From Salinarchaeum sp. Harcht-Bsk1 (lineage in GTDB: Archaea; Halobacteriota; Halobacteria; Halobacteriales; Salinarchaeaceae): a stretch of 64,000 nucleotides of DNA. The notes under the pieces are model-generated. The model did not search any database, was not told the origin of the DNA, and saw only the letters and a list, made by a program, of their open reading frames with translations. Where the stretch lies: assembly GCF_000403645.1 (NCBI RefSeq), contig NC_021313.1, forward strand, positions 930,001 to 994,000. Reading direction: 5' to 3'. A program made the translations under genes and the position numbers. Of this stretch, positions 1 through 64,000 are shown in pieces; within the stretch, counting starts at the first letter, position 1, and each line of letters opens with the position of its first letter.

Positions 1-2
1 AG

Positions 3-224
3 GACGGCTTCTACGTCGAGGACGACGGGCCGGGCATCGACGACGTCGATCGCGATCGGTTGTTCGAGGCCGGCTACTCCAGCGCCGACGGCGGCACCGG
101 CATCGGCCTCCACATCGTCGGGTCGGTCGCGGAGCGCCACGGCTGGACGGTCGAACTCGACGAGGAGTACGAGGACGGCGCGCGCTTCGAGATCACCGGC
201 GTGGAGCGGCCGGACGAATATTGA
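3..224 (+). CDS. Sensor histidine kinase, C-terminal fragment (runs off the window start)
   Basis: This is the last 73 codons of a two-component sensor kinase. They carry the end of the HATPase_c domain that binds ATP and phosphorylates the kinase histidine. The G1 box (DDGPGI) lies near the start of the visible part and the G2 box (GTGIGL) about 25 residues later. The end, GARFEITGVE, closely resembles the end of the kinase at 16533-17801, so the two are probably related. The stop is 17 bases from the convergent hisE. The sensor domain lies outside the window, so the signal is unknown. Confidence 0.85.
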   Translation, partial: DGFYVEDDGPGIDDVDRDRLFEAGYSSADGGTGIGLHIVGSVAERHGWTVELDEEYEDGARFEITGVERPDEY

Positions 225-241
225 TTACTGCAGGGTGTGCG

Positions 242-529
242 TCACCGGCGCTCGCGGAGTTCCGCCCGCAGGTCCGCGAGGTCCATGTCGTGCATCGACA
301 GGAGCACCAGCAGGTGGTAGACGATGTCCGCGCTCTCGTGGGCGATTTCCTCGGTATCGTCGTCCTTCGCGGCGAGCACGAGTTCCGTCGTCTCCTCGCC
401 GAGCTTCTCGAGGACGGCGTTCTGGCCCTTCTCGTGGGTGAACAGGGAGGCGGTGTAGGAGTCCTCCGGCAGCTCCGCCTTGCGGGCCTCGATCACGTCG
501 AACAGCTCGTCGAGCACCGGCTCGGTCAT
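242..529 (-). CDS. hisE: Phosphoribosyl-ATP pyrophosphatase
   Basis: HisE hydrolyses phosphoribosyl-ATP to phosphoribosyl-AMP, the second step of histidine synthesis, in the cytoplasm. The 95-residue length is normal for the stand-alone enzyme. The MazG-like helical core is visible: EKLGEETTELVLAAK followed by ESADIVYHLLVLL, which supply the acidic Mg-binding residues. It is a single gene here, convergent with the kinase tail and about 100 bases downstream of the DUF151 gene on the same strand. No other his gene is in the window, which fits the scattered his genes of haloarchaea. Confidence 0.93.
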   Translation of the reverse strand: MTEPVLDELFDVIEARKAELPEDSYTASLFTHEKGQNAVLEKLGEETTELVLAAKDDDTEEIAHESADIVYHLLVLLSMHDMDLADLRAELRERR

Positions 530-632
530 GGCGGTGTCGACGGGGGGAGGGGTGAAAAACGCCCCGCGTTGCGGTCGTCCAGGCGCTATCGGCGTGGCCG
601 GCAGCGCTGGGCGTGCGCGACGACACTCGCGC

Positions 633-1085
633 TCAGGCCGCTTCGCTCAGTTCGCGGATGTCCTCGAGTTCCTCGAACTCTTCGGCCGGCTGGCGGCCCT
701 CCTCGAAGACCGACTCGGCGACCTCGATCGGCACGTTCGTTCGGGAAGCCAGCGCCATCGAGTCGCTCGGTCTTGCGTCGATCACGACGCCGTCCCGCGG
801 CGTGTCCACGTGGAGGTCGGCGATGTACGTACCCTCCTCGGTCACCTCGCTGACGACGACGCGGTTGACCTTCCCGCCGAGTTCCTCCATCACGTCGAGC
901 AGGAGGTCGTGTGTCAGCGGGCGACCGATGTCGGTGGCGTCCATCCCGCGGGCGATCGACCGGGCCTCCTCGAAGCCGACGAAGATCGGCACGACGTCGT
1001 CCTCGTCGGCGACGGACAGCACCACGACCGGGACTGGCCCCTGTGGCGTCCCCGCGACTCGAACGGCGTCGATCTCGGCATCCAT
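633..1085 (-). CDS. Bifunctional nuclease family protein (DUF151)
   Basis: This 150-residue protein matches the DUF151 or bifunctional nuclease family: IFVGFEEARSIARGM, then RPLTHDLLLDVMEELGG, then DARPSDSMALASR. Plant and bacterial members have been reported to have RNase and DNase activity, but the role in archaea is not established. The C-terminus is a short acidic tail (EEFEELEDIRELSE). The ATG at 1085 begins MDAEIDAVRV, a typical start for the family. It lies upstream of hisE on the same strand, with a gap of about 100 bases. Confidence 0.88.
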   Translation of the reverse strand: MDAEIDAVRVAGTPQGPVPVVVLSVADEDDVVPIFVGFEEARSIARGMDATDIGRPLTHDLLLDVMEELGGKVNRVVVSEVTEEGTYIADLHVDTPRDGVVIDARPSDSMALASRTNVPIEVAESVFEEGRQPAEEFEELEDIRELSEAA

Positions 1086-1413
1086 GCGCTAACGGACGGG
1101 CGCCACGGTGAAAAGTCCACGCGAATGGGCGACCGTCGTCGAGTGAGCGGCGTCGATTCGAGCCCCGACAGGACACTGCATTCCACGTGCTGTTTCCCCG
1201 ACGTGCGCGAGTCGGAAATCAGGAATCGTGGCCGCGAGCGTCCGTGAAACGATCGGGAACGGGAACGACGAGGAGGACGGCGTGCGGTAGCGTAGAGAGG
1301 AGAATGCGACCCGGCGTGATTCTCGTCGGGCCGATCGATGATCGGAACCCCGATGAGTCGACCCTGCCGGTGACCGGCCGACAGTATTTGGCACTGTGTG
1401 GCGATCTCCCTAC

Positions 1414-2184
1414 ATGGTCGACGTCGACCGCGCCATCGATCGGATGACCGAGTTCCTGGGTGACGCCCTGGTGACGACGGGGGCCGACGGCTACGTCGTC
1501 GGCGTCAGCGGCGGACTCGATTCGGCGGTCTGCGCTACCCTCGCTGTCGAAGCGGTCGGTAACGACGCAGTCACTGGCATGATCCTCCCGGGTGCACCCA
1601 GCGAGGATTCCAACATGGCGGACGCCCGCGAACTGGCAGCCGATCTCGGGATCACGTGTCGAGAGGTCTCGATTGCCCCGGCCGTGGAGACGTTTCGGCA
1701 GGAGTCGCCCCACGAGGTGGGGCCGCGGGACGCGGGGAACGTCCGGGCCCGAACCCGGATGGTGTTTCTGTACCTCGAAGCGAACGTGAACGGTCTCCTG
1801 GTGCTCGGGCCGTCGAACAAGAGCGAGATCCTGCTCGGCTACTTCACCAAGTACGGCGACGGCGCGGCGGACCTCCGACCCATGGCTGACCTCTACAAGA
1901 CGGAGGTGCGACAGGTCGCTCGAGCGCTCGATCTCGACGAGACGTTCGTCCGGAAGGCACCGACTGCGGGGCTCTGGGAGGGACAGACGGACGAGGGCGA
2001 ACTGGGCGCAGCCTACGAGACGATCGATACCGTCCTGAAATCCCTCGTCGAGGCCGACGAATCGATCGAAGCGGCAGCCGAGCGGGCGGGCGTCGGCGTC
2101 GAGCAGGCGGAACGGTTCCGGCGAATGATGGAGGACTCCGAACACAAACGCACCCAGCCAGCCGCGCCCGAACTCCCCCGGTGA
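1414..2184 (+). CDS. nadE: NH3-dependent NAD(+) synthetase
   Basis: NadE adenylates nicotinate adenine dinucleotide and amidates it with ammonia, the last step of NAD synthesis. From the ATG at 1414 the protein has 256 residues, normal for the stand-alone form without a glutaminase domain. The ATP-pyrophosphatase loop SGGLDS is at residues 32-37. Further on are the family motifs GPSNKSEILLGYFTKYGDG and AGLWEGQTDE. An in-frame ATG at 1396 would add six residues with no sign of conservation. The upstream pathway genes nadA, nadB and nadC lie about 50 kb away in the same window. Confidence 0.93.
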   Translation: MVDVDRAIDRMTEFLGDALVTTGADGYVVGVSGGLDSAVCATLAVEAVGNDAVTGMILPGAPSEDSNMADARELAADLGITCREVSIAPAVETFRQESPHEVGPRDAGNVRARTRMVFLYLEANVNGLLVLGPSNKSEILLGYFTKYGDGAADLRPMADLYKTEVRQVARALDLDETFVRKAPTAGLWEGQTDEGELGAAYETIDTVLKSLVEADESIEAAAERAGVGVEQAERFRRMMEDSEHKRTQPAAPELPR

Positions 2185-2203
2185 CAGTCCCAGCGCGTCA
2201 GGA

Positions 2204-2713
2204 CTAGTCCCCGGAGCGAATCTGCGCGAGCGTCGATCGCAGGGCCTGCGTCGCGATTCGCTCTTTCACCTCGTGTCTGTCGCCGTCGAACTGGTGGTGC
2301 TCGACGACCGCGTAGGGGTCGCTGGCGTCGGGTGAGCCCGCGTACGCAACCCCGATGAAGACCGTTCCAGCGGGATGGTCCGCCGAATGCACGGGCGAGC
2401 CGGCGTAGCCCGTCGTGGAGACGCCCCAGGTCGCGTCGGCCTCGTCGCGGACGTGCTGGGCCATCTCTCGTGCCACTGGCTCGCTGACCACCCCGTGGTT
2501 TTCGAGCGCCTCCCGTGAGACCGCGAGCTGCTGGAGTTTCGTCTGATTCATGTAGGAGATGATGCCGCCGACGAAGTAGTCGCTCGATCCGGGAACGTCC
2601 GTGAGCATGGATCCGACCAGGCCGCCGGTGCAGGACTCGGCGACGGCGATCGTTTCCTCGCGGTCCCGGAGGGCCTCGCCGATTCGTTTCGCGATGGACT
2701 CGTCGGTCCCCAT
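2204..2713 (-). CDS. CinA-family nicotinamide-nucleotide amidase
   Basis: This is the C-terminal CinA-type domain on its own, 169 residues from the ATG at 2713. The family hydrolyses nicotinamide mononucleotide to nicotinate mononucleotide, which recycles the pyridine ring. The nucleophile motif AESCTGG is at residues 25-31, followed by SDYFVGGIISY and GVSTTGYAGSP. The usual GIAGP is GYAGS here, a mild variation. A longer reading frame upstream lacks conservation, so the inner ATG is preferred. It is convergent with nadE (19-base gap), placing two pyridine-nucleotide genes side by side. Confidence 0.88.
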   Translation of the reverse strand: MGTDESIAKRIGEALRDREETIAVAESCTGGLVGSMLTDVPGSSDYFVGGIISYMNQTKLQQLAVSREALENHGVVSEPVAREMAQHVRDEADATWGVSTTGYAGSPVHSADHPAGTVFIGVAYAGSPDASDPYAVVEHHQFDGDRHEVKERIATQALRSTLAQIRSGD

Positions 2714-2962
2714 ACAGCGTTCTCGGCGCGGGATCGTAAAATATCCACCCCGGTCGAGGCGTCGGCCGTTCTGGCCCACCGTCGGATCGACGCCGGCGAC
2801 CTGGACGCTCGGGGCGGGAACGGACCGTCGCAGTTCCGAAGTTGGCTCTCCGCGGACACGACGTCGAGACGAACTGGAAGCACCGACGATCCAAGCTCGT
2901 TCGCCTCGCTCGTCCCGTGACGCTCATCCGGCGAGAGCGACTAGCGAGAGTGAATCTGCACT

Positions 2963-3913
2963 ATGGGAACCGTCGTCAGTCTCGGGAGCGCCAACGTGGA
3001 CAAAATACAGCACGCGTCCGATGTCGAAATCACCGATTGCAGCGACCGGTATCGCTGGTTTCCAGACCGCGGTCAGACCGTCCAGATCCGTGACCTCCCG
3101 ACGGAGTTCGCACCCGATCCCGACGGCGTTCGGCACGGGGGCAAAGGTGCGAACCAGGCCGTGGCTGCGGCGAAAGCAGGAGCGGAAGCCGAACTGCTCG
3201 GCAAGGTGGGCCCCGATAGCGAGGACTTCGGGGTCCGCAGTCACCTCGCGGAAGCCGGCGTCGGCGTCTCGCGGGTCGAGACTGCGTCGGCCCCGACTGG
3301 AACGGCCCACGTGTTCGTCGGACCGGCGGGCGACAACAGGATCGTCGTCCGGCCAGGGGCCAACGATGCTATCGACAGCGCCTACGTCCGGGAGCAGTAC
3401 GACGCGATTCGCTCGGCCGACTGTCTCCTCCTGCAGAACGAGATTCCGGTCGAACCGGTCGCGGAACTCCTCTCGGAGTTGGCTGCCGATCGGGACCGAC
3501 CGACGGTCATCCTCGACCCCGCGCCCGCAGATGGCGTCGAAGCGCTCCTCGATTGCGACGCGATCGACTACCTCGTGCCGAACGAAACCGAGTATCGGGC
3601 GCTACGATCCACCCTCGAAGCGTTCGACGGCGTCCTCGTTCGCAAGCGAGGTGCTGACGGCGTCGTCGTCGAAGCGAAACGACGGTTCACCGTACCGCCA
3701 CCGACGGTCGAAGCGGTCGATACGACCGGTGCCGGCGACGTGCTGAACGGCTTCCTGGCTGCCCAACTCGCCATCGGGGCCTCGTTGCAAGACGCCGTCG
3801 AAATCGGAACGATCGCCGGGGCACTTGCCACGCGCGAGACGGGTGCTCGACGAGGGATCCCGACGCTCGAGGACGTTCGAACGTATCGAACGGACGACGG
3901 TGCCGTCGGATGA
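2963..3913 (+). CDS. PfkB-family carbohydrate kinase (ribokinase-like)
   Basis: This 316-residue sugar or nucleoside kinase of the PfkB fold transfers phosphate from ATP to a sugar hydroxyl. The N-terminal signature GGKGANQA is at residues 59-66. The C-terminal anion-hole and catalytic-base signature DTTGAGD is at 253-259, with the last Asp as the base. An insertion of about 20 residues near the N-terminus (around 20-45) is longer than in typical ribokinases. The substrate cannot be told from sequence. It is followed on the same strand by a methyltransferase after 145 bases. Confidence 0.88.
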   Translation: MGTVVSLGSANVDKIQHASDVEITDCSDRYRWFPDRGQTVQIRDLPTEFAPDPDGVRHGGKGANQAVAAAKAGAEAELLGKVGPDSEDFGVRSHLAEAGVGVSRVETASAPTGTAHVFVGPAGDNRIVVRPGANDAIDSAYVREQYDAIRSADCLLLQNEIPVEPVAELLSELAADRDRPTVILDPAPADGVEALLDCDAIDYLVPNETEYRALRSTLEAFDGVLVRKRGADGVVVEAKRRFTVPPPTVEAVDTTGAGDVLNGFLAAQLAIGASLQDAVEIGTIAGALATRETGARRGIPTLEDVRTYRTDDGAVG

Positions 3914-4058
3914 ACCGGACGGCTGTCCGTTCGTCGTCGGCGCCTCGTCGGCAGTCGCCGTCGGTAGGCGTCCTCCCGAGTACGGACGTCGGTGTGGCGG
4001 TTCCCGCCGAAGGCAACTCGGTAGGACGGTCCGAACATCGTCGCGCCACCCCAAGTTC

Positions 4059-4736
4059 ATGACCACGCTGCCAGAACCCGACGTGTCCAACGAAACAGTC
4101 GTCGCGACGTATCACCGGTTGGCGGCGGTGTACGACTGGTTCGTCACTCCGTTGGAGATGGGCACGCGGCAGCGGGCCCTGGAGTTGCTCGCTATCGAAC
4201 GTGGGGACCACGTCGTGGAGGTCGGATGTGGTCCGGGGCACGCGCTCGTGGCGCTCGCCGAACGGGTGGGGCCAGACGGGTACGTCGTCGGTCTCGACGC
4301 CGCAGCGGGGATGGTCCGTCTGGCCCGTCGGCGGGCGATCCGTCGGGGAGCAACTGCGCAAGTCGACGTCTGTCTCGGGGACGCTCGGTCGCTTCCGTTT
4401 CGATCGAACGTCGTCGACGTCGCGTTTATCGAGGACACCCTGGAACTCTTCGCGGACGACGAGATGCGGACAGTGCTCGCGGAACTCGAACGCGTCCTCC
4501 GGCCGGACGGTCGGCTCTGTGTCGTGACGATGGAACGGGCTGGCGCCGAAGACGACCCCTTCGTACGAGCGTACGACTGGTTCTTCGAGCGCGTCCCGGG
4601 CTACGACCGATTCGGCTGTCGGCCGATTTACGCCGCCCGAATGCTGGAAGAAGCGGGATTCGAGGTGGAGCGACGGGAACGGCTCCGTCGAGCGTGGGTG
4701 TGGCCAGTCGAGGTCCTGATCGCGCGACCAGTGTAA
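4059..4736 (+). CDS. Class I SAM-dependent methyltransferase
   Basis: This 225-residue protein has the SAM-binding motif I VVEVGCGPGHA at about residues 52-62. Motif II acidic GLDAAAGMV, then LGDARSLPF, then LELFADDEM and ERVLRPDGRL complete the UbiE/MenG-like methyltransferase fold. The N-terminal VVATYHRLAAVYDWFVTPLE also resembles UbiE-type enzymes. The ATG at 4059 is chosen because the reading frame upstream shows no conservation. The substrate is unknown; quinone or small-molecule methylation are both possible. Confidence 0.85.
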   Translation: MTTLPEPDVSNETVVATYHRLAAVYDWFVTPLEMGTRQRALELLAIERGDHVVEVGCGPGHALVALAERVGPDGYVVGLDAAAGMVRLARRRAIRRGATAQVDVCLGDARSLPFRSNVVDVAFIEDTLELFADDEMRTVLAELERVLRPDGRLCVVTMERAGAEDDPFVRAYDWFFERVPGYDRFGCRPIYAARMLEEAGFEVERRERLRRAWVWPVEVLIARPV

Positions 4737-4870
4737 CGTTCTCCGCGCCGGCCCCGACCGGGAAGACCGCCGCCGTCGTCGACGACGGGGCCAAGGTCGG
4801 CCGTCAGCCAGTGCTACGCTCACGGGAACGCCCGACAGACGTTACTCACGTTGGAACGAACAGCAGTCAG

Positions 4871-5509
4871 ATGCTGGTCCTCGGTGACGCCCACGCGGAC
4901 GAGCAGTCGAACCGCAGCGCGCTGCTGGCCGCGTACGAGGAGGCCGATGCGGACACCGCACTCCAGGTCGGCGATCTGCTCTACTACGACCTCCCGGTCC
5001 CGACGTGGTTCGTCGCGGGCAACGACGAGGACCTCGACGTCGTCGAATCGCTTCGAACCGGGAGCGACGCCGACCGGACGAGGAACGTGCATCTCCTCGC
5101 GAGTACTGCCGTCGAACGCCACGGGATTCGAGTCGCTGGGCTCTCGGGGAACTACGCTCCCACGCAGTTCGACCGGCCGCGTTCGGAACTCGAGAACGAC
5201 CGGCGGCGGCACTTCGTCAGCGATGACGTCGAACGCGCGACGGAGTTGACCGACGTCGACGTGTTCCTCGCCCACGAGGCGCCACACGGGTTGCTACAGA
5301 GCGACGGGTACGACGTCGGGTGCAAGCACGTCGACGCGATCCTGCGAGCCCTCACCCCCGACCGCTGTCTGGTGGGGCACCACCACGAGCACGTCGAGAG
5401 CACGTTTGGCGACACGACGGTCGTCGGCCTCGCTCCGGTCTGGGAGAGCTATTACACGCTCGATCCGGAGACGATCGCGCTGGAACGGCATCCATCGCCC
5501 GAGGCGTGA
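4871..5509 (+). CDS. Calcineurin-like metallophosphoesterase
   Basis: This 212-residue protein has the dinuclear-metal motifs of the family in order: GDAHAD (residues 5-10), VGDLLYYD (33-40), AGNDED (49-54, replacing the usual GNHD), LAHEAPHG and GHHHEH. The substrate may be a phosphodiester or a nucleotide; members are often annotated YfcE or MJ0936-like. A long open frame continues upstream but crosses the methyltransferase in another frame, so the ATG at 4871 is the start. The Asp in GNDED in place of His is a known variant but alters a catalytic position. Confidence 0.85.
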   Translation: MLVLGDAHADEQSNRSALLAAYEEADADTALQVGDLLYYDLPVPTWFVAGNDEDLDVVESLRTGSDADRTRNVHLLASTAVERHGIRVAGLSGNYAPTQFDRPRSELENDRRRHFVSDDVERATELTDVDVFLAHEAPHGLLQSDGYDVGCKHVDAILRALTPDRCLVGHHHEHVESTFGDTTVVGLAPVWESYYTLDPETIALERHPSPEA

Positions 5510-5615
5510 TCGTCCCGTTGCGCTTCGCCGCCATTGCACGCGCCGATGGTGTTCACGCACGCCCGATCGAGCGGCGCGGGGCTCGCGGTCGGTCGACGAG
5601 ACACCGCTGGTCCGA

Positions 5616-6962
5616 TCAGCCGTCGCTTTCGGCGTCGGGATCGAACGATCGCCGCTCCACGTAGAGGAATTCGAGCAGGAAAATCGAGGCGAAGATGCCG
5701 AGGATCCAGAGCAGAATTTCGACGTCGGTGCGATAGAGGTGAAAGAGGACGATCGGGATCGCGACGCCCGTTCCGAGGAGGCCGAGCGCGGGAACGAGCC
5801 GGTTCGATCCCGTCACGTCGGCGAGTGTGAGGTTGGTGTAGTTCGTGATGGCGAAGGAGAGCAGGAAGGCGACGGAGCCGAACTCGGTGATCTGCTTGAG
5901 CGAGCCGAGGGCTGCGAACGCGGCCGTGAGCGCGCCCATGACGAGGAGCGCGTACACCGGGATCCCCTCGCGATTTCGGAACGAGAAGGCCCGGGGGAGC
6001 GCTCCCTCCGTCGCGATCTTGTGGACGAGCCGAGCCGTCCCGAAGAGGGTCGCGTTGATCCCCGATGAGGTGCTCTTCATCGCCGAGAGGATCACGAGGA
6101 CGAACCCGGCGGAGCCCAGGACAGGTATCTGCGACACCGCTTCGGCGAGCGCGACCTCCTCGTGCGCCACGAGTTGTTCGGGCGTCAGGTGCAGCGTCGC
6201 CATGAACGAGACGGAGACGTAGATCAGGATCGCGATGGTGATGGCGACGTACATCCCGATCGGCAACACTCGCTCGACGTTCTCGATGTCCTCGTAGTCG
6301 TACACCAGCAACTGGAACCCCTCGTAGGAGACGAAGATGATCGCGAACCCGGTGATCGGGCTGACTACCCCCTCGCTGAAGAAGTCGATCGCCGTCACGC
6401 TCCCGTCGTAGAACGCGATTCCCAGGGCGGCGAGGGAGAGGAGGATCGCGATCTTGACGTACACCGCGACGTCCTCGAAGAGGCCCGTTTCCTGAACGCC
6501 CGTCAGGTTGAGGCCGACGAAGCCAGCGACGACCAAGACGGACAAAACCGGGCGAAGAAGCTGGGGGAGGGCAATTCCGAACACTGCCCGTGCTGCCGTG
6601 AGCGTGTAGGCGCCGAACGCGAAGGCGTACATCGCCATCACGCCGACGTAGCCGACGACGAGTACCCACCCGACGTACGCAGCTACCGTCGGGCTGTCGA
6701 CGACGTGCTCGACGAAAGAGAAGACGCCACCGTGCTCGCCGAAGTGCAGGGTGAGTTTGAGATAGGAGTAAGCGGTCAGCAGCGTGATGACGCCCGCGAC
6801 GAGATACGATATCGGGACGGCGTTCCCCGCCTGTGCCATCGCGACGCCGAGCACGGCGTAGATCCCGCCCGATACCATCCCGCCGACGCCCATCGCGACG
6901 ACCTCCAGCAACCCGAGCTTCCCCGGCCGGCTGCGCGTCAGGAGGGATCGAAGGGAACTCAT
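5616..6962 (-). CDS. APC-superfamily amino acid permease
   Basis: This 448-residue polytopic membrane protein has about 12 hydrophobic segments. The N-terminal signature GLLEVVAMGVGGMVSGGIYA matches the first helix of APC amino acid/cation transporters. The mid-protein stretch IIFVSYEGFQLL matches the family's sixth helix region. It would import an amino acid by cation symport or exchange; the substrate is not deducible. The gene with pentad repeats lies 43 bases upstream on the same strand, so the two may be co-transcribed. Confidence 0.9.
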   Translation of the reverse strand: MSSLRSLLTRSRPGKLGLLEVVAMGVGGMVSGGIYAVLGVAMAQAGNAVPISYLVAGVITLLTAYSYLKLTLHFGEHGGVFSFVEHVVDSPTVAAYVGWVLVVGYVGVMAMYAFAFGAYTLTAARAVFGIALPQLLRPVLSVLVVAGFVGLNLTGVQETGLFEDVAVYVKIAILLSLAALGIAFYDGSVTAIDFFSEGVVSPITGFAIIFVSYEGFQLLVYDYEDIENVERVLPIGMYVAITIAILIYVSVSFMATLHLTPEQLVAHEEVALAEAVSQIPVLGSAGFVLVILSAMKSTSSGINATLFGTARLVHKIATEGALPRAFSFRNREGIPVYALLVMGALTAAFAALGSLKQITEFGSVAFLLSFAITNYTNLTLADVTGSNRLVPALGLLGTGVAIPIVLFHLYRTDVEILLWILGIFASIFLLEFLYVERRSFDPDAESDG

Positions 6963-7005
6963 ACGTCACGATCGGTGCTCGATTCGTCTTCCGCGTGGCT
7001 CACGA

Positions 7006-7329
7006 TCACTCTGACGGTTGGATATGCCGTTGCGCGGCGTAGAAACCAGCCGCGTAGATCCCGAACGAAAAGATGCCGATCGAGAAGATCCCGATGGCGA
7101 AGATCCCCACGGAGAAGATACCCGCTGCGAATACGCCGACGGAAAAGATACCGGTCGACAGCACGCCCACACTGAAGTTTCCGGCAGCTAGATAGCCCAC
7201 GGCGGATTCGCCCGCGGCGAGTACGTCGAATCCCGCTACCGTTTCGACGCCGGCGACGGTCAACCCCAGGGCGACGAGCAGGAGCCCGACGACCACGGTT
7301 CCAGTGACGTCTTCCAGTTCTAATTCCAT
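7006..7329 (-). CDS. Small membrane protein with 12 tandem hydrophobic pentads
   Basis: This 107-residue protein starts with a hydrophobic helix (about residues 9-30). It then contains twelve uninterrupted five-residue units from about residue 40 to 99. Each follows the rule small or aliphatic residue, Gly, aliphatic or aromatic, aromatic or Leu, Ser or Ala (examples: VGVFA, AGIFS, IGIFS). The DNA shows a matching 15-base periodicity. Such a regular glycine-rich pattern suggests either a beta-solenoid related to pentapeptide repeats or a glycine-zipper membrane assembly; I infer this only. The C-terminus is short and polar. It lies directly upstream of the APC permease. Confidence 0.75.
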   Translation of the reverse strand: MELELEDVTGTVVVGLLLVALGLTVAGVETVAGFDVLAAGESAVGYLAAGNFSVGVLSTGIFSVGVFAAGIFSVGIFAIGIFSIGIFSFGIYAAGFYAAQRHIQPSE

Positions 7330-7425
7330 ATGTGATAGGTTAGACCACGTGGGTTTTATAAATCGGTCACAGTTCTCGATAGCTGAAGTGTCGACGCAGA
7401 CGAATCCCCCGTTACTGGCGTCGTT

Positions 7426-7522
7426 AGAGCATGCTGCCGTCGGTAGAGGATGCCGCCGTCGATACTAGCACGCTGCCGTGGCTACGGGAGCCTGCCGTCG
7501 CTAGTAGCGTGCTGCCGGCTGG
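7426..7522. repeat. Five degenerate tandem copies of a 19-20 bp unit
   Basis: The units start at 7426, 7445, 7464, 7484 and 7503 and share the core CTGCCGTCG(G/C)TA with scattered substitutions. They sit in the 375-base gene-free gap between the divergent pentad-repeat protein (start 7329) and the flavoprotein gene (start 7705). The rest of the gap shows only a promoter-like AT-rich stretch near 7600-7700. There are no unique spacers, so this is not a CRISPR array. Its function is unknown. Confidence 0.65.
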
Positions 7523-7704
7523 AACGGTCAAGGCGGATCGGGTCCAGCGGAGTCGTCTCTGGCCGCTGGATCCGCTCGAACGGTGATCTTCCATCCTATA
7601 ATGGTAGAAATAATCTGCTGCCGCTGTTTTGTACGGTCTTGACAATTCTACGTAGCTGAGAATAGTATCCCGACTCTTAGCGGATCGGTCACGTACTAGC
7701 AGGT

Positions 7705-9060
7705 ATGACGGACACGTTCGTCGTTATTGGCGGGGACGCCGCCGGGATGAGTGCCGCGAGCAAGGCCAGACGCGAGAACCCCGACCTCGAGATCGTCGCC
7801 TTCGAGAAGGGAGACTGGGTGTCGTACGCCGCGTGTGGGATGCCCTATTACGTGAAAGGCGACGTCGAGTCGCTGGACGACCTCGTCCAGGTCACTCCCG
7901 ACGCCTTCCGGACGGAGCGGGACATCGATCTGCGGACGAATCACGAAGTCGTCGACGTCGACCCCGATGCACAGACGGTGACGGTGTCGACGGGCAACGA
8001 CCGATTCGAGCAGCCGTACGACCAGTTACTGATCGCGACGGGGGCTCGAGCGATCGAACCGCCGTTCACCGGCATGGACCTCGAGGGCGTCTTCACGATC
8101 CACGACCTGGACCATGCCGATGCGATTCAGACGTACGTGTCGGAGACCGACCCCGAGACGGCGGCCATCGTCGGCGGCGGCTACGTGGGCATCGAGATGG
8201 CCGAGGCACTCGCCAGCCGCGGGCTGGACGTCCACCTCTTCGAGATGCTGCCGCACGTGCTCCAACCGTTCGGCGAGTCGGTCGCGACGGTCGTCGAAGA
8301 CCACCTTCGAGAACAGGGCGTCGAGCTTCACCTGGACACGCCAGTAGCGGGATTCGGCGGCGAAGAAGCCGTCTCCTCGGTCGAACTCGATTCGGCGACG
8401 ATACCGGCCGACGTCGTCGTGGTCGGCGTCGGCGTGGAACCGAACGTCGAGCTCGCCGCGGACGCCGGCATCGAGATCGGCGAGACGGGAGCCATCGCCA
8501 TCGACGAGTACGGCCGCACGAACTACGAGTCCGTCTTCGCAGCAGGAGACTGTGCCGAGGCGACGAACGTCGTCACCGGTGACGCCGACCACGTCCCCCT
8601 CGCACTGACTGCGAACCGGGCAGGACGGGCGATCGGCCAGACGGTCACGGGAACACCGACGGACGTCGGTGAAATCGCCGGGACGGCCATCGTGAAAGCG
8701 TTCGACGTCGGCGCAGCACGGACGGGCATCATCGACGAGGAGCGTGCTCGTGACGCGGGCTTCGACCCGGTATCCGTCGAGATTACGGCGCCGTCGCGGG
8801 CCCACTACTACCCCGGGACCCAGGAGCTGACGGTCACGCTCGTCGCAGACCGCGAATCGGAGCGCGTGCTCGGGGCGAGCGTCGTCGGGGGCGAAGGGGC
8901 GAAACGGATCGACACAGTCGCAACGGCGCTCCACGCGGGCCTGACCGTGACGGAGGTAGAAACCCTCGATCTGGCGTACGCACCGCCGTTCAGCCCCGTC
9001 TGGGACCCGATCGCGACCGCGGCGAAGGTCCTCGCGGGCTCGCTGAAGAAGACGGCCTGA
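7705..9060 (+). CDS. FAD-dependent pyridine nucleotide-disulfide oxidoreductase (CoA-disulfide reductase / NADH oxidase type)
   Basis: This 451-residue flavoprotein has an N-terminal FAD-binding motif (VVIGGDAAGMSAASKAR), the NAD(P)-binding motif AAIVGGGYVGIEMAEAL at about 153-170, and the FAD motif VFAAGDCAEA. The redox cysteine in SYAACGMPYY is Cys44, the position of the single active cysteine in CoA-disulfide reductases. The C-terminal dimerisation domain contains ALTANRAGR and YAPPFSPVWDP. In haloarchaea, which use gamma-glutamylcysteine and CoA thiols, a role in thiol redox balance is plausible. It is transcribed alone. Confidence 0.88.
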   Translation: MTDTFVVIGGDAAGMSAASKARRENPDLEIVAFEKGDWVSYAACGMPYYVKGDVESLDDLVQVTPDAFRTERDIDLRTNHEVVDVDPDAQTVTVSTGNDRFEQPYDQLLIATGARAIEPPFTGMDLEGVFTIHDLDHADAIQTYVSETDPETAAIVGGGYVGIEMAEALASRGLDVHLFEMLPHVLQPFGESVATVVEDHLREQGVELHLDTPVAGFGGEEAVSSVELDSATIPADVVVVGVGVEPNVELAADAGIEIGETGAIAIDEYGRTNYESVFAAGDCAEATNVVTGDADHVPLALTANRAGRAIGQTVTGTPTDVGEIAGTAIVKAFDVGAARTGIIDEERARDAGFDPVSVEITAPSRAHYYPGTQELTVTLVADRESERVLGASVVGGEGAKRIDTVATALHAGLTVTEVETLDLAYAPPFSPVWDPIATAAKVLAGSLKKTA

Positions 9061-9202
9061 GCCCGGCAGCCCCTCCGCCGACTCCCCTGCCCTCGTCGAT
9101 TCAATTTGCTAGAGACGTGCGTCCGCTTGTCTCCCGGAAATCGATGCGTTCTGCAGGTCGCCAGGACGGGAAGCAAAGTCGCCGATTCGGGGCGGCTGCC
9201 GC

Positions 9203-9805
9203 CTACGCGTCCGCAGCCGCGAGCGGCTCGAACAGCGCGAGGTCGTGGAGTCGAGCGTCGTCGGTCAGTTCGGGGTGGAACGCAGTTCCGACGATGGCGC
9301 CCTGGCGAACGGCGACGGGGCGGCCCTGAACGGTCGCGAGCACCTCGACGTCCTCGCCGACGTCGTCGATCGCCGGAGCGCGGATGAACACCGCCGGGAA
9401 CGGCTCGTCGAGGCCGGTGACGTCGATGGCGGCTTCGAAGCTGTGCTTCTGGCGGCCGAAGGCGTTGCGCTCGACGGCGACGTCGAGCAGTCCGAGTTCC
9501 TGCACCCGATCGTCCTGGGGGTCCCGCGAGCAGACGATCAGGCCCGCGCAGGTCGCAAAGATCGGTTTGTCGGCGTCCGCGTGGGCCTCGATCTCGGGGG
9601 CGATCCCCTCGCGCTGGAGGGTGCGGGAGATCGTCGTCGACTCGCCGCCGGGCATGAGGAGCACGTCGCAGTCGGGAACGACGCCGGCGTCGCGAATCTC
9701 TACGACGTCGACGTCCTGTCCGAGTCGCTCGCCAGCCTGCTCGACGGCCGCGACGTGCTCGGCGACGTCGCCCTGCACGGCGATCACGCCCGCTCGAATC
9801 GTCAT
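9203..9805 (-). CDS. pdxT: Pyridoxal 5'-phosphate synthase, glutaminase subunit
   Basis: PdxT releases ammonia from glutamine and channels it to PdxS for pyridoxal phosphate synthesis. The 200-residue length is normal. The nucleophile Cys86 lies in PIFATCAGLI and the His-Glu pair of the triad in AFHPEL (about 177-179). Other family motifs are GVIAVQGDVAEH at the N-terminus and MPGGESTTI. The partner pdxS is not in this window. The ATG at 9805 gives the canonical start. Confidence 0.94.
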   Translation of the reverse strand: MTIRAGVIAVQGDVAEHVAAVEQAGERLGQDVDVVEIRDAGVVPDCDVLLMPGGESTTISRTLQREGIAPEIEAHADADKPIFATCAGLIVCSRDPQDDRVQELGLLDVAVERNAFGRQKHSFEAAIDVTGLDEPFPAVFIRAPAIDDVGEDVEVLATVQGRPVAVRQGAIVGTAFHPELTDDARLHDLALFEPLAAADA

Positions 9806-9926
9806 TGTGCGTACGAAGGAGACGGGCGGGCAAAAGAACGACGGACGAAGCCGGGCAGGGGTGCTCCCAGACTAGCTGGTCACCAGGTGAGGCGAGAGCG
9901 GAAAATCGAGGAGACGATCGGCGCGA

Positions 9927-10091
9927 TCAGTAGACGATCGTCAGCGTCTGGACGAACGCGCCCAGGAGCACGCCGAAGGCCATGACGCTCTTGGGATCCA
10001 TGCGGATCGCGTTGTTGTCCTCGGAGTCGAAATATCGTACGAGCCCCGCGCTTGACATCAGGCCGCCGGAGTTCTGGCCACTGCCGCTCAT
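9927..10091 (-). CDS. Preprotein translocase subunit Sec61-beta (SecG)
   Basis: This 54-residue protein is the small tail-anchored subunit of the archaeal SecYEG translocon. It has the archaeal Sec61-beta pattern: polar N-terminus (GSGQNSGGLMSSAGLVRYFD), the NAIRMDPKSV linker, and one C-terminal membrane helix (MAFGVLLGAFVQTLTIVY). A longer frame upstream is not conserved, so the ATG at 10091 is used. It lies 121 bases from pdxT on the same strand, a neighbourhood I recall from other haloarchaea. Confidence 0.9.
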   Translation of the reverse strand: MSGSGQNSGGLMSSAGLVRYFDSEDNNAIRMDPKSVMAFGVLLGAFVQTLTIVY

Positions 10092-10213
10092 GGTCGAGGC
10101 TGAGTGAGGCGCAGGCATAGGTCTTGCCCTCCGGAGTCGATCGTGGCTGCCACAGGGCCGGATCTGGACCACCCGCCCCGAGCGTTATGTCGCGAGCGAA
10201 GGTACTGGCGAGC

Positions 10214-11254
10214 ATGAAGGCCGTCCAGTTCACCGGCACCGGGGGCACCGACGTGATCGAGTACGCCGAGGTCGAGCGACCCGAACCCGGGCCTGGCGAG
10301 GTCCTCGTCGACGTCAAAGCCGGCGCGCTCAACCACGTCGACGTCTGGGCTCGGCGCGGGCTCCCTGGGAACGACCTCTCCTATCCCCACACGCCGGGGT
10401 GTGACGGTGCCGGCGTCGTCGAGGCCGTGGGCGAGGCGATCGAACGGTTCGCGCCCGGCGATCGCGTCGCCGTATGGCCCGGGGTCAGCTGTGGGACGTG
10501 CGAGTTCTGCCGGCGCGGCGAGCCCTCGATGTGCGTCGAGTACGCGCTGCTCGGCGAGCACCTGCCGGGCGTCCACGCCGAGTACGCCGCCGTTCCCGAG
10601 GAGAACCTCGTGCCGGTGCCCGACGGCGTCGACTGGGCGACCGCCGGTGCCGCACCGCTCGTCTTCGGCACCGCCTGGCGCATGCTGATCGAGCGCGGGG
10701 ACGTCTCCGCCGGCGAAACGGTGCTCGTCCTCGGCGCGAGCGGCGGTGTCGGCCACGCCGCAGTGCAGATCGCCGACCACGCAGGGGCGACCGTGTTCGC
10801 GACCGGCTCGAGCGAGGCGAAGCTCGACGCCGCCCGCGACCTCGGTGCCGAGCACGCGATCGACTACGAGCGCGAGGACTTCGCCGACCGAGTGCGCGAG
10901 CTGACCGACCGCCGGGGCGTCGACGTCGTCGTCGATCACGTCGGCGCGGCGACCTGGCAGGACTCCCTTCGGTCGCTCGCGAAGGGCGGCCGGGTGCTCA
11001 CCTGCGGCGCGACCACCGGCCCGAACCCCGAGACGTCGATCGGCCGGATCTTCTGGAACCAGCTCCAGGTGATCGGCTCGACGATGGCGAGCCCCGGCGA
11101 GCTGGATCGCGCGCTGGAGCTAGTCTGGAACGGGGAGTTCGAGGTCGAGGTCCGCGAGACGCTGCCGATGAGCGAGACGGCGCGGGGCCACGAGCTACTC
11201 GAGTCACGGGAGGGGTTCGGAAAGGTGGTGCTCGTGCCCGACAGCGAACTCTGA
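10214..11254 (+). CDS. Zinc-containing alcohol dehydrogenase / quinone oxidoreductase family protein
   Basis: This 346-residue medium-chain dehydrogenase has an N-terminal GroES-like domain with NHVDVW and a structural-zinc lobe with four cysteines (CGTCEFCRRGEPSMC). The Rossmann domain follows with LGASGGVGHAAVQIA. The catalytic-zinc site is less clear, so it may be a reductase rather than an alcohol dehydrogenase. The ATG at 10214 gives MKAVQF, the classic start of the family; an upstream in-frame ATG at 10187 is possible. The substrate is unknown. Confidence 0.85.
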   Translation: MKAVQFTGTGGTDVIEYAEVERPEPGPGEVLVDVKAGALNHVDVWARRGLPGNDLSYPHTPGCDGAGVVEAVGEAIERFAPGDRVAVWPGVSCGTCEFCRRGEPSMCVEYALLGEHLPGVHAEYAAVPEENLVPVPDGVDWATAGAAPLVFGTAWRMLIERGDVSAGETVLVLGASGGVGHAAVQIADHAGATVFATGSSEAKLDAARDLGAEHAIDYEREDFADRVRELTDRRGVDVVVDHVGAATWQDSLRSLAKGGRVLTCGATTGPNPETSIGRIFWNQLQVIGSTMASPGELDRALELVWNGEFEVEVRETLPMSETARGHELLESREGFGKVVLVPDSEL

Positions 11255-11350
11255 GGGTGCCGGACGCCGGCTGCGCACTTCGATGTACTGGATGCGACGC
11301 GAACCGCAGCGGCTGACGACCTCGTAGGAGGCACTTGAACGCCTGTGGAG

Positions 11351-13036
11351 TCAGACGTACTCTCCGGAAGCGTCGGGAGCGTCGGACAGATCCGGAAGCG
11401 AGACGGTGACGACGGTGCCCCGCGGGTCGTTGTCCCCGAACTCCAGGCGCCCGCCGAGTCGCGTCACGGCCCAGTGGACCAGCCAGAGGCCGACGCCGCT
11501 GCCGTGGGCCGCGGGCGTCTCCTCGCCGCCGAGGAGAATGCGCTGCTCGTACTCGGGGATCCCGGGACCGTCGTCGCGAACCGTCAGCGTCGCGCCATCC
11601 GCAGTTCCAGTGACGGCGACGGAGACCGTGGGCGAGTCGCGGTCGCTGTGCTCGACGGCGTTCTCGACCAGCTCCGCGACGACCAGGCGGACGATCTCCG
11701 GGTCCGAGTGGACGACGGGCGCCGACTGGGAACGAGTCAGCGACACGTCGGCGTCGACCGCCTCGAGCACCGATCCCGCGATGGCTTCGAGATCGCAGTC
11801 CGCCGGATCGAGCTGCTCGGCCGTCAGGAGGCGGCCGGAGTGCTCGACCGTCTCCGCGAGGTCCACGAGATCCGTCGCCAGCCCCTCGATCCGGTCGAGC
11901 TGTTCGACCGCCACGTCTCGATCCAGTGCGCCCTCACGAACCGGCTCGGCGAACCCGCGAATCGCGTCGAGGTCGTTACGGAGCGTGTGACGAAGCACGC
12001 GGTTGAGTACCTGCAGTTGCTGCTCGCGGGTGCGCCGATCCGTCACGTCCTGGAAGAGGTAGACGGCACCCGCAGGGCGGCCCTCGTCCCCGTCGATGTC
12101 CGTTCGGCGGACCTCGAACTGGCGACGGCCCCCGGTCGTGCGGAGGGTGACGGGCGTCGCGATCGTGCGATCGGGGTCGTCGACGTCGAGGCCGGTCAGC
12201 TCGGAGAGCGTCCCTCGGCGGAGGTTCGATCGCGGGAGATCGAACGTTCGGGTCGCGGAACGGTTGGCGTCGAGCACGCGCTGGCGGTGGTCGGTGACGA
12301 CGACCGGGTGGTCGAGAGCAGCCAGCACGGTCTCCCGCGCGAGGTGACCGGCCGCCGGTGCCGGTGCGAGCAGCTCCCCTCGCAGCTCGCCGAGGCCCAG
12401 AACGCCCACGGTGACGCCGACCTGTCCGAGCCCGATCGCCAGCGTGGCCGTCGTCGACAGCTGCTGGCCGAGCGGGATCGTGAACGGCAACAGCGCGACG
12501 CCGAGCCCGCCGAGGCTCAGTGTGGCGCCACGCCAGGCCGGCAGATCGTCGTAGCGGAGGGTCGATCGGGCCAGGAGCACCACGCCGAGTAGGCCCAGGG
12601 CGAACACGGCGATCTGGAGGACGGACGAGCTGAGGTACGACACCGTCCCGAGCACGCCGAAGTCCCGTCGACCTGCGTCGTGGAGCCACGTGATCGCGGA
12701 GCTGCCGACCGCCAGCACGCCGAGCAGCGCGAGCGCGCCGACCCAGCGCCGCGTCGTCGTCGGCGCGGTGCCCGTGTACTCCGTCGCGAAGGCGATCCAG
12801 CACAACGAGGCGAACGCGTAGCCACCGAGCAGGGCGAGCTGGACGGTCGGGTCGGCCCTGATTCCGCCGACGTTGGCAGCGAGGAGGGCGAGAACGCCAG
12901 CGATCGCGCCGAGGAGGACGACGAGTACCGACAGCGCGACCGTCGCCGGCCGTGACCGCGTGGGGTCCAGGGCAACGGAGAGCGTCAGCGAGCCGCCGAG
13001 AATCGCGACCCCTGCGAGCAGCCACGCCATCGTCAC
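11351..13036 (-). CDS. Membrane sensor histidine kinase (7TM - PAS - HisKA - HATPase)
   Basis: This 561-residue kinase starts with about seven hydrophobic segments (residues 1-220), the N-terminal 7TM sensor unit common in haloarchaea. A PAS domain follows (about 225-335). The phospho-acceptor is His350 in LRHTLRND. The ATPase has the N-box ENAVEH (about 458-463), G1 DDGPGI (488-493) and G2 GSGVGL (512-517), so it looks fully competent. The GTG start at 13036 overlaps the stop of the upstream kinase-like gene by four bases (GTGA), implying translational coupling; an ATG two codons later is an alternative. Confidence 0.85.
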   Translation of the reverse strand: MTMAWLLAGVAILGGSLTLSVALDPTRSRPATVALSVLVVLLGAIAGVLALLAANVGGIRADPTVQLALLGGYAFASLCWIAFATEYTGTAPTTTRRWVGALALLGVLAVGSSAITWLHDAGRRDFGVLGTVSYLSSSVLQIAVFALGLLGVVLLARSTLRYDDLPAWRGATLSLGGLGVALLPFTIPLGQQLSTTATLAIGLGQVGVTVGVLGLGELRGELLAPAPAAGHLARETVLAALDHPVVVTDHRQRVLDANRSATRTFDLPRSNLRRGTLSELTGLDVDDPDRTIATPVTLRTTGGRRQFEVRRTDIDGDEGRPAGAVYLFQDVTDRRTREQQLQVLNRVLRHTLRNDLDAIRGFAEPVREGALDRDVAVEQLDRIEGLATDLVDLAETVEHSGRLLTAEQLDPADCDLEAIAGSVLEAVDADVSLTRSQSAPVVHSDPEIVRLVVAELVENAVEHSDRDSPTVSVAVTGTADGATLTVRDDGPGIPEYEQRILLGGEETPAAHGSGVGLWLVHWAVTRLGGRLEFGDNDPRGTVVTVSLPDLSDAPDASGEYV

Positions 13037-14793
13037 GGTCGATCACCGTCCGGGTCGTCGTCCGGTGCCGCCGACCGTCCACGGGACCGTGTCACGCTCG
13101 GCGTCGACCGGGTCGCGGTAGCTGCAGGCGGGCGTGACTCGGCAGCACCGGTCCCCGGGAGCTCCATCGAGAGGCGCAGGCTCGCGGCTCCGGGCGTCGA
13201 CGTCGACACTCGGCCCCCGGCGCGTTCGATTGCGAGGCGCGCGATCGGGATGGACGGCAGGTCCGTCTCTGGGGCCGTCTCGAACGTCGCGAGCACCTCG
13301 ATGCTCGGCCGCTCGCTTGCCGCGACCCGGAGGTCGACCCCCGACGGGTCACGTCGAGCGACGTCGTCGAGGACCGTCTCGAGAATCGTCCGGACGAGTG
13401 GGGTCGGTAGCGTCGTCCGGAGCGGCCCGTCGGCGGGGTCGATCGACGGGGGAGGCGATACGTCCATCTCGGCGGAGGCCGCCGCGTGTCGGACCGTAGC
13501 ACGGAGGTCCCGGGCTGGAATGGCCTCGCCGTTCGACGTCGTTGTCGAGGTCGGGCCGTCCGAGGCCCTGCCATCGCCGGTATCGATCCCGCGTTCGACC
13601 GCCCGTGCACTCGCGACGAGTCGCGTCACGGCCGTCGCATTCTCCCAGATCCGGTCGGCGGCCGCCGTCGGCGACGTCCCAGCGTCGCACTGGTCGGCAG
13701 CCGCCGTAGCGGTGGTCGCCGCCGTCTCCATCCGGGTGCCGACGACGTCGACGACGAACCGGCGGAGCAACGCCAGTTGCTCCTCGCGGACGCGCCGGTC
13801 GGTGACGTCCGAGCAGACCAGGACGTGGCCGTACTGCCGGGCGCCGCTCCCGCGGATCGGCGTCGTCGTCAGTGCGAGCGTCCGGTGGTCCGCCGTCGTC
13901 GTCCGGACGCCCTCGCGAGCAGTCGCGAGCGTCTCCAGGTCCAGGTCGAAACCGAGCACCTCGTCGAGAGCCGCTCCCTGCACGGCGTCCGGTTCCAGGT
14001 CGAACAGCGACGCGGCGCGATCGTTCAGGTCGCGAACGCGGTCCGCCTCGTCGACGACGATGACGCCCGCTGAGAGCGCGTCGAACACCCGATCCCGACC
14101 GGCGACGCGGGCGGCTGGCAGCGTGTCGAACAGTGGATAACGCACGACTGGCACGAGCAGGGCAGCGCTCGCCACGGCGAGCGAGCCGGGGAACAGCCAG
14201 CGGTGGCCGATCACCTGCGCCAGCTGCACCCCCGAAAGCAGCGCCACCGCTCCGGCCGACAGGAGCAGCGGTTCGGCGACGGGGAACGCGTTCTGCCGAA
14301 CCGAGGCGAGCATCAGGAGCCCGATACCGACAGCGGCCAGGATCGCCGTCGCGAGATAGCAGAGTGCGAGTGCATCGACGTGTGCTGCGGTTCGCCCGCG
14401 GCTAGCGGCGAGGAACGTGACCGTGATCGCGGCCGTCGAGAGGACCGCCACGGCGCCCGCAACCGCTACGAACAGTCGGCGGCCGCGTCCGACGTAGGCG
14501 AGCGCAAACAGTGCCCAGAGGCCGCCGGCGACGGTCCCGACGGTCGCCCCCTGGATTACCCACCAGCCATCGACGCGAACTCCGATCGGCAGGACTCGGG
14601 AGAGCGCGTCCGCGACCGGAGCGGTGGTCGCGAGGTGGAGCGCGCTCGCGGCCGTGAGCGCGAGCGCCACGCCGAGCAGCGGGCCCGCCGCGGGCCTCGA
14701 GCGGCGGTGGAGGAGGTGCAGGGTGAGCCCGACCGAGAGCAGGACCGCGACGGCAGCGGCGACGGCGTCGAGTGGGATGGCAGAGGCGATCAT
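13033..14793 (-). CDS. Degenerate 7TM-PAS histidine-kinase-like protein
   Basis: This 586-residue protein has the same plan as its downstream neighbour: seven hydrophobic segments (1-225), then a PAS domain (about 230-335, FDALSAGVIVVDEADRVRDL). After the PAS, VREEQLALLRRFVVDVVGTR stands where the histidine motif should be, but there is no histidine. The ATPase region has LETVLDDVARRD in place of the N-box and no recognisable DDGPGI or GTGLGL. It therefore probably does not phosphorylate. It overlaps the intact kinase by four bases, so it may act as its partner or sensor. The C-terminus is low-complexity and basic-acidic. Confidence 0.75.
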   Translation of the reverse strand: MIASAIPLDAVAAAVAVLLSVGLTLHLLHRRSRPAAGPLLGVALALTAASALHLATTAPVADALSRVLPIGVRVDGWWVIQGATVGTVAGGLWALFALAYVGRGRRLFVAVAGAVAVLSTAAITVTFLAASRGRTAAHVDALALCYLATAILAAVGIGLLMLASVRQNAFPVAEPLLLSAGAVALLSGVQLAQVIGHRWLFPGSLAVASAALLVPVVRYPLFDTLPAARVAGRDRVFDALSAGVIVVDEADRVRDLNDRAASLFDLEPDAVQGAALDEVLGFDLDLETLATAREGVRTTTADHRTLALTTTPIRGSGARQYGHVLVCSDVTDRRVREEQLALLRRFVVDVVGTRMETAATTATAAADQCDAGTSPTAAADRIWENATAVTRLVASARAVERGIDTGDGRASDGPTSTTTSNGEAIPARDLRATVRHAAASAEMDVSPPPSIDPADGPLRTTLPTPLVRTILETVLDDVARRDPSGVDLRVAASERPSIEVLATFETAPETDLPSIPIARLAIERAGGRVSTSTPGAASLRLSMELPGTGAAESRPPAATATRSTPSVTRSRGRSAAPDDDPDGDRP

Positions 14794-14936
14794 CTGAAGC
14801 GGACGTGCGGTCGTGCGGTGCGGCGTCGTGGCGCGTGACGGTGGCCCAGCTACCGGAGCGACGGCTGACGATCGATGCTCAACCCCGGCTCCCCGTTAAC
14901 TCTGTTCCACGGGCCCGCTGCAGTCGACCGCCACAG

Positions 14937-15353
14937 CTAGTCCGCTGCGGAGCGGGCCCGGACGCCAGCGTCGGGCGAGTCCGCCCGCTCGACGGTGACG
15001 CGGGTCGCGTCGTCGAACTCGACGGAGAGCGAGTCGGCGACGAAGTAGTACACCTTGCTGTGATGGCCGCCGTCGGGGTCGATGCGCCGGCGGACCGACG
15101 CGAACCCGACCTCGACGAGCGCGTTGAGCCTGCGGAACGCGGTCGGCTTCGACATCCCGGTCGCCGCAGCGACCTCGGCGCCGCTGCGAGGCTCGGTTCG
15201 AATCGCCTCGATCGCTTCGCGTGCGTAGTCGTCGCCCAGAAGATCGAGGACGGCCTCGGTCGACGGCGCAGGCGGTTCGTCGTCGCGCTGACCGCGTGGT
15301 GCTCCAGTCTCGATTCCGCCGGGATCGTCGATCGAGCGATATGCGTCCGACAT
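14937..15353 (-). CDS. Winged-helix transcriptional regulator (ArsR/TrmB-like)
   Basis: This 138-residue protein has a helix-turn-helix in the middle: EVAAATGMSKPTAFRRLNALVEVG, followed by a wing (ASVRRRIDPDGGHHSKVYYF). The N-terminal 30 residues are polar and probably disordered. The C-terminal part (SLSVEFDDATRVTVER) is short. It resembles haloarchaeal HTH proteins annotated as ArsR- or MarR-like. It lies 143 bases upstream of the degenerate kinase on the same strand and diverges from the HalX regulator, so it may control either. No ligand site is visible. Confidence 0.75.
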   Translation of the reverse strand: MSDAYRSIDDPGGIETGAPRGQRDDEPPAPSTEAVLDLLGDDYAREAIEAIRTEPRSGAEVAAATGMSKPTAFRRLNALVEVGFASVRRRIDPDGGHHSKVYYFVADSLSVEFDDATRVTVERADSPDAGVRARSAAD

Positions 15354-15587
15354 CGTACCTGGATCGAACGGTCCCGGCTCCCTGGCGACTCGTGCTAACT
15401 ATCTGGATCGCCGGGTCGAGTGGCGTCTAGTAGTCTAGATCGGGAGCATCGAGCACGGCCCCGCAACCATCGGCTGCTAGCACGGGGACCGCCAGTTCGG
15501 ACGGCTACAGGTGTCGGAGGCCACCGACGGCGACGGAGCCGAACGGGGGCAGTTTATCACGATTCGGCGAAAACGACCGGTCGAACG

Positions 15588-16184
15588 ATGGACGATCAGC
15601 AGGACGCAGACACCGGGGCGGCCGATCGCCCACGCGTGCTGATCGTCGACGACGAACGCGAGGTCGCAGACGCCTACGCGCTTCGGCTGCGCGACGTCGC
15701 CGACGTCGAGACGGCGTACGGCGGGCAGGCTGCCCTGGACACCGTCGCGGACGGCACCTTCGACGTCGTCCTCCTCGATCGGCACATGCCCGGAACCTCC
15801 GGCGACGAGGTACTCGACGAACTCCAGGACGCGGCGTTCCGCGGCCGAGTGGTGATGGTCACGGCGATCGATCCAGGGTTCGACGTCCTCGACATGCCCT
15901 TCGACGACTACCTCTGCAAACCGGTCGATCGCGAGGATCTCGTGGCCGCGGTCGATCAGCAGTGTAGTATCCTCGGTCACGAACTGCTCGGCGACTACTT
16001 CGGCACCGAGGCCAAGCGACGCGTCATCGCGGCGGAGTTTCCAGAGGAAGAGCGGCGCTCCCACGAGCGATACGGCGAGCTAGAGACGCGCGTCGAGGCG
16101 CTCCGGCGCCGCGTCGGCCGGCTCCTCGACGATCCGAGCGACCTCCTCTCCTCGTTCGACGACGTCGGTCGAACCGACGAGTGA
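15588..16184 (+). CDS. HalX-domain response regulator
   Basis: This 198-residue protein has an N-terminal receiver domain with acidic pocket Asp21-Asp22, phospho-acceptor Asp64 (VVLLDRHMPG) and the conserved lysine in YLCKPVDRED. A C-terminal HalX domain follows (about 130-185: helical, LGDYFGTEAKRR, then a coiled-coil-like RYGELETRVEALRRRVGRL). There is no DNA-binding domain, so output is probably by protein contact. Neighbouring kinases at 11.3-17.8 kb are candidate partners. A TATA-like stretch (agtttatcac, 15551-15560) lies about 30 bases upstream of the ATG. Confidence 0.88.
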   Translation: MDDQQDADTGAADRPRVLIVDDEREVADAYALRLRDVADVETAYGGQAALDTVADGTFDVVLLDRHMPGTSGDEVLDELQDAAFRGRVVMVTAIDPGFDVLDMPFDDYLCKPVDREDLVAAVDQQCSILGHELLGDYFGTEAKRRVIAAEFPEEERRSHERYGELETRVEALRRRVGRLLDDPSDLLSSFDDVGRTDE

Positions 16185-16197
16185 CCGACCGGGACCG

Positions 16198-16323
16198 TCA
16201 GGACCAGTTCTCGTCGTCGGGCAGCTCCGGTGCAGGACGGTCTTCGTCGACCCAGACGGCGAGCGCTGCGGGGACCGCGATTGCGAGCAGTACGAGCGTG
16301 CCGATCTTCGTTCGAGCGCGCAT
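16198..16323 (-). CDS. Small single-span membrane protein, unknown function
   Basis: This predicted 41-residue protein has a basic N-terminus (MRARTKIG), one hydrophobic segment (TLVLLAIAVPAALAVWV) and an acidic tail (DEDRPAPELPDDENWS). The charge pattern, with an acidic C-terminal tail, fits haloarchaeal usage and argues for a real gene. It is convergent with the HalX gene, 13 bases apart. A longer frame upstream has atypical arginine-rich composition and is not supported. I do not recognise a family. Confidence 0.45.
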   Translation of the reverse strand: MRARTKIGTLVLLAIAVPAALAVWVDEDRPAPELPDDENWS

Positions 16324-16532
16324 GTGTTCCACCGGTTGACCGCCAGGAACGGAAACCCCGAGGCAGCGATTCAGCCCCAGCAACGCTGCGAAAGGGAGTA
16401 CACGCCGAGCGTCGTCTGTGTAGCTAGACCGCAGGCCTTTGTGGGCCCGACTGGAATCGAACATCGACGCGAACGCATCGACAATGGCCCGACCACACCC
16501 CCGCCATCTGCAATACCACGACGAGAGCCTCG

Positions 16533-17801
16533 ATGACGGGTGAGGCGCCAACCGGCGGCACCGTCGCCCTCGAGGACGCTCCCTTGCCGACGATCGCCGT
16601 GGACATCGTCGACGGCACGCCACGGATCGCGGGCGTGAACGAACCGTTCCGCTCGCGATTCGGCGACGTGACCGTGGACAGCCGGCTCCACGACGCGCTC
16701 ACAGCTGCGGGCTTCGACGTCGACGACGGTGCGCTGACGCCCGCACGACTCGAGTCCGGGCTACGGCAGTCGATTCGGCGGACGAACGAGGACGAGAGCT
16801 CATCGGGCGCTGGCGATTCGCACGTGCTCCTCTCGATCCCGGTCAGCGAGGGTGGTGCGCTGGTCGTGCTGCTCGCCGATGTCTGGGCAGGCCCGGGCCC
16901 AGGGCCGGGACGGGGCGAGTCGGATGCGAGGACCGATGCAACGGCTGTGGCGAACGGCGAGGACCGCGGGAAAGCCGACCCGACCACCGAGCAGTCGTTG
17001 GCCGCGTTCGCGAGCGCGATCGGCCACGACCTCCGGAACCCACTCGACGTCGCGAAGGCCCGCCTGCGAGCAGGACGCGAGCGGGCCGACGACGAACACT
17101 TCGAGCACGTCGAGCGTGCCCTCGACCGGCTGGACCGACGCATCGACGACGTGGTCGCCCTGGCAGACACCGGCGCGGCCGACCGCACCGAGTCGATCGA
17201 CGTCGGCGCCGTGGCGGAGCGGGCCTGGGCGGACTGCCGGACTGGGCGGGCTAGGCTGGCCGTTCGGGGGCCGTTCCCCGCGGTCGAGGCAGACGAGAGC
17301 GGCGTCCGCCGCATCTTCGAGAACCTGTTCCGTAACGCCGTCGAGCACGGCTCGACGAGCCTTCACTCGGCACACCCTCGTGAAGACGCCGTCGAGCACG
17401 GCTCGACGAGCCCTCGATCGAAGTCGTCTCGCGAGGACGCCGCCGACCACGGGCTGCCTCCCGAAGCGGGTGGAGAGAAACACCCGGGAGCCAGGGTCGC
17501 CGACGATGGATCGCCGGCGGAACTGACTGTGACCGTCGACCGGCTCACGGATCCCGACGGGTTCTCCGTCGAAGACGACGGTTCTGGGATCCCCGAGGAT
17601 ATTCGAGACCGGCTCTTCGACCCCGGCGTCAGCGGCGAGGAGCACGGGACGGGGCTCGGCCTGGCGATCGTCGATCGGATCGCCGATCGACACGGCTGGA
17701 CGGTCGCGGCGACGACCGGGGACGACGGGGGCGCGCGCTTCGAGATCGTTGGCGTGGACTTCGACGCCGACGACACCCTGTCCGAGAGCGACGCCCGATG
17801 A
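16533..17801 (+). CDS. Soluble sensor histidine kinase with internal 17-residue repeat
   Basis: This 422-residue kinase has no membrane segment. An N-terminal PAS-like region (about 15-115) is followed by a Gly-Pro linker (GPGPGPG), then HisKA with His165 in GHDLRNPLD. The ATPase has the N-box FENLFRNAVEHG (262-273), G1 EDDGSGIP (347-354) and G2 GTGLGL (372-377). Between N-box and G1 the segment NAVEHG/DAVEHG/DAADHG recurs at exactly 17-residue spacing (residues 268, 285, 302), lengthening the ATP-lid region. The next gene overlaps or follows within 75 bases, so they may be co-expressed. Confidence 0.88.
   Translation: MTGEAPTGGTVALEDAPLPTIAVDIVDGTPRIAGVNEPFRSRFGDVTVDSRLHDALTAAGFDVDDGALTPARLESGLRQSIRRTNEDESSSGAGDSHVLLSIPVSEGGALVVLLADVWAGPGPGPGRGESDARTDATAVANGEDRGKADPTTEQSLAAFASAIGHDLRNPLDVAKARLRAGRERADDEHFEHVERALDRLDRRIDDVVALADTGAADRTESIDVGAVAERAWADCRTGRARLAVRGPFPAVEADESGVRRIFENLFRNAVEHGSTSLHSAHPREDAVEHGSTSPRSKSSREDAADHGLPPEAGGEKHPGARVADDGSPAELTVTVDRLTDPDGFSVEDDGSGIPEDIRDRLFDPGVSGEEHGTGLGLAIVDRIADRHGWTVAATTGDDGGARFEIVGVDFDADDTLSESDAR
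17337..17412 (+). repeat. 51-bp in-frame duplication inside a histidine kinase gene
   Basis: A 25-base stretch at 17337-17361 is repeated exactly at 17388-17412, giving a unit of 51 bases or 17 codons. A third, diverged protein-level copy follows at the next 17-codon interval (DAADHG). The unit begins at the N-box of the kinase and encodes VEHGSTS. Exact identity over 25 bases suggests recent slippage or recombination. Confidence 0.85.
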
Positions 17802-17840
17802 CGCGCCACGAACGACCGCCGGGCGCGCCCGGACGAGAGC

Positions 17841-17846
17841 GTTTAA
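17841..17846 (+). promoter_or_regulatory. Putative TATA box (TTTAAG) of the Bat-like gene
   Basis: The AT-rich hexamer sits 32 bases before the ATG at 17873, the spacing expected for a leaderless haloarchaeal transcript. It supports 17873 over an earlier in-frame ATG at 17798 as the start. Confidence 0.5.
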
Positions 17847-17872
17847 GCGGATCACGGAGCCACCTACGTGCG

Positions 17873-19432
17873 ATGGGGGACCCACTCGAGCACGCGCCGA
17901 TCGGGGTCGTCGCACTGGACGCGAACGACTGCGTTCGGTCGCTCAATCCCCGTGCCTGTGAGTTGCTGTCCGTGACTCCCGACGACGCCGAGGGTGAGCC
18001 CCTCGACGACGTGTTTCCGCGGTCGGTGGACGAGGGCGTACGGGAAGCGCTCGCGGCGGAGCCGGCAACCGAGGGGGTGGACCGGGACCCACGCGATCGG
18101 CCCATCGAGGAGTACTACCCCGCACTCGAGCACTGGCTCGCGGTGACGGTCGTCCCGGACGGCGAGGGCGGGACGGTCCTCTACGTCGAGGAGACGACGG
18201 ACGAACACCGCGCGGAGCGTCGGGAGGCCGAGCTCGTCGACGACCTCGATCGGCTCGGACTCACGAACGAACTCGTCGCGGACGTGCTCGACGCGCTGGT
18301 CGACGCCTCGACGCGCTCGGAGATCGCCACGCGGATCTGCGATCGCCTGGGAACGGCCGACCGGTTCGACTTCGCGTGGGTCGGTGAGCGGGAGATCGGC
18401 TCGGACGGCATCGCGATCAGAGCCGCAGACGGGACGACCGATCAGACGCTCGACGCGATCGAGACACTGCTCGCGGGCGACGAGGCAATTCCGGAGCGGC
18501 GCGTGATCGACAGCGGGTCGGTCGAGGTCGTGCAGCCACTCGGCGCCGACGAGTCGGTGCCGGAGCCGATCCGCCGCGCGGCCTTCGCCGACGGGCTCCA
18601 GTCGCTGCTCGCGATCCCGCTCCGGTACGGCTCGAGCGTCTACGGCGTCGTCGGCGTCTACGCGTCGGACCGGGCGGCGTTCTCCGACCGCGAGGCGAGT
18701 AGCTTCGCCACGGTCGGTGAGATGGCGGGCTTCGCGATCAACGCGACGCGACAGCGCGCGCTGCTCGAATCGAGCACCGTCGTCGAACTGCGGTTCGACC
18801 TGACCGGCGTCGCGTCCCCGTTCGTCGAGAGTGCCGTCGAGGCCGACGCCGCGCTGTCGCTGGAAGGAACGGTTCACCGCGGCGAGGACCTACTCTGTTA
18901 CCTCGACGTCGCGTCGGCAGCGCCGTCGACCGTCGCGTCGGCGCTGCAGGACCGCGAGGCAGTGTCGGCGACGCGCATCGTCTCGACGGAGGACGCGGCG
19001 GGGTCGATCGAGGCGGCGATCGCACCCTCGACGCCGATCGGCGTCCTTGATTCCCAGGGGCTGACCCTCGAGTCCGCGACCTTCGAACCCGGCGAGCACC
19101 GCGTGACCGTCGAGGTCCCGCCCGAGGAGGACGTTCGCCGCATCGCCGACGCCTTCGTCCGTGCATTCGACGCGAGCGTCGAAGCGAAGCTGGAACGCCA
19201 GCGAACCGATCCCACTGCAGCCGAGGTGGGCTCGGCGTTGCACGACCGACTCACCGAGTACCAGGAGCGGGCGTTGCGGACGGCGCTGTTCGCCGAGTAC
19301 TTCGAGTCGCCGCGGGGGAGCACCGCCGAGGAGGTCGCCGAGGCGCTCGATATCACCGCGCCGACCCTCCTCTATCACCTCCGGGCGGGCCAGCGGAAGC
19401 TCCTCGAAGAGCACTTCGACGCCGATCGATAG
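17873..19432 (+). CDS. Bacterio-opsin activator (Bat)-like regulator: PAS - GAF - HTH_10
   Basis: This 519-residue protein has a PAS domain (about 1-105), a GAF domain (about 125-300, ICDRLGTADRFDFAWVGE to LLAIPLRYGSSVYGVVGVY), a bacterio-opsin-activator middle domain (VVELRFDLTGVASPFV onward) and a C-terminal HTH_10 DNA-binding domain (LTEYQERALRTALFAEYFESPRG...TLLYHLRAGQRKL). Bat in Halobacterium senses light and oxygen and activates bop, brp and crtB1, but most haloarchaeal paralogs have unknown targets. It follows a histidine kinase; an in-frame ATG at 17798 overlapping that gene by four bases is an alternative start. Confidence 0.88.
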   Translation: MGDPLEHAPIGVVALDANDCVRSLNPRACELLSVTPDDAEGEPLDDVFPRSVDEGVREALAAEPATEGVDRDPRDRPIEEYYPALEHWLAVTVVPDGEGGTVLYVEETTDEHRAERREAELVDDLDRLGLTNELVADVLDALVDASTRSEIATRICDRLGTADRFDFAWVGEREIGSDGIAIRAADGTTDQTLDAIETLLAGDEAIPERRVIDSGSVEVVQPLGADESVPEPIRRAAFADGLQSLLAIPLRYGSSVYGVVGVYASDRAAFSDREASSFATVGEMAGFAINATRQRALLESSTVVELRFDLTGVASPFVESAVEADAALSLEGTVHRGEDLLCYLDVASAAPSTVASALQDREAVSATRIVSTEDAAGSIEAAIAPSTPIGVLDSQGLTLESATFEPGEHRVTVEVPPEEDVRRIADAFVRAFDASVEAKLERQRTDPTAAEVGSALHDRLTEYQERALRTALFAEYFESPRGSTAEEVAEALDITAPTLLYHLRAGQRKLLEEHFDADR

Positions 19433-19576
19433 CGACGGAGATCCAGGTTCGCCGTCGGGAGCGGGCGCCAGCGGGACGCCGCGGGATTCCGCAATCACGA
19501 CCACTTTTCATGCCCACGGTCGTGGGATCGTCCAACGGCGACGATCGAACGCAGATCGTTGCATTCGAGCCGACCG

Positions 19577-20932
19577 ATGACACGACTCGATCGACGAGCG
19601 CTACTTCGCACCGGAGCCTTCGCCGCGGCGGCAGCGACGGCTGGCTGCATCTTCGCTCGCGGCGGGGCGGGTGAGCGGTCGTTCACCCGGTGGCTCCCGC
19701 GGAGCCAGTCCGGGCTCGTGGCGGCCCACCTCGACCTCGAGATCGACGCGGAGACCCAGGAGTCCGAACCACTGCTACCGTTGATCCTCCCGGACGCAGA
19801 AGAGGCCAGCGGTCCGGGGTACACGCCGCAGATCCGTGGACTGGATGGCGTCGACGATCCGATGCTCACGGTCCCGCTGGCGTTGGGTGCCCGTATGACC
19901 GGGCTCGCGAGCATCGGCCTCTACGCGGCAGGGCTGGGCTACCTGGTCGACCCGGAGGAATCGGCGACACCGGTGACGAAGTTGATCAACGCGAACGACG
20001 TGCTCGTGGCACCCGGGGACGTCGACACCGCACGGGCGGCGGAGGAACTCCGTTCCGGGTCGCCCGACAGTCCGTTCTCGATCCCCCACGAACGCGTCGA
20101 CGAGTACGGTGGGTTCGAACGGTACGAACCGACGACGCAGCAACAGGGTGTCGTCGCCGTCGACGACGCCGCGGTCGTGGTTGCGGACGATCGCGCAGGG
20201 ATCGAGGCGGTGATCGACACGTTCCGTGGCGAGCGCACGGCCGCCACCGAGGCACACGATCGTCTGGGGTGGCTCTTCGACACCGCCCGCGAAGGACACA
20301 TCGGGGTCGGCTGGCTGGGTGATCCCGACCTCGAGCCCTACTTCTTCGGCGAGCCGGGGGACGCCCTGCCCCAAGACGCGATCGACCCCTGGACCGATCT
20401 CTACGCCTCGATCGAGTTCGATCCGAACACGACCGAGCTGCGCGCCTCGTTGTCGGCGTACGGAGTCGACGGCGCAAGCCCGGCCCAGAATCGAGTGGCG
20501 TCGCGGTTTGGGTCGGCGGGCATCGACCGCGAGAGCACCATCGAATCGGACCGGGTGTCGGTGTCGGCGGCATACGGGAACGATGTGCTCGACGTGCGCA
20601 TGCAGCCGCGCGACGAGCAGGGCGGGTCCGGCGATGAGCATCCCGATCCGGACGACGAGGTGCCGCCGGCCGTCGACGCTGGGGTGCCCGAGGACGCGTT
20701 CCGATTCGAGTACACGCCCGCTGAGGATCGCGTCGACGTGTACGTCGAGGCGGAACTCGACGTCGATTCGATCACGGTCCGGACCGTCGAGTCGGAGTGG
20801 GAGAACAGTACCTCGGACACGGACGTGATCGAGTACCTCACCGTCTACGTCGATCCCGAGGGCGACGAGGTCCACGTAATCGCGACCGTCGACGACGAGT
20901 CCGGCGTCGTCGCACGGTACGAGGTCGAGTAA
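19577..20932 (+). CDS. Tat-exported lipoprotein, unknown function
   Basis: This 451-residue protein starts with a twin-arginine signal (DRRALLRTGAFAAAAATAGC), where Cys24 is the expected lipidation site. The mature part is acidic, with one conspicuous disordered acid stretch (DEQGGSGDEHPDPDDEVPP). No enzymatic motif is recognised. Similar long haloarchaeal lipoproteins are common and uncharacterised. The ATG at 19577 is chosen because the signal peptide starts there. It is monocistronic, between the Bat-like gene and the RDD gene. Confidence 0.8.
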   Translation: MTRLDRRALLRTGAFAAAAATAGCIFARGGAGERSFTRWLPRSQSGLVAAHLDLEIDAETQESEPLLPLILPDAEEASGPGYTPQIRGLDGVDDPMLTVPLALGARMTGLASIGLYAAGLGYLVDPEESATPVTKLINANDVLVAPGDVDTARAAEELRSGSPDSPFSIPHERVDEYGGFERYEPTTQQQGVVAVDDAAVVVADDRAGIEAVIDTFRGERTAATEAHDRLGWLFDTAREGHIGVGWLGDPDLEPYFFGEPGDALPQDAIDPWTDLYASIEFDPNTTELRASLSAYGVDGASPAQNRVASRFGSAGIDRESTIESDRVSVSAAYGNDVLDVRMQPRDEQGGSGDEHPDPDDEVPPAVDAGVPEDAFRFEYTPAEDRVDVYVEAELDVDSITVRTVESEWENSTSDTDVIEYLTVYVDPEGDEVHVIATVDDESGVVARYEVE

Positions 20933-21000
20933 CCGAGGAGGGGCTCGCCGAAAACGGGGCCGGAGGGAAGGGGAGCGTCAGCGGGAACCGGTGAGTCCGA

Positions 21001-21459
21001 TCAGTTCCTGACGACGGCCGTGCCGCCGAGGCGATCGCCGAGTCGCTCGTGGTCGCTGGAGATCGCCACGAGCACGATCGCGATCCCGTAGAACATCGGG
21101 AGCCAGTCGATCAGTCGCAGGAGGTTCCGGACGAGCGACGAGCGGAGGGAGAGGACGGAGCCGTCCGCCTCGACGGCCTCGATCCCCACGAGGTACTTGC
21201 CGAGCGTCTTGCCATACTTCCACTCGAGGACAGTGTGATAGCCGACGCCGAGGCCGAGCCAGGTCAGGAACGCGACCGTCCCCGCCGTTCCCTCCACCGT
21301 CGCGTCCACCTCGTTGGCGGTCGTTTCGACCTGTCCAGTCGCTGCCCCGATGGCCAGCGTTGCGATCATGAATAGCGCCAGCCAGACGAAGGAGTCGACC
21401 GTCATCGCGATACCACGGATGCCGAGCCCACACCGTTGCAGGCCGTCGTCTTCCGTCAT
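21001..21459 (-). CDS. RDD-family membrane protein
   Basis: This 152-residue protein has an RDD domain: RGIAMTVDSFVWLALFM near the N-terminus (Arg then Asp in the first helix), a central KYGKTLGKYLVGIEAV, and the C-terminal LRLIDWLPMFYGIAIVL then LGDRLGGTAVV. It has three to four membrane segments. RDD proteins have proposed roles in ion or small-molecule transport, mostly unproven. It diverges from the small membrane-protein gene at 21579. Confidence 0.85.
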   Translation of the reverse strand: MTEDDGLQRCGLGIRGIAMTVDSFVWLALFMIATLAIGAATGQVETTANEVDATVEGTAGTVAFLTWLGLGVGYHTVLEWKYGKTLGKYLVGIEAVEADGSVLSLRSSLVRNLLRLIDWLPMFYGIAIVLVAISSDHERLGDRLGGTAVVRN

Positions 21460-21578
21460 GCTATCCGATCGTTGGCGCGTTCCCCACAAGGGCCCCTCGC
21501 GCCGTTTCCTGGGGAGAAACGGTGCCGAGTGCGCGCGCTTCGTCGACGCTCGGACCCCCAGCCGGCTTCGAAGTCACT

Positions 21579-21944
21579 ATGCATCCACGACACCGAGATC
21601 GACGCGTGTCAGCGACGAGCGATGGACCGGGCGAGTCTGCCGAGGGTGATCGCGACGCAGCCGACGGTCCGGCGGAGTCGGCCGACGACGGGAGCGGCGA
21701 GCCGACCCGCACGACGACGCACCGCCCCGGCGACGAGGTGACCCACCCCGACGCCGACGGCCGAACCTGGAGCTGGCGCGGGGACGTCCTGCTCGTCGGC
21801 ATCTTCCTGTCGCTGTTCGTCGTCCCGATCGTGATCTACCTGCAGCCGCCGGCGCTGGAGTGGCGCGTCCGGTTGCTCATTCTGCCGATGATTCCGGGGC
21901 TGGTGCTGGCCGCCGCGGCGGTCTGGGCGACGACGCGACCGTGA
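21579..21944 (+). CDS. Haloarchaeal membrane protein with acidic N-terminal tail
   Basis: From the ATG this is 121 residues; a GTG at 21606 (MSATSDGPG when read as a start) would give 112. The first 60 residues are Asp/Glu/Gly rich and probably disordered. Two hydrophobic segments follow (LLVGIFLSLFVVPIVIYL and LLILPMIPGLVLAAAAVW) separated by a short QPPALEWRVR loop. This matches a common haloarchaeal small-membrane-protein layout with unknown function. Confidence 0.7.
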   Translation: MHPRHRDRRVSATSDGPGESAEGDRDAADGPAESADDGSGEPTRTTTHRPGDEVTHPDADGRTWSWRGDVLLVGIFLSLFVVPIVIYLQPPALEWRVRLLILPMIPGLVLAAAAVWATTRP

Positions 21945-22033
21945 GGGACGGGCGCTATTCGTGCGAAGTCGGGCAGGGGTACGTTCTGGGGGATCGGGTA
22001 GCGGTACGTCCTGGAAAAATCCTCAACAGGAAC

Positions 22034-22396
22034 TTATCTGATCGCGCGCGGCGCGGCCTCGAAGTCCGTCTCGAGGCGTTCGACGATGCGCCAGGCGAGG
22101 TCGGCGTCGTCCTCGGGCACGTCGGTGCGATCCGCGTACTCGACGAGCGCCTGGCGGATCCGCCAGGCTTCGAAGGTCGTCACGCGGTCGCCGAGCTCGA
22201 CGCCGGTGCCCGGGGAGGGGCCGGCGTCGCCGCCTGTCTCGAGTTTCCCAGCGATCGATACCGCCCACCAGGGCGGTGCGTCGTTGGCCTCGTAGGCCCG
22301 GTCGACGTGCTCGACCATGACGTGGTGGAGCACCCACTGCTCGGCTCGGCTGAGGTCCAGTCCGTCGGGCGCTGGGGGAGTGGCGGTCGTGCTCAT
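22034..22396 (-). CDS. Conserved haloarchaeal hypothetical protein
   Basis: This 120-residue soluble protein is helical and acidic, with LSRAEQWVLHHVMVEHVDRAYE, then WWAVSIAGKLETGG, then TTFEAWRIRQALVEYADR. I recall similar short proteins across haloarchaea but no known function. No catalytic or metal motif is evident. The ATG at 22396 (MSTTATPPAP) is well placed. Confidence 0.75.
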   Translation of the reverse strand: MSTTATPPAPDGLDLSRAEQWVLHHVMVEHVDRAYEANDAPPWWAVSIAGKLETGGDAGPSPGTGVELGDRVTTFEAWRIRQALVEYADRTDVPEDDADLAWRIVERLETDFEAAPRAIR

Positions 22397-22828
22397 CTGT
22401 GCACCGAGGGAGGTCGTCCCTCACCCCAAATACGAGGGAGGAGGTAAAAATCCTTGTGGCTCGTTAACATGGAACAAAATCGGGTCGAAGTTGGGACGGC
22501 ACTCGGGCGGAATCTCGTCATTCGGCAGACTGGCCCCGTTGGAACTGCAATGATGGTAGCGCCTCGTCCGCCGATTTGCATATTCGTCCAACGGTACTCG
22601 CTGAGGAGCGCTTCCGGGCGCACATCCCGAAAGCGGGACCGCAGGCGGAGCAACATATTCTCGTGCCGACCGAGCCAGCAACGGAATCGACGGAAGCGTT
22701 GGCAGCGGCCGGAGTATCAATCGGAGAGCGGAAACGTTCTAACTATTTGAGTAAATACGCAGTGCAATCCGATTATCCAAAGAGGATGTCCAAAATAATT
22801 ATAATGGGTCGATTTAATCTCGTTGCCA
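22397..22828. other. 432-base gap with possible degraded coding sequence
   Basis: No intact gene is supported here. On the plus strand two short open stretches in different frames (about 22468-22560 and 22576-22770) could be read as one protein-like string broken by a frameshift, which would fit the decay seen just downstream. The last 80 bases are AT-rich (aaaataattataatggg, about 22793-22808) and probably hold the promoter of the next gene. Confidence 0.35.
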
Positions 22829-24820
22829 ATGGCCAGTGCCGACCGTATCTGTGCAGTCTTGTTCACCGTTCTCCTCGTCCTCTCGATGGTGACACCGGCT
22901 GCACTCGCAGCCGAACCAGCTACGCAGGACGTCGGACGGGTCGACAGTTCGCCACCCGGCGAGCAGTCGAACAGTGAGCCCACGTCTTACGACGAAAACG
23001 CGAGTTCTCTGGAACTTCGCTTCGAAGCCTACCAGCTTCTGGAGAACGCGTCGATACGCGGCGGACCGGGAGCGAACGAACGGCTCCAGGAGCGAATCAA
23101 CGACACGTTCCAGTACTACGTCGGGCCGAACCGGGCGAGTGACGTTCGGCTGTTCGACTGGGACACGCAGGTCATCGCGCGCACGAAGCAGACCGCCCCC
23201 GAGGTCTCTAATCGTCTGCTCGCATCCCAGGCTCGACTCGCCGAGACGACGATGGCCGACGCGAACCGGACCGTCAACGCACTCGAAGCACGGAATGCGG
23301 ATTTCAACATCCAACGCGCTCGACAACAGTTGGACGCGGCCCAGCGCCAGTACGAGGTCGGACAAGAGCGACGTGAGCGCGGGCAGTCGAACGCAGCAAT
23401 CGCCGGGTATCGCCAGGCCTTCACGCGATCGAACCGCCTCATGGATCGGCTCCAGCGACGCACCGATCCCGAGATCGAACTCCAGCGCCGTGCCGATCCA
23501 ATCCGGAACGGGAGCGGGAACTACACGATCCGGGGAAGCGTCTTCGCCGTTCGATCCGGACAACTCGAGAATCTCACTGTCACCGTAAACGGAGACGCTC
23601 GAGAAATCCCGCTCCGGAGTGCCAGGGCACCTGCCTCTCGGGTTCCGTTCGCGACGACGCTGGAACTGGAGCGCCAGACGGCGACGGTCGAAATCGAAGC
23701 CGAGACGCGAAGCGAGCGTGGACAGCGGATCGTCGGGTCCGACTCCGTGACGCTCCTGCTCGACGGGGACGGACTCTCCGACGCCGTCGAAGCGAACGTA
23801 ACGGAGACCGATCCGCTCGATGCGGACTCGGATTCCGCAGTGACCGACCGGAACGAGTCCGACAATGGCGTCGTCGACGGCGTCGAGGACCTCGACGCGG
23901 ACTACCTCGCCACCGTCGTCGAACTCGAGGCTGGCCTCGACCCGCTCGTGAACGACACGGACGCGGACGGCCTCCTCGACGGCGACGAACTGCGACTGCT
24001 CCCGACCGATCCGCTGGACGAAGACACGGACAACGACACCGTGCTCGACGGCGACGAGGACCCCGACGGCGATGGGTTGACCAACGCGGAAGAGCTCGAA
24101 GCCGGGAGCCACTACAACTCGAGTGACGGTGATCGGGACGGACTCTCCGATCCGGAGGAACTCGAGTTGGGCACTGATCCGCTGCTGGCAGACACCGACG
24201 ACGACGGCCTCGCGGACGCCTCGGAGCTCGACGTCGGGACGGATCCCCTCGATACCGACATGGACGACGACGGAATTCTCGACGGCAACGAGACGTTCAC
24301 CACGAGCGTCGCGAACGAATCGGTGAATGTGTCGGTCACCTTCACCGGTCCAGGGGACGTCGCGGGTGACGCCTCAGTCACGAACGAGACCAGGGTCGGC
24401 CTGCGGAACGACCTCGTGGACCCGGCGCGAGCCACCGAGTTGATCCGCCTCGACGCGGAGCGGTCCTACGACACCGCCACCGTCGAATTCACCTACGACG
24501 AATCTGCCGTCCCCACGAACGAAACCGATCTCGCCGTCTACCGGCTGAACTACAGCGCGCAATTCTACGAGCCGGTCGCTTCGACCGTCGACGCCGAAAA
24601 CGACACCATCAGCGGACGGACCAACCAGACAGGCGTCTACACCGTCCTCTCGCCGAGCGTCCTCGACGAGCAGTTCAGCGTCGACCCGAACGAGAGTTCC
24701 GCCTACAACGTAGAATCATTCGAAGAGCCCGCAGACTGCGAAGGCGAGTGTGGCGTCGATGGCGGCAATCTCGTCGTGGGACCGGTCGGGGAGTCGTCGG
24801 CGCTCAGGGCACCTCACTGA
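22829..24820 (+). CDS. Secreted thrombospondin-type-3 protein, N-terminal segment of a frameshifted gene
   Basis: This 663-residue reading frame starts with a Sec signal peptide (VLFTVLLVLSMVTPAALA before AE). A helical, partly coiled-coil part follows (residues 60-210). From about residue 310 on there are many Ca-binding thrombospondin-type-3 repeats (for example DTDADGLLDGDELRLLPTDP, LELGTDPLLADTDDDGLAD). Many NxS/T sequons suggest glycosylation. The frame ends at 24820 but similar sequence continues at once in another frame, so the true gene very likely extends to 27538. The ATG at 22829 is preferred to a TTG two codons earlier. Confidence 0.8.
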   Translation: MASADRICAVLFTVLLVLSMVTPAALAAEPATQDVGRVDSSPPGEQSNSEPTSYDENASSLELRFEAYQLLENASIRGGPGANERLQERINDTFQYYVGPNRASDVRLFDWDTQVIARTKQTAPEVSNRLLASQARLAETTMADANRTVNALEARNADFNIQRARQQLDAAQRQYEVGQERRERGQSNAAIAGYRQAFTRSNRLMDRLQRRTDPEIELQRRADPIRNGSGNYTIRGSVFAVRSGQLENLTVTVNGDAREIPLRSARAPASRVPFATTLELERQTATVEIEAETRSERGQRIVGSDSVTLLLDGDGLSDAVEANVTETDPLDADSDSAVTDRNESDNGVVDGVEDLDADYLATVVELEAGLDPLVNDTDADGLLDGDELRLLPTDPLDEDTDNDTVLDGDEDPDGDGLTNAEELEAGSHYNSSDGDRDGLSDPEELELGTDPLLADTDDDGLADASELDVGTDPLDTDMDDDGILDGNETFTTSVANESVNVSVTFTGPGDVAGDASVTNETRVGLRNDLVDPARATELIRLDAERSYDTATVEFTYDESAVPTNETDLAVYRLNYSAQFYEPVASTVDAENDTISGRTNQTGVYTVLSPSVLDEQFSVDPNESSAYNVESFEEPADCEGECGVDGGNLVVGPVGESSALRAPH

Positions 24821-26739
24821 GTTCGTCCTCAGTGGACACCGATCGCGAACTCGTTGCGTTGAGTGGATTCCAAGATACAGTCCGTACCGTCACGACTCCG
24901 GCGGACGCCACCCATATGACGATATCGGCGACGGTCAGTGGAAGCGCCGGCCCGCGTTCGAGCGCCTCCTTCCTGGCTGGGGGCATTTCCATCTACGACA
25001 TCAACAGCGGCAGCGTCGACGACAAGCGTATTGTAGAAACCATCTCGGTCGACGGTGGGGAGAGGGTCCAGCTCCTCGTGTCTGGCCGCAGGCCTGCTTC
25101 CTTGAGCGTTCGCTCCCTCTCGATCGACTACACCCGAGAAGACAACGGTGGCGGCGGTGGGACCCCGATCGACCTGTGCCAGACCGTCCCGGGCGATCAG
25201 GAGCGGGAGTGTCCCGACTCGGCCGTCTCGGTCTACTCGGTCCCGATCCCGCGCGACGTCGCTAACGTCACCATCACCGGGAGCGGGTCGGCGACCGTCG
25301 TCGGCGACAACTCCAAGGTCGCCGTCGAGGTCGCTGGCGTCAGGGACGTCGTACTCGCGTCGGCGACGAGCAACGGCACCCTCTCCTTTTCGGAGACCTA
25401 CGAGGACCTCTCGCCGTCGGCCAGTAGCGACGAGCTCACGCTCAGCATCGAAACCACCGGCCTGGCTGGCGCGCGTCTCGATGGCGTCACCATCTGGAAG
25501 GACACCGACGGCGACGGCTTCACCGACCAGCGCGAACGGATCGGGTTCGAGACCGCGTTCTACGGGCGGATCTCGACCGATCCGCTCGACCCCGACACCG
25601 ATGGCGACGGTCTGGACGATGAAGAGGAGATCGGCGAGTTCGTATCGGAGGAGCAGGCGGACTTCGTCAACGGCGAGCTACACAGCGTGGAACAGGAGTT
25701 CTACCGGCTCAACAGCCATCCAGACCAGATCGACACCGACGGCGACCGGCTAAACGACTCCGTCGAGGCGGGCAACTGGACCGTCGCGGTGGTGAACCGT
25801 AACAACGCGATGTACCGCTGGAATAGCACGGAGCAACTCCACCCCGGCGAGTCCAGGGAGACAGTGAACTTCACGTCGAGTCCGCTGTTTTCGGACACCG
25901 ATCTGGACGGCCTGACGGATTACGAAGAGAAGGTCCGGTATCACACCGACCCCGAATCGCGGGTTACCTACGAGATCACCAGGGAGCACCAAGAACACGT
26001 CATCAATTCTGTCGTCGACGTCGAAGACGAATACGAGAGCACTACATTCCCACAGGCGCACCAGCACTACGTCAACAGCCTACAACGGACGAATTTCGTC
26101 GACGACGAAGACTGGAACCCAGACTCCGTTAGCGAACTCGAGACTTGGGAACTCGACGACGGCACCGACGACTTCGACTTCGTGACGGCAGACGGGTACC
26201 AAGAACGGGAGCCAGGCTTCGGACAGTTCTCGTTCACCGCTCTCGACGGGTCGGAGCGGGCTGACGTGTGGCTACCGAACGAAGCGGAGCTGAATCGAGG
26301 CCTGGACATGTGGGACCCCGATTCCGACGACGACGGGCTCACTGACGGGCAGGAAGTGCACGGGATTCCCGAGTACGGACGTGCCGAGTATACCTTGCCT
26401 GGGACAGCTAGAACAGTTACCACGACGTTCGCCCGGTACACACTCGATGAATCCGGAACCGATCCAACCGATGCAGACACCGACAGTGACGGCTGGTGGG
26501 ATGGTTGGATTGGCGTGTACGGAGCCGGAAGGTCTGATACCGTCATCCTCTATCGAGAGAACCTCCAATCTGGCGACGGTATTTCAGGACATGAAATCGT
26601 TGAAAACCAGGTGGGACTGCACGAAGTGACGGAAGCTCCTTCCACGAGAGGTGCGGACATTGATAATGACGGGACGAACGAGGTTTCGAACACATCTCGG
26701 CGAACTCCACTGGGGAACCGATCCTACTTCGGACAGTAG
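24748..26739 (+). CDS. Middle segment of the frameshifted thrombospondin-type-3 gene
   Basis: This 663-residue frame overlaps the end of the previous one. It lacks a plausible start: the first 25 residues are out-of-frame-like, then protein-like sequence begins at TSLSSSSVDTDRELVAL. It contains beta-rich stretches and further Ca-binding repeats (DTDGDGFTDQRE, STDPLDPDTDGDGLDDEEE, DTDLDGLTDYEEK, GTDPTDADTDSDGWWDG). It ends with ADIDNDGTNE before losing frame. A one-base change near 24775-24820 would join it to the upstream segment, and another near 26690-26715 to the downstream one. Confidence 0.75.
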   Translation: MWRRWRQSRRGTGRGVVGAQGTSLSSSSVDTDRELVALSGFQDTVRTVTTPADATHMTISATVSGSAGPRSSASFLAGGISIYDINSGSVDDKRIVETISVDGGERVQLLVSGRRPASLSVRSLSIDYTREDNGGGGGTPIDLCQTVPGDQERECPDSAVSVYSVPIPRDVANVTITGSGSATVVGDNSKVAVEVAGVRDVVLASATSNGTLSFSETYEDLSPSASSDELTLSIETTGLAGARLDGVTIWKDTDGDGFTDQRERIGFETAFYGRISTDPLDPDTDGDGLDDEEEIGEFVSEEQADFVNGELHSVEQEFYRLNSHPDQIDTDGDRLNDSVEAGNWTVAVVNRNNAMYRWNSTEQLHPGESRETVNFTSSPLFSDTDLDGLTDYEEKVRYHTDPESRVTYEITREHQEHVINSVVDVEDEYESTTFPQAHQHYVNSLQRTNFVDDEDWNPDSVSELETWELDDGTDDFDFVTADGYQEREPGFGQFSFTALDGSERADVWLPNEAELNRGLDMWDPDSDDDGLTDGQEVHGIPEYGRAEYTLPGTARTVTTTFARYTLDESGTDPTDADTDSDGWWDGWIGVYGAGRSDTVILYRENLQSGDGISGHEIVENQVGLHEVTEAPSTRGADIDNDGTNEVSNTSRRTPLGNRSYFGQ

Positions 26740-27538
26740 AATACCTTCACCAAGTGCCACCTATGAAATTGACTATTACACCAACGCTGATCTACGACTG
26801 CATACCTCAAACTGGACAAGGGGCATCGAAGCAAATTACGCGTTGTATGGATATGATATTAATATTGTTAGGGACCAAACCCTCTCCGCGAATTTCGTTG
26901 ACAGCCATGTAACTGACTCAAATAATGGATTTGGTTTCCTGGAAATTCGAGGAATCGCAGATCTATCGGATTCGGGGAACAATGACGAGAATGTTCTAGT
27001 ATTAGATAGATCCGGTGGAAACATTCCGGGAGGAGGGGACCAAACCGGGATCAATCTCTGGAAGCTTCGACATATCGCACTGTTCACCGACGGTCTATCC
27101 AATGAGGCCAATAGCGTCGATAGAGCAACCATGCCAGAGTATCGATATTATGATAGTCCAATCGAAGTCGTTGGAGCGAAAACACTCATCCATGAGATCG
27201 GCCATGGCGTAAATATTGGACGGGCAGATGATGCAGCACTCCAAGATACAGTCGGTTGGGGAGTTGAATGGCCACCCATCAGCATCGATATCGATATGAT
27301 AAGACAAAACTGGGAAATATACACTAATACGGGTGACGACCCAAGCCAGGAGCGCCTTGTGTCCGGACCTGACGCAAGAATTTGGAGTATAATGGGTCCG
27401 GGCTGGGATACTCAAATGAGTCACACTTATAATGGCTCTCGATATTTCGCCTTCAGTATACAGGAACTGTTCACGGCGAATGACTATGATGAGGATCGGT
27501 CGTTGCTGCAATACTTGGAAGAGGACATAGACATCTGA
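26651..27538 (+). CDS. C-terminal zincin metalloprotease segment of the frameshifted gene
   Basis: From about residue 15 this frame continues the repeat (LGELHWGTDPTSDS), fitting the broken repeat DIDNDGTNEVSNT at the end of the middle segment. It then carries a metalloprotease domain with the zinc motif LIHEIGHGVNIG (about residue 182) and a possible Met-turn, IWSIMGPG. The exact metzincin third ligand is not at the standard place. Base composition is visibly poorer in GC than upstream. With all three segments joined, the product would be a secreted Ca-dependent protease of about 1570 residues. Confidence 0.75.
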   Translation: MRTLIMTGRTRFRTHLGELHWGTDPTSDSRIPSPSATYEIDYYTNADLRLHTSNWTRGIEANYALYGYDINIVRDQTLSANFVDSHVTDSNNGFGFLEIRGIADLSDSGNNDENVLVLDRSGGNIPGGGDQTGINLWKLRHIALFTDGLSNEANSVDRATMPEYRYYDSPIEVVGAKTLIHEIGHGVNIGRADDAALQDTVGWGVEWPPISIDIDMIRQNWEIYTNTGDDPSQERLVSGPDARIWSIMGPGWDTQMSHTYNGSRYFAFSIQELFTANDYDEDRSLLQYLEEDIDI

Positions 27539-27544
27539 TTCGTT

Positions 27545-27982
27545 ATGAGCCGAAGCAGAATCTCCTACATCGCGGTCTCACTCGTCATATTGACTCTCCT
27601 CGCTGGGTGCGGATACACCCCAACTGACGACACTGCCAGAGTGAGCTACGAAGGTCGCATGGAGCAGACTGGAAACGGTACTGTCCTCACTGGGTACTTG
27701 TATATCAATGGGGTAGAGGAGCAGGGCAACTATCAGAATGTGACAGTATCGGCATATGACCGGAACCGATCTGTCATTTACCAGGAGCGAATCGGTACCC
27801 TCAGTGCAAACGAACGATTGAACGTCTCTACAACGCTCCCTCGATCCACTCAGTACATTACGTTCACTTCACCAGACTTCTGGCACGAGGACATGACTGT
27901 CGCGTCGTATTGCTATCTTGAGTCAGAGGAACGATGGGGCTTCAATCGGGCCTCCTCGAATGAGGAGTTGTTGGACTGTTAA
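27545..27982 (+). CDS. Putative lipoprotein, unknown function
   Basis: This 145-residue protein begins with a lipoprotein signal (ISYIAVSLVILTLLAGC), with Cys22 as the lipid anchor. The rest looks like a small beta-rich domain (GYLYINGVEEQGNYQNVTVSAYD...) ending in a cysteine pair region (VASYCYLESEER...LLDC). It starts 6 bases after the metalloprotease frame ends, so they may be one transcript. The C-terminus is echoed in the remnant at 27998-28105. GC is low for the window. Confidence 0.75.
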   Translation: MSRSRISYIAVSLVILTLLAGCGYTPTDDTARVSYEGRMEQTGNGTVLTGYLYINGVEEQGNYQNVTVSAYDRNRSVIYQERIGTLSANERLNVSTTLPRSTQYITFTSPDFWHEDMTVASYCYLESEERWGFNRASSNEELLDC

Positions 27983-27997
27983 TTCAATCTGGCTAAT

Positions 27998-28105
27998 ATG
28001 ACGGCGTATCCGACCTTCGTCGAAACGTCCTACTGCTACTTCGACGAATCCGAGCGACTGGCGTCCAACCACGCGACGTCAGAAAACGGACTATTGGAAT
28101 GTTGA
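27998..28105 (+). pseudogene. Truncated paralog of the upstream lipoprotein (C-terminal remnant)
   Basis: The 35-codon frame encodes SYCYFDESERLASNHATSEN then GLLEC and stop. This aligns with the last 24 residues of the lipoprotein just upstream (SYCYLESEERWGFNRASSNE then ELLDC). Only the C-terminal part is present; there is no signal peptide or lipobox. It is best explained as the surviving end of a tandem duplicate. Confidence 0.7.
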
Positions 28106-28121
28106 TAACGGTGGAGGAATC

Positions 28122-28563
28122 ATGAAGCGGAGATGGGCATTGGCGTCGTCGTAATCATGGCAGCGATGAGTGGCTGCTCCATCGATCCAGGAAAGGTGCG
28201 ACCATTGAGTATGACGGGAATTCCACCGACGAGGACGAGTCATTCGCGATACACGGAGAAGTCGAGCTCTCAGGTCCTACCCCGCCTCAGGACAAATACC
28301 AAAACATCACGATATATCTATATTCAGAAGAATACGAATTGATCGATAGCCAGAACTTGGGAACCATCTACAATGACTCTACTCCCCTCCCAGTCTCCAT
28401 TTCTACAGATGAAATCCCGGAATACATCATAATCCACTCTGACGACCTCTGGGACGGGAAGACGTTGATAATGTACTACGTTCGGGATTCCATTGACGGA
28501 GTTGGCTACCGGCCCGAAAGAGCAACCGACCGTGATGAATTAGCGTTAGTGCCAAATACATGA
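28122..28563 (+). pseudogene. Frameshifted lipoprotein gene
   Basis: The ATG at 28122 opens a frame that stops after 10 codons (MKRRWALASS). A second frame from 28133 encodes a lipoprotein signal (GVVVIMAAMSGCSIDPG). Shortly after, near 28190-28200, sense continues in a third frame (TIEYDGNSTDEDESFAIHGE onward through IHSDDLWDGKTLIMYYVRDS) to the stop at 28561. Two frameshifts would restore a protein of about 145 residues, like its neighbour. No function is known. Confidence 0.65.
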
Positions 28564-28622
28564 GTACTGTGACCTGCTAGAATTGAAGAAATCCCTTATG
28601 TCAATATAGAATCAATAGATCG

Positions 28623-29133
28623 ATGAGAGTAATTCAACTCATTCTACTATTCGCCGTGGTCGGTTCGATGGTACTTCTCGGAGGGTGTATCGACACCGGA
28701 GATCAACGTGGAGAAGAATACGTTGACACATATGAAAGCCGTGTGGACATCTCGTTCGACATCCCCAACGACTCAGACCAGTATCCAATTGCAGGAGAGG
28801 TGAGAATGCGAATAGTGGACTCCAGATACCAAGATCTCGATGGCCTCACGATCTGTGCATACGGGGAGCAGGGAGCCGTTCTGCGTCGAGTGAGCTCGGG
28901 TCGATGAATGCAACGCACGCGGCATTTCCGTTCACTCTGTCACTGAATCGACAACCACGATACGTCTTCGTCGCCCATCCAGATTTACCGAGATTCCAGA
29001 GCTGAATCAAGACGTCATAGAGATAACAGATGATCGGGTGCGGGTTGGTCCAAGATATCCGACTGAATACATCGACGAGTTCGACTACTCCCGGTCGAAA
29101 AGTGAGGGGAACTGCGGAGCAGTATCTGGATGA
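28623..29133 (+). pseudogene. Frameshifted lipoprotein gene
   Basis: The first frame (28623-28907) encodes a lipoprotein signal (LILLFAVVGSMVLLGGC) and a beta-rich start, but ends early. The expected continuation appears in the next frame (MNATHAAFPFTLSLNRQPRY then VFVAHPD, from 28904), and then in a third frame (EIPELNQDVIEITDDRVRVG through GNCGAVSG, stop 29131-29133). Both shifts go in the same direction. Joined, the product would be about 170 residues. Signal and fold type match the two lipoproteins upstream. Confidence 0.65.
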
Positions 29134-29218
29134 TGAACCCCTGTTTAGACCCTGAGGGCTGTTTGCTTAGACTTCTACAGAGACGAGGATAGTCACCGAA
29201 AGCGGTCCCGGACTCCCC

Positions 29219-29842
29219 TCAGTCCACGTCCCGCCGCATCGCGATCTCGAACCACGGACACAGTCGTAGCTGCCGGTACCAGCGCGGGTTCTCGTGCAGT
29301 CGATCGTACGGCGCCCAGAGCACGCCAGCGACCTCCCCCTCGTCGGGATCGAGGTCGGTGTCGGTCAGCGTCGCCTGCAGGACGGCACAGACCTCGTGCT
29401 CGACGCCCTGGTCCTCGAAGTAGCGCTTGTACTCGAAGCGGTCCGTGACGCGGAGGTCGGTGTACTGGTCGGGCGTGATGCCGAGTTCCTCTTCGAGGCG
29501 CTCCTCGGTGGCCTCTTCCTGGGTCTGGCCCTCGACCGGATGGGAGGCGACGGTGCCGTCCCAGTGGGTGTCCCAGAGGCGCTTGTCGGGGCTGCGCTGG
29601 GCGAGGAGGATTCGGCCGTCCTCGTCGAACAGCAGGCAGGTGAAGGCGCGGTGGCGGATGCCCTCGCCCGTGTGGGCGTCGAGTCGGTTGACGGTCCCCT
29701 CCGTCTCGTCCTGCTCGTCGACGGCGATGACGTCCTGGCCCGCGTTGGGGTGTTCGAGTGGCTCCTCGGCGTCGGCGCCCTCCTCGCTGCCCCCGACGTC
29801 GGCCGCTTCGGCAGATCCGGCGTCGTTCTCCGTGGTACCCAT
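29219..29842 (-). CDS. idi: Isopentenyl-diphosphate delta-isomerase, type I (Nudix)
   Basis: This enzyme interconverts isopentenyl and dimethylallyl diphosphate, the first branch step to archaeal lipids and carotenoids. It has 207 residues from the ATG at 29842, with an extra acidic N-terminal tail of about 45 residues. Active-site motifs are present: the Cys in HRAFTCLLFDEDGR, WDTHWDGTVASHP, and the Nudix-like EEATEERLEEELG, then HEVCAVL. A GTG four codons upstream is an alternative start. It is the first of a minus-strand pair with the lipid kinase. Confidence 0.92.
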   Translation of the reverse strand: MGTTENDAGSAEAADVGGSEEGADAEEPLEHPNAGQDVIAVDEQDETEGTVNRLDAHTGEGIRHRAFTCLLFDEDGRILLAQRSPDKRLWDTHWDGTVASHPVEGQTQEEATEERLEEELGITPDQYTDLRVTDRFEYKRYFEDQGVEHEVCAVLQATLTDTDLDPDEGEVAGVLWAPYDRLHENPRWYRQLRLCPWFEIAMRRDVD

Positions 29843-29894
29843 GTGGCGATGCACGGCAACGCCATTGATAGCGGCTTCGACTCGAACCGTCCGG

Positions 29895-30914
29895 TCACTG
29901 CTCCTCGAGGCCCGTGGGGACCGAATCTGCGTCCGCGGACCCGTCCGGTTCGGGGTCGTCGCGCTCAGGTTCGGGGTCGTCGCCGTCGGGGTCGGATTCG
30001 TAGCCGTCGGGGTCGGGATCGTAGCTCTCGCCGACCGCGAGTTCGAGGACGCCCGGGCGGACGCCGGCGCTGAACGACTCCGCGGTCTCGATTTCGCCGT
30101 CGACGCTGATCCGATCGCGATCGCCGTGGATCTCGACGGTCACGGACTGCGTGCGGAACTCCGCGACGCCGTCGGCCTCGCTGACCGCGTGGCGCAGCGA
30201 CTGGCCCGCGAGTTCCAGCGTCGACGCCTGCTCGACCACCGCCACGTCGAGCAGACCGTCTTCGAGGTGCGCCTGGCTGCCACCGGGACGGGGAAATCGT
30301 CGACCGTTGCCGATCATGACGATGCCGGCCTCGGTCTCCCAGGGGTCGCTGTCGACCGGATCGATCGTCAGGTGGAGGCCGTCGAAGGCCGCCGCCGTGC
30401 TCGCGGTCGTCATCGCGTAGGCGAGCACGCCCCAGCGCTCTTTCGACGCCGATGCTGTGTCGGCGCTGGATTCGGCGGTCAGGCCGGCGACGACGGAGTT
30501 CAGGAACGGGGTGTCGTCGATCGTTCCGACGTCGATCGTCCGGATCTCGCCCTCGGTCAGCACCTCGAAGGCGTGTTCCAGGCCGGTAATACCGAGATTC
30601 CCCGCGAAGCTGTTGCCGGTGCCGGCGGGGACCACGCCGAACGTCGTATCGTCGAAGGCGTCCGCCCGGTCGATCCCCCGGACTGCACGGGTCAGCGTGC
30701 CGTCGCCGCCCGCAGCGGCGAGCATCGACGCGTCCGGCGCTGCGTCGGCCGCCGTCTCGACGACGTCCTCGGCGGAATCTGTCTCACGGATCTCGAAGTC
30801 GTACTGGCCGGCGAGGTCGTAGATCGTGGCCGCGTGCTCGCCGTCGCCGGCGGCGGGGTTGAGGACGAGGACGCGATCGCCGTCACTGCCGGCTAGAGGC
30901 GCTGGCGGGGACAT
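29895..30914 (-). CDS. Diacylglycerol/lipid kinase family protein (YegS/DagK)
   Basis: This 339-residue protein has the DAGK catalytic fold: NPAAGDGEHAATIY at the N-terminus, the nucleotide motif AAGGDGTLTRAVRGI and VPAGTGNSFAGNLGI. The substrate may be an archaeal lipid or a long-chain base; sequence alone does not decide. The C-terminal 45 residues are Asp/Pro/Glu rich, probably disordered. The ATG at 30914 is chosen because the conserved domain begins 12 residues later. It lies 52 bases upstream of idi on the same strand. Confidence 0.87.
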   Translation of the reverse strand: MSPPAPLAGSDGDRVLVLNPAAGDGEHAATIYDLAGQYDFEIRETDSAEDVVETAADAAPDASMLAAAGGDGTLTRAVRGIDRADAFDDTTFGVVPAGTGNSFAGNLGITGLEHAFEVLTEGEIRTIDVGTIDDTPFLNSVVAGLTAESSADTASASKERWGVLAYAMTTASTAAAFDGLHLTIDPVDSDPWETEAGIVMIGNGRRFPRPGGSQAHLEDGLLDVAVVEQASTLELAGQSLRHAVSEADGVAEFRTQSVTVEIHGDRDRISVDGEIETAESFSAGVRPGVLELAVGESYDPDPDGYESDPDGDDPEPERDDPEPDGSADADSVPTGLEEQ

Positions 30915-30966
30915 GTGTCCCCTTCGCGACGACAGTAAAAAGTGCTTGCGCGGCCTCCCTTGGTTC

Positions 30967-31710
30967 GTGTACGCCGTCGACCTCCACACGCACACCCGGT
31001 TCTTCCACGGCTTCGAGGCACGATCGACGGCGTTCGATCCCGTGGGCGCCCGATTGCTGACGGCGCTGGCGAAGCGACGGGGGCTCGACGCCCTGGCGGT
31101 GACGAACCACGACTACTCGTGGCTCCCCACGGGTCATCCCCACGCCCGGCGAGCGGGTGCCCACCAGGGCAGCGACGTCCGACTCGACGGCGGCACCGCG
31201 GCCAGGGGGCCGGATCAGCCGGACGAGTTCCTCACGCTCCCCGGGATCGAGATCTCGACGACCCGGGGGCACCTGCTCGTCGTCGGCCCCGATCCGCCGG
31301 CGTTCACGGAGCCCGGTACGCTCGCGCCCGACGAGGCGATCGACCTGGCACACGAACGGGGTTGCGCCGCGATCATCCCGCATCCGTTCCGGGCGAGCAC
31401 CGTCCGAGAGACCGACGCGACGGCCGACGCCGTCGAGGTCAACGGCAAGCACACCCACCACAAGGAGCGGGTGGCACTGCTGGCCGAGGAGCGAGACTGT
31501 CCGATCGTCGGCGGGAGCGACGCTCACTACCCGGTGGAAGTCGGTCGTTCGTACACGCGTGTGGACGCCGAGGAACTCACGCCGGAGAGCGTCGTCGACG
31601 CGATCCGTGACGGTCGCGTGGAACCGGCGGTGCGGGAGTACCGGCTCGACCGGGTGCTCACACCGGTCTACAGCGCGATCCACCGGCTGAAGGGAGACAC
31701 GTCGAGCTAG
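30967..31710 (+). CDS. PHP-domain metal-dependent phosphoesterase
   Basis: This 247-residue protein begins at a GTG with YAVDLHTHTRFFHGF, the HxH metal ligands of the PHP fold. Further ligands are VTNHDYSW, PGIEISTTRGHLLVVG, IIPHPFR and GGSDAHYP. Family members hydrolyse phosphate esters or nucleotides. An ATG at 30913 in the same frame would add 18 residues that do not look conserved; a TATA-like gtaaaaag about 25 bases before the GTG supports the short form. It diverges from the lipid kinase. Confidence 0.85.
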   Translation: MYAVDLHTHTRFFHGFEARSTAFDPVGARLLTALAKRRGLDALAVTNHDYSWLPTGHPHARRAGAHQGSDVRLDGGTAARGPDQPDEFLTLPGIEISTTRGHLLVVGPDPPAFTEPGTLAPDEAIDLAHERGCAAIIPHPFRASTVRETDATADAVEVNGKHTHHKERVALLAEERDCPIVGGSDAHYPVEVGRSYTRVDAEELTPESVVDAIRDGRVEPAVREYRLDRVLTPVYSAIHRLKGDTSS

Positions 31711-31736
31711 CTGGATCGAATCGGCAGGGATCGTTC

Positions 31737-32150
31737 TCAGCCGAGTTGCTCGTCGAGAATGAGCCGCGTCTTCGTGTTGACGACCTCGGAGAGCTCCCGG
31801 GCCTGCGTGATCAGGTCGTTGACGCCCTGGGTGTCGGGCGCGTCGACGACGAGGACGATGTCCTGCTCGCCGGAGACCATCCAGACGAAGTCGACCTGGG
31901 CCCAGTCGGCCATCGACTCCGAGACGGCCTGGGTGTCGACGTCGACGTCCACCTCGACTTCGATCATCGCCTTGATGTTCCCGGTGTGGGTAGCGACGGT
32001 GAAGCGTTCGATCACGCCGTCCTCGAGCATGCGCTCGACGCGGTTGCGGACGGTGCCCTCGGAGGTGTCCACCTCGTCGGCGATTTCGGTGTAGGGCGTT
32101 CGCGAATCCCGACGCAGGATCGACAGGATCTCGCGGTCCAGATCGTCCAT
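31737..32150 (-). CDS. Lrp/AsnC-family transcriptional regulator
   Basis: This 137-residue protein has an N-terminal HTH (LDREILSILRRDSRTPYTEI then ADEVDTSEGTVRNRVERML) and a C-terminal RAM or AsnC ligand-binding domain (AMIEVEVDVDVDTQAVSESM, FVWMVSGEQDIVLVVDAPD). Such regulators respond to amino acids. It diverges from carA with 105 bases between, which contain repeated TCGTAACGA motifs, so control of carA and of itself is likely. The regulated amino acid is unknown; glutamine or arginine would fit carA. Confidence 0.88.
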   Translation of the reverse strand: MDDLDREILSILRRDSRTPYTEIADEVDTSEGTVRNRVERMLEDGVIERFTVATHTGNIKAMIEVEVDVDVDTQAVSESMADWAQVDFVWMVSGEQDIVLVVDAPDTQGVNDLITQARELSEVVNTKTRLILDEQLG

Positions 32151-32186
32151 CGAGATTGGACCCTTTCGAGCGGGGGCACTTGGTGA

Positions 32187-32256
32187 TTACGAAATTCGTA
32201 ACGAATCTTCGAACGCAAGCATTAACACCGGCGGAGACATTCGCATCTCGTAACGA
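32187..32256. promoter_or_regulatory. Candidate Lrp operator in the lrp-carA intergenic region
   Basis: The stretch 32187-32201 is a perfect 7-base inverted repeat (TTACGAA-A-TTCGTAA). Its right arm lies within TCGTAACGA (32196-32204). The same nonamer recurs at 32248-32256, ending on the A of the carA ATG. Two identical nonamers and a palindrome in a divergent region next to an Lrp gene fit an autoregulated switch. This is inference. Confidence 0.5.
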
Positions 32257-33332
32257 TGGACGCCTACGTCGCGGTGGAAGGTGGCCAGGTGCTCGAGGCA
32301 CGTGGTCGCTCCCCAGGACGCACGAACGGTGAACTGGTGTTCACGACCGCCTACACTGGGTACGAAGAGAGTCTGACCGATCCCTCCTACGAGGAGCAGA
32401 TCCTGACCTTCTCCTACCCGCTGATCGGGAACTACGGCGTCCGAGAGGAACGCTTCGAGTCCGACCGGGTCCACCCCCGGGCCGTCGTTTCCCGCGAACT
32501 CACCGACGACGTCGCCGACTGGCTCGCCGAGGAGGACGTGCCCGCCGTCGACCACATCGACACCCGCGACCTCGTCGTGGACATCCGCGAGGAGGGTGCG
32601 ATGGAGTGTGGCATCGCCGTCGGCGAGGACGTCACGCCCGAGGACGCGCTCGCGGAACTCGAGGACTGCGTCCCGATGAGCGACCACACCGACATCGGCG
32701 CGCAGGTCACCGTCGACGAACTCACGACGTTCAACGCCGAGGGCGACGGCGCGGAGGTTGCGCTCGTCGACTGCGGCGCCAAGGGCTCGATCACGAACTC
32801 GCTCGTCGAGCGCGGCGCGACCGTCCACGTCCTCCCCTACGACGCGACGATCGAGGACGTCGACGCCATCGACCCGGACCTGCTGTTCATCTCGAACGGC
32901 CCCGGCGACCCCGCGAACTTCGAGGCCGCCATCGAACTCGTCGAGGACGCCCTGGACGAGTACCCCCTCGCCGGCATCTGCCTCGGCCAGCAGATCGTCG
33001 CCGAGGCTCTCGGCGGCGAGACCGAGAAGATGGCCTTCGGCCACCGCGGCGTGAACCAGCCCGTCATGGACCTCCGCACGGACCAGGTCGTCATGACGAC
33101 CCAGAACCACGGCTACTCCGTCGCCGAGCCCGGCGACGTCCTCGAGGTCACGCAGATCAACGTCAACGACGACACGCCGGAGGGCCTGGAGTCCGACGAG
33201 CACGAGATCATCACCCGCCAGTACCACCCCGAGGCCCATCCGGGGCCCCACGACTCGCTGTCCTTCTTCGACGACGTGCTGGCGATGACCGACGGCGCGC
33301 CGGCTGACTCGGCTGCAGTCGCGGACGACTGA
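32256..33332 (+). CDS. carA: Carbamoyl-phosphate synthase, small (glutaminase) subunit
   Basis: CarA hydrolyses glutamine and sends ammonia to CarB to make carbamoyl phosphate for arginine and pyrimidines. The 358-residue length is normal. The N-terminal domain begins MDAYVAVEGGQVLEARG and contains YTGYEESLTDPSYEEQIL. The glutaminase nucleophile lies in LAGICLGQQIVAEALGG, and the His-Glu of the triad in QYHPEAHPGPHD. carB is not in this window. The start codon coincides with a copy of the TCGTAACGA motif. Confidence 0.95.
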   Translation: MDAYVAVEGGQVLEARGRSPGRTNGELVFTTAYTGYEESLTDPSYEEQILTFSYPLIGNYGVREERFESDRVHPRAVVSRELTDDVADWLAEEDVPAVDHIDTRDLVVDIREEGAMECGIAVGEDVTPEDALAELEDCVPMSDHTDIGAQVTVDELTTFNAEGDGAEVALVDCGAKGSITNSLVERGATVHVLPYDATIEDVDAIDPDLLFISNGPGDPANFEAAIELVEDALDEYPLAGICLGQQIVAEALGGETEKMAFGHRGVNQPVMDLRTDQVVMTTQNHGYSVAEPGDVLEVTQINVNDDTPEGLESDEHEIITRQYHPEAHPGPHDSLSFFDDVLAMTDGAPADSAAVADD

Positions 33333-33515
33333 AACGCGGGGTAGCGTGTTTCGTCGTAATTCAGACGCATCGACAGCGGCAGCGATGGGACGCTGGTCCG
33401 CTACCGCAAGGAATACAGCCACCGTCGTGCTGAGAGCACCCGATCACTGCGATCGTGGTGACGGCGTGTGGTACACGGATCCGTCGTTAGCGACGACCGG
33501 TACCCTCCTCGTCGA

Positions 33516-33701
33516 TCACTCCGGATGCTCGTTCTTTTCGACTTCCGTGACGATCACGTCCCAGTCGGGATGTTCGACGCCATTCCGACATTCGAATCCG
33601 CCTTCCACGTCGACGCCGTTCTCGTAGGCCGTGCGAAGGAGTGCTTTCAACTCCTCGTTCAATGCGTCCTTCGACGTTACCGAGGGTTCCTCAGTCGTCA
33701 T
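33516..33701 (-). CDS. Small haloarchaeal protein, unknown function
   Basis: This 61-residue acidic protein (SKDALNEELKALLRTAYENG then WDVIVTEVEKNEHPE) overlaps the end of the HalOD1 gene by 11 bases, implying translational coupling. It contains one cysteine in VEGGFECRNG. Small proteins of this kind often accompany HalOD1 genes in haloarchaea, as I recall. No domain can be named. Confidence 0.65.
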   Translation of the reverse strand: MTTEEPSVTSKDALNEELKALLRTAYENGVDVEGGFECRNGVEHPDWDVIVTEVEKNEHPE

Positions 33702-34047
33702 TGTCCCGTCCCCCGCCGTGATATGCAGCCGTGCGTTCGTGTTCCGGTGTGATTGTGATCACACCGTGGCTGTGTACGGTGATCGAATACCCCTCGTGGG
33801 AGAGTGCAACCTGCGTGTCCCCGTTCGACTCGGGGCGAACGCGAACGAGCGCATCTAACGCGTCGGTGTCCACAGTCGAGTGGAGCGGTTCCAGTGCTGC
33901 CGGATCAGTGTCCAGTACGTCCGCCAGCGTTGCGATAACGGCCATGCTCGCAGGTGTCTTCTCGTGATCGAACTGGGTGCGAACAGTTACGGAGTCCTGA
34001 GAGTACTCGACGGCTTCGACTTCAATCCCCGATGCAGTTACGGCCAT
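33691..34047 (-). CDS. HalOD1 output-domain protein
   Basis: This 118-residue protein has the HalOD1 pattern: PASMAVIATLADVLDTDPAA then LEPLHSTVDTDALDALVRV, and the C-terminal SHEGYSITVHSHGVITITPE. HalOD1 is a haloarchaeal output domain of unknown biochemical function, predicted to act in signal response. It is followed by a small acidic gene that overlaps it. The strong AT-rich promoter at 34089-34112 precedes it. Confidence 0.8.
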   Translation of the reverse strand: MAVTASGIEVEAVEYSQDSVTVRTQFDHEKTPASMAVIATLADVLDTDPAALEPLHSTVDTDALDALVRVRPESNGDTQVALSHEGYSITVHSHGVITITPEHERTAAYHGGGRDNDD

Positions 34048-34088
34048 CTGCCCGATTCTAGCCGTCTGCGTCGGTTCAGCAGGGATGC

Positions 34089-34112
34089 TGTTTATACAGT
34101 ATATTTATAAGT
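34089..34112 (-). promoter_or_regulatory. AT-rich promoter region of the HalOD1 gene
   Basis: On the minus strand the segment reads as two TATA-like elements, TATAAATATA and TGTATAAACAG, 40-65 bases before the HalOD1 ATG at 34047. CTGTTTATACAG is nearly palindromic. In a high-GC genome such a stretch is distinctive. Confidence 0.5.
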
Positions 34113-34129
34113 GAGATTGCTCCGAACGA

Positions 34130-34774
34130 TCACGACGTGCTGCTGAGCGTTGCCCCGATAAGGCGGTGATGTCCGCGTCGAAGACGTGAGGAAAGCGACT
34201 GCTGGGTGATGCCGATCTCGTCAGCGATCTCTTGGAGCGACGCCTCGCGTGGAGAGTCGAAGTAGCCCCGCTCGTAGGCCAACACCAGCGCCTCGCGCTG
34301 TGTCTCGGTCAACTCGTAGCCCTCTCCCTGGATCGGAAGCATCGCGTGGACGGCGGTGATCGCGATCGGAATGTCGTTTTCCTGGCAGTACTCTCGAAAC
34401 GCGGCGAGCGTCTCCTGGCTCTCGCCGCGCACCTCGAACCGCCATTCCTCTTTCGTTCCAGTCCCGGAGAGGACGACGACGTTGGCCTCTGCAAGCGCAC
34501 TCAAGATACCGAAGTACTCCTGCTCCCACTCGGCGCGCATGAGATACTCGTCCTCGATACTATCGATCAGTCGAATATTGCTCACCCCGGCGTGTGGTTC
34601 GAAGGCGGCTTCCATGTCGTCCGTGTCCGCACCGCGTACCCAGAAGTACGGAATGATCAGCGTCTCGTGTGGAATCAGCCGCTCCAGTTCGACCGTCACT
34701 CCCGGCAAGTTCTCGAAGACACTGCCCAGCGGAAACTCTGCTACCGGACTCGTGAACTCCATCACAGTCGCCAT
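34130..34774 (-). CDS. HTH_10 (bacterio-opsin activator type) transcriptional regulator
   Basis: This 214-residue protein has a C-terminal HTH_10 domain (LTETQREALVLAYERGYFDS then ASLQEIADEIGITQQSLSSR). The N-terminal 145 residues form the associated regulatory domain (FPLGSVFENLPGVTVELERL, FWVRGADTDDMEAAF). It lacks PAS and GAF domains. An in-frame extension upstream overlaps the divergent gene's region and is not supported; the ATG at 34774 starts MATVMEFTSPVAEF. It pairs divergently with a second HTH_10 gene at 34963. Confidence 0.88.
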   Translation of the reverse strand: MATVMEFTSPVAEFPLGSVFENLPGVTVELERLIPHETLIIPYFWVRGADTDDMEAAFEPHAGVSNIRLIDSIEDEYLMRAEWEQEYFGILSALAEANVVVLSGTGTKEEWRFEVRGESQETLAAFREYCQENDIPIAITAVHAMLPIQGEGYELTETQREALVLAYERGYFDSPREASLQEIADEIGITQQSLSSRLRRGHHRLIGATLSSTS

Positions 34775-34962
34775 GGCAACCCTACGTGTAGCGTTCGGAT
34801 AATCGGAAAGGGTGATGTACCATGGCTCAAAAGTCTCACGCTGTAATTCCTCGGTACCGTGCAGCCGATGGTAATCGACGGTGCTCGTCCGAGCGCAGGG
34901 TACCATGATACACCATGTCATCTGCTTTTGTAGGACCGACCAATCTAGTCGCTCATGCCAGT

Positions 34963-35625
34963 ATGAGCGTGATCGCAGAGGTTCGCATCCCATCCGACGA
35001 TTTCGAACTCGGACAAATCCTCAGTCTGGAGCAAGCCTCGGCTATCGAACTGGAAACGCTCGTCCCGAGTGGGAACGTGACCGTGCCACTCTTCTGGGTC
35101 TACGAACCGGTCGAAAACGGCTTTCGCGAGACCGTCGAACGCTATCCGACTGTCAACAGCATTACCGAAGTGGACGTGTTCGACGACAGGACGCTCATCA
35201 GGCTCGACTGGGATGCGAGCCAGGACCACCTGTTTCAGTGTATCTTGGAACACGACGGGCAGATACTGGGTGCGACTGGATCGCCAGACGGTTGGAATTT
35301 CGAGCTGCGATTCGCAAACCGCGAGGCATTGAGTCAGTGCCAGGACTGCTGTGAGGCCGCGCACATCACGCTGGAGCTAACCCGAATATACAATCCGACG
35401 GACCCTGAGGCCGGTCCGTGGTACGGCCTGAGTGAGCCCCAACGAGAAGCGCTCACGCTCGCCGTTCGAAAGGGATACTACGACATTCCACGCGGCTGTA
35501 CGACCGCGGAGTTAGCTGACGAACTCGGGATTTCCGATCAGGCGGTGACGGAGCGACTGCGTCGTTCTATCGGTACGTTCGGGAGATACGCACTCATTCC
35601 CCCAGCGTCCGGAGAAGGTGAGTGA
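34963..35625 (+). CDS. HTH_10 transcriptional regulator, divergent paralog
   Basis: This 220-residue protein shares the plan of the divergent gene: regulatory domain (IPSDDFELGQILSLEQASAI, FWVYEPVENGFRETV) and HTH_10 (LSEPQREALTLAVRKGYYDI then TTAELADELGISDQAVTERL). The two genes are paralogs placed back to back with about 190 bases between them. ATG at 34963 (MSVIAEVRIPSDDF) is preferred to one at 34915. Targets are unknown. Confidence 0.88.
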   Translation: MSVIAEVRIPSDDFELGQILSLEQASAIELETLVPSGNVTVPLFWVYEPVENGFRETVERYPTVNSITEVDVFDDRTLIRLDWDASQDHLFQCILEHDGQILGATGSPDGWNFELRFANREALSQCQDCCEAAHITLELTRIYNPTDPEAGPWYGLSEPQREALTLAVRKGYYDIPRGCTTAELADELGISDQAVTERLRRSIGTFGRYALIPPASGEGE

Positions 35626-35683
35626 CTGTTGGCATTATACACCATGGGACAGAACCAGGCAGAGTGGACGACGCTATGTGCGT

Positions 35684-36091
35684 ATGGAAGAACCTCGAGA
35701 GCTGGGGACACCAGATACACAGTCAATTGATGAGGGTACCGGTTCTTCGGGGCGTGAGAGATCGATCGCCCCCGATACGATTCTGTCGGCAGTAGCGAAC
35801 GAGCACCGACGCGCTACGCTCCACGCCCTGGACGGCGCCTCCGGGGAGACACTAGCGTACGATGACCTCGTCGATCGCGTTGCGGATCGGGTTCGGAACG
35901 AAGACCCGAGACTGGAATCAGACGAACACCGACAACGCGTCCGAATCGAACTGCACCATACACACCTTCCAAAACTGGAGGAGGCTCGGATGATCGACTA
36001 CGAGGCTGAAACGGGGCGGGTCCAGTTCGTCGGCGGTGAACTGGAACAGCAACTCCTCACGCTGGTTGCGCCGCACGAAGTCCACGGCTGA
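35684..36091 (+). CDS. Winged-helix protein of the haloarchaeal DUF7344 type
   Basis: This 135-residue protein has a helix-turn-helix core: IAPDTILSAVANEHRRATLH, LAYDDLVDRVADRV, then HRQRVRIELHHTHLPKLEEA then RMIDYEAETGRVQF. This matches the haloarchaeal winged-helix proteins annotated DUF7344. The N-terminal 25 residues are polar. It follows an HTH_10 gene on the same strand after 58 bases, with a TATA-like cattatacac near 35632-35641. The DNA target is unknown. Confidence 0.8.
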   Translation: MEEPRELGTPDTQSIDEGTGSSGRERSIAPDTILSAVANEHRRATLHALDGASGETLAYDDLVDRVADRVRNEDPRLESDEHRQRVRIELHHTHLPKLEEARMIDYEAETGRVQFVGGELEQQLLTLVAPHEVHG

Positions 36092-36768
36092 ACGGTCGTG
36101 TCGGATTCGTCCCCGCCCGAATCGGGCGGGACGTTCCCCTCGGTTCCCCGTACTTCTTCGAGGAGTTCGACAGCGCCACCTCGCTCAGTCAGTTTGCCAG
36201 AAGGCGCGTCTTCTGGCCGCCCGACGATCGTCGACTTCCGCAGGCCGCGAGGCGAGATGGTCGCGAAAGCCCACCGACCAACTGGCTACCTGGTGGACTG
36301 AAAGGGCGAACCGGGCTCGCGCGTCGCTGAACGACCCCTCTCCGAGCGTTTCGTGGCCGACCGAAGTCTTGCCGAGCGTAGCGAGGCAAGGCTCGGAAGA
36401 CGAGCACAGCGAGTCTTCCGGCGGGAGGCCACGGGAGAAGCGAGCGGCGCAGCCGCGAGCAGCGAGGATATGTCGCTTGGTTCGAAAGACGCCGGAGGCG
36501 TCTTTCGTCATCACGAGAGAGCTTCGCTCTCTCGAACGACAGCGGCCGCGAGCGGGTGAGGGCTTTCGAGATCACGGTAGCGGCGTTAGTCGTCTCGAAA
36601 GCGGTCGACGGAACGGGGGCAACGAATCCGCTCCAGATCACTCAGTCTGCACCGCCACCCACTCCATATATTCTCACACGGTCGAGAGTAAATCCTCGCG
36701 GAATCGCGGCAGGGAACGGCGATGGCCGGGGGACTCAAGGGCGGGGGCGCACACACCATCACTATTCA
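36092..36768. repeat. 677-base gene-free stretch rich in perfect hairpins
   Basis: Clear inverted repeats are: 36112-36130 (9-bp arms around one base, possible terminator of the upstream gene), 36368-36390, 36394-36420 (CGGAAGAC arms), 36484-36506 (10-bp arms, GAAAGACGCC) and 36514-36534 (9-bp arms, CGAGAGAGC). Loops repeatedly read GAGC-n-n-AGCGAG. The segment at 36292-36309 (GGTGGACTGAAAGGGCGA) closely resembles 39965-39984 in another intergenic element. The reading frames here look like palindrome artefacts rather than genes. Confidence 0.65.
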
Positions 36769-37518
36769 ATGACAGATGTTCTCCTCGCCGGTGAATCGTG
36801 GTCGTCGACGTCGCTGCTGGTCAAAGGACGGGACGTCGCGACCGCGACGGAGTACACCGAGGCCGCCGATCACCTGATCGAGGCGCTGGAGTCCGTCGGC
36901 GCGTCGGTGACGCACATGCCCGGGGACGTCGTCGTACGGGACTTCCCGCGGAGCAAAGAAGCCCTCGACGAGTACGACCTCGTCCTGCTCTCGGACATCG
37001 GCGCGCAGTCGCTGCTCCTGACGCCGCAGGTTTCCGCGGGCCAGACGGACGTCAACCGCTGCCGGCTCCTCGGCGAGTGGGTCGCCGAGGGCGGCGCGCT
37101 CGGGATGCTCGGGGGCTACACCAGCTTCGCCGGCGAGGGCGGCGCCGCGGGCTACGCCCGGACGGAACTCGCGGACGTGCTGCCCGTCGAGATCGCCCAC
37201 CACGACGACCGCGTGGAGACGCCGGAGGGCGCGGTGCCCCAGAACGTCGGCCTGTCGGAGCTCCCCGAGGAGTGGCCCCACGTGCTCGGCTACAACAAGC
37301 TGACCGCCGATCCAGACGCCGAGGTGCTCGCGCGAGTGCGCGACGACCCGCTGGTCGTGATCGGCGAGCACGGCGAGGGCACGACGCTGGCCTACGCGAC
37401 GGACTGCGCACCACACTGGGCGCCGATGGAGTTCCTCGAGTGGGAGCACCTGCCGGACATGTGGGACGCACTGCTGGATCGGCTGGTCCGCGCGGAGGCC
37501 GAGAGCGCGCGGGTCTGA
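36769..37518 (+). CDS. Glutamine amidotransferase-like protein
   Basis: This 249-residue protein resembles the amidotransferase-like family of STM3548 type: GESWSSTSLLVKGRDVATAT, LIEALESVGASVTHMPGDVV, YDLVLLSDIGAQSLLL, WVAEGGALGMLGGYTSFAGEG and YATDCAPHWAP. The classic nucleophile Cys is not in a GLCxG context, so true glutaminase activity is doubtful; members occur in sugar-metabolism contexts. The ATG at 36769 gives the canonical start. Confidence 0.8.
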   Translation: MTDVLLAGESWSSTSLLVKGRDVATATEYTEAADHLIEALESVGASVTHMPGDVVVRDFPRSKEALDEYDLVLLSDIGAQSLLLTPQVSAGQTDVNRCRLLGEWVAEGGALGMLGGYTSFAGEGGAAGYARTELADVLPVEIAHHDDRVETPEGAVPQNVGLSELPEEWPHVLGYNKLTADPDAEVLARVRDDPLVVIGEHGEGTTLAYATDCAPHWAPMEFLEWEHLPDMWDALLDRLVRAEAESARV

Positions 37519-37638
37519 ATCGGCCAGTCGCACCGGCCTGAATCGGCCGGTCGTGTCCGATCACGGAGCCGCGCTGCCGCTCGGCGTTCCAGACACTCCG
37601 CCGGCACATTTATCCGGTTCATTGCCGGAGCGATAAAC

Positions 37639-38154
37639 ATGGAGTTTCGCGTCGTGCAGGGAGACATCGCCGCCAAGTCGGCGGACGCGCTCGTCAACGC
37701 CGCGGGCACGAGTCTCCAGATGGGGAGTGGCGTCGCGGGTGCGTTGCGCCGTGGTGGCGGCGAGGCGCTGAACGAGGCGGCGGTCGCGGAGGGCCCGGTG
37801 GACCTCGGCGAGGTCGCGGTCACGGACGCGTTCGACCTCGACGCCGAGTACGTGATCCACGCGGCGGCGATGCCACACTACGGCGACGGAGAGGCGACCG
37901 CGCGGAGCATCCGGAGCGCGACCCGGAACGCGCTCGCGACGGCGGAGTCCCTGGGCGTCGAATCGCTCGTCATGCCTGCGCTTGGCTGTGGCGTGGCCGG
38001 GTTCGAGTACGAGGAGGGCGTCGGAATTATCGCGGAGGTCCTCGATAGCTGGGAGTCGGAGACGCTCGACGACGTCCGGCTGATCGCCTACGCCGACGAG
38101 GAGTACGAGGCGATGCGACGCGTCGCTGGAGCGTACGACGGGTACCGGGAGTAA
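37639..38154 (+). CDS. Macro-domain (ADP-ribose-binding) protein
   Basis: This 171-residue single macro domain starts VVQGDIAAKSADALVNAAGT, with the adenine-binding Asp in GDI. The diphosphate loops are GSGVAGALRRGGG and PALGCGVAGFEYEEG. Such proteins bind or hydrolyse ADP-ribose derivatives, possibly acting on ADP-ribosylated proteins. It is a single gene, 120 bases after the amidotransferase-like gene. Confidence 0.9.
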   Translation: MEFRVVQGDIAAKSADALVNAAGTSLQMGSGVAGALRRGGGEALNEAAVAEGPVDLGEVAVTDAFDLDAEYVIHAAAMPHYGDGEATARSIRSATRNALATAESLGVESLVMPALGCGVAGFEYEEGVGIIAEVLDSWESETLDDVRLIAYADEEYEAMRRVAGAYDGYRE

Positions 38155-38193
38155 CGAGCCGGCAGCGAAATTGGTGCGGTCTGGCGCCGACGA

Positions 38194-38577
38194 TTACTCG
38201 ACAGTGTTGCCCTGCTCGTCGACGACCGTGGGCTCGCCAGCGTCCGGGGAGCCGCTATCGGCGTCGGCAGCGGCGGCCGTTCCGTCGGCGTCGGCCGCCG
38301 ACTCCGCAGCCGCTTCCTCCTCGACGGGCTCGGCCTCGTCGATCGCGGACTCGGCGAGCAGCGACTCGACGTCGACGTCGTGCTCGGTCGCGATCGCTTC
38401 GAGGATGAGCCGCTGCTTCTCGTTCTCTTTCTCCAGCCGATCGAGGCGTGCGGTGGACTCGTCGACGGACTCCTCGAGGTTGACCATCCGCCGCTGGAGG
38501 TCCTTGATCTGCTCGTAGAGCGTCTCCGCCGTGTCTGCGAGCTTCTGTACCTTCTTTGCGGTGCCGCCAAGTCCCAT
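38194..38577 (-). CDS. Haloarchaeal coiled-coil protein (DUF5798 type)
   Basis: This 127-residue protein begins GLGGTAKKVQKLADTAETLY and continues as a heptad-like helix to about residue 70 (LQRRMVNLEESVDESTARLD). The C-terminal 45 residues are Ala/Asp/Glu rich and disordered. The N-terminus matches the haloarchaeal DUF5798 family as I recall it. No function is known. The ATG at 38577 is preferred to one 20 codons upstream. Confidence 0.8.
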   Translation of the reverse strand: MGLGGTAKKVQKLADTAETLYEQIKDLQRRMVNLEESVDESTARLDRLEKENEKQRLILEAIATEHDVDVESLLAESAIDEAEPVEEEAAAESAADADGTAAAADADSGSPDAGEPTVVDEQGNTVE

Positions 38578-38737
38578 GGGCAGCCGTCCGGTTTCGAACG
38601 CTGTGGGTCTTCCGGTCCCGACGGGATTTGGCGGCACCCGCGCTGGCCCGAGCGGCGAGCACGGCGGGATTGCAAGCGCTCAGGTGCTCCGTCCGCCGAA
38701 CGCCGTCCTTAAGCGCCCGCCACCCAGATTCCGGAGT

Positions 38738-39157
38738 ATGGATCGACTGCGGCTCCCCGCACTCGCCGGGACCGTCGTCTCCCTCCTCACCGCGGTGGCG
38801 GTGCTGGTGCCGTACGTCCTCGCCGACGCCGGCGCCGACACGATCGCGACCTACTACGACTTCGGGCTCGTCACGGGGCTGACGGTGCTCATGGTCGCGC
38901 TCGTCACCCTCGTCGTGTTCGCCTCGGGCTGGCGCGGCCGCTCGGATCCGGCGACCGCCGCCGGCGCAGCCCTCGGCCTCGGGTTCGTCGCGACGCTGCT
39001 CGCGGCGAGTTGGGCACTGGCGGTGCCCTACGACGTCGTCGTCCAGTTGACGACCGAGTCCTGGTTCGAGTACCACCGCTGGGCCGTCGTCGGCAGTTCG
39101 GTCGCGATGGTGGTCTGCGGGCTGTGGTACGCCTACGTGCTCCGGCTGTTCTGGTGA
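38738..39157 (+). CDS. Haloarchaeal four-helix membrane protein
   Basis: This 139-residue protein has four hydrophobic segments: LPALAGTVVSLLTAVAVLVP, GLVTGLTVLMVALVTLVVFA, AAGAALGLGFVATLLAASWA and WAVVGSSVAMVVCGLWYAYV. Short polar loops separate them. The layout resembles the haloarchaeal DUF7548 family. A TTAAGCG element 29 bases before the ATG fits a leaderless promoter. No function is known. Confidence 0.78.
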   Translation: MDRLRLPALAGTVVSLLTAVAVLVPYVLADAGADTIATYYDFGLVTGLTVLMVALVTLVVFASGWRGRSDPATAAGAALGLGFVATLLAASWALAVPYDVVVQLTTESWFEYHRWAVVGSSVAMVVCGLWYAYVLRLFW

Positions 39158-39273
39158 GTGCGCTTCGGTGGCGACGCGAGCCACGACGCTGGCTCGATCA
39201 CCCCGGTTACGTGTGTCGATTTTCGTCCGCTCGCTCCGAAAGGTACTTCCCCAACGGACCGATATTATCGGTC

Positions 39274-39577
39274 GGACTAGGCCGGGCAGCTAGGCCCTGC
39301 TCCTCGCCCGCGAAATGGTCTTGAGCGGGGGCCGAACGCCCGGGGCGTCCGGTCAAACCCGACCGGGCCCCGGAAGCCGACGTCGAAGCCTCGTCCGTCG
39401 GGGACGACGGTCCACGGCGATCGCCTGCAGGGGCGACCCGTCGTGGTTAACCGGTGGCAGCCGTCAGGCGCGGAAGCGAGCAGCGGACCACCGGACAGTC
39501 GTCGCTCGCCGGGTCGCGGGGTGGAGGAGGCGACCGGGCTGACCCGGACGGGAACGATCGGGCAACTCGGGCCGTCC
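39274..39577 (+). ncRNA. Signal recognition particle 7S RNA
   Basis: No protein-coding pattern is convincing here, but the hallmark SRP helix 8 is present at 39463-39484: GTCAGG, then GGAA, then GAGCAGC, in the symmetric-loop order bound by SRP54. A GGTCAAACCCGACCGGGCCC stretch at 39350-39370, followed by CGGAAG, matches what I remember of haloarchaeal 7S RNAs. The ends GGAC (39274) and GTCC (39574) pair. The 304-base length equals the usual haloarchaeal size. Ends are accurate to a few bases. Confidence 0.85.
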
Positions 39578-39616
39578 ACCATTCATCTCGGCTATCATCA
39601 AAACGCTTGAGCTATG

Positions 39617-40131
39617 GTTCTGGAGTTGCAGTTTCCTCCGAAAGCCCCCGATCGCTCGAGGGCTGCGGCTCGCTGCGCTCCTCAGTCGCTGTGCTCCCTG
39701 CGGTGCTTACTTCGCCTCGCACCGTCGAGCGATCGGCCCCTTTCGATGCCCCACCCGCCTCACTCCTCCCCAACCTTCTGCGCTCCTCGCTCCGCTGCGG
39801 TGCCTGAGGCGAAGCCTCAGACTTGCTGGATTTCCGATCCAGCATCGCTCGGCCCTCGCACGCTTGCTGGCGACGGCCGCTCGCCCGCGTCGGGGCTCGC
39901 GACCGCGCCAGCGCCCGCCGACGTGGACCACCGGGGTTTCGCGGTGTTGAACAAACTCATTTGGGTGGGACTGGAAGGGGCCGACCGCTCGCGCCACGTC
40001 ACGAAGCAAGCACTGGACTGAGCGAGCGGCAGCGAGCGAAGGAAGCGCGCAACGAGTGAGGTGGCGCGAGCGGGAGGGGCTTCCAAGGTTGCTGTAGAAG
40101 CTGCCGCCGTCTCGCAGCAAAACTCCAAAAC
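39617..40131. repeat. Nested-palindrome intergenic element of about 515 bases
   Basis: This gene-free stretch is bounded by imperfect terminal inverted repeats (GTTCTGGAGTTGC at 39617-39629 against GCAAAACTCCAAAAC at 40117-40131). A second pair lies inside them (39640-39658 against 40067-40083). A perfect 13-bp pair (CCGCTCGCGCCAC at 39985-39997 and its complement at 40061-40073) encloses 63 bases of GAGCGAGCGGCAGCGAGCG-type sequence. Preceding it, 39965-39984 (GGTGGGACTGGAAGGGGCCG) resembles 36292-36309. No coding sequence is supported. It may be a mobile or structured-RNA element recurring in haloarchaea. Confidence 0.6.
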
Positions 40132-40145
40132 GAAATTCCGAACAG

Positions 40146-41117
40146 CTACTCGTGGCCGTAGATTTCGACGGGCTCGTAGGGCTCCTCGAGGTACTCGAGA
40201 TCGGAGTCGGACAGGTCGATCTCGACGGCCTCGACGGCCTGTTCGAGGTGCTCGACGCTCGTGGTCCCCAGGATCGGCGCGGTGACCCACTCCTTGTGGA
40301 AGTGCCAGGCGAGCGCGAGCTGGGCCATCGTCACGCCCTTCTCCTCGGCGAGTTCCTGCACGCGGCTGTTGATCTCCCGCCCTGCACCTTCGTGGTACGG
40401 CAGGCCGATGTTGTTCTTCTCGTGGTCGCCCCGGGTCGTCTCGTCGAACTCCTCGTGGGGCCGAGTCAGGTAGCCGCCGCCGAGCGGGCTCCAGGGCATG
40501 ACGCCAATATTCTCGCGGTCACAGAGCGGCAGCATCTCGCGTTCCTCCTCGCGGTAGGTCAGGTGGTAGAGGTTCTGCATCGTCTCGAAGCGCGCGAGGT
40601 CCTCCCGGTCGCTGGTGTGCAGCGCCTCTGCAAACTGGTGGGCGTACATCGACGAAGCGCCGATGTGGCGGACCTTGCCGCGACGGACGGCGTCGTCGAG
40701 CGCGCGGAGCGTGGTCTCGATGGGCGTCTCGTAGTCCCAGCGGTGGATCTGGTAGAGGTCGACGGTGTCCATCCCGAGCCGGTCGAGGCTGTGGTCGAGT
40801 TCCTGCTCGATGGTCTTCCGGGAGAGGCCCTCCGCGTTGCGGTGTTCCTTGGCGCCCGGCCAGCGGACCTTCGTCGCGATGGTGAGCCGGTCGCGATCGT
40901 ACTCGGAGAGGACATCGCCGAGGATCTCCTCGCTCTCGCCGCTGCTGTAGACGTTGGCGGTGTCGAAGAAGGTGATCCCGAGGTCGAGCGCGCGCTCGAT
41001 AATCTCGCGGGACTCGTCCTCGTCGAGCATCCACTCGTCCTGGCTGCCGAAGCTCATACAGCCCAGACAGATCTTCGAGACTTCCATTCCGGTCGAACCG
41101 AGAGTCGTGTACTCCAT
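40146..41117 (-). CDS. Aldo/keto reductase
   Basis: This 323-residue NADP-dependent oxidoreductase of the AKR fold has the catalytic tetrad context: FDTANVYSSGESEEILG (Asp, Tyr), ATKVRWPG (Lys) and YQIHRWDYETPIE (His). The phosphate-binding end is TAPILGTTSVEHLEQAV. It resembles YajO/YghZ-like members. The substrate is unknown. The ATG at 41117 starts MEYTTLGSTGMEV, as in the family; a longer frame is not conserved. Confidence 0.92.
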   Translation of the reverse strand: MEYTTLGSTGMEVSKICLGCMSFGSQDEWMLDEDESREIIERALDLGITFFDTANVYSSGESEEILGDVLSEYDRDRLTIATKVRWPGAKEHRNAEGLSRKTIEQELDHSLDRLGMDTVDLYQIHRWDYETPIETTLRALDDAVRRGKVRHIGASSMYAHQFAEALHTSDREDLARFETMQNLYHLTYREEEREMLPLCDRENIGVMPWSPLGGGYLTRPHEEFDETTRGDHEKNNIGLPYHEGAGREINSRVQELAEEKGVTMAQLALAWHFHKEWVTAPILGTTSVEHLEQAVEAVEIDLSDSDLEYLEEPYEPVEIYGHE

Positions 41118-41224
41118 ACCAGACGTGTCCCAACCCCGCCTCAAATACCTCGCGCCCACCCACGTGGGCTGCCGGCTCGTGGTCGACGCCGACTCCGATC
41201 CACGACGATCGCACCGTTGCCGGT

Positions 41225-41342
41225 CGCACCAGTAACGGGCACACGACGAACAGTCGCACCAGGTACGGACAGCAACGAAGGATCACACCAGGAAAGGACA
41301 CCGAGGAACGATCGCACCAGGGACGGTCACACGACGAACGAT
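41225..41342. repeat. Four tandem copies of a 29-30 bp unit
   Basis: The units start at 41225, 41255, 41284 and 41313. They share CGCACCAG near the start and ACGACGAACGAT-like ends. A partial copy lies at each end (41210-41224 and 41343 on). They fill the gap between the aldo/keto reductase promoter side and the end of the acetyltransferase. There are no unique spacers. Confidence 0.6.
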
Positions 41343-41384
41343 CGCATCACGACTCCTCGCCGCCTCCGCGCCACGGGACGCCAG

Positions 41385-41906
41385 TCAGTCTTCGAAACCG
41401 ATCCGGTAGACGGCATGCTCGTGCGGGTCGCCGGCGAGGTCGATGTCCGTCGTCTCCTCGAACACGAGGTCGTTGGCCTCGAGGAAGGATCGCGCCCGTT
41501 CGTTGTCGACGAGCACCGCGACGGAAATCCCGTCGATCATGTCCGGGAGCCACTCGACTGCCGAGGCGAGCAAGGCGGAGCCGACGCCCTCGCGCCAGTG
41601 CGCGGGATCGACGTAGAGGTCCCGAATCTCGCCGCCCAGTCCGGCGACGAACGCCGAGGTCCCGGTGTAGCGCGCTCGGACGAACCCGACCACGTCGCCG
41701 TCGTCCGTCTCCGCGACGAGGAACGGACCGGGCTCCGCGGCGACGTCCTCGTCGAGTTCCTCGAGGTACTCCTCCTCGGTCGGTCGGACCTGCGCGTCGA
41801 TCACGTCGGCCGAAACGATCCCCCGGTACCCGACTCGCCAGGCCCGGTTGTGGGCGTCGATCGCGGCGCGGAAGTCGTCGAGACCGGCCGGCTGGCGAAT
41901 CTCCAT
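41385..41906 (-). CDS. GNAT-family N-acetyltransferase
   Basis: This 173-residue acetyl-CoA-dependent transferase has the acetyl-CoA-binding motif RDLYVDPAHWREGVGSALLA (about residues 103-122). The N-terminal part contains HNRAWRVGYRGIVSADVIDA, and the C-terminal FLEANDLVFEE is typical. The acceptor substrate is unknown. The ATG at 41906 is preferred because the longer frame upstream is not conserved. Confidence 0.88.
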   Translation of the reverse strand: MEIRQPAGLDDFRAAIDAHNRAWRVGYRGIVSADVIDAQVRPTEEEYLEELDEDVAAEPGPFLVAETDDGDVVGFVRARYTGTSAFVAGLGGEIRDLYVDPAHWREGVGSALLASAVEWLPDMIDGISVAVLVDNERARSFLEANDLVFEETTDIDLAGDPHEHAVYRIGFED

Positions 41907-42070
41907 GGAGCCCGGTTGGACGGAGGTTCTGATGGCGGTTTCGGTCCGTGATCGGCAGTGTCGACCGGCGACGATACGTCGGGCGACGACGCCAGAAGGT
42001 CGAACTAGATGACTACACCAGTAGTCAAGCGTCACCAATCTTTATCACCCGGACGCACCAACAAGGGACG

Positions 42071-42592
42071 ATGCCACCGACAGACCCCCACGAGAGGCGC
42101 CAGCGAGCAGATCGCTGGCTGGCCGACGGCGCCGGCGGGCTCGCGATCGTCGTCGCGGTGGGCGGGCGGGACGTCCAGCGCGTCGACGGCCTCGCGGACG
42201 CGGTCGCGGACCTCGCCGGACCGGCGCTCGCCAACGTACACGTCGTGCACGCCTACACGCCCGAGCAGTTCGACGAGACCACCGATCGACTCAATTTCCC
42301 CGACGACGCGCCACCGGAGCCGGACGAGGTCGCACGGCGCACGAAAGCGGTCCGCGACCTCGTCGACCGCCTGGAGACCGCGACGGCCGAGGACGCCACC
42401 CGGATCGAGGTCCACGGGACCGTGAACGAGGACGCCGGCGAAGCGATCGTCGACCTCGCGACCGACGTCGAGGCGGACCGCGTGCTCGTCGGCGGCCGGA
42501 AACGGTCGCCCGCGGGCAAGGCCGTGTTCGGGAGCACCGCCCAGCACGTCCTCCTCAACGCGGACTGTCCCGTCACCTTCGTCCGCGACTGA
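42071..42592 (+). CDS. Universal stress protein (UspA) family protein
   Basis: This 173-residue single-domain UspA-like protein has GLAIVVAVGGRDVQRV as the first strand. The nucleotide-binding C-terminal motif is VLVGGRKRSPAGKAVFGSTA then QHVLLNADCPV, which includes the G-2X-G-9X-G(S/T) pattern, so ATP binding is likely. It begins with a polar 20-residue N-terminus. It diverges from the acetyltransferase. Confidence 0.88.
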   Translation: MPPTDPHERRQRADRWLADGAGGLAIVVAVGGRDVQRVDGLADAVADLAGPALANVHVVHAYTPEQFDETTDRLNFPDDAPPEPDEVARRTKAVRDLVDRLETATAEDATRIEVHGTVNEDAGEAIVDLATDVEADRVLVGGRKRSPAGKAVFGSTAQHVLLNADCPVTFVRD

Positions 42593-42734
42593 GCGAGTAC
42601 GCGACCCGGCGGCCGATCGCACGGCCCGCGGTGCTCGCAACTCCTGGACGGAAATCCTGTACGAACGTCGAAACCGCGTTGCCACGACTGACTTGCAGTT
42701 CGATTTTTCACACTCCCCGCCCAACGATCAACCT

Positions 42735-42740
42735 GGGAGG
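42735..42740 (+). promoter_or_regulatory. Shine-Dalgarno (GGGAGG) of the PEBP gene
   Basis: This motif is complementary to the 16S rRNA 3' end and lies 10 bases before the ATG at 42751. It settles the start of the phosphatidylethanolamine-binding-like gene and shows a leadered transcript. Confidence 0.65.
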
Positions 42741-42750
42741 AACCCACGCC

Positions 42751-43203
42751 ATGTCCGAACTCACACTCACAAGTCCGGCGTTCGCGGACGGGGAGCCGAT
42801 TCCCGACGAGTACGGCTACGAAGCACGGAACGTCAACCCACCCTTGCGCATCGAGGGCGCGCCCGACGCGGCGGAGTCGATCGTCCTCCTGATGGACGAC
42901 CCCGACGCCGTCGAGCCTGCGGGCAAGGTCTGGGACCACTGGACGGTCTTCGACCTCGATCCCGAACTGACCGAGATCCCCGAGGACTGGGACGTCGAGG
43001 GAACGGAAGGCCGCAACGACTACGGCGAGGTCGGCTACGGCGGCCCGAACCCGCCGGACGGCGAGCACACCTACCGCTTCCGCGTCTACGCGCTCGATCG
43101 GTCCCTGGACACCGCCGGCGTCGAGACCAAGGACGCCGTCGAGGCGGCGATGGACGGCCACGTCCTCGCACAGGACACGCTCACCGGGACCTACGCGCCC
43201 TGA
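42751..43203 (+). CDS. YbhB/YbcL (PEBP, Raf-kinase-inhibitor-like) family protein
   Basis: This 150-residue protein has the PEBP ligand-pocket motifs: YEARNVNPPLRIEGAPD, VLLMDDPDAVEP, WDHWTVFDLDP, GYGGPNPPDGEHTYRFRVYA and the C-terminal LAQDTLTGTY. The role in archaea is unknown, with proposed binding of phosphorylated or lipid ligands. A good ribosome-binding site supports the start. Confidence 0.92.
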   Translation: MSELTLTSPAFADGEPIPDEYGYEARNVNPPLRIEGAPDAAESIVLLMDDPDAVEPAGKVWDHWTVFDLDPELTEIPEDWDVEGTEGRNDYGEVGYGGPNPPDGEHTYRFRVYALDRSLDTAGVETKDAVEAAMDGHVLAQDTLTGTYAP

Positions 43204-43269
43204 TTCGAGCCGAAACCACGAACGCAGCCGAGGAATCGTCACTCACTCTCTCTCTCTCTTGACGAATCG

Positions 43270-44388
43270 CTACACCAGTTCCACGGACTGGGCCCGCTCC
43301 AGCAGCGCCGTCTCGTAGACCGATTTGGCCTGCTCGGGCTGGCGGTCAGCGATCGCACGGACCGTCCGCACCGTGTTCTGGAAGTTCTTGAGCGTCGCCT
43401 CGTCGACCATCTGACCGTCGATGCTGACCGCGCCGGTCCCGGCGGTCTTCGCCTCGGCGAACCGTTCGATCTTCTCGACGTCCCGTTCCAGTTCCGCCGG
43501 CGTCGGCATGTGGATCCTGTTCGCTTGCGTCGTCTGCTTTGGATGGAGCGACCACGAGCCGTCGAGGCCGACCGCCGCCTCGCGCTCGACCTGGTCGGCG
43601 TAGCCCGGCGCGTTGTAGTAGGTGATCCCCGCTCGCTCGGCGAACAGGCGATCGAAGGGCCCGCCGACCGACACGATCCCGTTCGCGGACGCCTCGTTCG
43701 AGAGCGCCTCCAGCAAGGCCGGCCACGTCGAGCGCTCGCCGTCGCGGGAGCGCCCGCCGAGTTCGGCGGTGTAGTCGACGGGACCGAATACGAGGCCGGC
43801 GAGTCGAGCAGGTGCGTCGCTCGCCTCGTCTCTGTTCCCACTCCCCAGGGCCGCGATCTCCCGGAGGTCCGACCGCGCTCGCGCCGTCTCGACGATCAGC
43901 GCGACCTCGATCGATCCCTCGTCGTACCCGTACAGCGCCTCGGCCTCCGCGACCGCCCGGAGTGCGGCCTCGACGTCGGCCAGGCGACCGACCTTCGGCA
44001 CGACGATGCCGTCGACGTGCTCGCCAGCGTCGGCGACGATCCGATCGATCTGCTCGCGACCGCGCTCGGCCGTCGCCGGGTCGTCGTACGCCCACTCCAC
44101 GCGGGGGAAGATCTCACCCGGAAAATCGGGCGCGTACTCCGGCAGGAGGTCGAGGAGGTTCTCGAGCCCCTCCTCCTTTTTCGCCGGCGCGGTGCCGTCC
44201 TCGAGGTCGGGCACGAGCCAGTCGGGCGCCTGGAATCCCGAGGCGGTCAGGCCCGAGCGGAGGTACTTCGCGGTGTCGTCGCCCGCCACCGCTACCGGTG
44301 CGGTCTGGAACGTTCGGCAGAGTCGCTGTGTCATGGAATCGGTGTCGCTGTCGTCCGTCGGCGCAGTGGTCGGCGTCTCGTCGGTCAT
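43270..44388 (-). CDS. CitE/HpcH-family lyase of the methylaspartate cycle (beta-methylmalyl-CoA / malyl-CoA lyase type)
   Basis: This 372-residue aldolase-type lyase has APDWLVPDLEDGTAPAKKEE near the N-terminus, the divalent-metal Glu in ALIVETARARSD, and LVFGPVDYTAELGG. In the methylaspartate cycle it splits beta-methylmalyl-CoA to propionyl-CoA and glyoxylate and may also condense glyoxylate with acetyl-CoA. It is last in the operon and its ATG overlaps the hydratase stop by four bases. A second ATG at 44334 (MTQRLCRTFQTAP) may be the true start. Confidence 0.85.
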   Translation of the reverse strand: MTDETPTTAPTDDSDTDSMTQRLCRTFQTAPVAVAGDDTAKYLRSGLTASGFQAPDWLVPDLEDGTAPAKKEEGLENLLDLLPEYAPDFPGEIFPRVEWAYDDPATAERGREQIDRIVADAGEHVDGIVVPKVGRLADVEAALRAVAEAEALYGYDEGSIEVALIVETARARSDLREIAALGSGNRDEASDAPARLAGLVFGPVDYTAELGGRSRDGERSTWPALLEALSNEASANGIVSVGGPFDRLFAERAGITYYNAPGYADQVEREAAVGLDGSWSLHPKQTTQANRIHMPTPAELERDVEKIERFAEAKTAGTGAVSIDGQMVDEATLKNFQNTVRTVRAIADRQPEQAKSVYETALLERAQSVELV

Positions 44389-45467
44389 CGCTCGGTCCTC
44401 CGCTCGATCAGCGCCGTCCGCGTACCGGAGTAGACCGGCCGCTCGTCCTGGTCGAAGGCGACGTGCTCGAAGCTCACCTCGCCGACGTGGCTCGGCCCGG
44501 GACCGCCGTCGGCCTCGAGCACCCTGGTGAATCCGTAGATGGTGTCGCCGACGGTGACGAAGTCGTGAAAGCGCTCCTCGCTTGCCCCGACCTCGCGCCA
44601 GGTCGCCTCGTCGGAGCGCGCGTGACCCAGCGCCGTCGAGCGGGTGACGTCGCCGTACGCGACGATCTCCCCCGACGGCGAGTGGGCCATCGCGGCTTCG
44701 TTGTGGTGCTGGCGCGCCGTGTTCAGGGTCGAGAGCGGCAGTTCGGCGACGGTGACGGCGTCCATCGTCCGTCCTCGTTCGTGTCGGTAGGCGACCGCAG
44801 CATCGGCGCGCTCTTCGGCCGCTTCCAGCGCGGTTTCGAAGTCCTCGAAATGCTCGCCATCAGGCGCGAGGAGGTCCTCCGGAAGGTCTGGCGCGGGGTC
44901 GTCTTCCGGATCCGTGGCCGACGTGTCCTCAAGTTCCCCACCATCTGTCTCGATCGGCTCGCGCCGGGGGATCATGTTCGTCCGCTCGTACGTGCAGAGC
45001 GTCTCGCCGCCCGGCGCGTCGAGGCCGCGGGTCTCCCAGGTCACGATCCCATAGTTCGGTCGCGAACCGGAGGTCCGCGTCGCGAGCACCGTCGACTCGA
45101 CGTGGAGTTCGGTGCCGGGGTACACCGCGTCCTGGGTGAATCGGACGTCGTCGCGCCCCAGGAAGTACCCGCCCTTCTCCGAGAGGTCCTCGACGCTTGG
45201 GCCCATCGTCGCCGCGAGCAGGTAGTCCGGGTGGATCGGCGGCTCGTCGAAGCCCCGCGCCTCCGCGGCGTCGGAGCGCCAGTACGCCGGATCGTGGTTC
45301 AGGGTCTGACTCGTCCACTGCTCGGCGCCCGAACGGGTGAGCCGGAGGCCGGGATCGTGCTCGATCGTCTCGCCCTCGGCGAAATCCTCGAAGTAGCTGC
45401 CCTTCTCGCGGGTCGCCGCACGGTCGAGGGCCGTCGCGAACGTCTCGGGATCGGTCCAGTCAGTCAT
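44385..45467 (-). CDS. mch: Mesaconyl-CoA hydratase (MaoC-like, double hot-dog)
   Basis: This 360-residue protein has two MaoC-like halves: YFEDFAEGETIEHDPGLRLT and then FHDFVTVGDTIYGFTRVLEA. The first half includes YFLGRDDVRFTQDAVYPGTE, and the second includes LPLSTLNTARQHHNEAAMAH. In the methylaspartate cycle it hydrates mesaconyl-CoA to beta-methylmalyl-CoA. Start and stop overlap its operon neighbours (8 bases with the ammonia-lyase, 4 with the lyase). A GTG three codons earlier is possible. Confidence 0.85.
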   Translation of the reverse strand: MTDWTDPETFATALDRAATREKGSYFEDFAEGETIEHDPGLRLTRSGAEQWTSQTLNHDPAYWRSDAAEARGFDEPPIHPDYLLAATMGPSVEDLSEKGGYFLGRDDVRFTQDAVYPGTELHVESTVLATRTSGSRPNYGIVTWETRGLDAPGGETLCTYERTNMIPRREPIETDGGELEDTSATDPEDDPAPDLPEDLLAPDGEHFEDFETALEAAEERADAAVAYRHERGRTMDAVTVAELPLSTLNTARQHHNEAAMAHSPSGEIVAYGDVTRSTALGHARSDEATWREVGASEERFHDFVTVGDTIYGFTRVLEADGGPGPSHVGEVSFEHVAFDQDERPVYSGTRTALIERRTER

Positions 45468-46809
45468 CGGAATCACCTGTGGGCGCTGCGGTTTCGGGCG
45501 TCGGTCTGGCGACCGAATCCGAGTGCTCGCGGCGGGCGAGCGCGCGGCGCATCTCGTTGGTCACGAGCATGTAGCCCTCGTCGAACCCCATCCCGGGCTT
45601 CGCGAGGACCTGCGCGGCGTCGGTCGCCAGCGCGACGTGGGCGCAGGCTCTGGCGGAGGTCGCCGTCTCGTTGCAGGTCCCGCCGAGGTAGGCACGGACG
45701 TCCGTCCCATCGCAGTAGCGGACCGCTTCGGCCGAGCGCTGGACGCCGCCGAGGTCGGGCGTCTTGACCTGCACGACGTCGGCGGCGCCGGCGTCGACGA
45801 ACGCCCGGACGTCGTCGAGCGTGTTGCACCACTCGTCGGCGACAAGGTCGACCGGGACGTCTGCGGCGGCGAGCGCGTCCCGGAGGGTGGCCATCTGCTC
45901 GATTTGGCCGCTGAGGCTCCCGGCGTCCATCGGCCCTTCGACCTGGAGCGGGTACGGCGCGGTGGCATCCGCGAGGCGGTGGAAGTACTCGACGACCTCG
46001 CGGCGGTCGTACGGCGGGCCGAACACCTCGCCGAGGATCCCGTAGACGTCGACGTGGAAGCGCGGGCGGTATTCCGGAACACCGGACTGGGTGTTCTCGT
46101 CGCCGCTCGCGCCGCTTCCGAGTTCGTCGGTCCGCACGGCGAGCCACTCGAGGTACTCGATCAGCCGCTCGCCCTCTGCGCCAACCTTCTCGACGCTGTT
46201 GAACAGCCCGTGAGGCAGGACGCCGACGCGCTTGAGCAGCATCTTCTCGGCGTTCGTCCGCCGGTCGTCGCCGGACTGGCCGAAAACTGGGATCGGCTGC
46301 GTGGCTGGTTCAGTTCCCACAGCGTCCGCGATCACGTCGGTCTTCGTGACGCCGCGCGTCTTCGCCGCCGCGTCGAGCAACGCCTGCGAGACGCCGTAGC
46401 GGACGGCCGTGTGGAGGCGATCGCCGCCGGAACGTTCCGCGGGGAGCGATTCGATTTCGTCCGCCAGTGGAGTGAACTCGGCAGGGTTCGACCCGACGAG
46501 AGCGTCCGCGACCGGTCCCTCGACGACTGGCCGATACTCCTCGGCGCGGAAGAACGGATCCCGGCCGCCCGCGCCGGAGTACTGCACCGCCGCGCAGTCG
46601 CCGGTCGCGTACGTCCCGTCGGCGAGTTCGAGTTCGACGGTCAGCGCCTCGCCGGCCTCGCGGATTCGCTTGAAGCCCTCGGTCACGGGCTCGCCGTCGT
46701 AGGCGAAGCCGTCCTGGGTGGCGCCTCGCTTGATCGCGCGCTGGTCGTCTGCGTAGAAGCCCGAAACCGCGGGAATCGCTCGGATCGCGACGATGCGATT
46801 CCCCGCCAT
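45460..46809 (-). CDS. mal: Methylaspartate ammonia-lyase
   Basis: This enolase-superfamily enzyme deaminates methylaspartate to mesaconate. The 449-residue sequence has an N-terminal domain (IVAIRAIPAVSGFYADDQRA), then barrel motifs: the Lys base region TKTDVIADAVG, FHVDVYGILGEVFG, LVADEWCNTLDDV, VQVKTPDLGGVQR and AYLGGTCNETATSA. It is longer at the C-terminus than bacterial homologs, by an acidic tail (DSVARPTPETAAPTGDSDD). Its ATG overlaps the mutase E stop (TAATG). Confidence 0.92.
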   Translation of the reverse strand: MAGNRIVAIRAIPAVSGFYADDQRAIKRGATQDGFAYDGEPVTEGFKRIREAGEALTVELELADGTYATGDCAAVQYSGAGGRDPFFRAEEYRPVVEGPVADALVGSNPAEFTPLADEIESLPAERSGGDRLHTAVRYGVSQALLDAAAKTRGVTKTDVIADAVGTEPATQPIPVFGQSGDDRRTNAEKMLLKRVGVLPHGLFNSVEKVGAEGERLIEYLEWLAVRTDELGSGASGDENTQSGVPEYRPRFHVDVYGILGEVFGPPYDRREVVEYFHRLADATAPYPLQVEGPMDAGSLSGQIEQMATLRDALAAADVPVDLVADEWCNTLDDVRAFVDAGAADVVQVKTPDLGGVQRSAEAVRYCDGTDVRAYLGGTCNETATSARACAHVALATDAAQVLAKPGMGFDEGYMLVTNEMRRALARREHSDSVARPTPETAAPTGDSDD

Positions 46810-48242
46810 TAGTCCCCCTCCGTGGGCCGCCCGATCAGGCGGCCGTCGCTGATCGCGTCCACGTCGTCGGCGACCATCTTGAAGGAGCGATCGCGGCCCT
46901 CCGTGCTCGCTCTGGCTTCCAGCCGGTTCTCGTGGATCTCCTGGACGTCCGCGGAGAGCGCGAGGTCGCCGAACTCGAGGATCCGGACCCGGCCGTCGTC
47001 GTCGCGGGCCGGAAGCACCGCGCCCTGCGCGCTTTCCGAGGGCGCGAACGGGACGTCCAGCGCGCCGGTCTCGAAGGCCTGGATCGTGCCCTGCGCGACG
47101 TCGCCGTCGCCGGCGTCGATCGCGGCCTCGATCAGTTCGCGGGAGGCCTTCTGGATCAGGTTCAGTTCCCGGTCGACGCCCTCGAGCTGGACGTTCTGTT
47201 CGAGCAGCATGTCGATCAACTGGCGCGTCGTGCGCAGGCCCGCGGCGTTGGCCTCCATCGTCGGGACGCCCGCGAACTCCTGGGGCGACTTGGTGATGAC
47301 CTTGTCCGGTTCGGCGATCGCGGCCGTCGCAGCGCCGAGACTGATGACCGCGTTCGCGCGAGCCTCGTCCGGCGGGAAGCCGCCCATCCACTCGTGGAAG
47401 ACGATGGTGACCCGGACGGGATCGGGGAGGTACTCCTCGCCGAGCGATCGGAGGGCGTGGAGCGCGGCGACGTCCTGGACGAAGTTGCCGACCTGTCCGT
47501 AGCCCAGCGTGATCGAGCGGACGCCCTGCGTCGCGGCGAGCATCCCCTCGACGACCATCACGGCGATTGCGATACAGGGCGGGACGAGCGTGCCGGTCAG
47601 CGGGCCGAAGGGCTCGCGGTTGATCCGGACACCCCGCTCGGTGTAGGCGCCGGCGAGGCGGTCGACGTACTGCCACTGCTCGATCGTCGTCGCGAGGTCC
47701 CGCTCCTTCGTGTAGGGGATGTTGTAGGAGATCGGGCCGCCCTCGAAGCTCTGGAACCCGCCGGCGTAGGTGACTGCGGCGAGCAGGCGGGCGTCGGGTG
47801 TGCCGTGGCGGACCTCGATCGGCGCGTCGAGCGCGCAGATCAGGTCGCGGCAGCCCTCGACGCCGTGGTTGACCGCGGGGAAGCCGTTGAGCGTGTCCTC
47901 GGCGGTCTCGCGGGCGTCCTCGAGCCCATCGCCCGCCTTCCCGTACTCGTTGTCGCGCGTGTAGGAGTCGATCGTCGTGGGGAGGAGGTCGGCGCCGCCC
48001 TCGTTTTGCAGGTGGCGGAGGAGTTCGATCTGGTCGTCGAGTCTCGGAACCCCGGCGCGTGGCTGGAGAAGTGGCGTCTCCGCGCTCTCGAGGACGTCCG
48101 CGAAGCGCTTGGAGTCGGGCAGGGATTCGTGGAACTCGATGGCCTCCTCGAAGTCGACGTCCGCGCCGGTGTGCCAGTCGCTGCGGACCTGCTCGTCGAT
48201 GCGCCGAAGCTCGGCGTCGGCGAGCCGTTCGTCGGTGACCAT
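46809..48242 (-). CDS. glmE: Glutamate mutase (methylaspartate mutase), E subunit
   Basis: GlmE is the catalytic barrel of the B12-dependent glutamate mutase that converts glutamate to methylaspartate. The 477-residue sequence has ETPLLQPRAGVPRLDDQIEL, then PLTGTLVPPCIAIAVMVVEG, YGQVGNFVQDVAAL and FHEWMGGFP. It partners with GlmS, whose stop touches the GlmE start. All genes down to 43270 on this strand are tightly packed, so one operon is nearly certain. Confidence 0.92.
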   Translation of the reverse strand: MVTDERLADAELRRIDEQVRSDWHTGADVDFEEAIEFHESLPDSKRFADVLESAETPLLQPRAGVPRLDDQIELLRHLQNEGGADLLPTTIDSYTRDNEYGKAGDGLEDARETAEDTLNGFPAVNHGVEGCRDLICALDAPIEVRHGTPDARLLAAVTYAGGFQSFEGGPISYNIPYTKERDLATTIEQWQYVDRLAGAYTERGVRINREPFGPLTGTLVPPCIAIAVMVVEGMLAATQGVRSITLGYGQVGNFVQDVAALHALRSLGEEYLPDPVRVTIVFHEWMGGFPPDEARANAVISLGAATAAIAEPDKVITKSPQEFAGVPTMEANAAGLRTTRQLIDMLLEQNVQLEGVDRELNLIQKASRELIEAAIDAGDGDVAQGTIQAFETGALDVPFAPSESAQGAVLPARDDDGRVRILEFGDLALSADVQEIHENRLEARASTEGRDRSFKMVADDVDAISDGRLIGRPTEGD

Positions 48243-48683
48243 CTACGTGGACACCCTGCTGCGTTCCGCGTCGGTCTCCGCGAGCCCGAGGTCCCGTCTC
48301 AATGCGACGATCGCGTCCTCGGGATCGGTCTCGGCGTCGAAGACCCGGTCGAACCCCATCCGCTCGAAGCGCTCGCGGATCGACTCGTGGTCGGCCTGGC
48401 CGACGGCGAGGTTGCCGCCGACGTAGGTCGCGGGGTCGATCCCGCGCTCTGCGAGCGCCTCGTGGAGTCCGTCACAGTCACGCTCGGCGTGTCCGTACAG
48501 CGAGGACACCAGCACCGCCTCGGCGTCGGACGTTGCTGCGGCCTCGACGAACTCGTCCTGGCCGGTCTGTACGCCCAGGTTCCGAACGTCGAAGCCCGCC
48601 GCGTCCAGCGCCTGTTCGAGGATCGTGATGCCGACGGCGTGCGCGTCGGACCCGATCACGCCGAGGATGACTGTCGTCGTCAT
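48243..48683 (-). CDS. glmS: Glutamate mutase, S (cobalamin-binding) subunit
   Basis: This 146-residue B12-binding domain has the DxHxxG lower-ligand motif GSDAHAVGITILEQALDAAG near the N-terminus, where the His binds cobalt. Then come VLVSSLYGHAERDC and YVGGNLAVGQADHE. It is the first gene of the methylaspartate-cycle operon. Its start diverges from the CoA-transferase gene with 160 bases between, which hold a perfect palindrome. The ATG at 48683 is used; a longer frame is not conserved. Confidence 0.92.
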   Translation of the reverse strand: MTTTVILGVIGSDAHAVGITILEQALDAAGFDVRNLGVQTGQDEFVEAAATSDAEAVLVSSLYGHAERDCDGLHEALAERGIDPATYVGGNLAVGQADHESIRERFERMGFDRVFDAETDPEDAIVALRRDLGLAETDAERSRVST

Positions 48684-48730
48684 GCGGTAACGGGAAATCA
48701 ACGGAGCGCACAATAAATGTAACGAACGAT

Positions 48731-48815
48731 AATGATAATATTCTTCTAGGTGATTTAGTGTGGTTGCATACCACACCCGCAACGACCCATCTATAATGAT
48801 CTTTTAGGTAAATTA
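48731..48815. promoter_or_regulatory. Divergent promoter/operator between glmS and the CoA-transferase gene
   Basis: A perfect 7-bp inverted repeat (GTGTGGT-TGCAT-ACCACAC) lies at 48758-48776. It is flanked by a near-repeat of an AT-rich motif: AATGAT then TTCTAGGTGATTTA (48731-48757) and AATGATCTTTTAGGTAAATT (48795-48814). The two AT copies fit TATA regions or paired regulator sites for the two divergent transcripts. The regulator is not in the window. Confidence 0.6.
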
Positions 48816-48843
48816 CTTGCCCCGGGCGACGGTGCAACGTCCC

Positions 48844-50043
48844 ATGAGCGCGCTGTCGGACCTCCGGGTCCTCGACCTCACCCAGGTGCTCGCCGGCCCG
48901 TACTGCACGATGCTCCTCGCGGACATGGGCGCGGACGTGGTGAAGGTCGAGCGGCCCGGCGGCGACCTGATCCGGCGGAATCCGCCGTTCGCAGAGGACC
49001 CCGAGGCCGAGGCCTACGGCGGCTACTTCCAGAGCGTGAATCGCGGGAAGCGATCGCTCGAACTCGACCTCGGCGACGAGGACGACCGCGGGGACTTCCT
49101 CCACCTCGTCGAGACTGCCGACGTCGTCGTCGAGAACTACCGTGCGGGCACGATGGAGAAATTCGATCTGGGGTACGAGACGCTCCGCGAACGGAATCCA
49201 CAGCTGATCTACAGCTCGATCCGCGGCTTCGGCGATCCACGCACCGGCGAGAGCCCGCGGCAGGGCCAGCCCTCCTTCGACCTGATCGCGCAGGCGCTGG
49301 GCGGCGTGATGTCGATCACCGGCCAGCCCGACGGACCGCCGACGAAGGTCGGGCCGGGCATCGGCGACCTCTTCACCGCGGTCCTGAACTGTGCCGGCAT
49401 CCTCGCCGCAGTCCACCACCGCGAGCGCACCGGCGAGGGCCAGCACGTCGACACGGGGATGTACGACGCCATGATCTCCATGTGCGAGCGCGCCATCTAC
49501 CAGCACTCCTACACCGGTGAGATCCCCGGACGACGGGGCAACAGCCACCCGACGCTGTTCCCCTACGACGCCTTCGAGACGGCGGACGGTCACGTCGTGA
49601 TCGCCGCGTTCGGCGACGGGCACTGGACCGCGCTGTGCCGTGCGATGGAGCAGCCGGACCTGGCCGCCGAGTACGACAGCGGGGCGGCCAGGCTGGCGAA
49701 CCGGGAGGCACTGCGAGCGGCGATCGCAGAGTGGACCGCCGAACGGCACACGGCGGCGATCGTCGACCTGCTGGAGGGGGACGTGCCCGCTGCGCCGGTG
49801 CAGGACACCGCCGACATCTTCGCCGACGAGCACGTCCACGCACGGGAAATGCTCGTGGAAGTCGACCAGCCCGGCGCGGATCGCTCGGTGACGATCGCCG
49901 GCTCGCCGATCAAGCTCTCGGCGACGATGCCCGAACCCGGTGGTCGCGCGCCGCTGCTGGACGAACATCGCGACGAGTTGCTCGGGGAGCTCGCGGAACG
50001 AACCGACGCAGCCACGTCCGGCGCGACCGCGGGGAACGACTGA
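48844..50043 (+). CDS. mct: Succinyl-CoA:mesaconate CoA-transferase (CaiB/BaiF class III)
   Basis: This 399-residue class III CoA-transferase has LRVLDLTQVLAGPYCTMLLA then DMGADVVKVERPGGD at the N-terminus. The catalytic Asp lies in the family position, QHVDTGMYDAMISM. The C-terminal parts are GDGHWTALCRAMEQPD and AAPVQDTADIFADEHVHARE. In the methylaspartate cycle it would move CoA from succinyl-CoA to mesaconate. The ATG at 48844 is preferred over a TTG upstream. Function is inferred mainly from its place next to glmS-glmE-mal-mch. Confidence 0.88.
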   Translation: MSALSDLRVLDLTQVLAGPYCTMLLADMGADVVKVERPGGDLIRRNPPFAEDPEAEAYGGYFQSVNRGKRSLELDLGDEDDRGDFLHLVETADVVVENYRAGTMEKFDLGYETLRERNPQLIYSSIRGFGDPRTGESPRQGQPSFDLIAQALGGVMSITGQPDGPPTKVGPGIGDLFTAVLNCAGILAAVHHRERTGEGQHVDTGMYDAMISMCERAIYQHSYTGEIPGRRGNSHPTLFPYDAFETADGHVVIAAFGDGHWTALCRAMEQPDLAAEYDSGAARLANREALRAAIAEWTAERHTAAIVDLLEGDVPAAPVQDTADIFADEHVHAREMLVEVDQPGADRSVTIAGSPIKLSATMPEPGGRAPLLDEHRDELLGELAERTDAATSGATAGND

Positions 50044-50136
50044 ATCCGGTCGGAAGGCCTCGGTCGCGGCCGGCGTCGACAGGTTCGCCGGCCAGTGTTG
50101 CCGGGAAAGAGGCAGATTCTCCACCGAAGGCACTCT

Positions 50137-50157
50137 TTGAAAGAGAAATCTTTTCAA
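50137..50157. promoter_or_regulatory. Inverted repeat before nadA
   Basis: The stretch reads TTGAAAGA, GAAA, then TCTTTTCAA: arms of about eight bases with a single-base bulge. It lies 50-70 bases upstream of nadA in an otherwise GC-rich gap and may be an operator or the core promoter of the nadAB operon. No NAD regulator was recognised in the window. Confidence 0.4.
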
Positions 50158-50205
50158 TACAGGTTTCCGAAGTAGACCTACCCAGGTGACTTCGCAGTGC
50201 CACGG

Positions 50206-51336
50206 ATGGAAACAGCCGACATCGAGACGGACCTGAGCCTGTTCAAGTACGACAATCTCGAACAGCTCCCGGCCGCGTACCGGGAGCTCGAGGCCGAGGA
50301 GCGGACGGCTCGCATCGAGTCGGCGCTCGAGGAACTCGGCGACGATGTCGTCGTACTCGGTCACAACTACCAGCGCAAGGAGATCGTCGAGCACGCCGAC
50401 TTCATCGGCGACTCCTACCAGCTCTCCAAGGAGGCGGCCAACTCCGACGCCGAGTACGTGATCTTTGGCGGCGTGACGTTCATGGCCGAGACTGCGGACG
50501 TCATCACCGACGACGACCAGACGGTGATCCTCCCGAGCATGGAGGCCTCCTGTCCGATGGCGGGCATGGCCGAGGCGCTCCAGGTCGACGCCGCGTGGGC
50601 CGAGATCACGGCCGCCGCGCCGGACAAGGACATCGTCCCGGTCACCTACATGAACTCGTATGCGGATCTGAAGGCGTTCACCGCCGAGCACGGTGGCGCT
50701 ATCTGTACCTCTTCGAACGCCTCCGACGTTTTCGAGTGGGCACTGGACAAGGGCGACGCCGTCCTGTTCATGCCCGACAAGTACCTCGGCATCAACACCG
50801 CCTACGACCTCGGCCTCGAGGATTCCGCCGTGGCGTGGGACCCGTGGGACCCCGAGGGCACCGACGCCGAGGAGGCCGCCGACGCGGAGATCATCCTCTG
50901 GGAGGGCTACTGCCAGGTCCACGAGCGCTTCCGCGCCTCCCACATCGAGGAGATCCGCGAGGAGCACGAGGACGTCAACGTCGTCGTCCACCCCGAATGC
51001 CGCCGCGAGGTCGTCGAGGCCGCCGACGTCGTCGGCTCGACGAGCACGATCACCGAGACCGTCGCGAACGCCGAGCCCGGCGAGAAGTGGGCCATCGGCA
51101 CGGAGATCCACCTCGCGAACCACCTCGACCGCTGGTACCCCGAGGTCGAGGTGTTGCCGCTGTGCGGTGACGCCTGTATGGACTGCAACGCGATGCGCCA
51201 GATCGACCCGAACTACCTCGCGTGGGTGCTCGAGGAGCTTGTCGAGGGGCGCGAGCGCAACGTGATCGAAGTGCCGGAGCGCGAAGCGGAGCTCGCCGAG
51301 CTCTCCGTCCAGCGGATGCTCGACCTCGCAGAGTAA
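50206..51336 (+). CDS. nadA: Quinolinate synthase
   Basis: NadA condenses iminoaspartate with dihydroxyacetone phosphate to give quinolinate, using a 4Fe-4S cluster. The 376-residue length is normal for the long form. Candidate cluster and active-site cysteines are in MEASCPMAG, GAICTSSNAS, HPECRREV and the C-terminal CGDACMDCNAMRQ. Other family motifs are LGHNYQRKEIVEHADFIGDS and TYMNSYADLKAF. nadB follows after two bases, so the pair is an operon. ATG at 50206 is used over a GTG three codons earlier. Confidence 0.94.
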   Translation: METADIETDLSLFKYDNLEQLPAAYRELEAEERTARIESALEELGDDVVVLGHNYQRKEIVEHADFIGDSYQLSKEAANSDAEYVIFGGVTFMAETADVITDDDQTVILPSMEASCPMAGMAEALQVDAAWAEITAAAPDKDIVPVTYMNSYADLKAFTAEHGGAICTSSNASDVFEWALDKGDAVLFMPDKYLGINTAYDLGLEDSAVAWDPWDPEGTDAEEAADAEIILWEGYCQVHERFRASHIEEIREEHEDVNVVVHPECRREVVEAADVVGSTSTITETVANAEPGEKWAIGTEIHLANHLDRWYPEVEVLPLCGDACMDCNAMRQIDPNYLAWVLEELVEGRERNVIEVPEREAELAELSVQRMLDLAE

Positions 51337-51338
51337 CG

Positions 51339-53042
51339 ATGGTCGAGTCACACACCGCCGACGAGCGCGAGGAGCAGCGCCCCCAGGATCCGGAAACGGC
51401 CGACGTCCTCGTCGTCGGCTCCGGTATCGCCGGCTGTGCCGCTGCCCTCGCCGCCGCCCGCGACGGCGCAGACGTCCTGCTCGTCACGAAGGCGGAGCGG
51501 CCAGAGGACGCCTCGACGGACTGGGCGCAGGGGGGTATCGCGACGAGCCGGGACGATCCGGCCGCGCTCAAGGAGGACGTCATCGCAGCCAGCGACGGCA
51601 CCGCCGACCCCGACGCCGTCGACGTCCTAGTCGAGGACGCAAACGAGGCGGTCGAGGATGTACTGCTGGACACGCTGGAAGTGCCGTTCGATACTGCGGA
51701 CGCGGACGAAGTACCTGCAGACGCCGACGGCGAAGACGCGGCTGGCGCGACGGACGCCGACAGCGAGTTCGACTACACCCGCGAGGCCGCCCACTCCGAC
51801 CGGCGGATTCTCCACGTCGACGCATCGACCGGAACCCACATTCTCCGGCCGTTCCTCAACCACCTCGATTCGCGCGACGACGTGCGGATCCGCGAAGACA
51901 CTGCCGCGCTCGAACTGATCACGCACGAGGGCCGGGTCCACGGCGCGCTACTCGACTCCGAACCCGAGGGCGAGCCAGTCTACGCCGGCACCACGGTCCT
52001 CGCGACCGGCGGCATCGGCGCCTGCTACCCCCGCTCGACGAACCCCCCGGACGCGACCGGCGACGGGATCGCGATGGCGGCGCTCGCGGGCGCGGACGTC
52101 GAGGACATGGAGTTCGTGCAGTTCCATCCGACGGCGTTCGATCCCGACGCAGGCACTGAGGATGCGACTGCCGGCGCCGATGGCGCCGGGGGCGAGGACG
52201 AGCGGGGCTCGAACATCTTCCTGCTCAGCGAGGCCCTCCGCGGCGAGGGCGCAATCCTCCGCAACGGCGACGGCGAGCGCTTCATGCCCGACTACCACGA
52301 CGACGCAGAACTCGCACCGCGTGACGTCGTCGCGCGAGCCGTCGACCGCGAGCGGAGCGCTACCGGCGAGGTCCGCCTCGACGTCTCCCCCGTCGACTTC
52401 GAGGGCGAGTTCCCCGACCTCGTCGAACTCTGTGAGGACAACGGCGTCGACTGGGCCGAGGGCATCCCCGTCGCTCCGTGCGAGCACTTCCTCTGTGGCG
52501 GCGTCGCCGTCGACGACCGCGGACGCACTTCGCTGGATCGGCTCTACGCCGTTGGCGAGTGCTCCCGGACCGGCGTCCACGGCGCGAACCGCCTCGCCTC
52601 GACGAGTCTGCTCGAAGGGCTCGTCTGGGGCCTTCGCGCCGGCGAAGACGCAGTGGCGACCGTGGAGGATGCCGGGGAGGCCGGCGATCCCGAGGTCGTC
52701 GAGGCGGCCGAACTGCTCAACCGCGACCCCGATCTCCCAGAGCGCTTCGCCGCCGAGAAGTTCGTCCGCCTGCGCCGCGTGATGGACGAACACGTCGGGC
52801 TGCGGCGCGATCCGGAGGGTCTCCGCCGCGCCGCTGCCGTCCTCCGGCGGCTCAAGGGCGAGGTCGACGCCTACGTGCGAACCCGGACCAGCCGGGATCT
52901 CTACGAACTGCGGAACGCGAGCGTGACCGCGCTGTTGATCTCCCGGGCCGCGACCGAGCGCGAGGAGTCCGTCGGGACGCACTACCTCGTCGACGAGGAG
53001 GCAGAGGCACAGTCGAGCGGCCAGTCCGTCTCGAAGTCCTAG
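51339..53042 (+). CDS. nadB: L-aspartate oxidase
   Basis: NadB oxidises L-aspartate to iminoaspartate using FAD. The 567-residue protein has the N-terminal FAD motif VLVVGSGIAGCAAALAAARD, then STDWAQGGIA, the active-site stretch MEFVQFHPTAF, and AVGECSRTGVHGANRLASTS then LLEGLVWG. Two insertions are rich in Asp/Glu/Ala/Gly: one around residues 122-148 and one near 270-290. They are probably haloarchaeal surface loops. It starts two bases after nadA. Confidence 0.92.
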   Translation: MVESHTADEREEQRPQDPETADVLVVGSGIAGCAAALAAARDGADVLLVTKAERPEDASTDWAQGGIATSRDDPAALKEDVIAASDGTADPDAVDVLVEDANEAVEDVLLDTLEVPFDTADADEVPADADGEDAAGATDADSEFDYTREAAHSDRRILHVDASTGTHILRPFLNHLDSRDDVRIREDTAALELITHEGRVHGALLDSEPEGEPVYAGTTVLATGGIGACYPRSTNPPDATGDGIAMAALAGADVEDMEFVQFHPTAFDPDAGTEDATAGADGAGGEDERGSNIFLLSEALRGEGAILRNGDGERFMPDYHDDAELAPRDVVARAVDRERSATGEVRLDVSPVDFEGEFPDLVELCEDNGVDWAEGIPVAPCEHFLCGGVAVDDRGRTSLDRLYAVGECSRTGVHGANRLASTSLLEGLVWGLRAGEDAVATVEDAGEAGDPEVVEAAELLNRDPDLPERFAAEKFVRLRRVMDEHVGLRRDPEGLRRAAAVLRRLKGEVDAYVRTRTSRDLYELRNASVTALLISRAATEREESVGTHYLVDEEAEAQSSGQSVSKS

Positions 53043-53116
53043 CCAGCGATCGAAATCCGCTGGTAGTTCGATCGACGACGAGCAGCGGCGCACCGTTCCA
53101 GTTTCTGAGCATGCCG

Positions 53117-53539
53117 CTACCGAACGACGGTCACCGGAACCGGCGCGCGTCGAACGACGGACTGGGCGACGCTCCCGAGCAGGACCCGGGACATCGGCGA
53201 TCGACCGTGACTGCCGACGACGATCTGGTCGACGTCGTGGTCCACGGCGAACGCGACGATCTCGCGAGCCGGTTTGCCGACGACGATCTCGGTGTCGATC
53301 GGCACGTGGTGGTCCTCGGCGATCGCTCGCGCGTCCTCGAACACGGCCTCCGCTCGCTCTCTCCCGCGCTCTTCCAGTTCGTCTGCACCGACCAGCGCCC
53401 GGGCGGCGTAGCTCTCCTCGACGTCTTCGACGACGTAGAGGACCGTGATTCGCGCACCGGGGTGCATCGAGCAGGCGTGTTCGAGCGCTCGCTTCGACAG
53501 GGGCGAACCGGCCATCGGCACGAGGAGGTGTACGGGCAT
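53117..53539 (-). CDS. Universal stress protein (UspA) family protein
   Basis: This 140-residue UspA domain begins MPVHLLVPMAGSPLSKRALE. It has the C-terminal ATP-binding motif IVVGSHGRSPMSRVLLGSVA then QSVVRRAPVPV. The G-2X-G-9X-G(S/T) pattern is intact, so ATP binding is likely. It lies 26 bases downstream of the transporter-like gene's stop on the same strand, hence possibly in the same transcript. It interrupts the nadAB / nadC block on the other strand. Confidence 0.92.
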   Translation of the reverse strand: MPVHLLVPMAGSPLSKRALEHACSMHPGARITVLYVVEDVEESYAARALVGADELEERGRERAEAVFEDARAIAEDHHVPIDTEIVVGKPAREIVAFAVDHDVDQIVVGSHGRSPMSRVLLGSVAQSVVRRAPVPVTVVR

Positions 53540-53565
53540 GGGTGGGACGGACGCGTCGTACCTGG

Positions 53566-54678
53566 TTAGAGATGCGGGAGCACCACCAGCGTGACGGGGA
53601 CGACGACGAGGACGAGTAGGAAACCGACGAAGAACCGACGATCAGTGAGAAGCCTGTTCTGGACGGCGTGGATGGCGGACACGTAGGGATCGTAGGCGAC
53701 GAGGAGCAGGGCAGTGAGCGCGGTGGCGATACCCATGACCAGCAGGACGACCGCGACGCCGGCAGGCGTCTCGAGGACGAACGCGACGGCGAGCGTGTCG
53801 AGCAGCGTACCGACGTTCGCTCCGAGGACGTAGGGCGTGATCTCCTCACGTTTGACGAACTCGCGGTTGTACAGCGGGACGACGACCCCGAGCGAGAAGG
53901 CGACGCTCGTGGTGACCGCGGTGATGACCAGCCCGACGACGAAGGCAGTCCAGACGTGACCGAAGTGACGGAACACGTGCCGTCGAACGGTCTCGGTGTC
54001 CACGCGCTCCAGCACGGTGTCGAACAGCCAGAGCCCCGCGAACAGCGACGCGATCGCGACGACCAGCGCGCTCCGGGGGCCGATCGCTCGCGTCACGGCG
54101 TCGACGGCAGGGCCGAAGAACTCCAGCGCGCCGAGTGGCAGGTCGAGTCCCCGCGTCGCCTCGAACAGCTCCGACCGGAACGTCGCCAGGACGACGATCC
54201 CGACGATCGCCGTCGGAACGTAGACGGTCAACGCGATCAGGAAGGTGAGCAGCCCCAGGCTCATGCTCTCGCGCATCGACCGGATCTGTCCCTCCTGCGC
54301 GTAGTCGAGTCCGCCGATGAGAACCACGATCGCGCCAGCGCCGATGCGGGAGCCGACGATCATCATGAACGCCCCCGACGTGGAGACGATGCCCGAGGAG
54401 AGCAACGACACCGCGAGTGCCGCGACGACCGAGCCGCTCGTCAGGCCGTAGGTGACGAGCCAGCTGATCCCGAGCGCCGATCCGCCGCCGACGACGATCT
54501 GGTCGTGGATCCGGGCGATCGTGGGACTGGCCGCTTCCGTGGCCGCGCCCAGGAGCTGGATACCGAAGAGGAAGAGCAGGATCGACGTGATCGCACCGAG
54601 CCAGAGCGGACCGATCGCGAGTAAGCGGTTCCTGCGTCGCGTCGTCGACGCCTCCGTCAGTTCGTCCGAGTCAGTCAT
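53566..54678 (-). CDS. Na+/phosphate symporter-like membrane protein (NptA/PNaS type)
   Basis: This 370-residue protein has about nine hydrophobic segments. The pattern LFLFGIQLLGAATE near the start, then AVTTSVAFSLGVVVPLYN and ITPYVLGANVGTLLDTLAVA, matches the Q-S/T-S repeat regions of Na/Pi cotransporters, although the canonical QSS is not intact here. Transport of phosphate is therefore inferred only from family likeness. The long open frame upstream on this strand is an antisense shadow of nadC; the ATG at 54678 is the start. Confidence 0.78.
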   Translation of the reverse strand: MTDSDELTEASTTRRRNRLLAIGPLWLGAITSILLFLFGIQLLGAATEAASPTIARIHDQIVVGGGSALGISWLVTYGLTSGSVVAALAVSLLSSGIVSTSGAFMMIVGSRIGAGAIVVLIGGLDYAQEGQIRSMRESMSLGLLTFLIALTVYVPTAIVGIVVLATFRSELFEATRGLDLPLGALEFFGPAVDAVTRAIGPRSALVVAIASLFAGLWLFDTVLERVDTETVRRHVFRHFGHVWTAFVVGLVITAVTTSVAFSLGVVVPLYNREFVKREEITPYVLGANVGTLLDTLAVAFVLETPAGVAVVLLVMGIATALTALLLVAYDPYVSAIHAVQNRLLTDRRFFVGFLLVLVVVPVTLVVLPHL

Positions 54679-55056
54679 CGTGGTGGGAGCAGGCCAGTAC
54701 GATCGGCGTGGCGTCGGCCGCGGGGTCTCCGTGTTCGCCCGCCGCAGTGTCATGCCGGAGCGGCCGCCAGTCCGGAAGGCCGCAGTTCGGTGCCAGGTTG
54801 CCGTTAGAGGGGCCGGATCGTCGCGCTGGGATAACACTGGCACGGACCGATCAGCGGGCGCAGGCGAGGGTGCGTGGGTGCAGGTGCGGCCCGTAGTTCG
54901 GCGGGACGGCGTTTCAGTAGACGGTGCGAAACGCACGATCGGAGCCGGTGTGGCGGGCACTAGCATCGCCGAACGGCAGCTCTCGCCGATCGCGACCGCT
55001 CTCGGAGACCCCCGACGTTTTGTCGGTGCCGCACCGAACCACGGCTGATCGACCAC
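54679..55056. other. 378-base gap between the transporter-like gene and nadC
   Basis: Nothing clearly coding is seen. Both open frames through it lack haloarchaeal acidic composition or known motifs. It should hold the two divergent promoters. Confidence 0.5.
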
Positions 55057-55905
55057 ATGCTCGACCGCACGACGATCGAAGGCTGGCTGCGCGAGGACCT
55101 CGGTCACCACGACGTGACCAACGACGTGCCGGGTGAGACGACCGGCCGGCTCGTCGCGAAGGAAACGGGCGTCGCAGCCGGGATCGACGCCGCGGAAGCC
55201 GTCTTTTCGTATCTCGACGTCGAGGTGACCGAACGCGTCGACGAGGGAACGGAGCTCGACGCCGGCGACGTGGCGCTCCGCGTCGAGGGGAGCGCGCAGG
55301 ACGTCCTCCGAGCCGAGCGGACGGCGGTGAATATCGCCGGCCACGCCTCCGGCATCGCGACGAAGACGGCAGCGGCCGTGGAAGCCGCACAGACCGCCGG
55401 TCTCGGCTTCGATCTCGACGCCGGGGCCGCCGGCGACACGCCCGCGATCGCGGGCACTCGCAAGACGACGCCGGGACTCCGCGGCGTGGAGAAGCGGGCC
55501 ATCGTCGCGGGCGGCGGCGACACGCACCGCCTCGACCTCTCCCACATGGTGATGGTGAAGGACAACCACGTCGCGGAGATGGGGATGGAGTCGGCCATCG
55601 AGCACTTCGAGGAGAAAGCGTCGTTCGCGACGAAGATCGAGGTCGAGGTCGAATCCCCGGAAGACGCGCCGCGGGCTGCGGAGGCCGGCGCCGACATCGT
55701 GCTGCTCGACAACATGGAGCCGGCGGCGGTCGAGCGGGCAGTCGAGCTGGTCGACGAGTCCGACGCCGACGCGCTGCTCGAGGCCAGCGGCGGGATCACC
55801 GTCGAGACCGTCCCCGACTACGCGACGACCGGCGTGGACGTGCTCTCGCTTGGCTCGCTGACCCACTCGGCGTCGAGCCTCGACTTCTCCTTCCGGACTG
55901 GCTAG
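55057..55905 (+). CDS. nadC: Nicotinate-nucleotide pyrophosphorylase (carboxylating)
   Basis: NadC makes nicotinate mononucleotide from quinolinate and PRPP. The 282-residue length is normal. It starts LDRTTIEGWLREDLGHHDVT, then ERTAVNIAGHASGIAT, GTRKTTPGLRGVEKRAI (basic PRPP-site residues), LDLSHMVMVKDNHV and ASGGITVETVPDYATTGVDV. It completes the nadA-nadB-nadC route, separated from nadB by two minus-strand genes. With nadE at 1.4 kb, most of de novo NAD synthesis is in the window. Confidence 0.95.
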   Translation: MLDRTTIEGWLREDLGHHDVTNDVPGETTGRLVAKETGVAAGIDAAEAVFSYLDVEVTERVDEGTELDAGDVALRVEGSAQDVLRAERTAVNIAGHASGIATKTAAAVEAAQTAGLGFDLDAGAAGDTPAIAGTRKTTPGLRGVEKRAIVAGGGDTHRLDLSHMVMVKDNHVAEMGMESAIEHFEEKASFATKIEVEVESPEDAPRAAEAGADIVLLDNMEPAAVERAVELVDESDADALLEASGGITVETVPDYATTGVDVLSLGSLTHSASSLDFSFRTG

Positions 55906-55969
55906 CACCGCTTTCGAATCGGCAATTCGAATCGAAACCCCTTCCGTCGCCGCGTCACTTCACACGGCC

Positions 55970-56446
55970 ATGCAGCCGATCCGGATCGTCTGGGGTACCG
56001 GGCGGGGGCCCACCGCGCTTGCGGCCTACGACGCCGCCCTCGCCGAAGCCAGCGTGCACGACTACAACCTCGTGCGCCTCTCCTCGGTGATCCCCGACGG
56101 TCCGGCGATCGAGGAGGTCGGCGAGGCGCCGGACCTCGGCCCCGCCGGCGAGGGCCTCCACGTCGTCGAGGCGAGTGCGCGGGGGGACTCCGGCCCGCAG
56201 AGCGCGGTGCTGGCCTGGGCGCGTTCGCCGGAGGGCCCGGGCGTCTTCTACGAGGCCGGCGCGTCCGAACCCGCCGACGTCGTCCAGGCCGAGGCGAAGG
56301 CCGGCATCGAATCCGGGCTCGACCTCCGGGACCGGGAGTACGGCGAGCCACAGTTCCGGACGGTGTCGATCGACGCCGACAGCGCGGAGGGGTACGCCGC
56401 CGCCGTCGCCATCGCGGCCTACGGCGAGAGCGAACCCCTGCTCTAA
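55970..56446 (+). CDS. pdaD: Pyruvoyl-dependent arginine decarboxylase
   Basis: PdaD decarboxylates arginine to agmatine, used in polyamine or agmatidine (tRNA-Ile2 modification) synthesis. The 158-residue proenzyme self-cleaves at Ser38-Ser39 in NLVRLSSVIP to form the pyruvoyl group. Other family features are VWGTGRGPTALAAYDAAL and SGPQSAVLAWAR. It follows nadC after 64 bases on the same strand, perhaps in the same transcript. Confidence 0.92.
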   Translation: MQPIRIVWGTGRGPTALAAYDAALAEASVHDYNLVRLSSVIPDGPAIEEVGEAPDLGPAGEGLHVVEASARGDSGPQSAVLAWARSPEGPGVFYEAGASEPADVVQAEAKAGIESGLDLRDREYGEPQFRTVSIDADSAEGYAAAVAIAAYGESEPLL

Positions 56447-56669
56447 TCGAACGAATCGCTTCGCTCCCTGATCGAGCGAACCGTCCCGCTCCCCGATTGG
56501 GTCGGCCGCTCGACGGGCGAACGCTCCTCTAAGTAGTCGACTGCGAGGACCGGCAGGCGTCGTATCGACGCGAGACGGACGACGGACCCGAATTTCGACG
56601 GGATCCGCGCCGTTGCCCCAGCCGAACCCTTTAACTGCAGTCCTTCCCTATCCGTTTCCCAGAACCCAG

Positions 56670-57065
56670 ATGAACGGAAACACGCCGTACGCCGGACAGC
56701 CGGGCACCACCCAGGCCGGCAAGCGTGCCAACGACGATCTCGTCGATCTCTCCAGTGACGAGAAGCGGCGATTCCGTCAGGACGTGACCCGCATCGCCAC
56801 CCGCACCCGGGAGTTCCTCCCCGACGAGTACGCCATCGACGCCGACATCAGCCACAGCGCTGGCGGTCCGCAGGGCCGCGTCGCGGTCCAGCCGCCCGTC
56901 GGCCATCCCGTGACCGCGGGCTTCACCCCGAACGAGGAGGACTTCGACGCCGAGAACGTCGTCGACGACGAGGACGTCGGCGAGGTCGCCCGTGGGCTGG
57001 CGGCATCCGCGGCGCTCCAGGTCAAGCAGGCCGTCGCGAACAACGTGACGCCGACCGCTCGGTAA
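56670..57065 (+). CDS. Conserved haloarchaeal protein (DUF5811 type)
   Basis: This 131-residue protein begins MNGNTPYAGQPGTTQAGKRA. It has a helical part (LSSDEKRRFRQDVTRIATRT), a beta region (GGPQGRVAVQPPVGHPVTAG) and a C-terminal helix (EVARGLAASAALQVKQAV). It matches the haloarchaeal DUF5811 family as I know it. No function is known. A TATA-like ctttaac lies about 40 bases before the ATG. Confidence 0.8.
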   Translation: MNGNTPYAGQPGTTQAGKRANDDLVDLSSDEKRRFRQDVTRIATRTREFLPDEYAIDADISHSAGGPQGRVAVQPPVGHPVTAGFTPNEEDFDAENVVDDEDVGEVARGLAASAALQVKQAVANNVTPTAR

Positions 57066-57191
57066 GGCCATCGACGCCGACTGCCGTCCGTTTCGTTTCA
57101 CTGCAGCAATCCCCCAGGAGCCGCTGGTCGGTACTGGCAGGGCGTCTTTCGCCGACGGGCCGGTTCCGGCGTCGGCGAACGGCCGCCGTCA

Positions 57192-58130
57192 CTATCCCGA
57201 CGCCTCGCGCCACCACTCGAGGACGCGAAGCGCCCGGAGCGTGTTCCAGCGACTCGGCTCGCCGGGCTCCTCAACGACGAAGTGCTCCTCGCCGGAGTGG
57301 TGGTCCTCGAGTGGCCACCGACCGTCCTCGTCGACCTTCCGTTCCAGGAGGGCAATCGCTGCGGCCGCGCGGTCGTCCGCCGGAGCGTCCGTCGCCTGGA
57401 AGTGATCGAGGCCCCGGAGGACGTCGTAGTGCCAGCGCGGCGGGAAGGAGAGCCGCCGGAACGCCGGATCCAGGACCTCGCCAGTTTCTGGCGAACGGAA
57501 GAACTGGCGCTCGAGCAGATACTCGCGACCGCGCTCGATGGCCGCGTCGACGTAGCCACTCGGGACCCGCTCCCGGCGGATCGCGAGCGCTTCGAGGGCC
57601 GCGATCGTGGCGTGCATCGGGCCTTTGTCGGCGGACCAGCTGCCGTCGTCGGTCTGCTCGGCGAGCAGGTACTCGAGCAGGCGCTCGCGCTCCCGAGTCG
57701 CCTCGGCGTCGAAGTACTCGAGGACGCTACAGACCAGCGCGCTCACGCAGGTGTCCGAGGTGTCGGCGTTCCACAGCCGAACGCCGGCGGCGTCCGTCCA
57801 GTCCGCGTGCCGCACGAGCGCGTCACAGCCGGCGAGCGCACCATCGTTCCCGGGTGGGACGCCGAGGCGGCGCAGGAGCAACAGCGTGTACGTCGTGGAG
57901 GTCCACTTCGGGCTGTAGATGCCGCGGTAGCCCTTCGGCCCCCGATCGGCGGCCCAGCGCCCGTCCTCGCCCTGCAGGGAGAGGAGCCTGCTCCCCCAGC
58001 CGATATCGACGACGCGCGCTCGTTCGGCCGCGACTTCCTCGGCGGGCGCGTCGAGCAGATCGCGGAGGACCTGCCAGCGGATCGCCGGATCGCCCGCAAG
58101 CAGCCACTCGATCTGCTCGGGAGCGGCCAT
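57192..58130 (-). CDS. Terpenoid-cyclase/alpha-alpha-toroid fold protein
   Basis: This 312-residue protein is built of repeated helix pairs with QW-like motifs: LSLQGEDGRWAADRGPKGYR, LLAEQTDDGSWSADKGPMHA and LERKVDEDGRWPLEDHHSGE. The toroid fold occurs in prenyltransferases and squalene cyclases, but the catalytic DxDD of cyclases is absent. Substrate and activity are unknown. It is divergent from the uxuA-like gene, with the 22-bp repeat array between them. Confidence 0.8.
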   Translation of the reverse strand: MAAPEQIEWLLAGDPAIRWQVLRDLLDAPAEEVAAERARVVDIGWGSRLLSLQGEDGRWAADRGPKGYRGIYSPKWTSTTYTLLLLRRLGVPPGNDGALAGCDALVRHADWTDAAGVRLWNADTSDTCVSALVCSVLEYFDAEATRERERLLEYLLAEQTDDGSWSADKGPMHATIAALEALAIRRERVPSGYVDAAIERGREYLLERQFFRSPETGEVLDPAFRRLSFPPRWHYDVLRGLDHFQATDAPADDRAAAAIALLERKVDEDGRWPLEDHHSGEEHFVVEEPGEPSRWNTLRALRVLEWWREASG

Positions 58131-58229
58131 GAGCGACCCTACGATCGCGGGATGGAAGAAGGTACACCCCGGCAGGGCGCCGCGCCGGAGCGTCGATCAA
58201 CGCTGGAGCGGCAGCGGCACGGACGTATG

Positions 58230-58383
58230 GCCGCCGAAGCATGGACGTTCGGCCGACGCAGCATGGACGTTCGGCCGACGCAGCATGGACGTTCGGCCGA
58301 CGCAGCATGGTAGTTCAGCCTCCGCAGCGTGGACGCTCAGCCGCCACCACCAGAACGTTCGGCCTCCGCAGCACTCATTGTCC
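58230..58383. repeat. Seven tandem copies of a 22-bp unit
   Basis: The units start at 58230, 58252, 58274, 58296, 58318, 58340 and 58362. Copies two and three are identical; the outer ones diverge. The core is GCAGCATGGACGTTCG. There are no spacers, and 22 bp is close to two DNA turns. It lies between divergent genes, and its last copy ends 11 bases before the mannonate dehydratase ATG. Confidence 0.85.
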
Positions 58384-58393
58384 GGCGAGGGCG

Positions 58394-59365
58394 ATGCCGT
58401 ATATGGTCGAACTCGCCCTCGTGCTGCCGCCAGAGCCCGACGAACGCTGGGAGCTCGCCAAGCAAGTCGGCGTCGACACCGCCGTCGTCCACGCCCTCGA
58501 GATCGGCGACGACTCGACGGCGTGGAACCACGACACGCTCCAGGGGATGCAGAACTGGTTCGAGAACGACGGCATCGAGATCGGCGTGATCGAGGGGTCG
58601 GTGCCGGTCACCGACACGACCCGCCTCGGCCTCGAGGGGCGCGATGCCGAGATCGCCGAGTTCAAACAGTTCCTCCGGGATTGCGGCGACCTCGGCATCG
58701 ACACGATCTGCTACGACTGGATGGCCGGCATCCGCTGGGCGCGGACGAACGTCCACGTCGAGGCCCGCGGCGGCTCGCTGACGAGCGAGTACGACGCGGC
58801 CGACATGCCGGGCACCTCGCCCCACGAGGCCGCCGACGTCACCCACGAGGAACTCTGGGAGAATCTGGAGTACTTCCTCGAGGAGGTCGTCCCGGTCGCC
58901 GAGGAGGCGGGCGTGAAGCTCGGGCTCCACCCCGACGACCCGCCACGCGAGGAGGTCAAGGGGATCCCGCGGATCGTGAACTCGGTCGAAGCCTACGATC
59001 GCGTGCTCGACGTCGTCGACTCGGAGTACAACGGTGTCACGTTCTGCCAGGGCAACTTCGCGGCGATGGGCGTGGACGTTCCCGAGACGATCCGGCACTT
59101 CGGCGACCGCATCAACTTCGCGCACTTCCGCGACGTCCGCGGCGACGAGGACGCCTTCGTCGAGACCTGGCACGACGAGGGGCCGACGGACATGCTCGCC
59201 GTGATGGAGGCCTACGACGAGGTCGGCTTCGACGGCCCGATCCGCCCCGATCACGTGCCGACGATGGCCGGCGAGGACAACTCCAACCCCGGCTACCACA
59301 CCAAGGGCCGGCTCTGGGCGATCGGATACATGCGCGGGTTGCTGGAGTCCGTCGAGTCGAACTGA
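58394..59365 (+). CDS. uxuA: Mannonate dehydratase
   Basis: UxuA dehydrates D-mannonate to 2-keto-3-deoxygluconate in hexuronate breakdown. The 323-residue barrel protein has KQFLRDCGDLGIDTICYDWM, VKLGLHPDDPPREE (His ligand), GVTFCQGNFAAMGVD, and HFRDVRGDEDAFVE. ATG at 58394 or at 58403 (MVELALVLPPEP) are both possible. The upstream 22-bp array abuts it. No other hexuronate gene is near, so the substrate could be a related sugar acid. Confidence 0.87.
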   Translation: MPYMVELALVLPPEPDERWELAKQVGVDTAVVHALEIGDDSTAWNHDTLQGMQNWFENDGIEIGVIEGSVPVTDTTRLGLEGRDAEIAEFKQFLRDCGDLGIDTICYDWMAGIRWARTNVHVEARGGSLTSEYDAADMPGTSPHEAADVTHEELWENLEYFLEEVVPVAEEAGVKLGLHPDDPPREEVKGIPRIVNSVEAYDRVLDVVDSEYNGVTFCQGNFAAMGVDVPETIRHFGDRINFAHFRDVRGDEDAFVETWHDEGPTDMLAVMEAYDEVGFDGPIRPDHVPTMAGEDNSNPGYHTKGRLWAIGYMRGLLESVESN

Positions 59366-59506
59366 ACAGCCCGAGTTACTCCAGCGGGCGCGCCGCCCGT
59401 CGCACCGAGAGCCCCCCGAAATGACGGGTCCGCTCGAACCAGGCTTTTCGCCCGGCGGACGCCCGAAAGGCAATCGTTTTACCCGGGGGTAAGCAATCCG
59501 CCAGGT

Positions 59507-60340
59507 ATGCAAGGTCGTGCAGCGGCGGTCTACGGGCTGGTCTTTCTGCTGGTCGCCGCCGGCGCGTACGGATTCGTCACGGTGGCCGAAGCCCCGGAGC
59601 CGTCGATGGACAACCCCGACGTCACGTTCGCCGAGACCGGTGAGAACCAGACGATCGGGGAGCGGACGTACCGGCTCGACGGCTTCGGCAGTCAGCGCGG
59701 ACAGCCCACGGCGACGCTCGTCTGGACCGACGAAGACGCCCGTTCGACCGAAAGTTGGACCCACGCGGCCGAGCCCGGTGGAACGACCGTCACGACCGCC
59801 GAGAACGTGACCTACTGGGTCCGCATCCCCCAGGACGAAGCCACGGGATCGTTTACGCTGCTCGAGACGCCCGCCGAGGGCAGTAACGTCACCGTCGTCA
59901 CCGACAGCAACGGCAACTGGGTCGTCGAGGAAGGCACCAACTACACCGCCCTCGAGGAGTACGACGGGTTCGAGCGCGTCGAGGTCGAGAACGGCTCCAC
60001 ACTCGCGATCGGCACCGGCAACGACACCCGCGACGTCCGCGTCGATCAGGTCACCAACGAGAGCGTGACCGTCAGCTGGAACGAGCCCGCCGAGACCGAG
60101 ATCACCCTCCGACAGACGAGCGTCAAGGAGTTGGAGGGCACCAACGTCACGGTTCACGTACCCGGCGACGGCTCGCTGGAGATGGCGACGAGCGAGGAGC
60201 CGATCGACGACTACCTCGAACAACACGAGGATCGAACGCACTTCCAGGAGCGCATGGACGGCCTCAAGATGTCCGCCGTGCTGAGTCTCGTCTCGTTCGT
60301 CCTGCTGGTCGGGATGGCGTTCCTGCCGCGGAAGGAGTAG
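59507..60340 (+). CDS. Two-span membrane protein with extracellular beta domain, haloarchaeal
   Basis: This 277-residue protein has an N-terminal hydrophobic helix (VYGLVFLLVAAGAYGFVTVA), a long outside-facing domain of beta character with many NxS/T sites (ENVTYWVRIPQDEATGSFTL) and a C-terminal helix (SAVLSLVSFVLLVGMAFLP). The mid-part NGNWVVEEGTNYTALEEYDG is distinctive. I recall similar haloarchaeal proteins of unknown function. It is followed by the hairpin-rich gap before tRNA-Lys. Confidence 0.75.
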   Translation: MQGRAAAVYGLVFLLVAAGAYGFVTVAEAPEPSMDNPDVTFAETGENQTIGERTYRLDGFGSQRGQPTATLVWTDEDARSTESWTHAAEPGGTTVTTAENVTYWVRIPQDEATGSFTLLETPAEGSNVTVVTDSNGNWVVEEGTNYTALEEYDGFERVEVENGSTLAIGTGNDTRDVRVDQVTNESVTVSWNEPAETEITLRQTSVKELEGTNVTVHVPGDGSLEMATSEEPIDDYLEQHEDRTHFQERMDGLKMSAVLSLVSFVLLVGMAFLPRKE

Positions 60341-60833
60341 GGCGGATCGATCTCTGCAGGTATTCTCCGTTTGGTTTCCGCGGTTCGACAGTACAGCCAA
60401 CAGCAAACAGAGTCCCGGGAATCCACAGCCTGCGGTGCTGTCTGCAAGCGTCCGCGCGAGCGCCAGCGAGCGCGGTTCACCGGCTGCGAGCGGAGCGAGC
60501 AGCCGGGGAGTTTTTCCCCAAGTTTTTGCGACCGAGAGGTCCCCGCAGCGCCGTAGGCGCGAGGAGACCCGAGGGAGTAAAAAGTGGGAACGCGGGCCGG
60601 GAGGGACTGAGCGACCCCTTCGGAATCGCGAAGGTCGAAAGACTCGCTCCGCGAGTCTTTCGGGAGTTGAACCGGAGGAAGACGGTCCTGCTCGGCTCGC
60701 TCCGCTCGCCTGCGCAGGCTGCGTCTTCCAGGATTCAACTCCCTCCGTGGCCGCTTCGCTCCTCACGTCCGTTCACCGGAGCGGCAAGCCGCTCCGAGGC
60801 GTCGCTCACGGGTTCGCGACGCCGTCGCAGAAA
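60341..60833. repeat. 493-base hairpin-rich gap with tRNA-3'-end-like fragments
   Basis: Perfect inverted repeats are at 60636-60662 (12-bp arms, CGAAAGACTCGC), 60777-60796 (9-bp arms) and 60798-60823 (8-bp arms). A larger nested palindrome spans 60662-60743, with 10-bp outer arms GGGAGTTGAA and inner arms GGAAGACG (60677-60684). The sequences GGGCCGGGAGGGA (60594-60606), GGGAGTTGAACC (60662-60673) and the inverted TTCAACTCCCTCC (60734-60746) all match the 3' end of the adjacent tRNA-Lys. No gene is supported. Confidence 0.65.
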
Positions 60834-60907
60834 CGGGCCGGGAGGGAGTTGAACCCCCGACCATCTGGTTAAAAGCCAGACGCTCTGCCTGACTGAGCTA
60901 CCGGCCC
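60834..60907 (-). tRNA. tRNA-Lys (anticodon TTT)
   Basis: On the minus strand the cloverleaf is complete: acceptor GGGCCGG pairs with CCGGCCC; the D arm has GCTC/GAGC; the anticodon stem TCTGG/CCAGA encloses CTTTTAA with anticodon TTT; the T arm is GGGGG-TTCAACT-CCCTC. The discriminator is G. There is no encoded CCA. No intron is seen. Confidence 0.95.
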
Positions 60908-60932
60908 TACGCGAGCACTCGCCGGCCGGCGA

Positions 60933-61604
60933 TTAAAACGCTTCCCACTCCGACAGCGCGTCGTCGACGACCTCGCCAGGCGATCGGCCCGACGTCGCAG
61001 CCTCGCGGCGGAGGTCGCGGTAGGTGTCCATCGGCAGCTGGAGGCGGAGCGCGCCGGGTTCGACGCCGTGGGCGAGCAGCGCCGCGGCGGGCGTGGCGCC
61101 GTCGTTGATCTCGCTGGCGATCGCGCGCACGTCTCGGACGGTGAGATCGTGATCGAGGGTCGCCCAGGCGAGGTCGTAGCGGGCGGGACCGCTGACGCGG
61201 GCGATGTGCTTGGCGGCGGTGGGCGCGATTTCGCCCATCGCGACGTGGCGTCGGACGGCACGGGGCAGATCGTGGACCCGGGCCCACTTCCGGATGAACG
61301 CGACGGTGACCGGGTCGCCCGCGCGCTCGGCGGCGGCCTTGTAGGACCCCTCGCCGCGGACGAGCGCTGCGCAGGCGGCGGCGCCACGGAGCATGTAGAT
61401 GTTGTCCTCGGCACCGACGGTATCGGTCGCGAACGCGAGGACGACCTCCGCGGCGCTCGCGAGGCTTTCGGGATCGTCGGGGTCGAACTGGACTGCTTCC
61501 GCCGCTCGCTGGCCCGCAATCTCCTCGTCGCCGCGGATGACGGGTTCCCCGACGGGAGACTCGCGGTCGGCAGGAATGTCGTCGGCCCCTCGCTCGCCAG
61601 TCAT
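60933..61604 (-). CDS. Conserved haloarchaeal protein (DUF7119 type)
   Basis: This 223-residue helical protein has NIYMLRGAAACAALVRGEGS, YKAAAERAGDPVTVAFIRKW, VHDLPRAVRRHVAMGEIAPT and AAKHIARVSG. The order recalls a ParB or KorB-like helix-turn-helix (repeated helical motifs), followed by a ribbon-like C-terminus (LRLQLPMDTYRDLRREAATS). It matches the haloarchaeal DUF7119 family from memory. A nucleic-acid role is plausible but unproven. It lies 25 bases upstream of tRNA-Lys on the same strand. Confidence 0.8.
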   Translation of the reverse strand: MTGERGADDIPADRESPVGEPVIRGDEEIAGQRAAEAVQFDPDDPESLASAAEVVLAFATDTVGAEDNIYMLRGAAACAALVRGEGSYKAAAERAGDPVTVAFIRKWARVHDLPRAVRRHVAMGEIAPTAAKHIARVSGPARYDLAWATLDHDLTVRDVRAIASEINDGATPAAALLAHGVEPGALRLQLPMDTYRDLRREAATSGRSPGEVVDDALSEWEAF

Positions 61605-61695
61605 CTGACAGTCGTTGGCAGCGTGTGAATAAAAACGGTCTGCCTCGAGCGGATCGCCGCTGGGGCGGCAGCGAATGCTCGCGCGTCGGCGCTCG

Positions 61696-61815
61696 TCACT
61701 CCTCGCGGCGCTCGGAGAGATGCTCCCAAATCTCGGTACATCCGGCGCCCTCCTCGACGTCCGCGAGGTGGTCGTCGGCGCGCTCTTCCTCTTGCTTCGT
61801 CGCCCCCTCGGTCAT
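61696..61815 (-). CDS. Small acidic haloarchaeal protein, 39 residues
   Basis: This tiny protein (MTEGATKQEEERADDHLADV then EEGAGCTEIWEHLSERREE) is strongly acidic with one Cys and one Trp. I recall similar short proteins in other haloarchaea. Its ATG overlaps by four bases (ATGA) the stop of a 21-codon frame at 61812-61877, which may be a leader. The gene is absent from usual ORF size cutoffs. Confidence 0.6.
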   Translation of the reverse strand: MTEGATKQEEERADDHLADVEEGAGCTEIWEHLSERREE

Positions 61816-62297
61816 CGCGATCCCTCCGTGGGCGTGCTACCCGGCAGATCCTCGGCCAGCACTGCGTACGTACTCATCGCTCCGTCGTACACCGGCATGG
61901 GGCTTAAAGGACCGTGCGCCAACAAGCATGGCCCGCGCTAGCCGTAACAGGATACTATTGCTGGTATCTGTGTCACTACTATTCCCCAAAATCGACAGCG
62001 GGCGATCCGGTTCACCGAAATTGGTTGTCGACGCATTCGAACCCCGGACACGGCGGTATCTCGATCCGAGGACACGTATAAAGGGCAGGCTACGCCGGCG
62101 GCGGCGGGCGAGGCGGCCGCTCGGGCGGCCGTCGAGCGACGCGACCTGTCGAGAGAACGTCGTCAATTCGCGGCAATAGTATCCTGTTTCCGGGCCACAG
62201 TGCGCCTTGGCCAACGATTAAGCGGATCGCCGCCCAGTATTGTACCACATGCCAGTGCGAGGAATTCGAGGGGGCGAACGGGCGGGGCCCCCGAGCG
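61816..62297. other. 482-base gap before phytoene synthase
   Basis: Apart from the small frames noted, no gene is seen. A TATA-like TATAAAG is at 62077-62083, followed by a very GC-rich stretch with a perfect 7-bp hairpin (CGGCCGC-TCGG-GCGGCCG, 62114-62131). This could be a short non-coding transcript. A second promoter-like GATTAAGCGG lies at 62216-62225. Confidence 0.4.
62216..62225 (+). promoter_or_regulatory. Putative promoter (GATTAAGCGG) of the phytoene synthase transcript
   Basis: This TATA-like stretch sits about 32 bases before an ATG at 62249 that opens a short upstream ORF, which suggests a transcript beginning there. The sequence TTAAGCGGATC is shared with the promoter of the Bat-like gene (17842 on). 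Confidence 0.45.
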
Positions 62298-62305
62298 ATG
62301 CTTGA
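62249..62305 (+). CDS. Possible upstream ORF coupled to phytoene synthase
   Basis: This 18-codon frame (MPVRGIRGGERAGPPSDA) starts where the predicted leaderless transcript would begin. Its stop TGA lies at 62303-62305, inside the start of phytoene synthase, so the two overlap by eight bases. It may allow translational coupling or act as a leader peptide. The basic, Gly/Pro-rich composition is unlike a normal haloarchaeal protein, so it may also be untranslated. Confidence 0.3.
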   Translation: MPVRGIRGGERAGPPSDA

Positions 62306-63260
62306 GGATCGCCAGGTCGAACGGAGCCGGGCGATCCAGCGCCGAACAGGACCTACCTTCTACTTCGCGACGAAGTTCCTCCCCGAACGGGTCCGGGAGC
62401 CGACGCACGTCCTCTATGCCTTCTTCCGGATCGCCGACGAGGTGGTCGACGACGCCGAGGTGATCGACCGTCCTGCCGAGGACAAGCGGCAGGCGCTCGA
62501 ATCGTTCCGCGCCGAGGCACTCGGCGAGACCGAGCCCTCCGATCCGGTCCTCGAGGCGTTCCGGGAGGTCAAGGACGCCCACGACATCCCCGACGAGGAG
62601 GTCAACGCCTTCGTCGACGCGATGGAGACGGACGTCGAGAAGAAACGGTACGCCGACGTCACCGAACTCCGCGAGTACATGCGTGGCTCCGCGGCCGCCG
62701 TCGGGGCGATGATGACCGCGATCATGGAGCCCGCCGATCGCGACCGGGCGATGCCCCACGCCAAGGCGCTGGGCGAGGCGTTCCAGTTGACGAACTTCCT
62801 CCGGGACGTTCGCGAGGACGTCGTCGACCGCGACCGCATCTACCTCCCGCTGCGAACGCTCGAACGGCACGGCGTCGACCCCGACCAGATCGCCGCCCTC
62901 GAGTTCGACGCGGGGATCGCGGCCGCGATCCGGGAGGAACTCCACCGCACCGAACGCTTCTATCGCCACGGCGTCGCCGGGATCGAGACGCTTCCGGACG
63001 ACTGCCAGTTCCCCGTCCTCCTCGCGGCGGTGCTGTACGCGGACTACCACCGCTCGATCCGGGCCGATGACTGCGACGTGATCACGTCGCCGCCCACCCT
63101 CTCGCGTCGACGGACGCTCTCCCTGTTCGCCAGAACCAGAGCCCGGTGGCAGTTCAACAAGGATCCCGCCGCCGTCTTCGACGCCGTCAGCCCGATCTCG
63201 ATGCCCGCGAGAGAGGATCGCGACCCGACGGGCGAGCCGCTGACGCTGCCCACGCCCTGA
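62298..63260 (+). CDS. crtB: Phytoene synthase
   Basis: This 320-residue enzyme joins two geranylgeranyl diphosphates to phytoene, the first committed step to C50 bacterioruberin. The first DxxxD is Asp47-Asp51 in RIADEVVDDAE and the second Asp170-Asp174 in NFLRDVREDVVDRDRIYLP. Other motifs are YAFFRIAD and RFYRHGVAGIETLPDDCQFP. It is convergent with cruF. An upstream mini-ORF overlaps its ATG. Confidence 0.93.
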   Translation: MLEDRQVERSRAIQRRTGPTFYFATKFLPERVREPTHVLYAFFRIADEVVDDAEVIDRPAEDKRQALESFRAEALGETEPSDPVLEAFREVKDAHDIPDEEVNAFVDAMETDVEKKRYADVTELREYMRGSAAAVGAMMTAIMEPADRDRAMPHAKALGEAFQLTNFLRDVREDVVDRDRIYLPLRTLERHGVDPDQIAALEFDAGIAAAIREELHRTERFYRHGVAGIETLPDDCQFPVLLAAVLYADYHRSIRADDCDVITSPPTLSRRRTLSLFARTRARWQFNKDPAAVFDAVSPISMPAREDRDPTGEPLTLPTP

Positions 63261-63299
63261 CCGGCGTCCAGCCGAGCGTCCGGGTCGACGCTCCGGGCA

Positions 63300-64000
63300 C
63301 TACTCGAGCGTGCGCGAACCGAAGGGTAGTCCGGCGAAATCGAACCACGGTGCCCTAACGAGCACGAGGAGAATGCCTGTCGCGACGAGCGCCGGCACGA
63401 GGTTGAACGCGGCGACGTTGACCAGCCCCCAGAAGATCCCGAAGTTGATCAGGTCGTCGAGCAGGTACGGGCAGGTTTCGAGCCGCGAGACGATGGCGTC
63501 GTGGTCGAACGCGACCGTGAGGATGCCGACGGCGACCGTCGCCGCGAGGATCCAGCCGAGGAAGTTGATCACCGGGACGCCGTAGTAGACGCCCGGATCG
63601 GTCCAGCCCCAGAAGTCGAGCGCGACGGCGCCCGGGTCGAGCACGAGGTCCAGGACGACCACGAGCGCGACGACCGTCGGGAAGCGAATCGCGAGCCGGT
63701 CGGCGCGATCGCCCAGCACGAGGATCCCGAGCAGGTAGGAGTTGAGCAGGATCGGGACGAAGAAGATGGGCAGCGCGAGCGGCACGTCGCCGAAGACCAT
63801 CGGCCCGAGTTCGCGTTCGTAGGTGAACTCACCGTAGGGCAACCCGGTCTGGACGCCGACCAGTTCGATCGCCCACGTGAACGCCGCGAGCGCGAGCAAG
63901 CCCACCGCTGCCCGCCGATCGACGATCGGTGCGATCCCCGAAGCGAGCGGGAGCGCCATGATCGTCACGGCGGCCACCATCAGGTACGGGTTGAACGCCA
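63300..64000 (-). CDS. cruF: Bisanhydrobacterioruberin hydratase (runs off the window end)
   Basis: CruF adds water to the C50 carotenoid ends, giving bacterioruberin. The visible 232 or so residues are very hydrophobic, with six or seven helices. Recognisable stretches are ELVGVQTGLPYGEFTYERELG, split as family features TGLPYGEF and LGPMVFGDVPLALPIFFVPI, then FPTVVALVVVLDLVLDPGAV and GVYYGVPVINFLGWILA. At the window end the frame continues upstream of the ATG at 63980 (AFNPYLM), so the gene is longer. It is convergent with phytoene synthase after 39 bases. Confidence 0.88.
   Translation of the reverse strand, partial: AFNPYLMVAAVTIMALPLASGIAPIVDRRAAVGLLALAAFTWAIELVGVQTGLPYGEFTYERELGPMVFGDVPLALPIFFVPILLNSYLLGILVLGDRADRLAIRFPTVVALVVVLDLVLDPGAVALDFWGWTDPGVYYGVPVINFLGWILAATVAVGILTVAFDHDAIVSRLETCPYLLDDLINFGIFWGLVNVAAFNLVPALVATGILLVLVRAPWFDFAGLPFGSRTLE

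What the first reader, a model, noticed from the sequence alone, without database searches (positions are those of the whole stretch)
22829..27538. A giant secreted TSP3-metalloprotease gene broken by two compensating frameshifts
Three reading frames abut: signal peptide plus Ca-binding repeats, then more repeats, then repeats leading into a HEIGH zincin domain. The broken repeat DIDNDGTNEVSNT in one frame continues as LGELHWGTDPTSDS in the next, which shows they were one protein of about 1570 residues. The frame order is 2-1-2, so the second shift restores the first. This may be recent gene death, an assembly error, or programmed frameshifting. A Ca-armed secreted protease linked to lipoproteins could be a cell-surface competition or maturation system.
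Basis: partly seen in the sequence, partly recalled or inferred. Interest (0 to 1): 0.7.

Follow-up and report, generated by a model that had tools for sequence, protein, structure and literature searches.

The report
Broken archaeal polymorphic toxin, metalloprotease warhead
This stretch is the decayed remains of a large secreted weapon of a salt-loving archaeon: a swappable protease tip on a conserved carrier protein, followed by small membrane-anchored proteins that probably protect the owner; intact relatives in other haloarchaea suggest a little-studied way in which archaea fight each other.

Summary
The three abutting frames (22829-24817, 24820-26694, 26696-27538) are one ~1,570-residue protein: relatives in about nine other haloarchaeal genomes are single intact ORFs, colinear with all three pieces. 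The breaks are not a compensating pair; each ends translation on its own. They belong to a decaying 6.7-kb island (22471-29216), absent at the same site in a same-genus genome. Two of its three lipoprotein genes are frameshifted too. No such break turned up elsewhere in the window.

The family behaves as a polymorphic toxin system. The Sec-secreted TSP3 backbone is near-identical between paralogues, then drops to 24-50% identity in the C-terminal zincin. Orphan zincin cassettes lie in tandem downstream. The same backbone carries unrelated C-termini elsewhere. At 54 of 56 complete zincin C-termini the next gene is a ~140-190-residue lipoprotein or membrane-anchored protein of one family; the two divergences correlate (Mantel r = 0.77). 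Best reading: a metzincin-like extracellular protease toxin with a surface-anchored immunity protein. In the window the toxin is dead and one immunity gene remains intact. Toxicity, immunity and target are inferred, not shown. A haloarchaeal polymorphic toxin is a known kind; this warhead/immunity pair looks like a new variant, though the key 2019 survey could not be read.

The parts
22471..29216 (.). Island: broken toxin gene plus its immunity-like genes, absent from the same site in a same-genus genome (G026)
   Evidence: Flanks 21694-22470 and 29217-29884 match G026 at 78-83% and lie ~173 bp apart there
22829..24820 (+). Backbone part 1: Sec signal peptide, N-terminal region, TSP3 repeats (frame 2), ends at premature stop
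   Evidence: 33-39% identical to the N-terminal ~610-710 residues of intact relatives
24770..24820 (+). First frame break (frame 2 to frame 1), region only
   Evidence: Frame switch in codon-usage profile; intact relatives are one ORF
24820..26694 (+). Backbone part 2: middle domain and second TSP3 set (frame 1)
   Evidence: 36-40% identical over ~400 residues to intact relatives
26470..26785 (+). Conserved pretoxin segment (DGWWDGWIGVYG ... LGELHWGTDP) just before the variable domain, interrupted by the second frame break
   Evidence: Alignments of full-length and orphan cassettes
26670..26700 (+). Second frame break (frame 1 to frame 2), region only
   Evidence: tblastn of relatives switches frame here; codon profile
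26696..27538 (+). C-terminal metzincin-like zincin warhead, HEIGH at 27191-27205, Met-turn-like WSIM, FSIQEL motif; GC 0.47
27545..27982 (+). Intact lipoprotein (lipobox LAGC), predicted immunity protein 1, all-beta sandwich
   Evidence: HMM E 1.2e-38; AlphaFold2 pLDDT 90
27983..28108 (+). Leftover C-terminal fragment resembling the end of immunity protein 1
   Evidence: Frame-2 translation, read by eye
28133..28563 (+). Second lipoprotein gene, frameshifted (signal and lipobox in frame 2, body in frame 1)
   Evidence: HMM hits 28136-28225 and 28186-28542 in different frames
28623..28990 (+). Third lipoprotein gene, frameshifted (frame 3 then frame 2; remainder perhaps in frame 1)
   Evidence: HMM hits 28644-28901 and 28871-28990 in different frames

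Best explanation
The locus is a decayed haloarchaeal polymorphic toxin locus. SHOWN by sequence comparison: intact relatives are single, signal-peptide-bearing proteins of ~1,480-1,630 residues with a conserved TSP3 (Ca-binding type) backbone, a highly conserved pretoxin segment and a highly variable C-terminal zincin. Nearly every zincin C-terminus is followed directly by a gene of one small lipoprotein/membrane-anchored family. Displaced zincin-lipoprotein cassettes lie in tandem behind full-length genes, and the backbone carries other C-termini in other genomes. In the window the toxin is broken twice and two of three lipoprotein genes are broken; the first lipoprotein gene is intact. INFERRED: the protein leaves the cell by the Sec route, Ca2+ rigidifies the TSP3 stalk, and the C-terminal metzincin-like protease attacks extracellular or cell-surface proteins (such as S-layer or membrane proteins) of neighbouring haloarchaea. 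The membrane-anchored, outward-facing beta-sandwich protein binds and blocks the cognate protease, protecting the producer. Cassette swapping by recombination at the pretoxin segment changes specificity. The window copy arrived in a horizontally acquired island and is now dead; the remaining intact lipoprotein could still give protection.
For: Intact relatives are one ORF colinear with all three pieces. Variability profile: two paralogues in one genome (L057/L058) are 95-100% identical over window-equivalent residues 676-1200, then 67, 44, 24, 38 and 50% in successive 75-residue blocks. Orphan cassettes in L058-L061, L066, L067, L070, L073. 54 of 56 complete zincin C-termini are followed by the lipoprotein family, mostly -31 to +14 bp away; in loci fetched independently of those used to build the models (L077, L078, L081, L082, L084, L086, L087, L089) it is 14 of 14. 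Mantel r = 0.77 between zincin and partner divergence, permutation maximum 0.22, n = 31. Partners keep an outward-facing membrane anchor although its type varies (Sec lipobox, Tat-like SRR lipobox, or a TM helix). The same backbone (38-45% identical to P0001) bears unrelated C-termini in L097, L098, L100, L102, L103, L104. L074 shows a non-zincin C-terminus with a different partner gene and a displaced zincin remnant + lipoprotein 1.8 kb downstream. GC falls from 0.64 (backbone) to 0.47 (zincin). Empty site in G026. Metzincins head both the profile search and the fold search. No other broken gene was seen in the window.
Against: No experiment shows toxicity, protease activity or immunity. Genetic linkage alone would produce much of the Mantel correlation. 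The zincin model is weak (mean pLDDT 57, poor beyond residue 175) and its fold and profile matches are below usual significance (best Foldseek E 0.0095, best profile E 0.0087). A conserved subgroup has EExxH instead of HExxH, so not every member need be an active protease. No release protease, secretion apparatus or conserved upstream partner was found. One full-length locus (L068 = L080) has no lipoprotein behind it.
Confidence: 0.74

Rival explanations
1. The frame breaks are sequencing or assembly errors and the gene is intact and functional in the organism.
For: Short GGGG runs lie near both sites (24788, 26712); the pieces still look protein-like in every frame, and no stop occurs inside any piece.
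Against: At least four breaks fall in the ~6 kb of island genes, in three different genes, and none was seen in ~44 kb of predicted coding sequence elsewhere in the window or in flanking orthologues compared with G026. Relatives of the cassettes are often broken as well (L071, L072, L075; stops at G198, G267, G281).
Confidence: 0.15
2. The gene is expressed through programmed frameshifting, or as three cooperating polypeptides.
For: Each piece is a long open frame; GTG codons are available near the starts of ORF2 (24748) and ORF3 (26651).
Against: Every complete relative is a single ORF; no X XXY YYZ heptamer at the first site; pieces 2 and 3 have no signal peptide; the lipoprotein genes are broken too.
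Confidence: 0.03
3. An ordinary secreted or surface metalloprotease for nutrition or S-layer turnover, with a lipoprotein inhibitor or chaperone; not a weapon.
For: Metzincin-like domain and secreted TSP3 proteins are compatible with housekeeping proteolysis; a lipoprotein inhibitor could protect the own surface.
Against: Hypervariable C-terminus on a near-identical backbone, tandem displaced cassettes, sporadic distribution (14 of 295 order genomes, none in the same-genus genome), and exchange for unrelated C-termini are not features of a housekeeping enzyme.
Confidence: 0.15
4. A polymorphic self/non-self recognition or adhesion system rather than a toxin, with the zincin domain as a recognition module.
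For: EExxH members suggest that catalysis is dispensable in one subgroup; some backbones contain a vWA domain.
Against: Most members keep HExxH, the DD downstream of it and the WS[IV]M motif.
Confidence: 0.1

Closest known systems
Archaeal polymorphic toxin systems (Makarova et al. 2019, as cited in PMC8416519)
   Same: Large secreted multidomain halobacterial proteins with variable C-terminal toxin modules, downstream cassettes and dedicated adjacent immunity genes
   Different: PMC8416519 says DNases and RNases are the commonest archaeal toxin moieties; here the warhead is a metzincin-like protease and the partner is extracytoplasmic and lipid- or TM-anchored. The 2019 paper is not in the held library, so whether it lists this variant could not be checked
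Bacterial polymorphic toxins with metallopeptidase warheads (Tox-MPTase1-5, Zhang et al. 2012, PMC3482391)
   Same: C-terminal HExxH zincin at the tip of a long modular secreted protein
   Different: Those are mostly on RHS stalks in bacteria and are listed without a known immunity family; no Pfam family matches the zincin here
Imm65 lipoprotein immunity with Tox-JAB-1 (PMC3482391)
   Same: Lipobox-anchored immunity protein encoded beside its toxin
   Different: Described there as the only lipoprotein immunity protein in that collection; a different toxin class; homology not tested
MafB / CdiA / Rhs toxins with orphan cassettes
   Same: Conserved N-terminus, variable C-terminus, tandem displaced C-terminal cassettes with immunity genes (comparison from general knowledge)
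   Different: No two-partner secretion, RHS shell or dedicated apparatus seen; Sec signal peptide and TSP3 backbone
Metzincins (archaemetzincin, fragilysin, serralysin, MMPs)
   Same: HExxH, a downstream Asp and a W-S-[IV]-M motif resembling the Met-turn; best fold and profile matches
   Different: Two-residue longer spacing (HExxHxxxxGxxDD against HExxHxxGxxH/D); similarity below usual significance

Membership tests
Polymorphic toxin system | Conserved N-terminal/delivery region with highly variable C-terminal domain | tested here: met
Polymorphic toxin system | Different toxin families on the same backbone in different genomes | tested here: met
   Backbone 38-45% identical to P0001 with unrelated C-termini in L097-L104 and in L074; the names of those C-termini (EndoU-like, nuclease-like) are by eye, with no Pfam support
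Polymorphic toxin system | Orphan toxin cassettes downstream | tested here: met
   (in relatives; in the window only leftover immunity genes remain)
Polymorphic toxin system | Dedicated immunity gene immediately downstream of each toxin | tested here: met
   Position and co-divergence met; the protective function itself was not testable
Polymorphic toxin system | Toxin inhibits neighbouring cells and immunity protein neutralises it | not testable with these tools
   Needs bench work
Polymorphic toxin system | Secretion signal or delivery system | tested here: met
   N-terminal signal peptide in window and relatives; no dedicated apparatus found
Metzincin peptidase clan | HExxHxxGxxH/D zinc motif | tested here: inconclusive
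   HExxH present, but followed by xxxxGxxDD; EExxH in a subgroup
Metzincin peptidase clan | Metzincin fold with Met-turn | tested here: inconclusive
   Metzincins rank first in fold search, but E 0.0095 and model pLDDT 57 with the C-terminal part unreliable
Lipoprotein immunity family | Lipobox plus adjacency to one toxin class | tested here: met
   a few members use a TM anchor instead
Programmed-frameshift gene | Frame change conserved among relatives, with a slippery site | tested here: not met

The most novel reading that the evidence does not exclude
Haloarchaea carry a scattered but recurrent, so far undescribed class of polymorphic toxins whose warhead is an extracellular metzincin-like protease that cuts neighbours' surface proteins, neutralised by cognate lipid-anchored beta-sandwich inhibitors on the outer face of the producer's membrane: a protease-versus-inhibitor arms race fought on the archaeal cell surface.
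Probability: 0.45. Interest if true: 0.68.

Novelty: new variant of a known kind. Interest (0 to 1): 0.52.

Why it matters
Archaeal polymorphic toxins have been predicted, but were described in 2021 as not experimentally characterised (PMC8416519). Warhead and immunity genes that both act outside the membrane could be tested with added purified protein in tractable haloarchaea, with no delivery step to solve. The arrays of cassettes and orphan immunity genes give dozens of natural toxin/immunity pairs for specificity tests. The window shows a late stage: a dead toxin with one intact immunity gene.

Tried and rejected
Pfam, NCBIfam and PADLOC gave no family for zincin or lipoprotein. Apparent toxin-lipoprotein fusions in L077 and L083 were artefacts of masked N runs. 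A viral-contig scan found no relatives. Programmed frameshifting rejected. The compensating-shift idea rejected from reading frames alone. A conserved upstream partner gene was looked for and not found. The fold match of the lipoprotein to the Bacillus intracellular proteinase inhibitor BsuPI (3isy, E 0.029, rank 3) is suggestive but not significant and is not used as evidence. Makarova et al. 2019 could not be read.

Full report
OBSERVATION. The three abutting frames are real. ORF1 begins at ATG 22829 with a plain Sec-type signal peptide and ends at a stop at 24818-24820. The second frame is open from 24370 to 26736 and the third ends at 27538 with HEIGH at 27191-27205. A codon-usage profile switches frame near 24770-24800 and 26670-26700. 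Searches with pieces 2 and 3 in 295 genomes of the same order, followed by alignment of all three pieces to the loci found, gave single ORFs of about 1,480-1,630 residues that match piece 1, piece 2 and piece 3 in order, so the pieces were one protein. The two breaks do not compensate each other: the protein-like content between them is in frame 1, so translation from the start ends at 24818 in any case.

DECAY, NOT ERROR OR RECODING. In a same-genus genome (G026) the sequences flanking 22471-29216 lie side by side (173 bp apart), so the toxin and its neighbours form an island gained here or lost there. The searches found no other copy of the toxin in the window's genome, nor any in G026. Downstream of the toxin, a profile of the lipoprotein family finds one intact gene (27545-27982) and two genes whose parts lie in different frames (28133-28563 and 28623-~28990), plus a leftover C-terminal fragment. 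A codon-usage scan of the window shows no other gene split between frames; the other same-strand frame changes it flags coincide with ordinary gene ends. The scan is a simple one and cannot exclude a locally bad stretch of assembly. No slippery heptamer lies at the first site and no relative needs a frame change.

WHAT IT IS. Two paralogues in one genome (L057, L058) are 95-100% identical over window-equivalent residues 676-1200, then 67, 44, 24, 38 and 50% over successive 75-residue blocks. The boundary is a very conserved pretoxin segment (D-G-Y-W-D-G-W-I-G-V-Y-G ... H-I-G-E-L-H-W). Behind full-length genes, or standing apart, lie shorter ORFs that begin in or near this segment and carry other zincins, often as tandem arrays with lipoprotein genes between them (L058, L059, L060, L061, L066, L067, L070, L073). 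The same N-terminal backbone, 38-45% identical, ends in unrelated domains in other haloarchaea (L097, L098, L100, L102, L103, L104). L074 has a non-zincin C-terminus with an alpha-helical-looking partner, and a zincin remnant with its lipoprotein further downstream. These are the defining genomic marks of a polymorphic toxin system. The fall of GC from 0.64 to 0.47 at the zincin fits cassette exchange.

PARTNER GENE. Of 56 complete zincin C-termini, 54 are followed by a gene of one family of ~140-190 residues; the two exceptions are one locus seen twice, and a few of the 54 are likewise duplicates between collections. The lipoprotein profile was built from downstream genes of L057-L076, so adjacency there is partly built in; in independently fetched loci it is 14 of 14. 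Zincin and partner divergences correlate (Mantel r = 0.77; 0.67 when only pairs under 60% zincin identity are used; permutation maximum about 0.21-0.22). This shows that they travel and diverge together, which linkage alone could cause, and does not show binding. The anchor varies (Sec lipobox, Tat-like lipobox, TM helix) but an outward-facing, membrane-held domain is retained. The window's partner is predicted as an all-beta sandwich with good confidence (pLDDT 90).

WARHEAD. No Pfam family matches the window's zincin. A profile of 14 relatives finds fragilysin, serralysins and matrix metalloproteases as best but sub-significant PDB matches, and the fold search ranks archaemetzincin first (E 0.0095) from a weak model (pLDDT 57). 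The motif HExxHxxxxGxxDD with WS[IV]M downstream is metzincin-like but not canonical. A conserved subgroup has EExxH.

MECHANISM. Inferred: Sec secretion, Ca-stiffened TSP3 stalk, proteolysis of extracellular or surface proteins of neighbours, and protection of the producer by the anchored lipoprotein. Shown: architecture, adjacency, co-divergence, modular exchange, and decay in the window.

KNOWN OR NEW. Archaeal polymorphic toxins are a known kind (PMC8416519 citing Makarova et al. 2019; PMC3482391). Zhang et al. list bacterial metallopeptidase toxin domains without a known immunity family, and name only one lipoprotein immunity family, for a JAB toxin. A metzincin-like warhead with a lipoprotein partner in haloarchaea therefore looks like a new variant, with the caveat that the 2019 survey could not be read. 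Zincin relatives were found only in haloarchaea in a 394-genome sample of the phylum (6 genomes), and by name in Halosimplex, Haloarcula, Halorhabdus and unnamed Halobacteriales, plus one contig labelled Salinivenus that may be misbinned.

Noticed in passing
L064, L065, L070:9983-10690, L077:14289-15122, L084: A conserved subgroup of the zincin cassettes has EExxH in place of HExxH yet keeps the rest of the motif and its lipoprotein partner; a changed metal site or a non-catalytic toxin.
   Followed up: partly
L074:3673-11035: Full-length backbone with a different C-terminus and an alpha-helical-looking partner gene, followed 1.8 kb later by a zincin remnant with its lipoprotein: apparent warhead replacement caught in one locus.
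   Followed up: partly
L097, L098, L100, L102, L103, L104: The same TSP3 backbone ends in other putative toxin domains (by eye EndoU-like in L097/L104 and nuclease-like in L100/L103), with no Pfam match.
   Followed up: partly
L058:4877-9454 and relatives in L057, L059, L103: A von Willebrand factor A domain sits in the middle of the backbone in one subgroup and is replaced by another domain in the window's protein.
   Followed up: no
L081: A contig filed under a Salinivenus (bacterial) metagenome bin carries a full-length toxin and a long cassette array; possibly a misbinned haloarchaeal contig or a transfer to bacteria.
   Followed up: no
L068:5582-9436 (= L080): Haloarcula argentinensis full-length zincin toxin with no lipoprotein gene behind it; the only such exception seen.
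   Followed up: no

Follow-up and report, generated by a model that had tools for sequence, protein, structure and literature searches.

In the portions of the survey by Zhang et al. 2012 (PMC3482391) that were consulted, polymorphic toxins are described as rare in archaea, with the haloarchaeal cases being PVC-delivered toxins, and one lipoprotein immunity family, Imm65, is included. Archaeal polymorphic toxin systems with C-terminal arrays were predicted by Makarova et al. 2019, according to the excerpt of PMC8416519, which names DNases and RNases as the commonest toxins of those systems. In the esaG/tsaI strings of the Staphylococcus aureus type VII system, recombination between immunity paralogues has been shown (PMC9484751, in excerpt), and a further parallel is offered by the consulted part of PMC6393860. 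A different, serine-protease-based antagonism has been shown in haloarchaea, as the excerpt of PMC12893001 reports.

The stretch of DNA analysed here (the window, 64,000 nucleotides, G000:C1:930001-994000) lies within a single 3.26-Mb haloarchaeal contig and carries a train of lipoprotein genes beside a broken gene for a large surface protein with a putative C-terminal zinc protease domain. As far as the excerpts go, the locus and its relatives resemble the systems of PMC3482391 in having a long secreted repeat stalk, a variable C-terminal toxin, an adjacent immunity gene and downstream headless cassettes, while differing from them in that the zinc-protease C-termini here are accompanied by an entire family of partners with lipid or membrane anchors. 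They also resemble the systems of Makarova et al. 2019, as relayed by the excerpt of PMC8416519, in their arrays homologous to the C-terminus of the long protein with an immunity gene each, and the esaG/tsaI strings, as given in the excerpt of PMC9484751, in their rows of non-identical immunity genes for polymorphic toxins; the latter system differs in being bacterial, in its nuclease or membrane toxins and in the other proteins involved. A survey of the literature by titles and the starts of abstracts found no metalloprotease/lipoprotein toxin class described in archaea, and this class seems to be a hitherto undescribed variant of the known polymorphic toxins, the 2019 archaeal survey being judged via the citing paper only. 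We consider it highly probable, from sequence comparison, that this region represents a polymorphic toxin-immunity island in decay, in which the lipoproteins serve, or once served, as immunity proteins against metzincin-like proteases acting outside the cytoplasm.

The island and its genes

The lipoprotein train forms the tail of a ~6.7-kb island (Table 1). In the one congener compared (G001), the flanking genes, which are 89% and 88% identical, are adjacent to each other, and an empty site of 168 bp corresponds to 6,743 bp of the window. The GC content was 0.64 for the stalk, 0.46 for the protease and ~0.50 for the lipoproteins, in comparison to 0.67 for the window overall, and the codon model scored the stalk as coding and the segment 26377-29220 as untypical. 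The last 250 codons were lower in GC than the stalk in 12 of the 12 full-length genes examined, as is expected if C-termini are swapped on a resident stalk.

Table 1. Coordinates of the island and of the features within it (positions in the window)
Feature	Coordinates	Strand	Description
Island	22474..29216		absent from congener G001; boundaries by blastn
ORF1	22823..24820	+	signal peptide and TSP3-repeat stalk; N-terminal part of the broken large surface protein
ORF2	24748..26739	+	middle of the protein, with conserved pre-toxin segment (DSDGWWDGWIGVYG...)
ORF3	26651..27538	+	C-terminal HExxH protease domain (HEIGHGVNIGRADD, WSIM)
Lp1	27545..27982	+	intact 145-aa lipoprotein; predicted to give immunity to its cognate toxin, ORF3
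Remnant	27998..28105	+	ATG at 27998, stop at ~28105; C-terminus only of a diverged Lp paralogue
Lp2	28133..28563	+	broken lipoprotein of the Lp family; profile matches in two frames
Lp3	28623..29133	+	broken, more distant Lp-family lipoprotein; profile matches in two frames, tail unassigned

The three overlapping frames of 22823-27538 align end to end with single proteins elsewhere, and thus represent one broken gene. Intact homologues of 1,286-1,636 aa read ORF1, ORF2 and ORF3 as a single protein; by alignment, ORF1 covers approximately residues 1-690 of these homologues and ORF2 residues 650-1350, and the toxin profile is matched over positions 1-74 in ORF2 and 69-337 in ORF3. ORF3 itself matched relatives with E 2e-45. 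The stalk of ORF1 gave a TSP3_bac match (E 2.6e-13), and its signal peptide a halo_sig_pep match below the cut-off. The reconstructed product is a ~1,570-aa secreted TSP3-repeat protein with the HExxH protease at its C-terminal end, and since this gene is broken, the locus now probably makes no toxin.

The sequence-only reading had described one intact lipoprotein, a C-terminal-only duplicate of it and two further lipoproteins with two breaks each. A profile of the lipoprotein family, built from relatives with the window sequences left out, matched Lp1 at model positions 4-154 (E 4e-30), and the gene is indeed intact; it starts 6 bp 3' of the protease stop, and its class together with that of ORF3 (immC4 with toxC1) gives the same pairing as in relatives. 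The profile matched Lp2 in two frames, at model positions 12-46 (E 1e-3) and then 31-158 (E 4e-27), and likewise Lp3, at 7-90 (E 2e-9) and then 81-120 (E 2e-5), so that one break in each gene is borne out by the profile, while the second proposed break in each is without profile support. The closest relative of Lp2 was the immunity gene of locus L045 (65.6 bits). The search with the toxin profile found no toxin relic between the partner genes of the window, where only partner genes are left.

The remnant matches the end of Lp1 over 25 residues with 12 identities and a score of 67, beyond the shuffle maximum of 45 (0 of 2,000 shuffles reach 67), and it gave no match to the lipoprotein family profile. 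Different codons are used for eight of the 12 identities, 42 of the 75 bases agree, and the local DNA similarity was no better than in shuffles (291 of 500 reach it). The likeness to Lp1 stands, but a recent duplicate of Lp1 is ruled out by the different codons and the lack of DNA-level similarity, and because the codons mostly differ the remnant is better regarded as an old paralogue than as a fresh copy. A recent tandem duplication in the train is not supported: Lp1 and Lp2 are ~26% alike, and the lipoprotein tree placed neither of them.

Distribution and architecture of the relatives

The protease domain was found in 17 of the 392 genomes of the order and the stalk in 54 of 392, and the protease system is rare in the main carrier family as well (22 of 146 genomes). 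The carriers include Haloarcula argentinensis, H. amylolytica, three Halosimplex species, one Halobacteriales MAG, and the plasmid pHmuk01 of Halomicrobium mukohataei, in which both members of the pair (HMUK_RS17775/HMUK_RS16060) are annotated as 'hypothetical protein'. No relative of the protease was found by tblastn in viral contigs.

The intact relatives, from the Haloarculaceae and others, combine a conserved stalk, a variable C-terminal protease, an adjacent small lipoprotein, and headless cassettes each with a lipoprotein, and in some of them the exported N-terminal region bears a VWA domain besides the TSP3 repeats. In several arrays a full-length gene stands first and headless cassettes come behind it, which comprise the pre-toxin segment and the protease or less than that and have a small gene of their own after each, and the 47 non-redundant protease-partner pairs comprise 11 full-length, 16 headless and 20 truncated members. 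Swapping of the C-terminus is seen in three paralogues of one genome (L045, L047 and L048 in G118), which are 69-100% identical over the first six tenths of their length and 30-43% in the last two, and other stalks end in unrelated C-terminal domains (e.g., L060). A long exported N-terminal region with repeats, a variable C-terminal domain on a conserved N-terminus and a type-matched partner gene directly downstream, by which polymorphic toxins are recognised, are thus all found here, and headless cassettes downstream are found in relatives.

Two solitary lipoproteins of the family were also found in genomes G004 and G044 (L011, 8764-9309, and L012, 9239-9703), with no protease match in the ~19 kb fetched around each, and it is possible that they are orphan immunity genes, parallel to Lp2 and Lp3. 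In L060/L163 (G211), L152, L157 and L160, the same stalk carries another recurring C-terminal domain (RGxGWEYI...), and soluble proteins of ~210 aa with a similar start come next; given a headless tail copy 3' in G211, this type appears to be a second class of toxin and immunity genes using the stalk. Some arrays (L044, L048 and L049) have adjoining cassettes of different protease types (toxC1, C2 and C5), so that arrays are not simple local amplifications.

Protease and lipoprotein domains

The HExGH, Asp-Asp and WS.M motifs were invariant across the 18 aligned protease rows. Like the metzincins (fragilysin, matrixins and reprolysins), the domain has an HExxH motif, a conserved Gly/Asp-Asp and a possible Met-turn in the form of WS[VIL]M; unlike them, its matches to zincin families, mostly of the metzincin kind, were all below the curated cut-offs or with weak E-values. 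The third-ligand spacing also departs from what we take to be the metzincin consensus. From these motifs we infer that the C-terminal domain is a zinc protease. Its AlphaFold model had a pLDDT of 39, so the fold was not obtained and the model was unused. In five of the 47 non-redundant protease domains (L051, L052, L053 and L099) HExxH is replaced by EEIGH, with Glu in place of the first His; these members may be inactive, differently metallated or endowed with another activity, and some may not be proteases.

Lp1 was predicted as an 8-stranded beta sandwich (pLDDT 81.5), and the fold search returned only common sandwiches of the Ig, macroglobulin and GH2 types (best Z 7.5). A function for Lp1 was not assigned from the fold, since these matches are generic and the one to an intracellular proteinase inhibitor, at rank 30 in Foldseek, is too weak. 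No Pfam or NCBIfam family was above the curated cut-off for Lp1, seven members of A3 had weak matches only, and PHROGs and PADLOC gave no family for Lp1 and one relative. For the protease domain and the partners generally, there was at most a weak match in Pfam, NCBIfam, PHROGs and PADLOC.

Pairing and anchoring of the partner genes

The 36 loci analysed contained 58 protease ends, of which 55 had a usable partner, and 47 pairs were left after near-identical pairs were removed. Set aside before the pairing test were one partnerless cassette, a locus present twice (L062 = L101), and L104, where the next gene lies 244 bp off and looks multi-pass. The distances between proteases and those between partners were correlated with a Mantel r of 0.573, which none of 5,000 permutations reached (best 0.189); with partners swapped only within arrays, again none of 5,000 reached the observed value (best 0.550). 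Between protease clusters and partner clusters the correspondence is nearly one to one. This calls for caution, since inheritance of a cassette as a block would also be expected to make neighbouring genes covary.

The location of the partner is a sign independent of linked inheritance. Under one neutral ORF rule for both sets, with anchoring defined as a lipobox or a hydrophobic N-terminus, the partner was anchored in 44 of 46 protease cassettes in comparison to 2 of 19 other C-termini on the same stalk (Fisher p 1e-11); of all small ORFs across these loci, 34 of 131 were anchored. The pair of L047 is without an ORF under the neutral rule, which gives 46 of the 47 pairs, and the 19 other stalks are a selection from the stalk matches, not all of them, with L163 being the same gene as L060. 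Under the start rule favouring lipoboxes for the protease set, the figures were 46 of 47 in comparison to 2 of 19; when the other stalks were restricted to gaps of 25 bp or less, one of 16 had an anchored partner (hand count). Anchoring of the partner suggests a site of protease action outside the membrane.

Frameshifts, decay and alternative explanations

Six frameshifts had been counted from the sequence, with almost none in the rest of the 64 kb, and the locus had been taken for a relaxed, possibly diversifying surface-lipoprotein locus. Four of the six are supported by homology, two of them in the big upstream gene (~24,805-24,879 and ~26,700) and, by the family profile, one in Lp2 and one in Lp3; the other two, at the start of Lp2 and in the tail of Lp3, are without profile support. 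The rest of the window looked clean by the codon model, a control based on codons and not on homology for every gene. The segment 3825-5509 was considered as a suspected broken pair and proved to be two unrelated genes. Elsewhere in the window, 34130-34993 (-) and 34915-35625 (+) are overlapping divergent genes, presumably bacterio-opsin-activator-type HTH regulators.

Decay in preference to random error, as the sequence-only reading had proposed, is favoured by the clustering of the breaks, the lack of long homopolymers and the stop-bearing arrays elsewhere. If the frameshifts were sequencing or assembly errors, the operon would be an intact toxin-immunity operon, an explanation compatible with our main reading of the gene identities, and one to which the breaks being read from a single assembly and the return of the upstream gene to its original frame in ORF3 lend some weight. 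We nevertheless regard it as rather unlikely, since homopolymers of 6 or more are absent from 24000-29200, the breaks are concentrated in the island while the codon model finds the window clean elsewhere, and the related arrays in other genomes are likewise rich in truncated and stop-bearing cassettes (in-frame stops at 17 of 70 places, hand count).

Local decay is favoured, and the diversifying surface lipoproteins are a symptom: the relatives point to a toxin-immunity array as the cause, in which the lipoproteins would form one unit with the broken protease gene upstream of them. The view that a surface-lipoprotein family was diversifying by tandem duplication under relaxed selection, with the protease a mere neighbour, draws on Lp1, Lp2 and Lp3 being one family and on Lp1 and Lp2 as sisters not being rejected (p-AU 0.089); their joint clade was not supported either, and the lipoprotein tree placed neither of the two among the relatives. 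We find it very improbable, because elsewhere each lipoprotein comes after its own protease cassette (within 10 bp in 46 of the 47 pairs, under the start rule favouring lipoboxes), Lp1 and Lp2 are only ~26% alike, and the remnant has no similarity at the DNA level. That a secreted HExxH protease and a lipoprotein share an operon would also fit a protease for nutrition or for remodelling of the surface, inhibited or chaperoned by its own lipoprotein, in a locus that was duplicated and is decaying without any part in conflict. Such a protease leaves unexplained the C-terminal swapping on a shared stalk, the unrelated C-termini with soluble downstream partners on that stalk and the arrays of headless cassettes, and we judge it improbable, a little more so than sequencing error.

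Proposed mechanism and implications

In the toxin-immunity island that we favour, a large secreted TSP3-repeat stalk would display the C-terminal metzincin-like zinc protease, which in intact systems would cleave proteins lying outside the cytoplasm of an adjacent archaeal cell. Immediately 3' of the protease, the next gene would encode a lipid-anchored beta-sandwich protein that sits outside the producer's membrane and neutralises that protease, and the further lipoproteins would be immunity genes for other toxin variants, left over once the toxin cassettes were lost. The sequences themselves show the architecture and that it recurs, the exchange of C-termini on a common stalk, the headless cassettes, the linkage of toxin and partner types, anchoring in step with protease type, the island and its decay; proteolysis, toxicity, immunity, dependence on contact and continued protection by Lp1 are here what we infer from genes and their arrangement. 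The window, a single case, has its toxin broken and one immunity gene intact, as if immunity were outliving attack.

The chances seem to us about even that this extends to a surface protease warfare among haloarchaea, in which metzincin-like toxins, exchangeable on a TSP3/VWA stalk, cleave the envelope proteins of neighbours, a lipid-anchored beta-sandwich inhibitor is matched to each, the class is new, the arrays hold spare cassettes, and the window represents the end stage. A function is suggested for two haloarchaeal protein groups, of which at least one pair is annotated only as 'hypothetical protein', together with a simple rule for sorting archaeal toxins, namely that a toxin with an anchored partner has its site of action outside the membrane. 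Few archaeal antagonism systems have been put to experimental test, and since the stalk is defined and the sets of protease cassettes come with a matched partner for each in culturable Haloarcula, Halosimplex and Halomicrobium, the proposal is directly testable.
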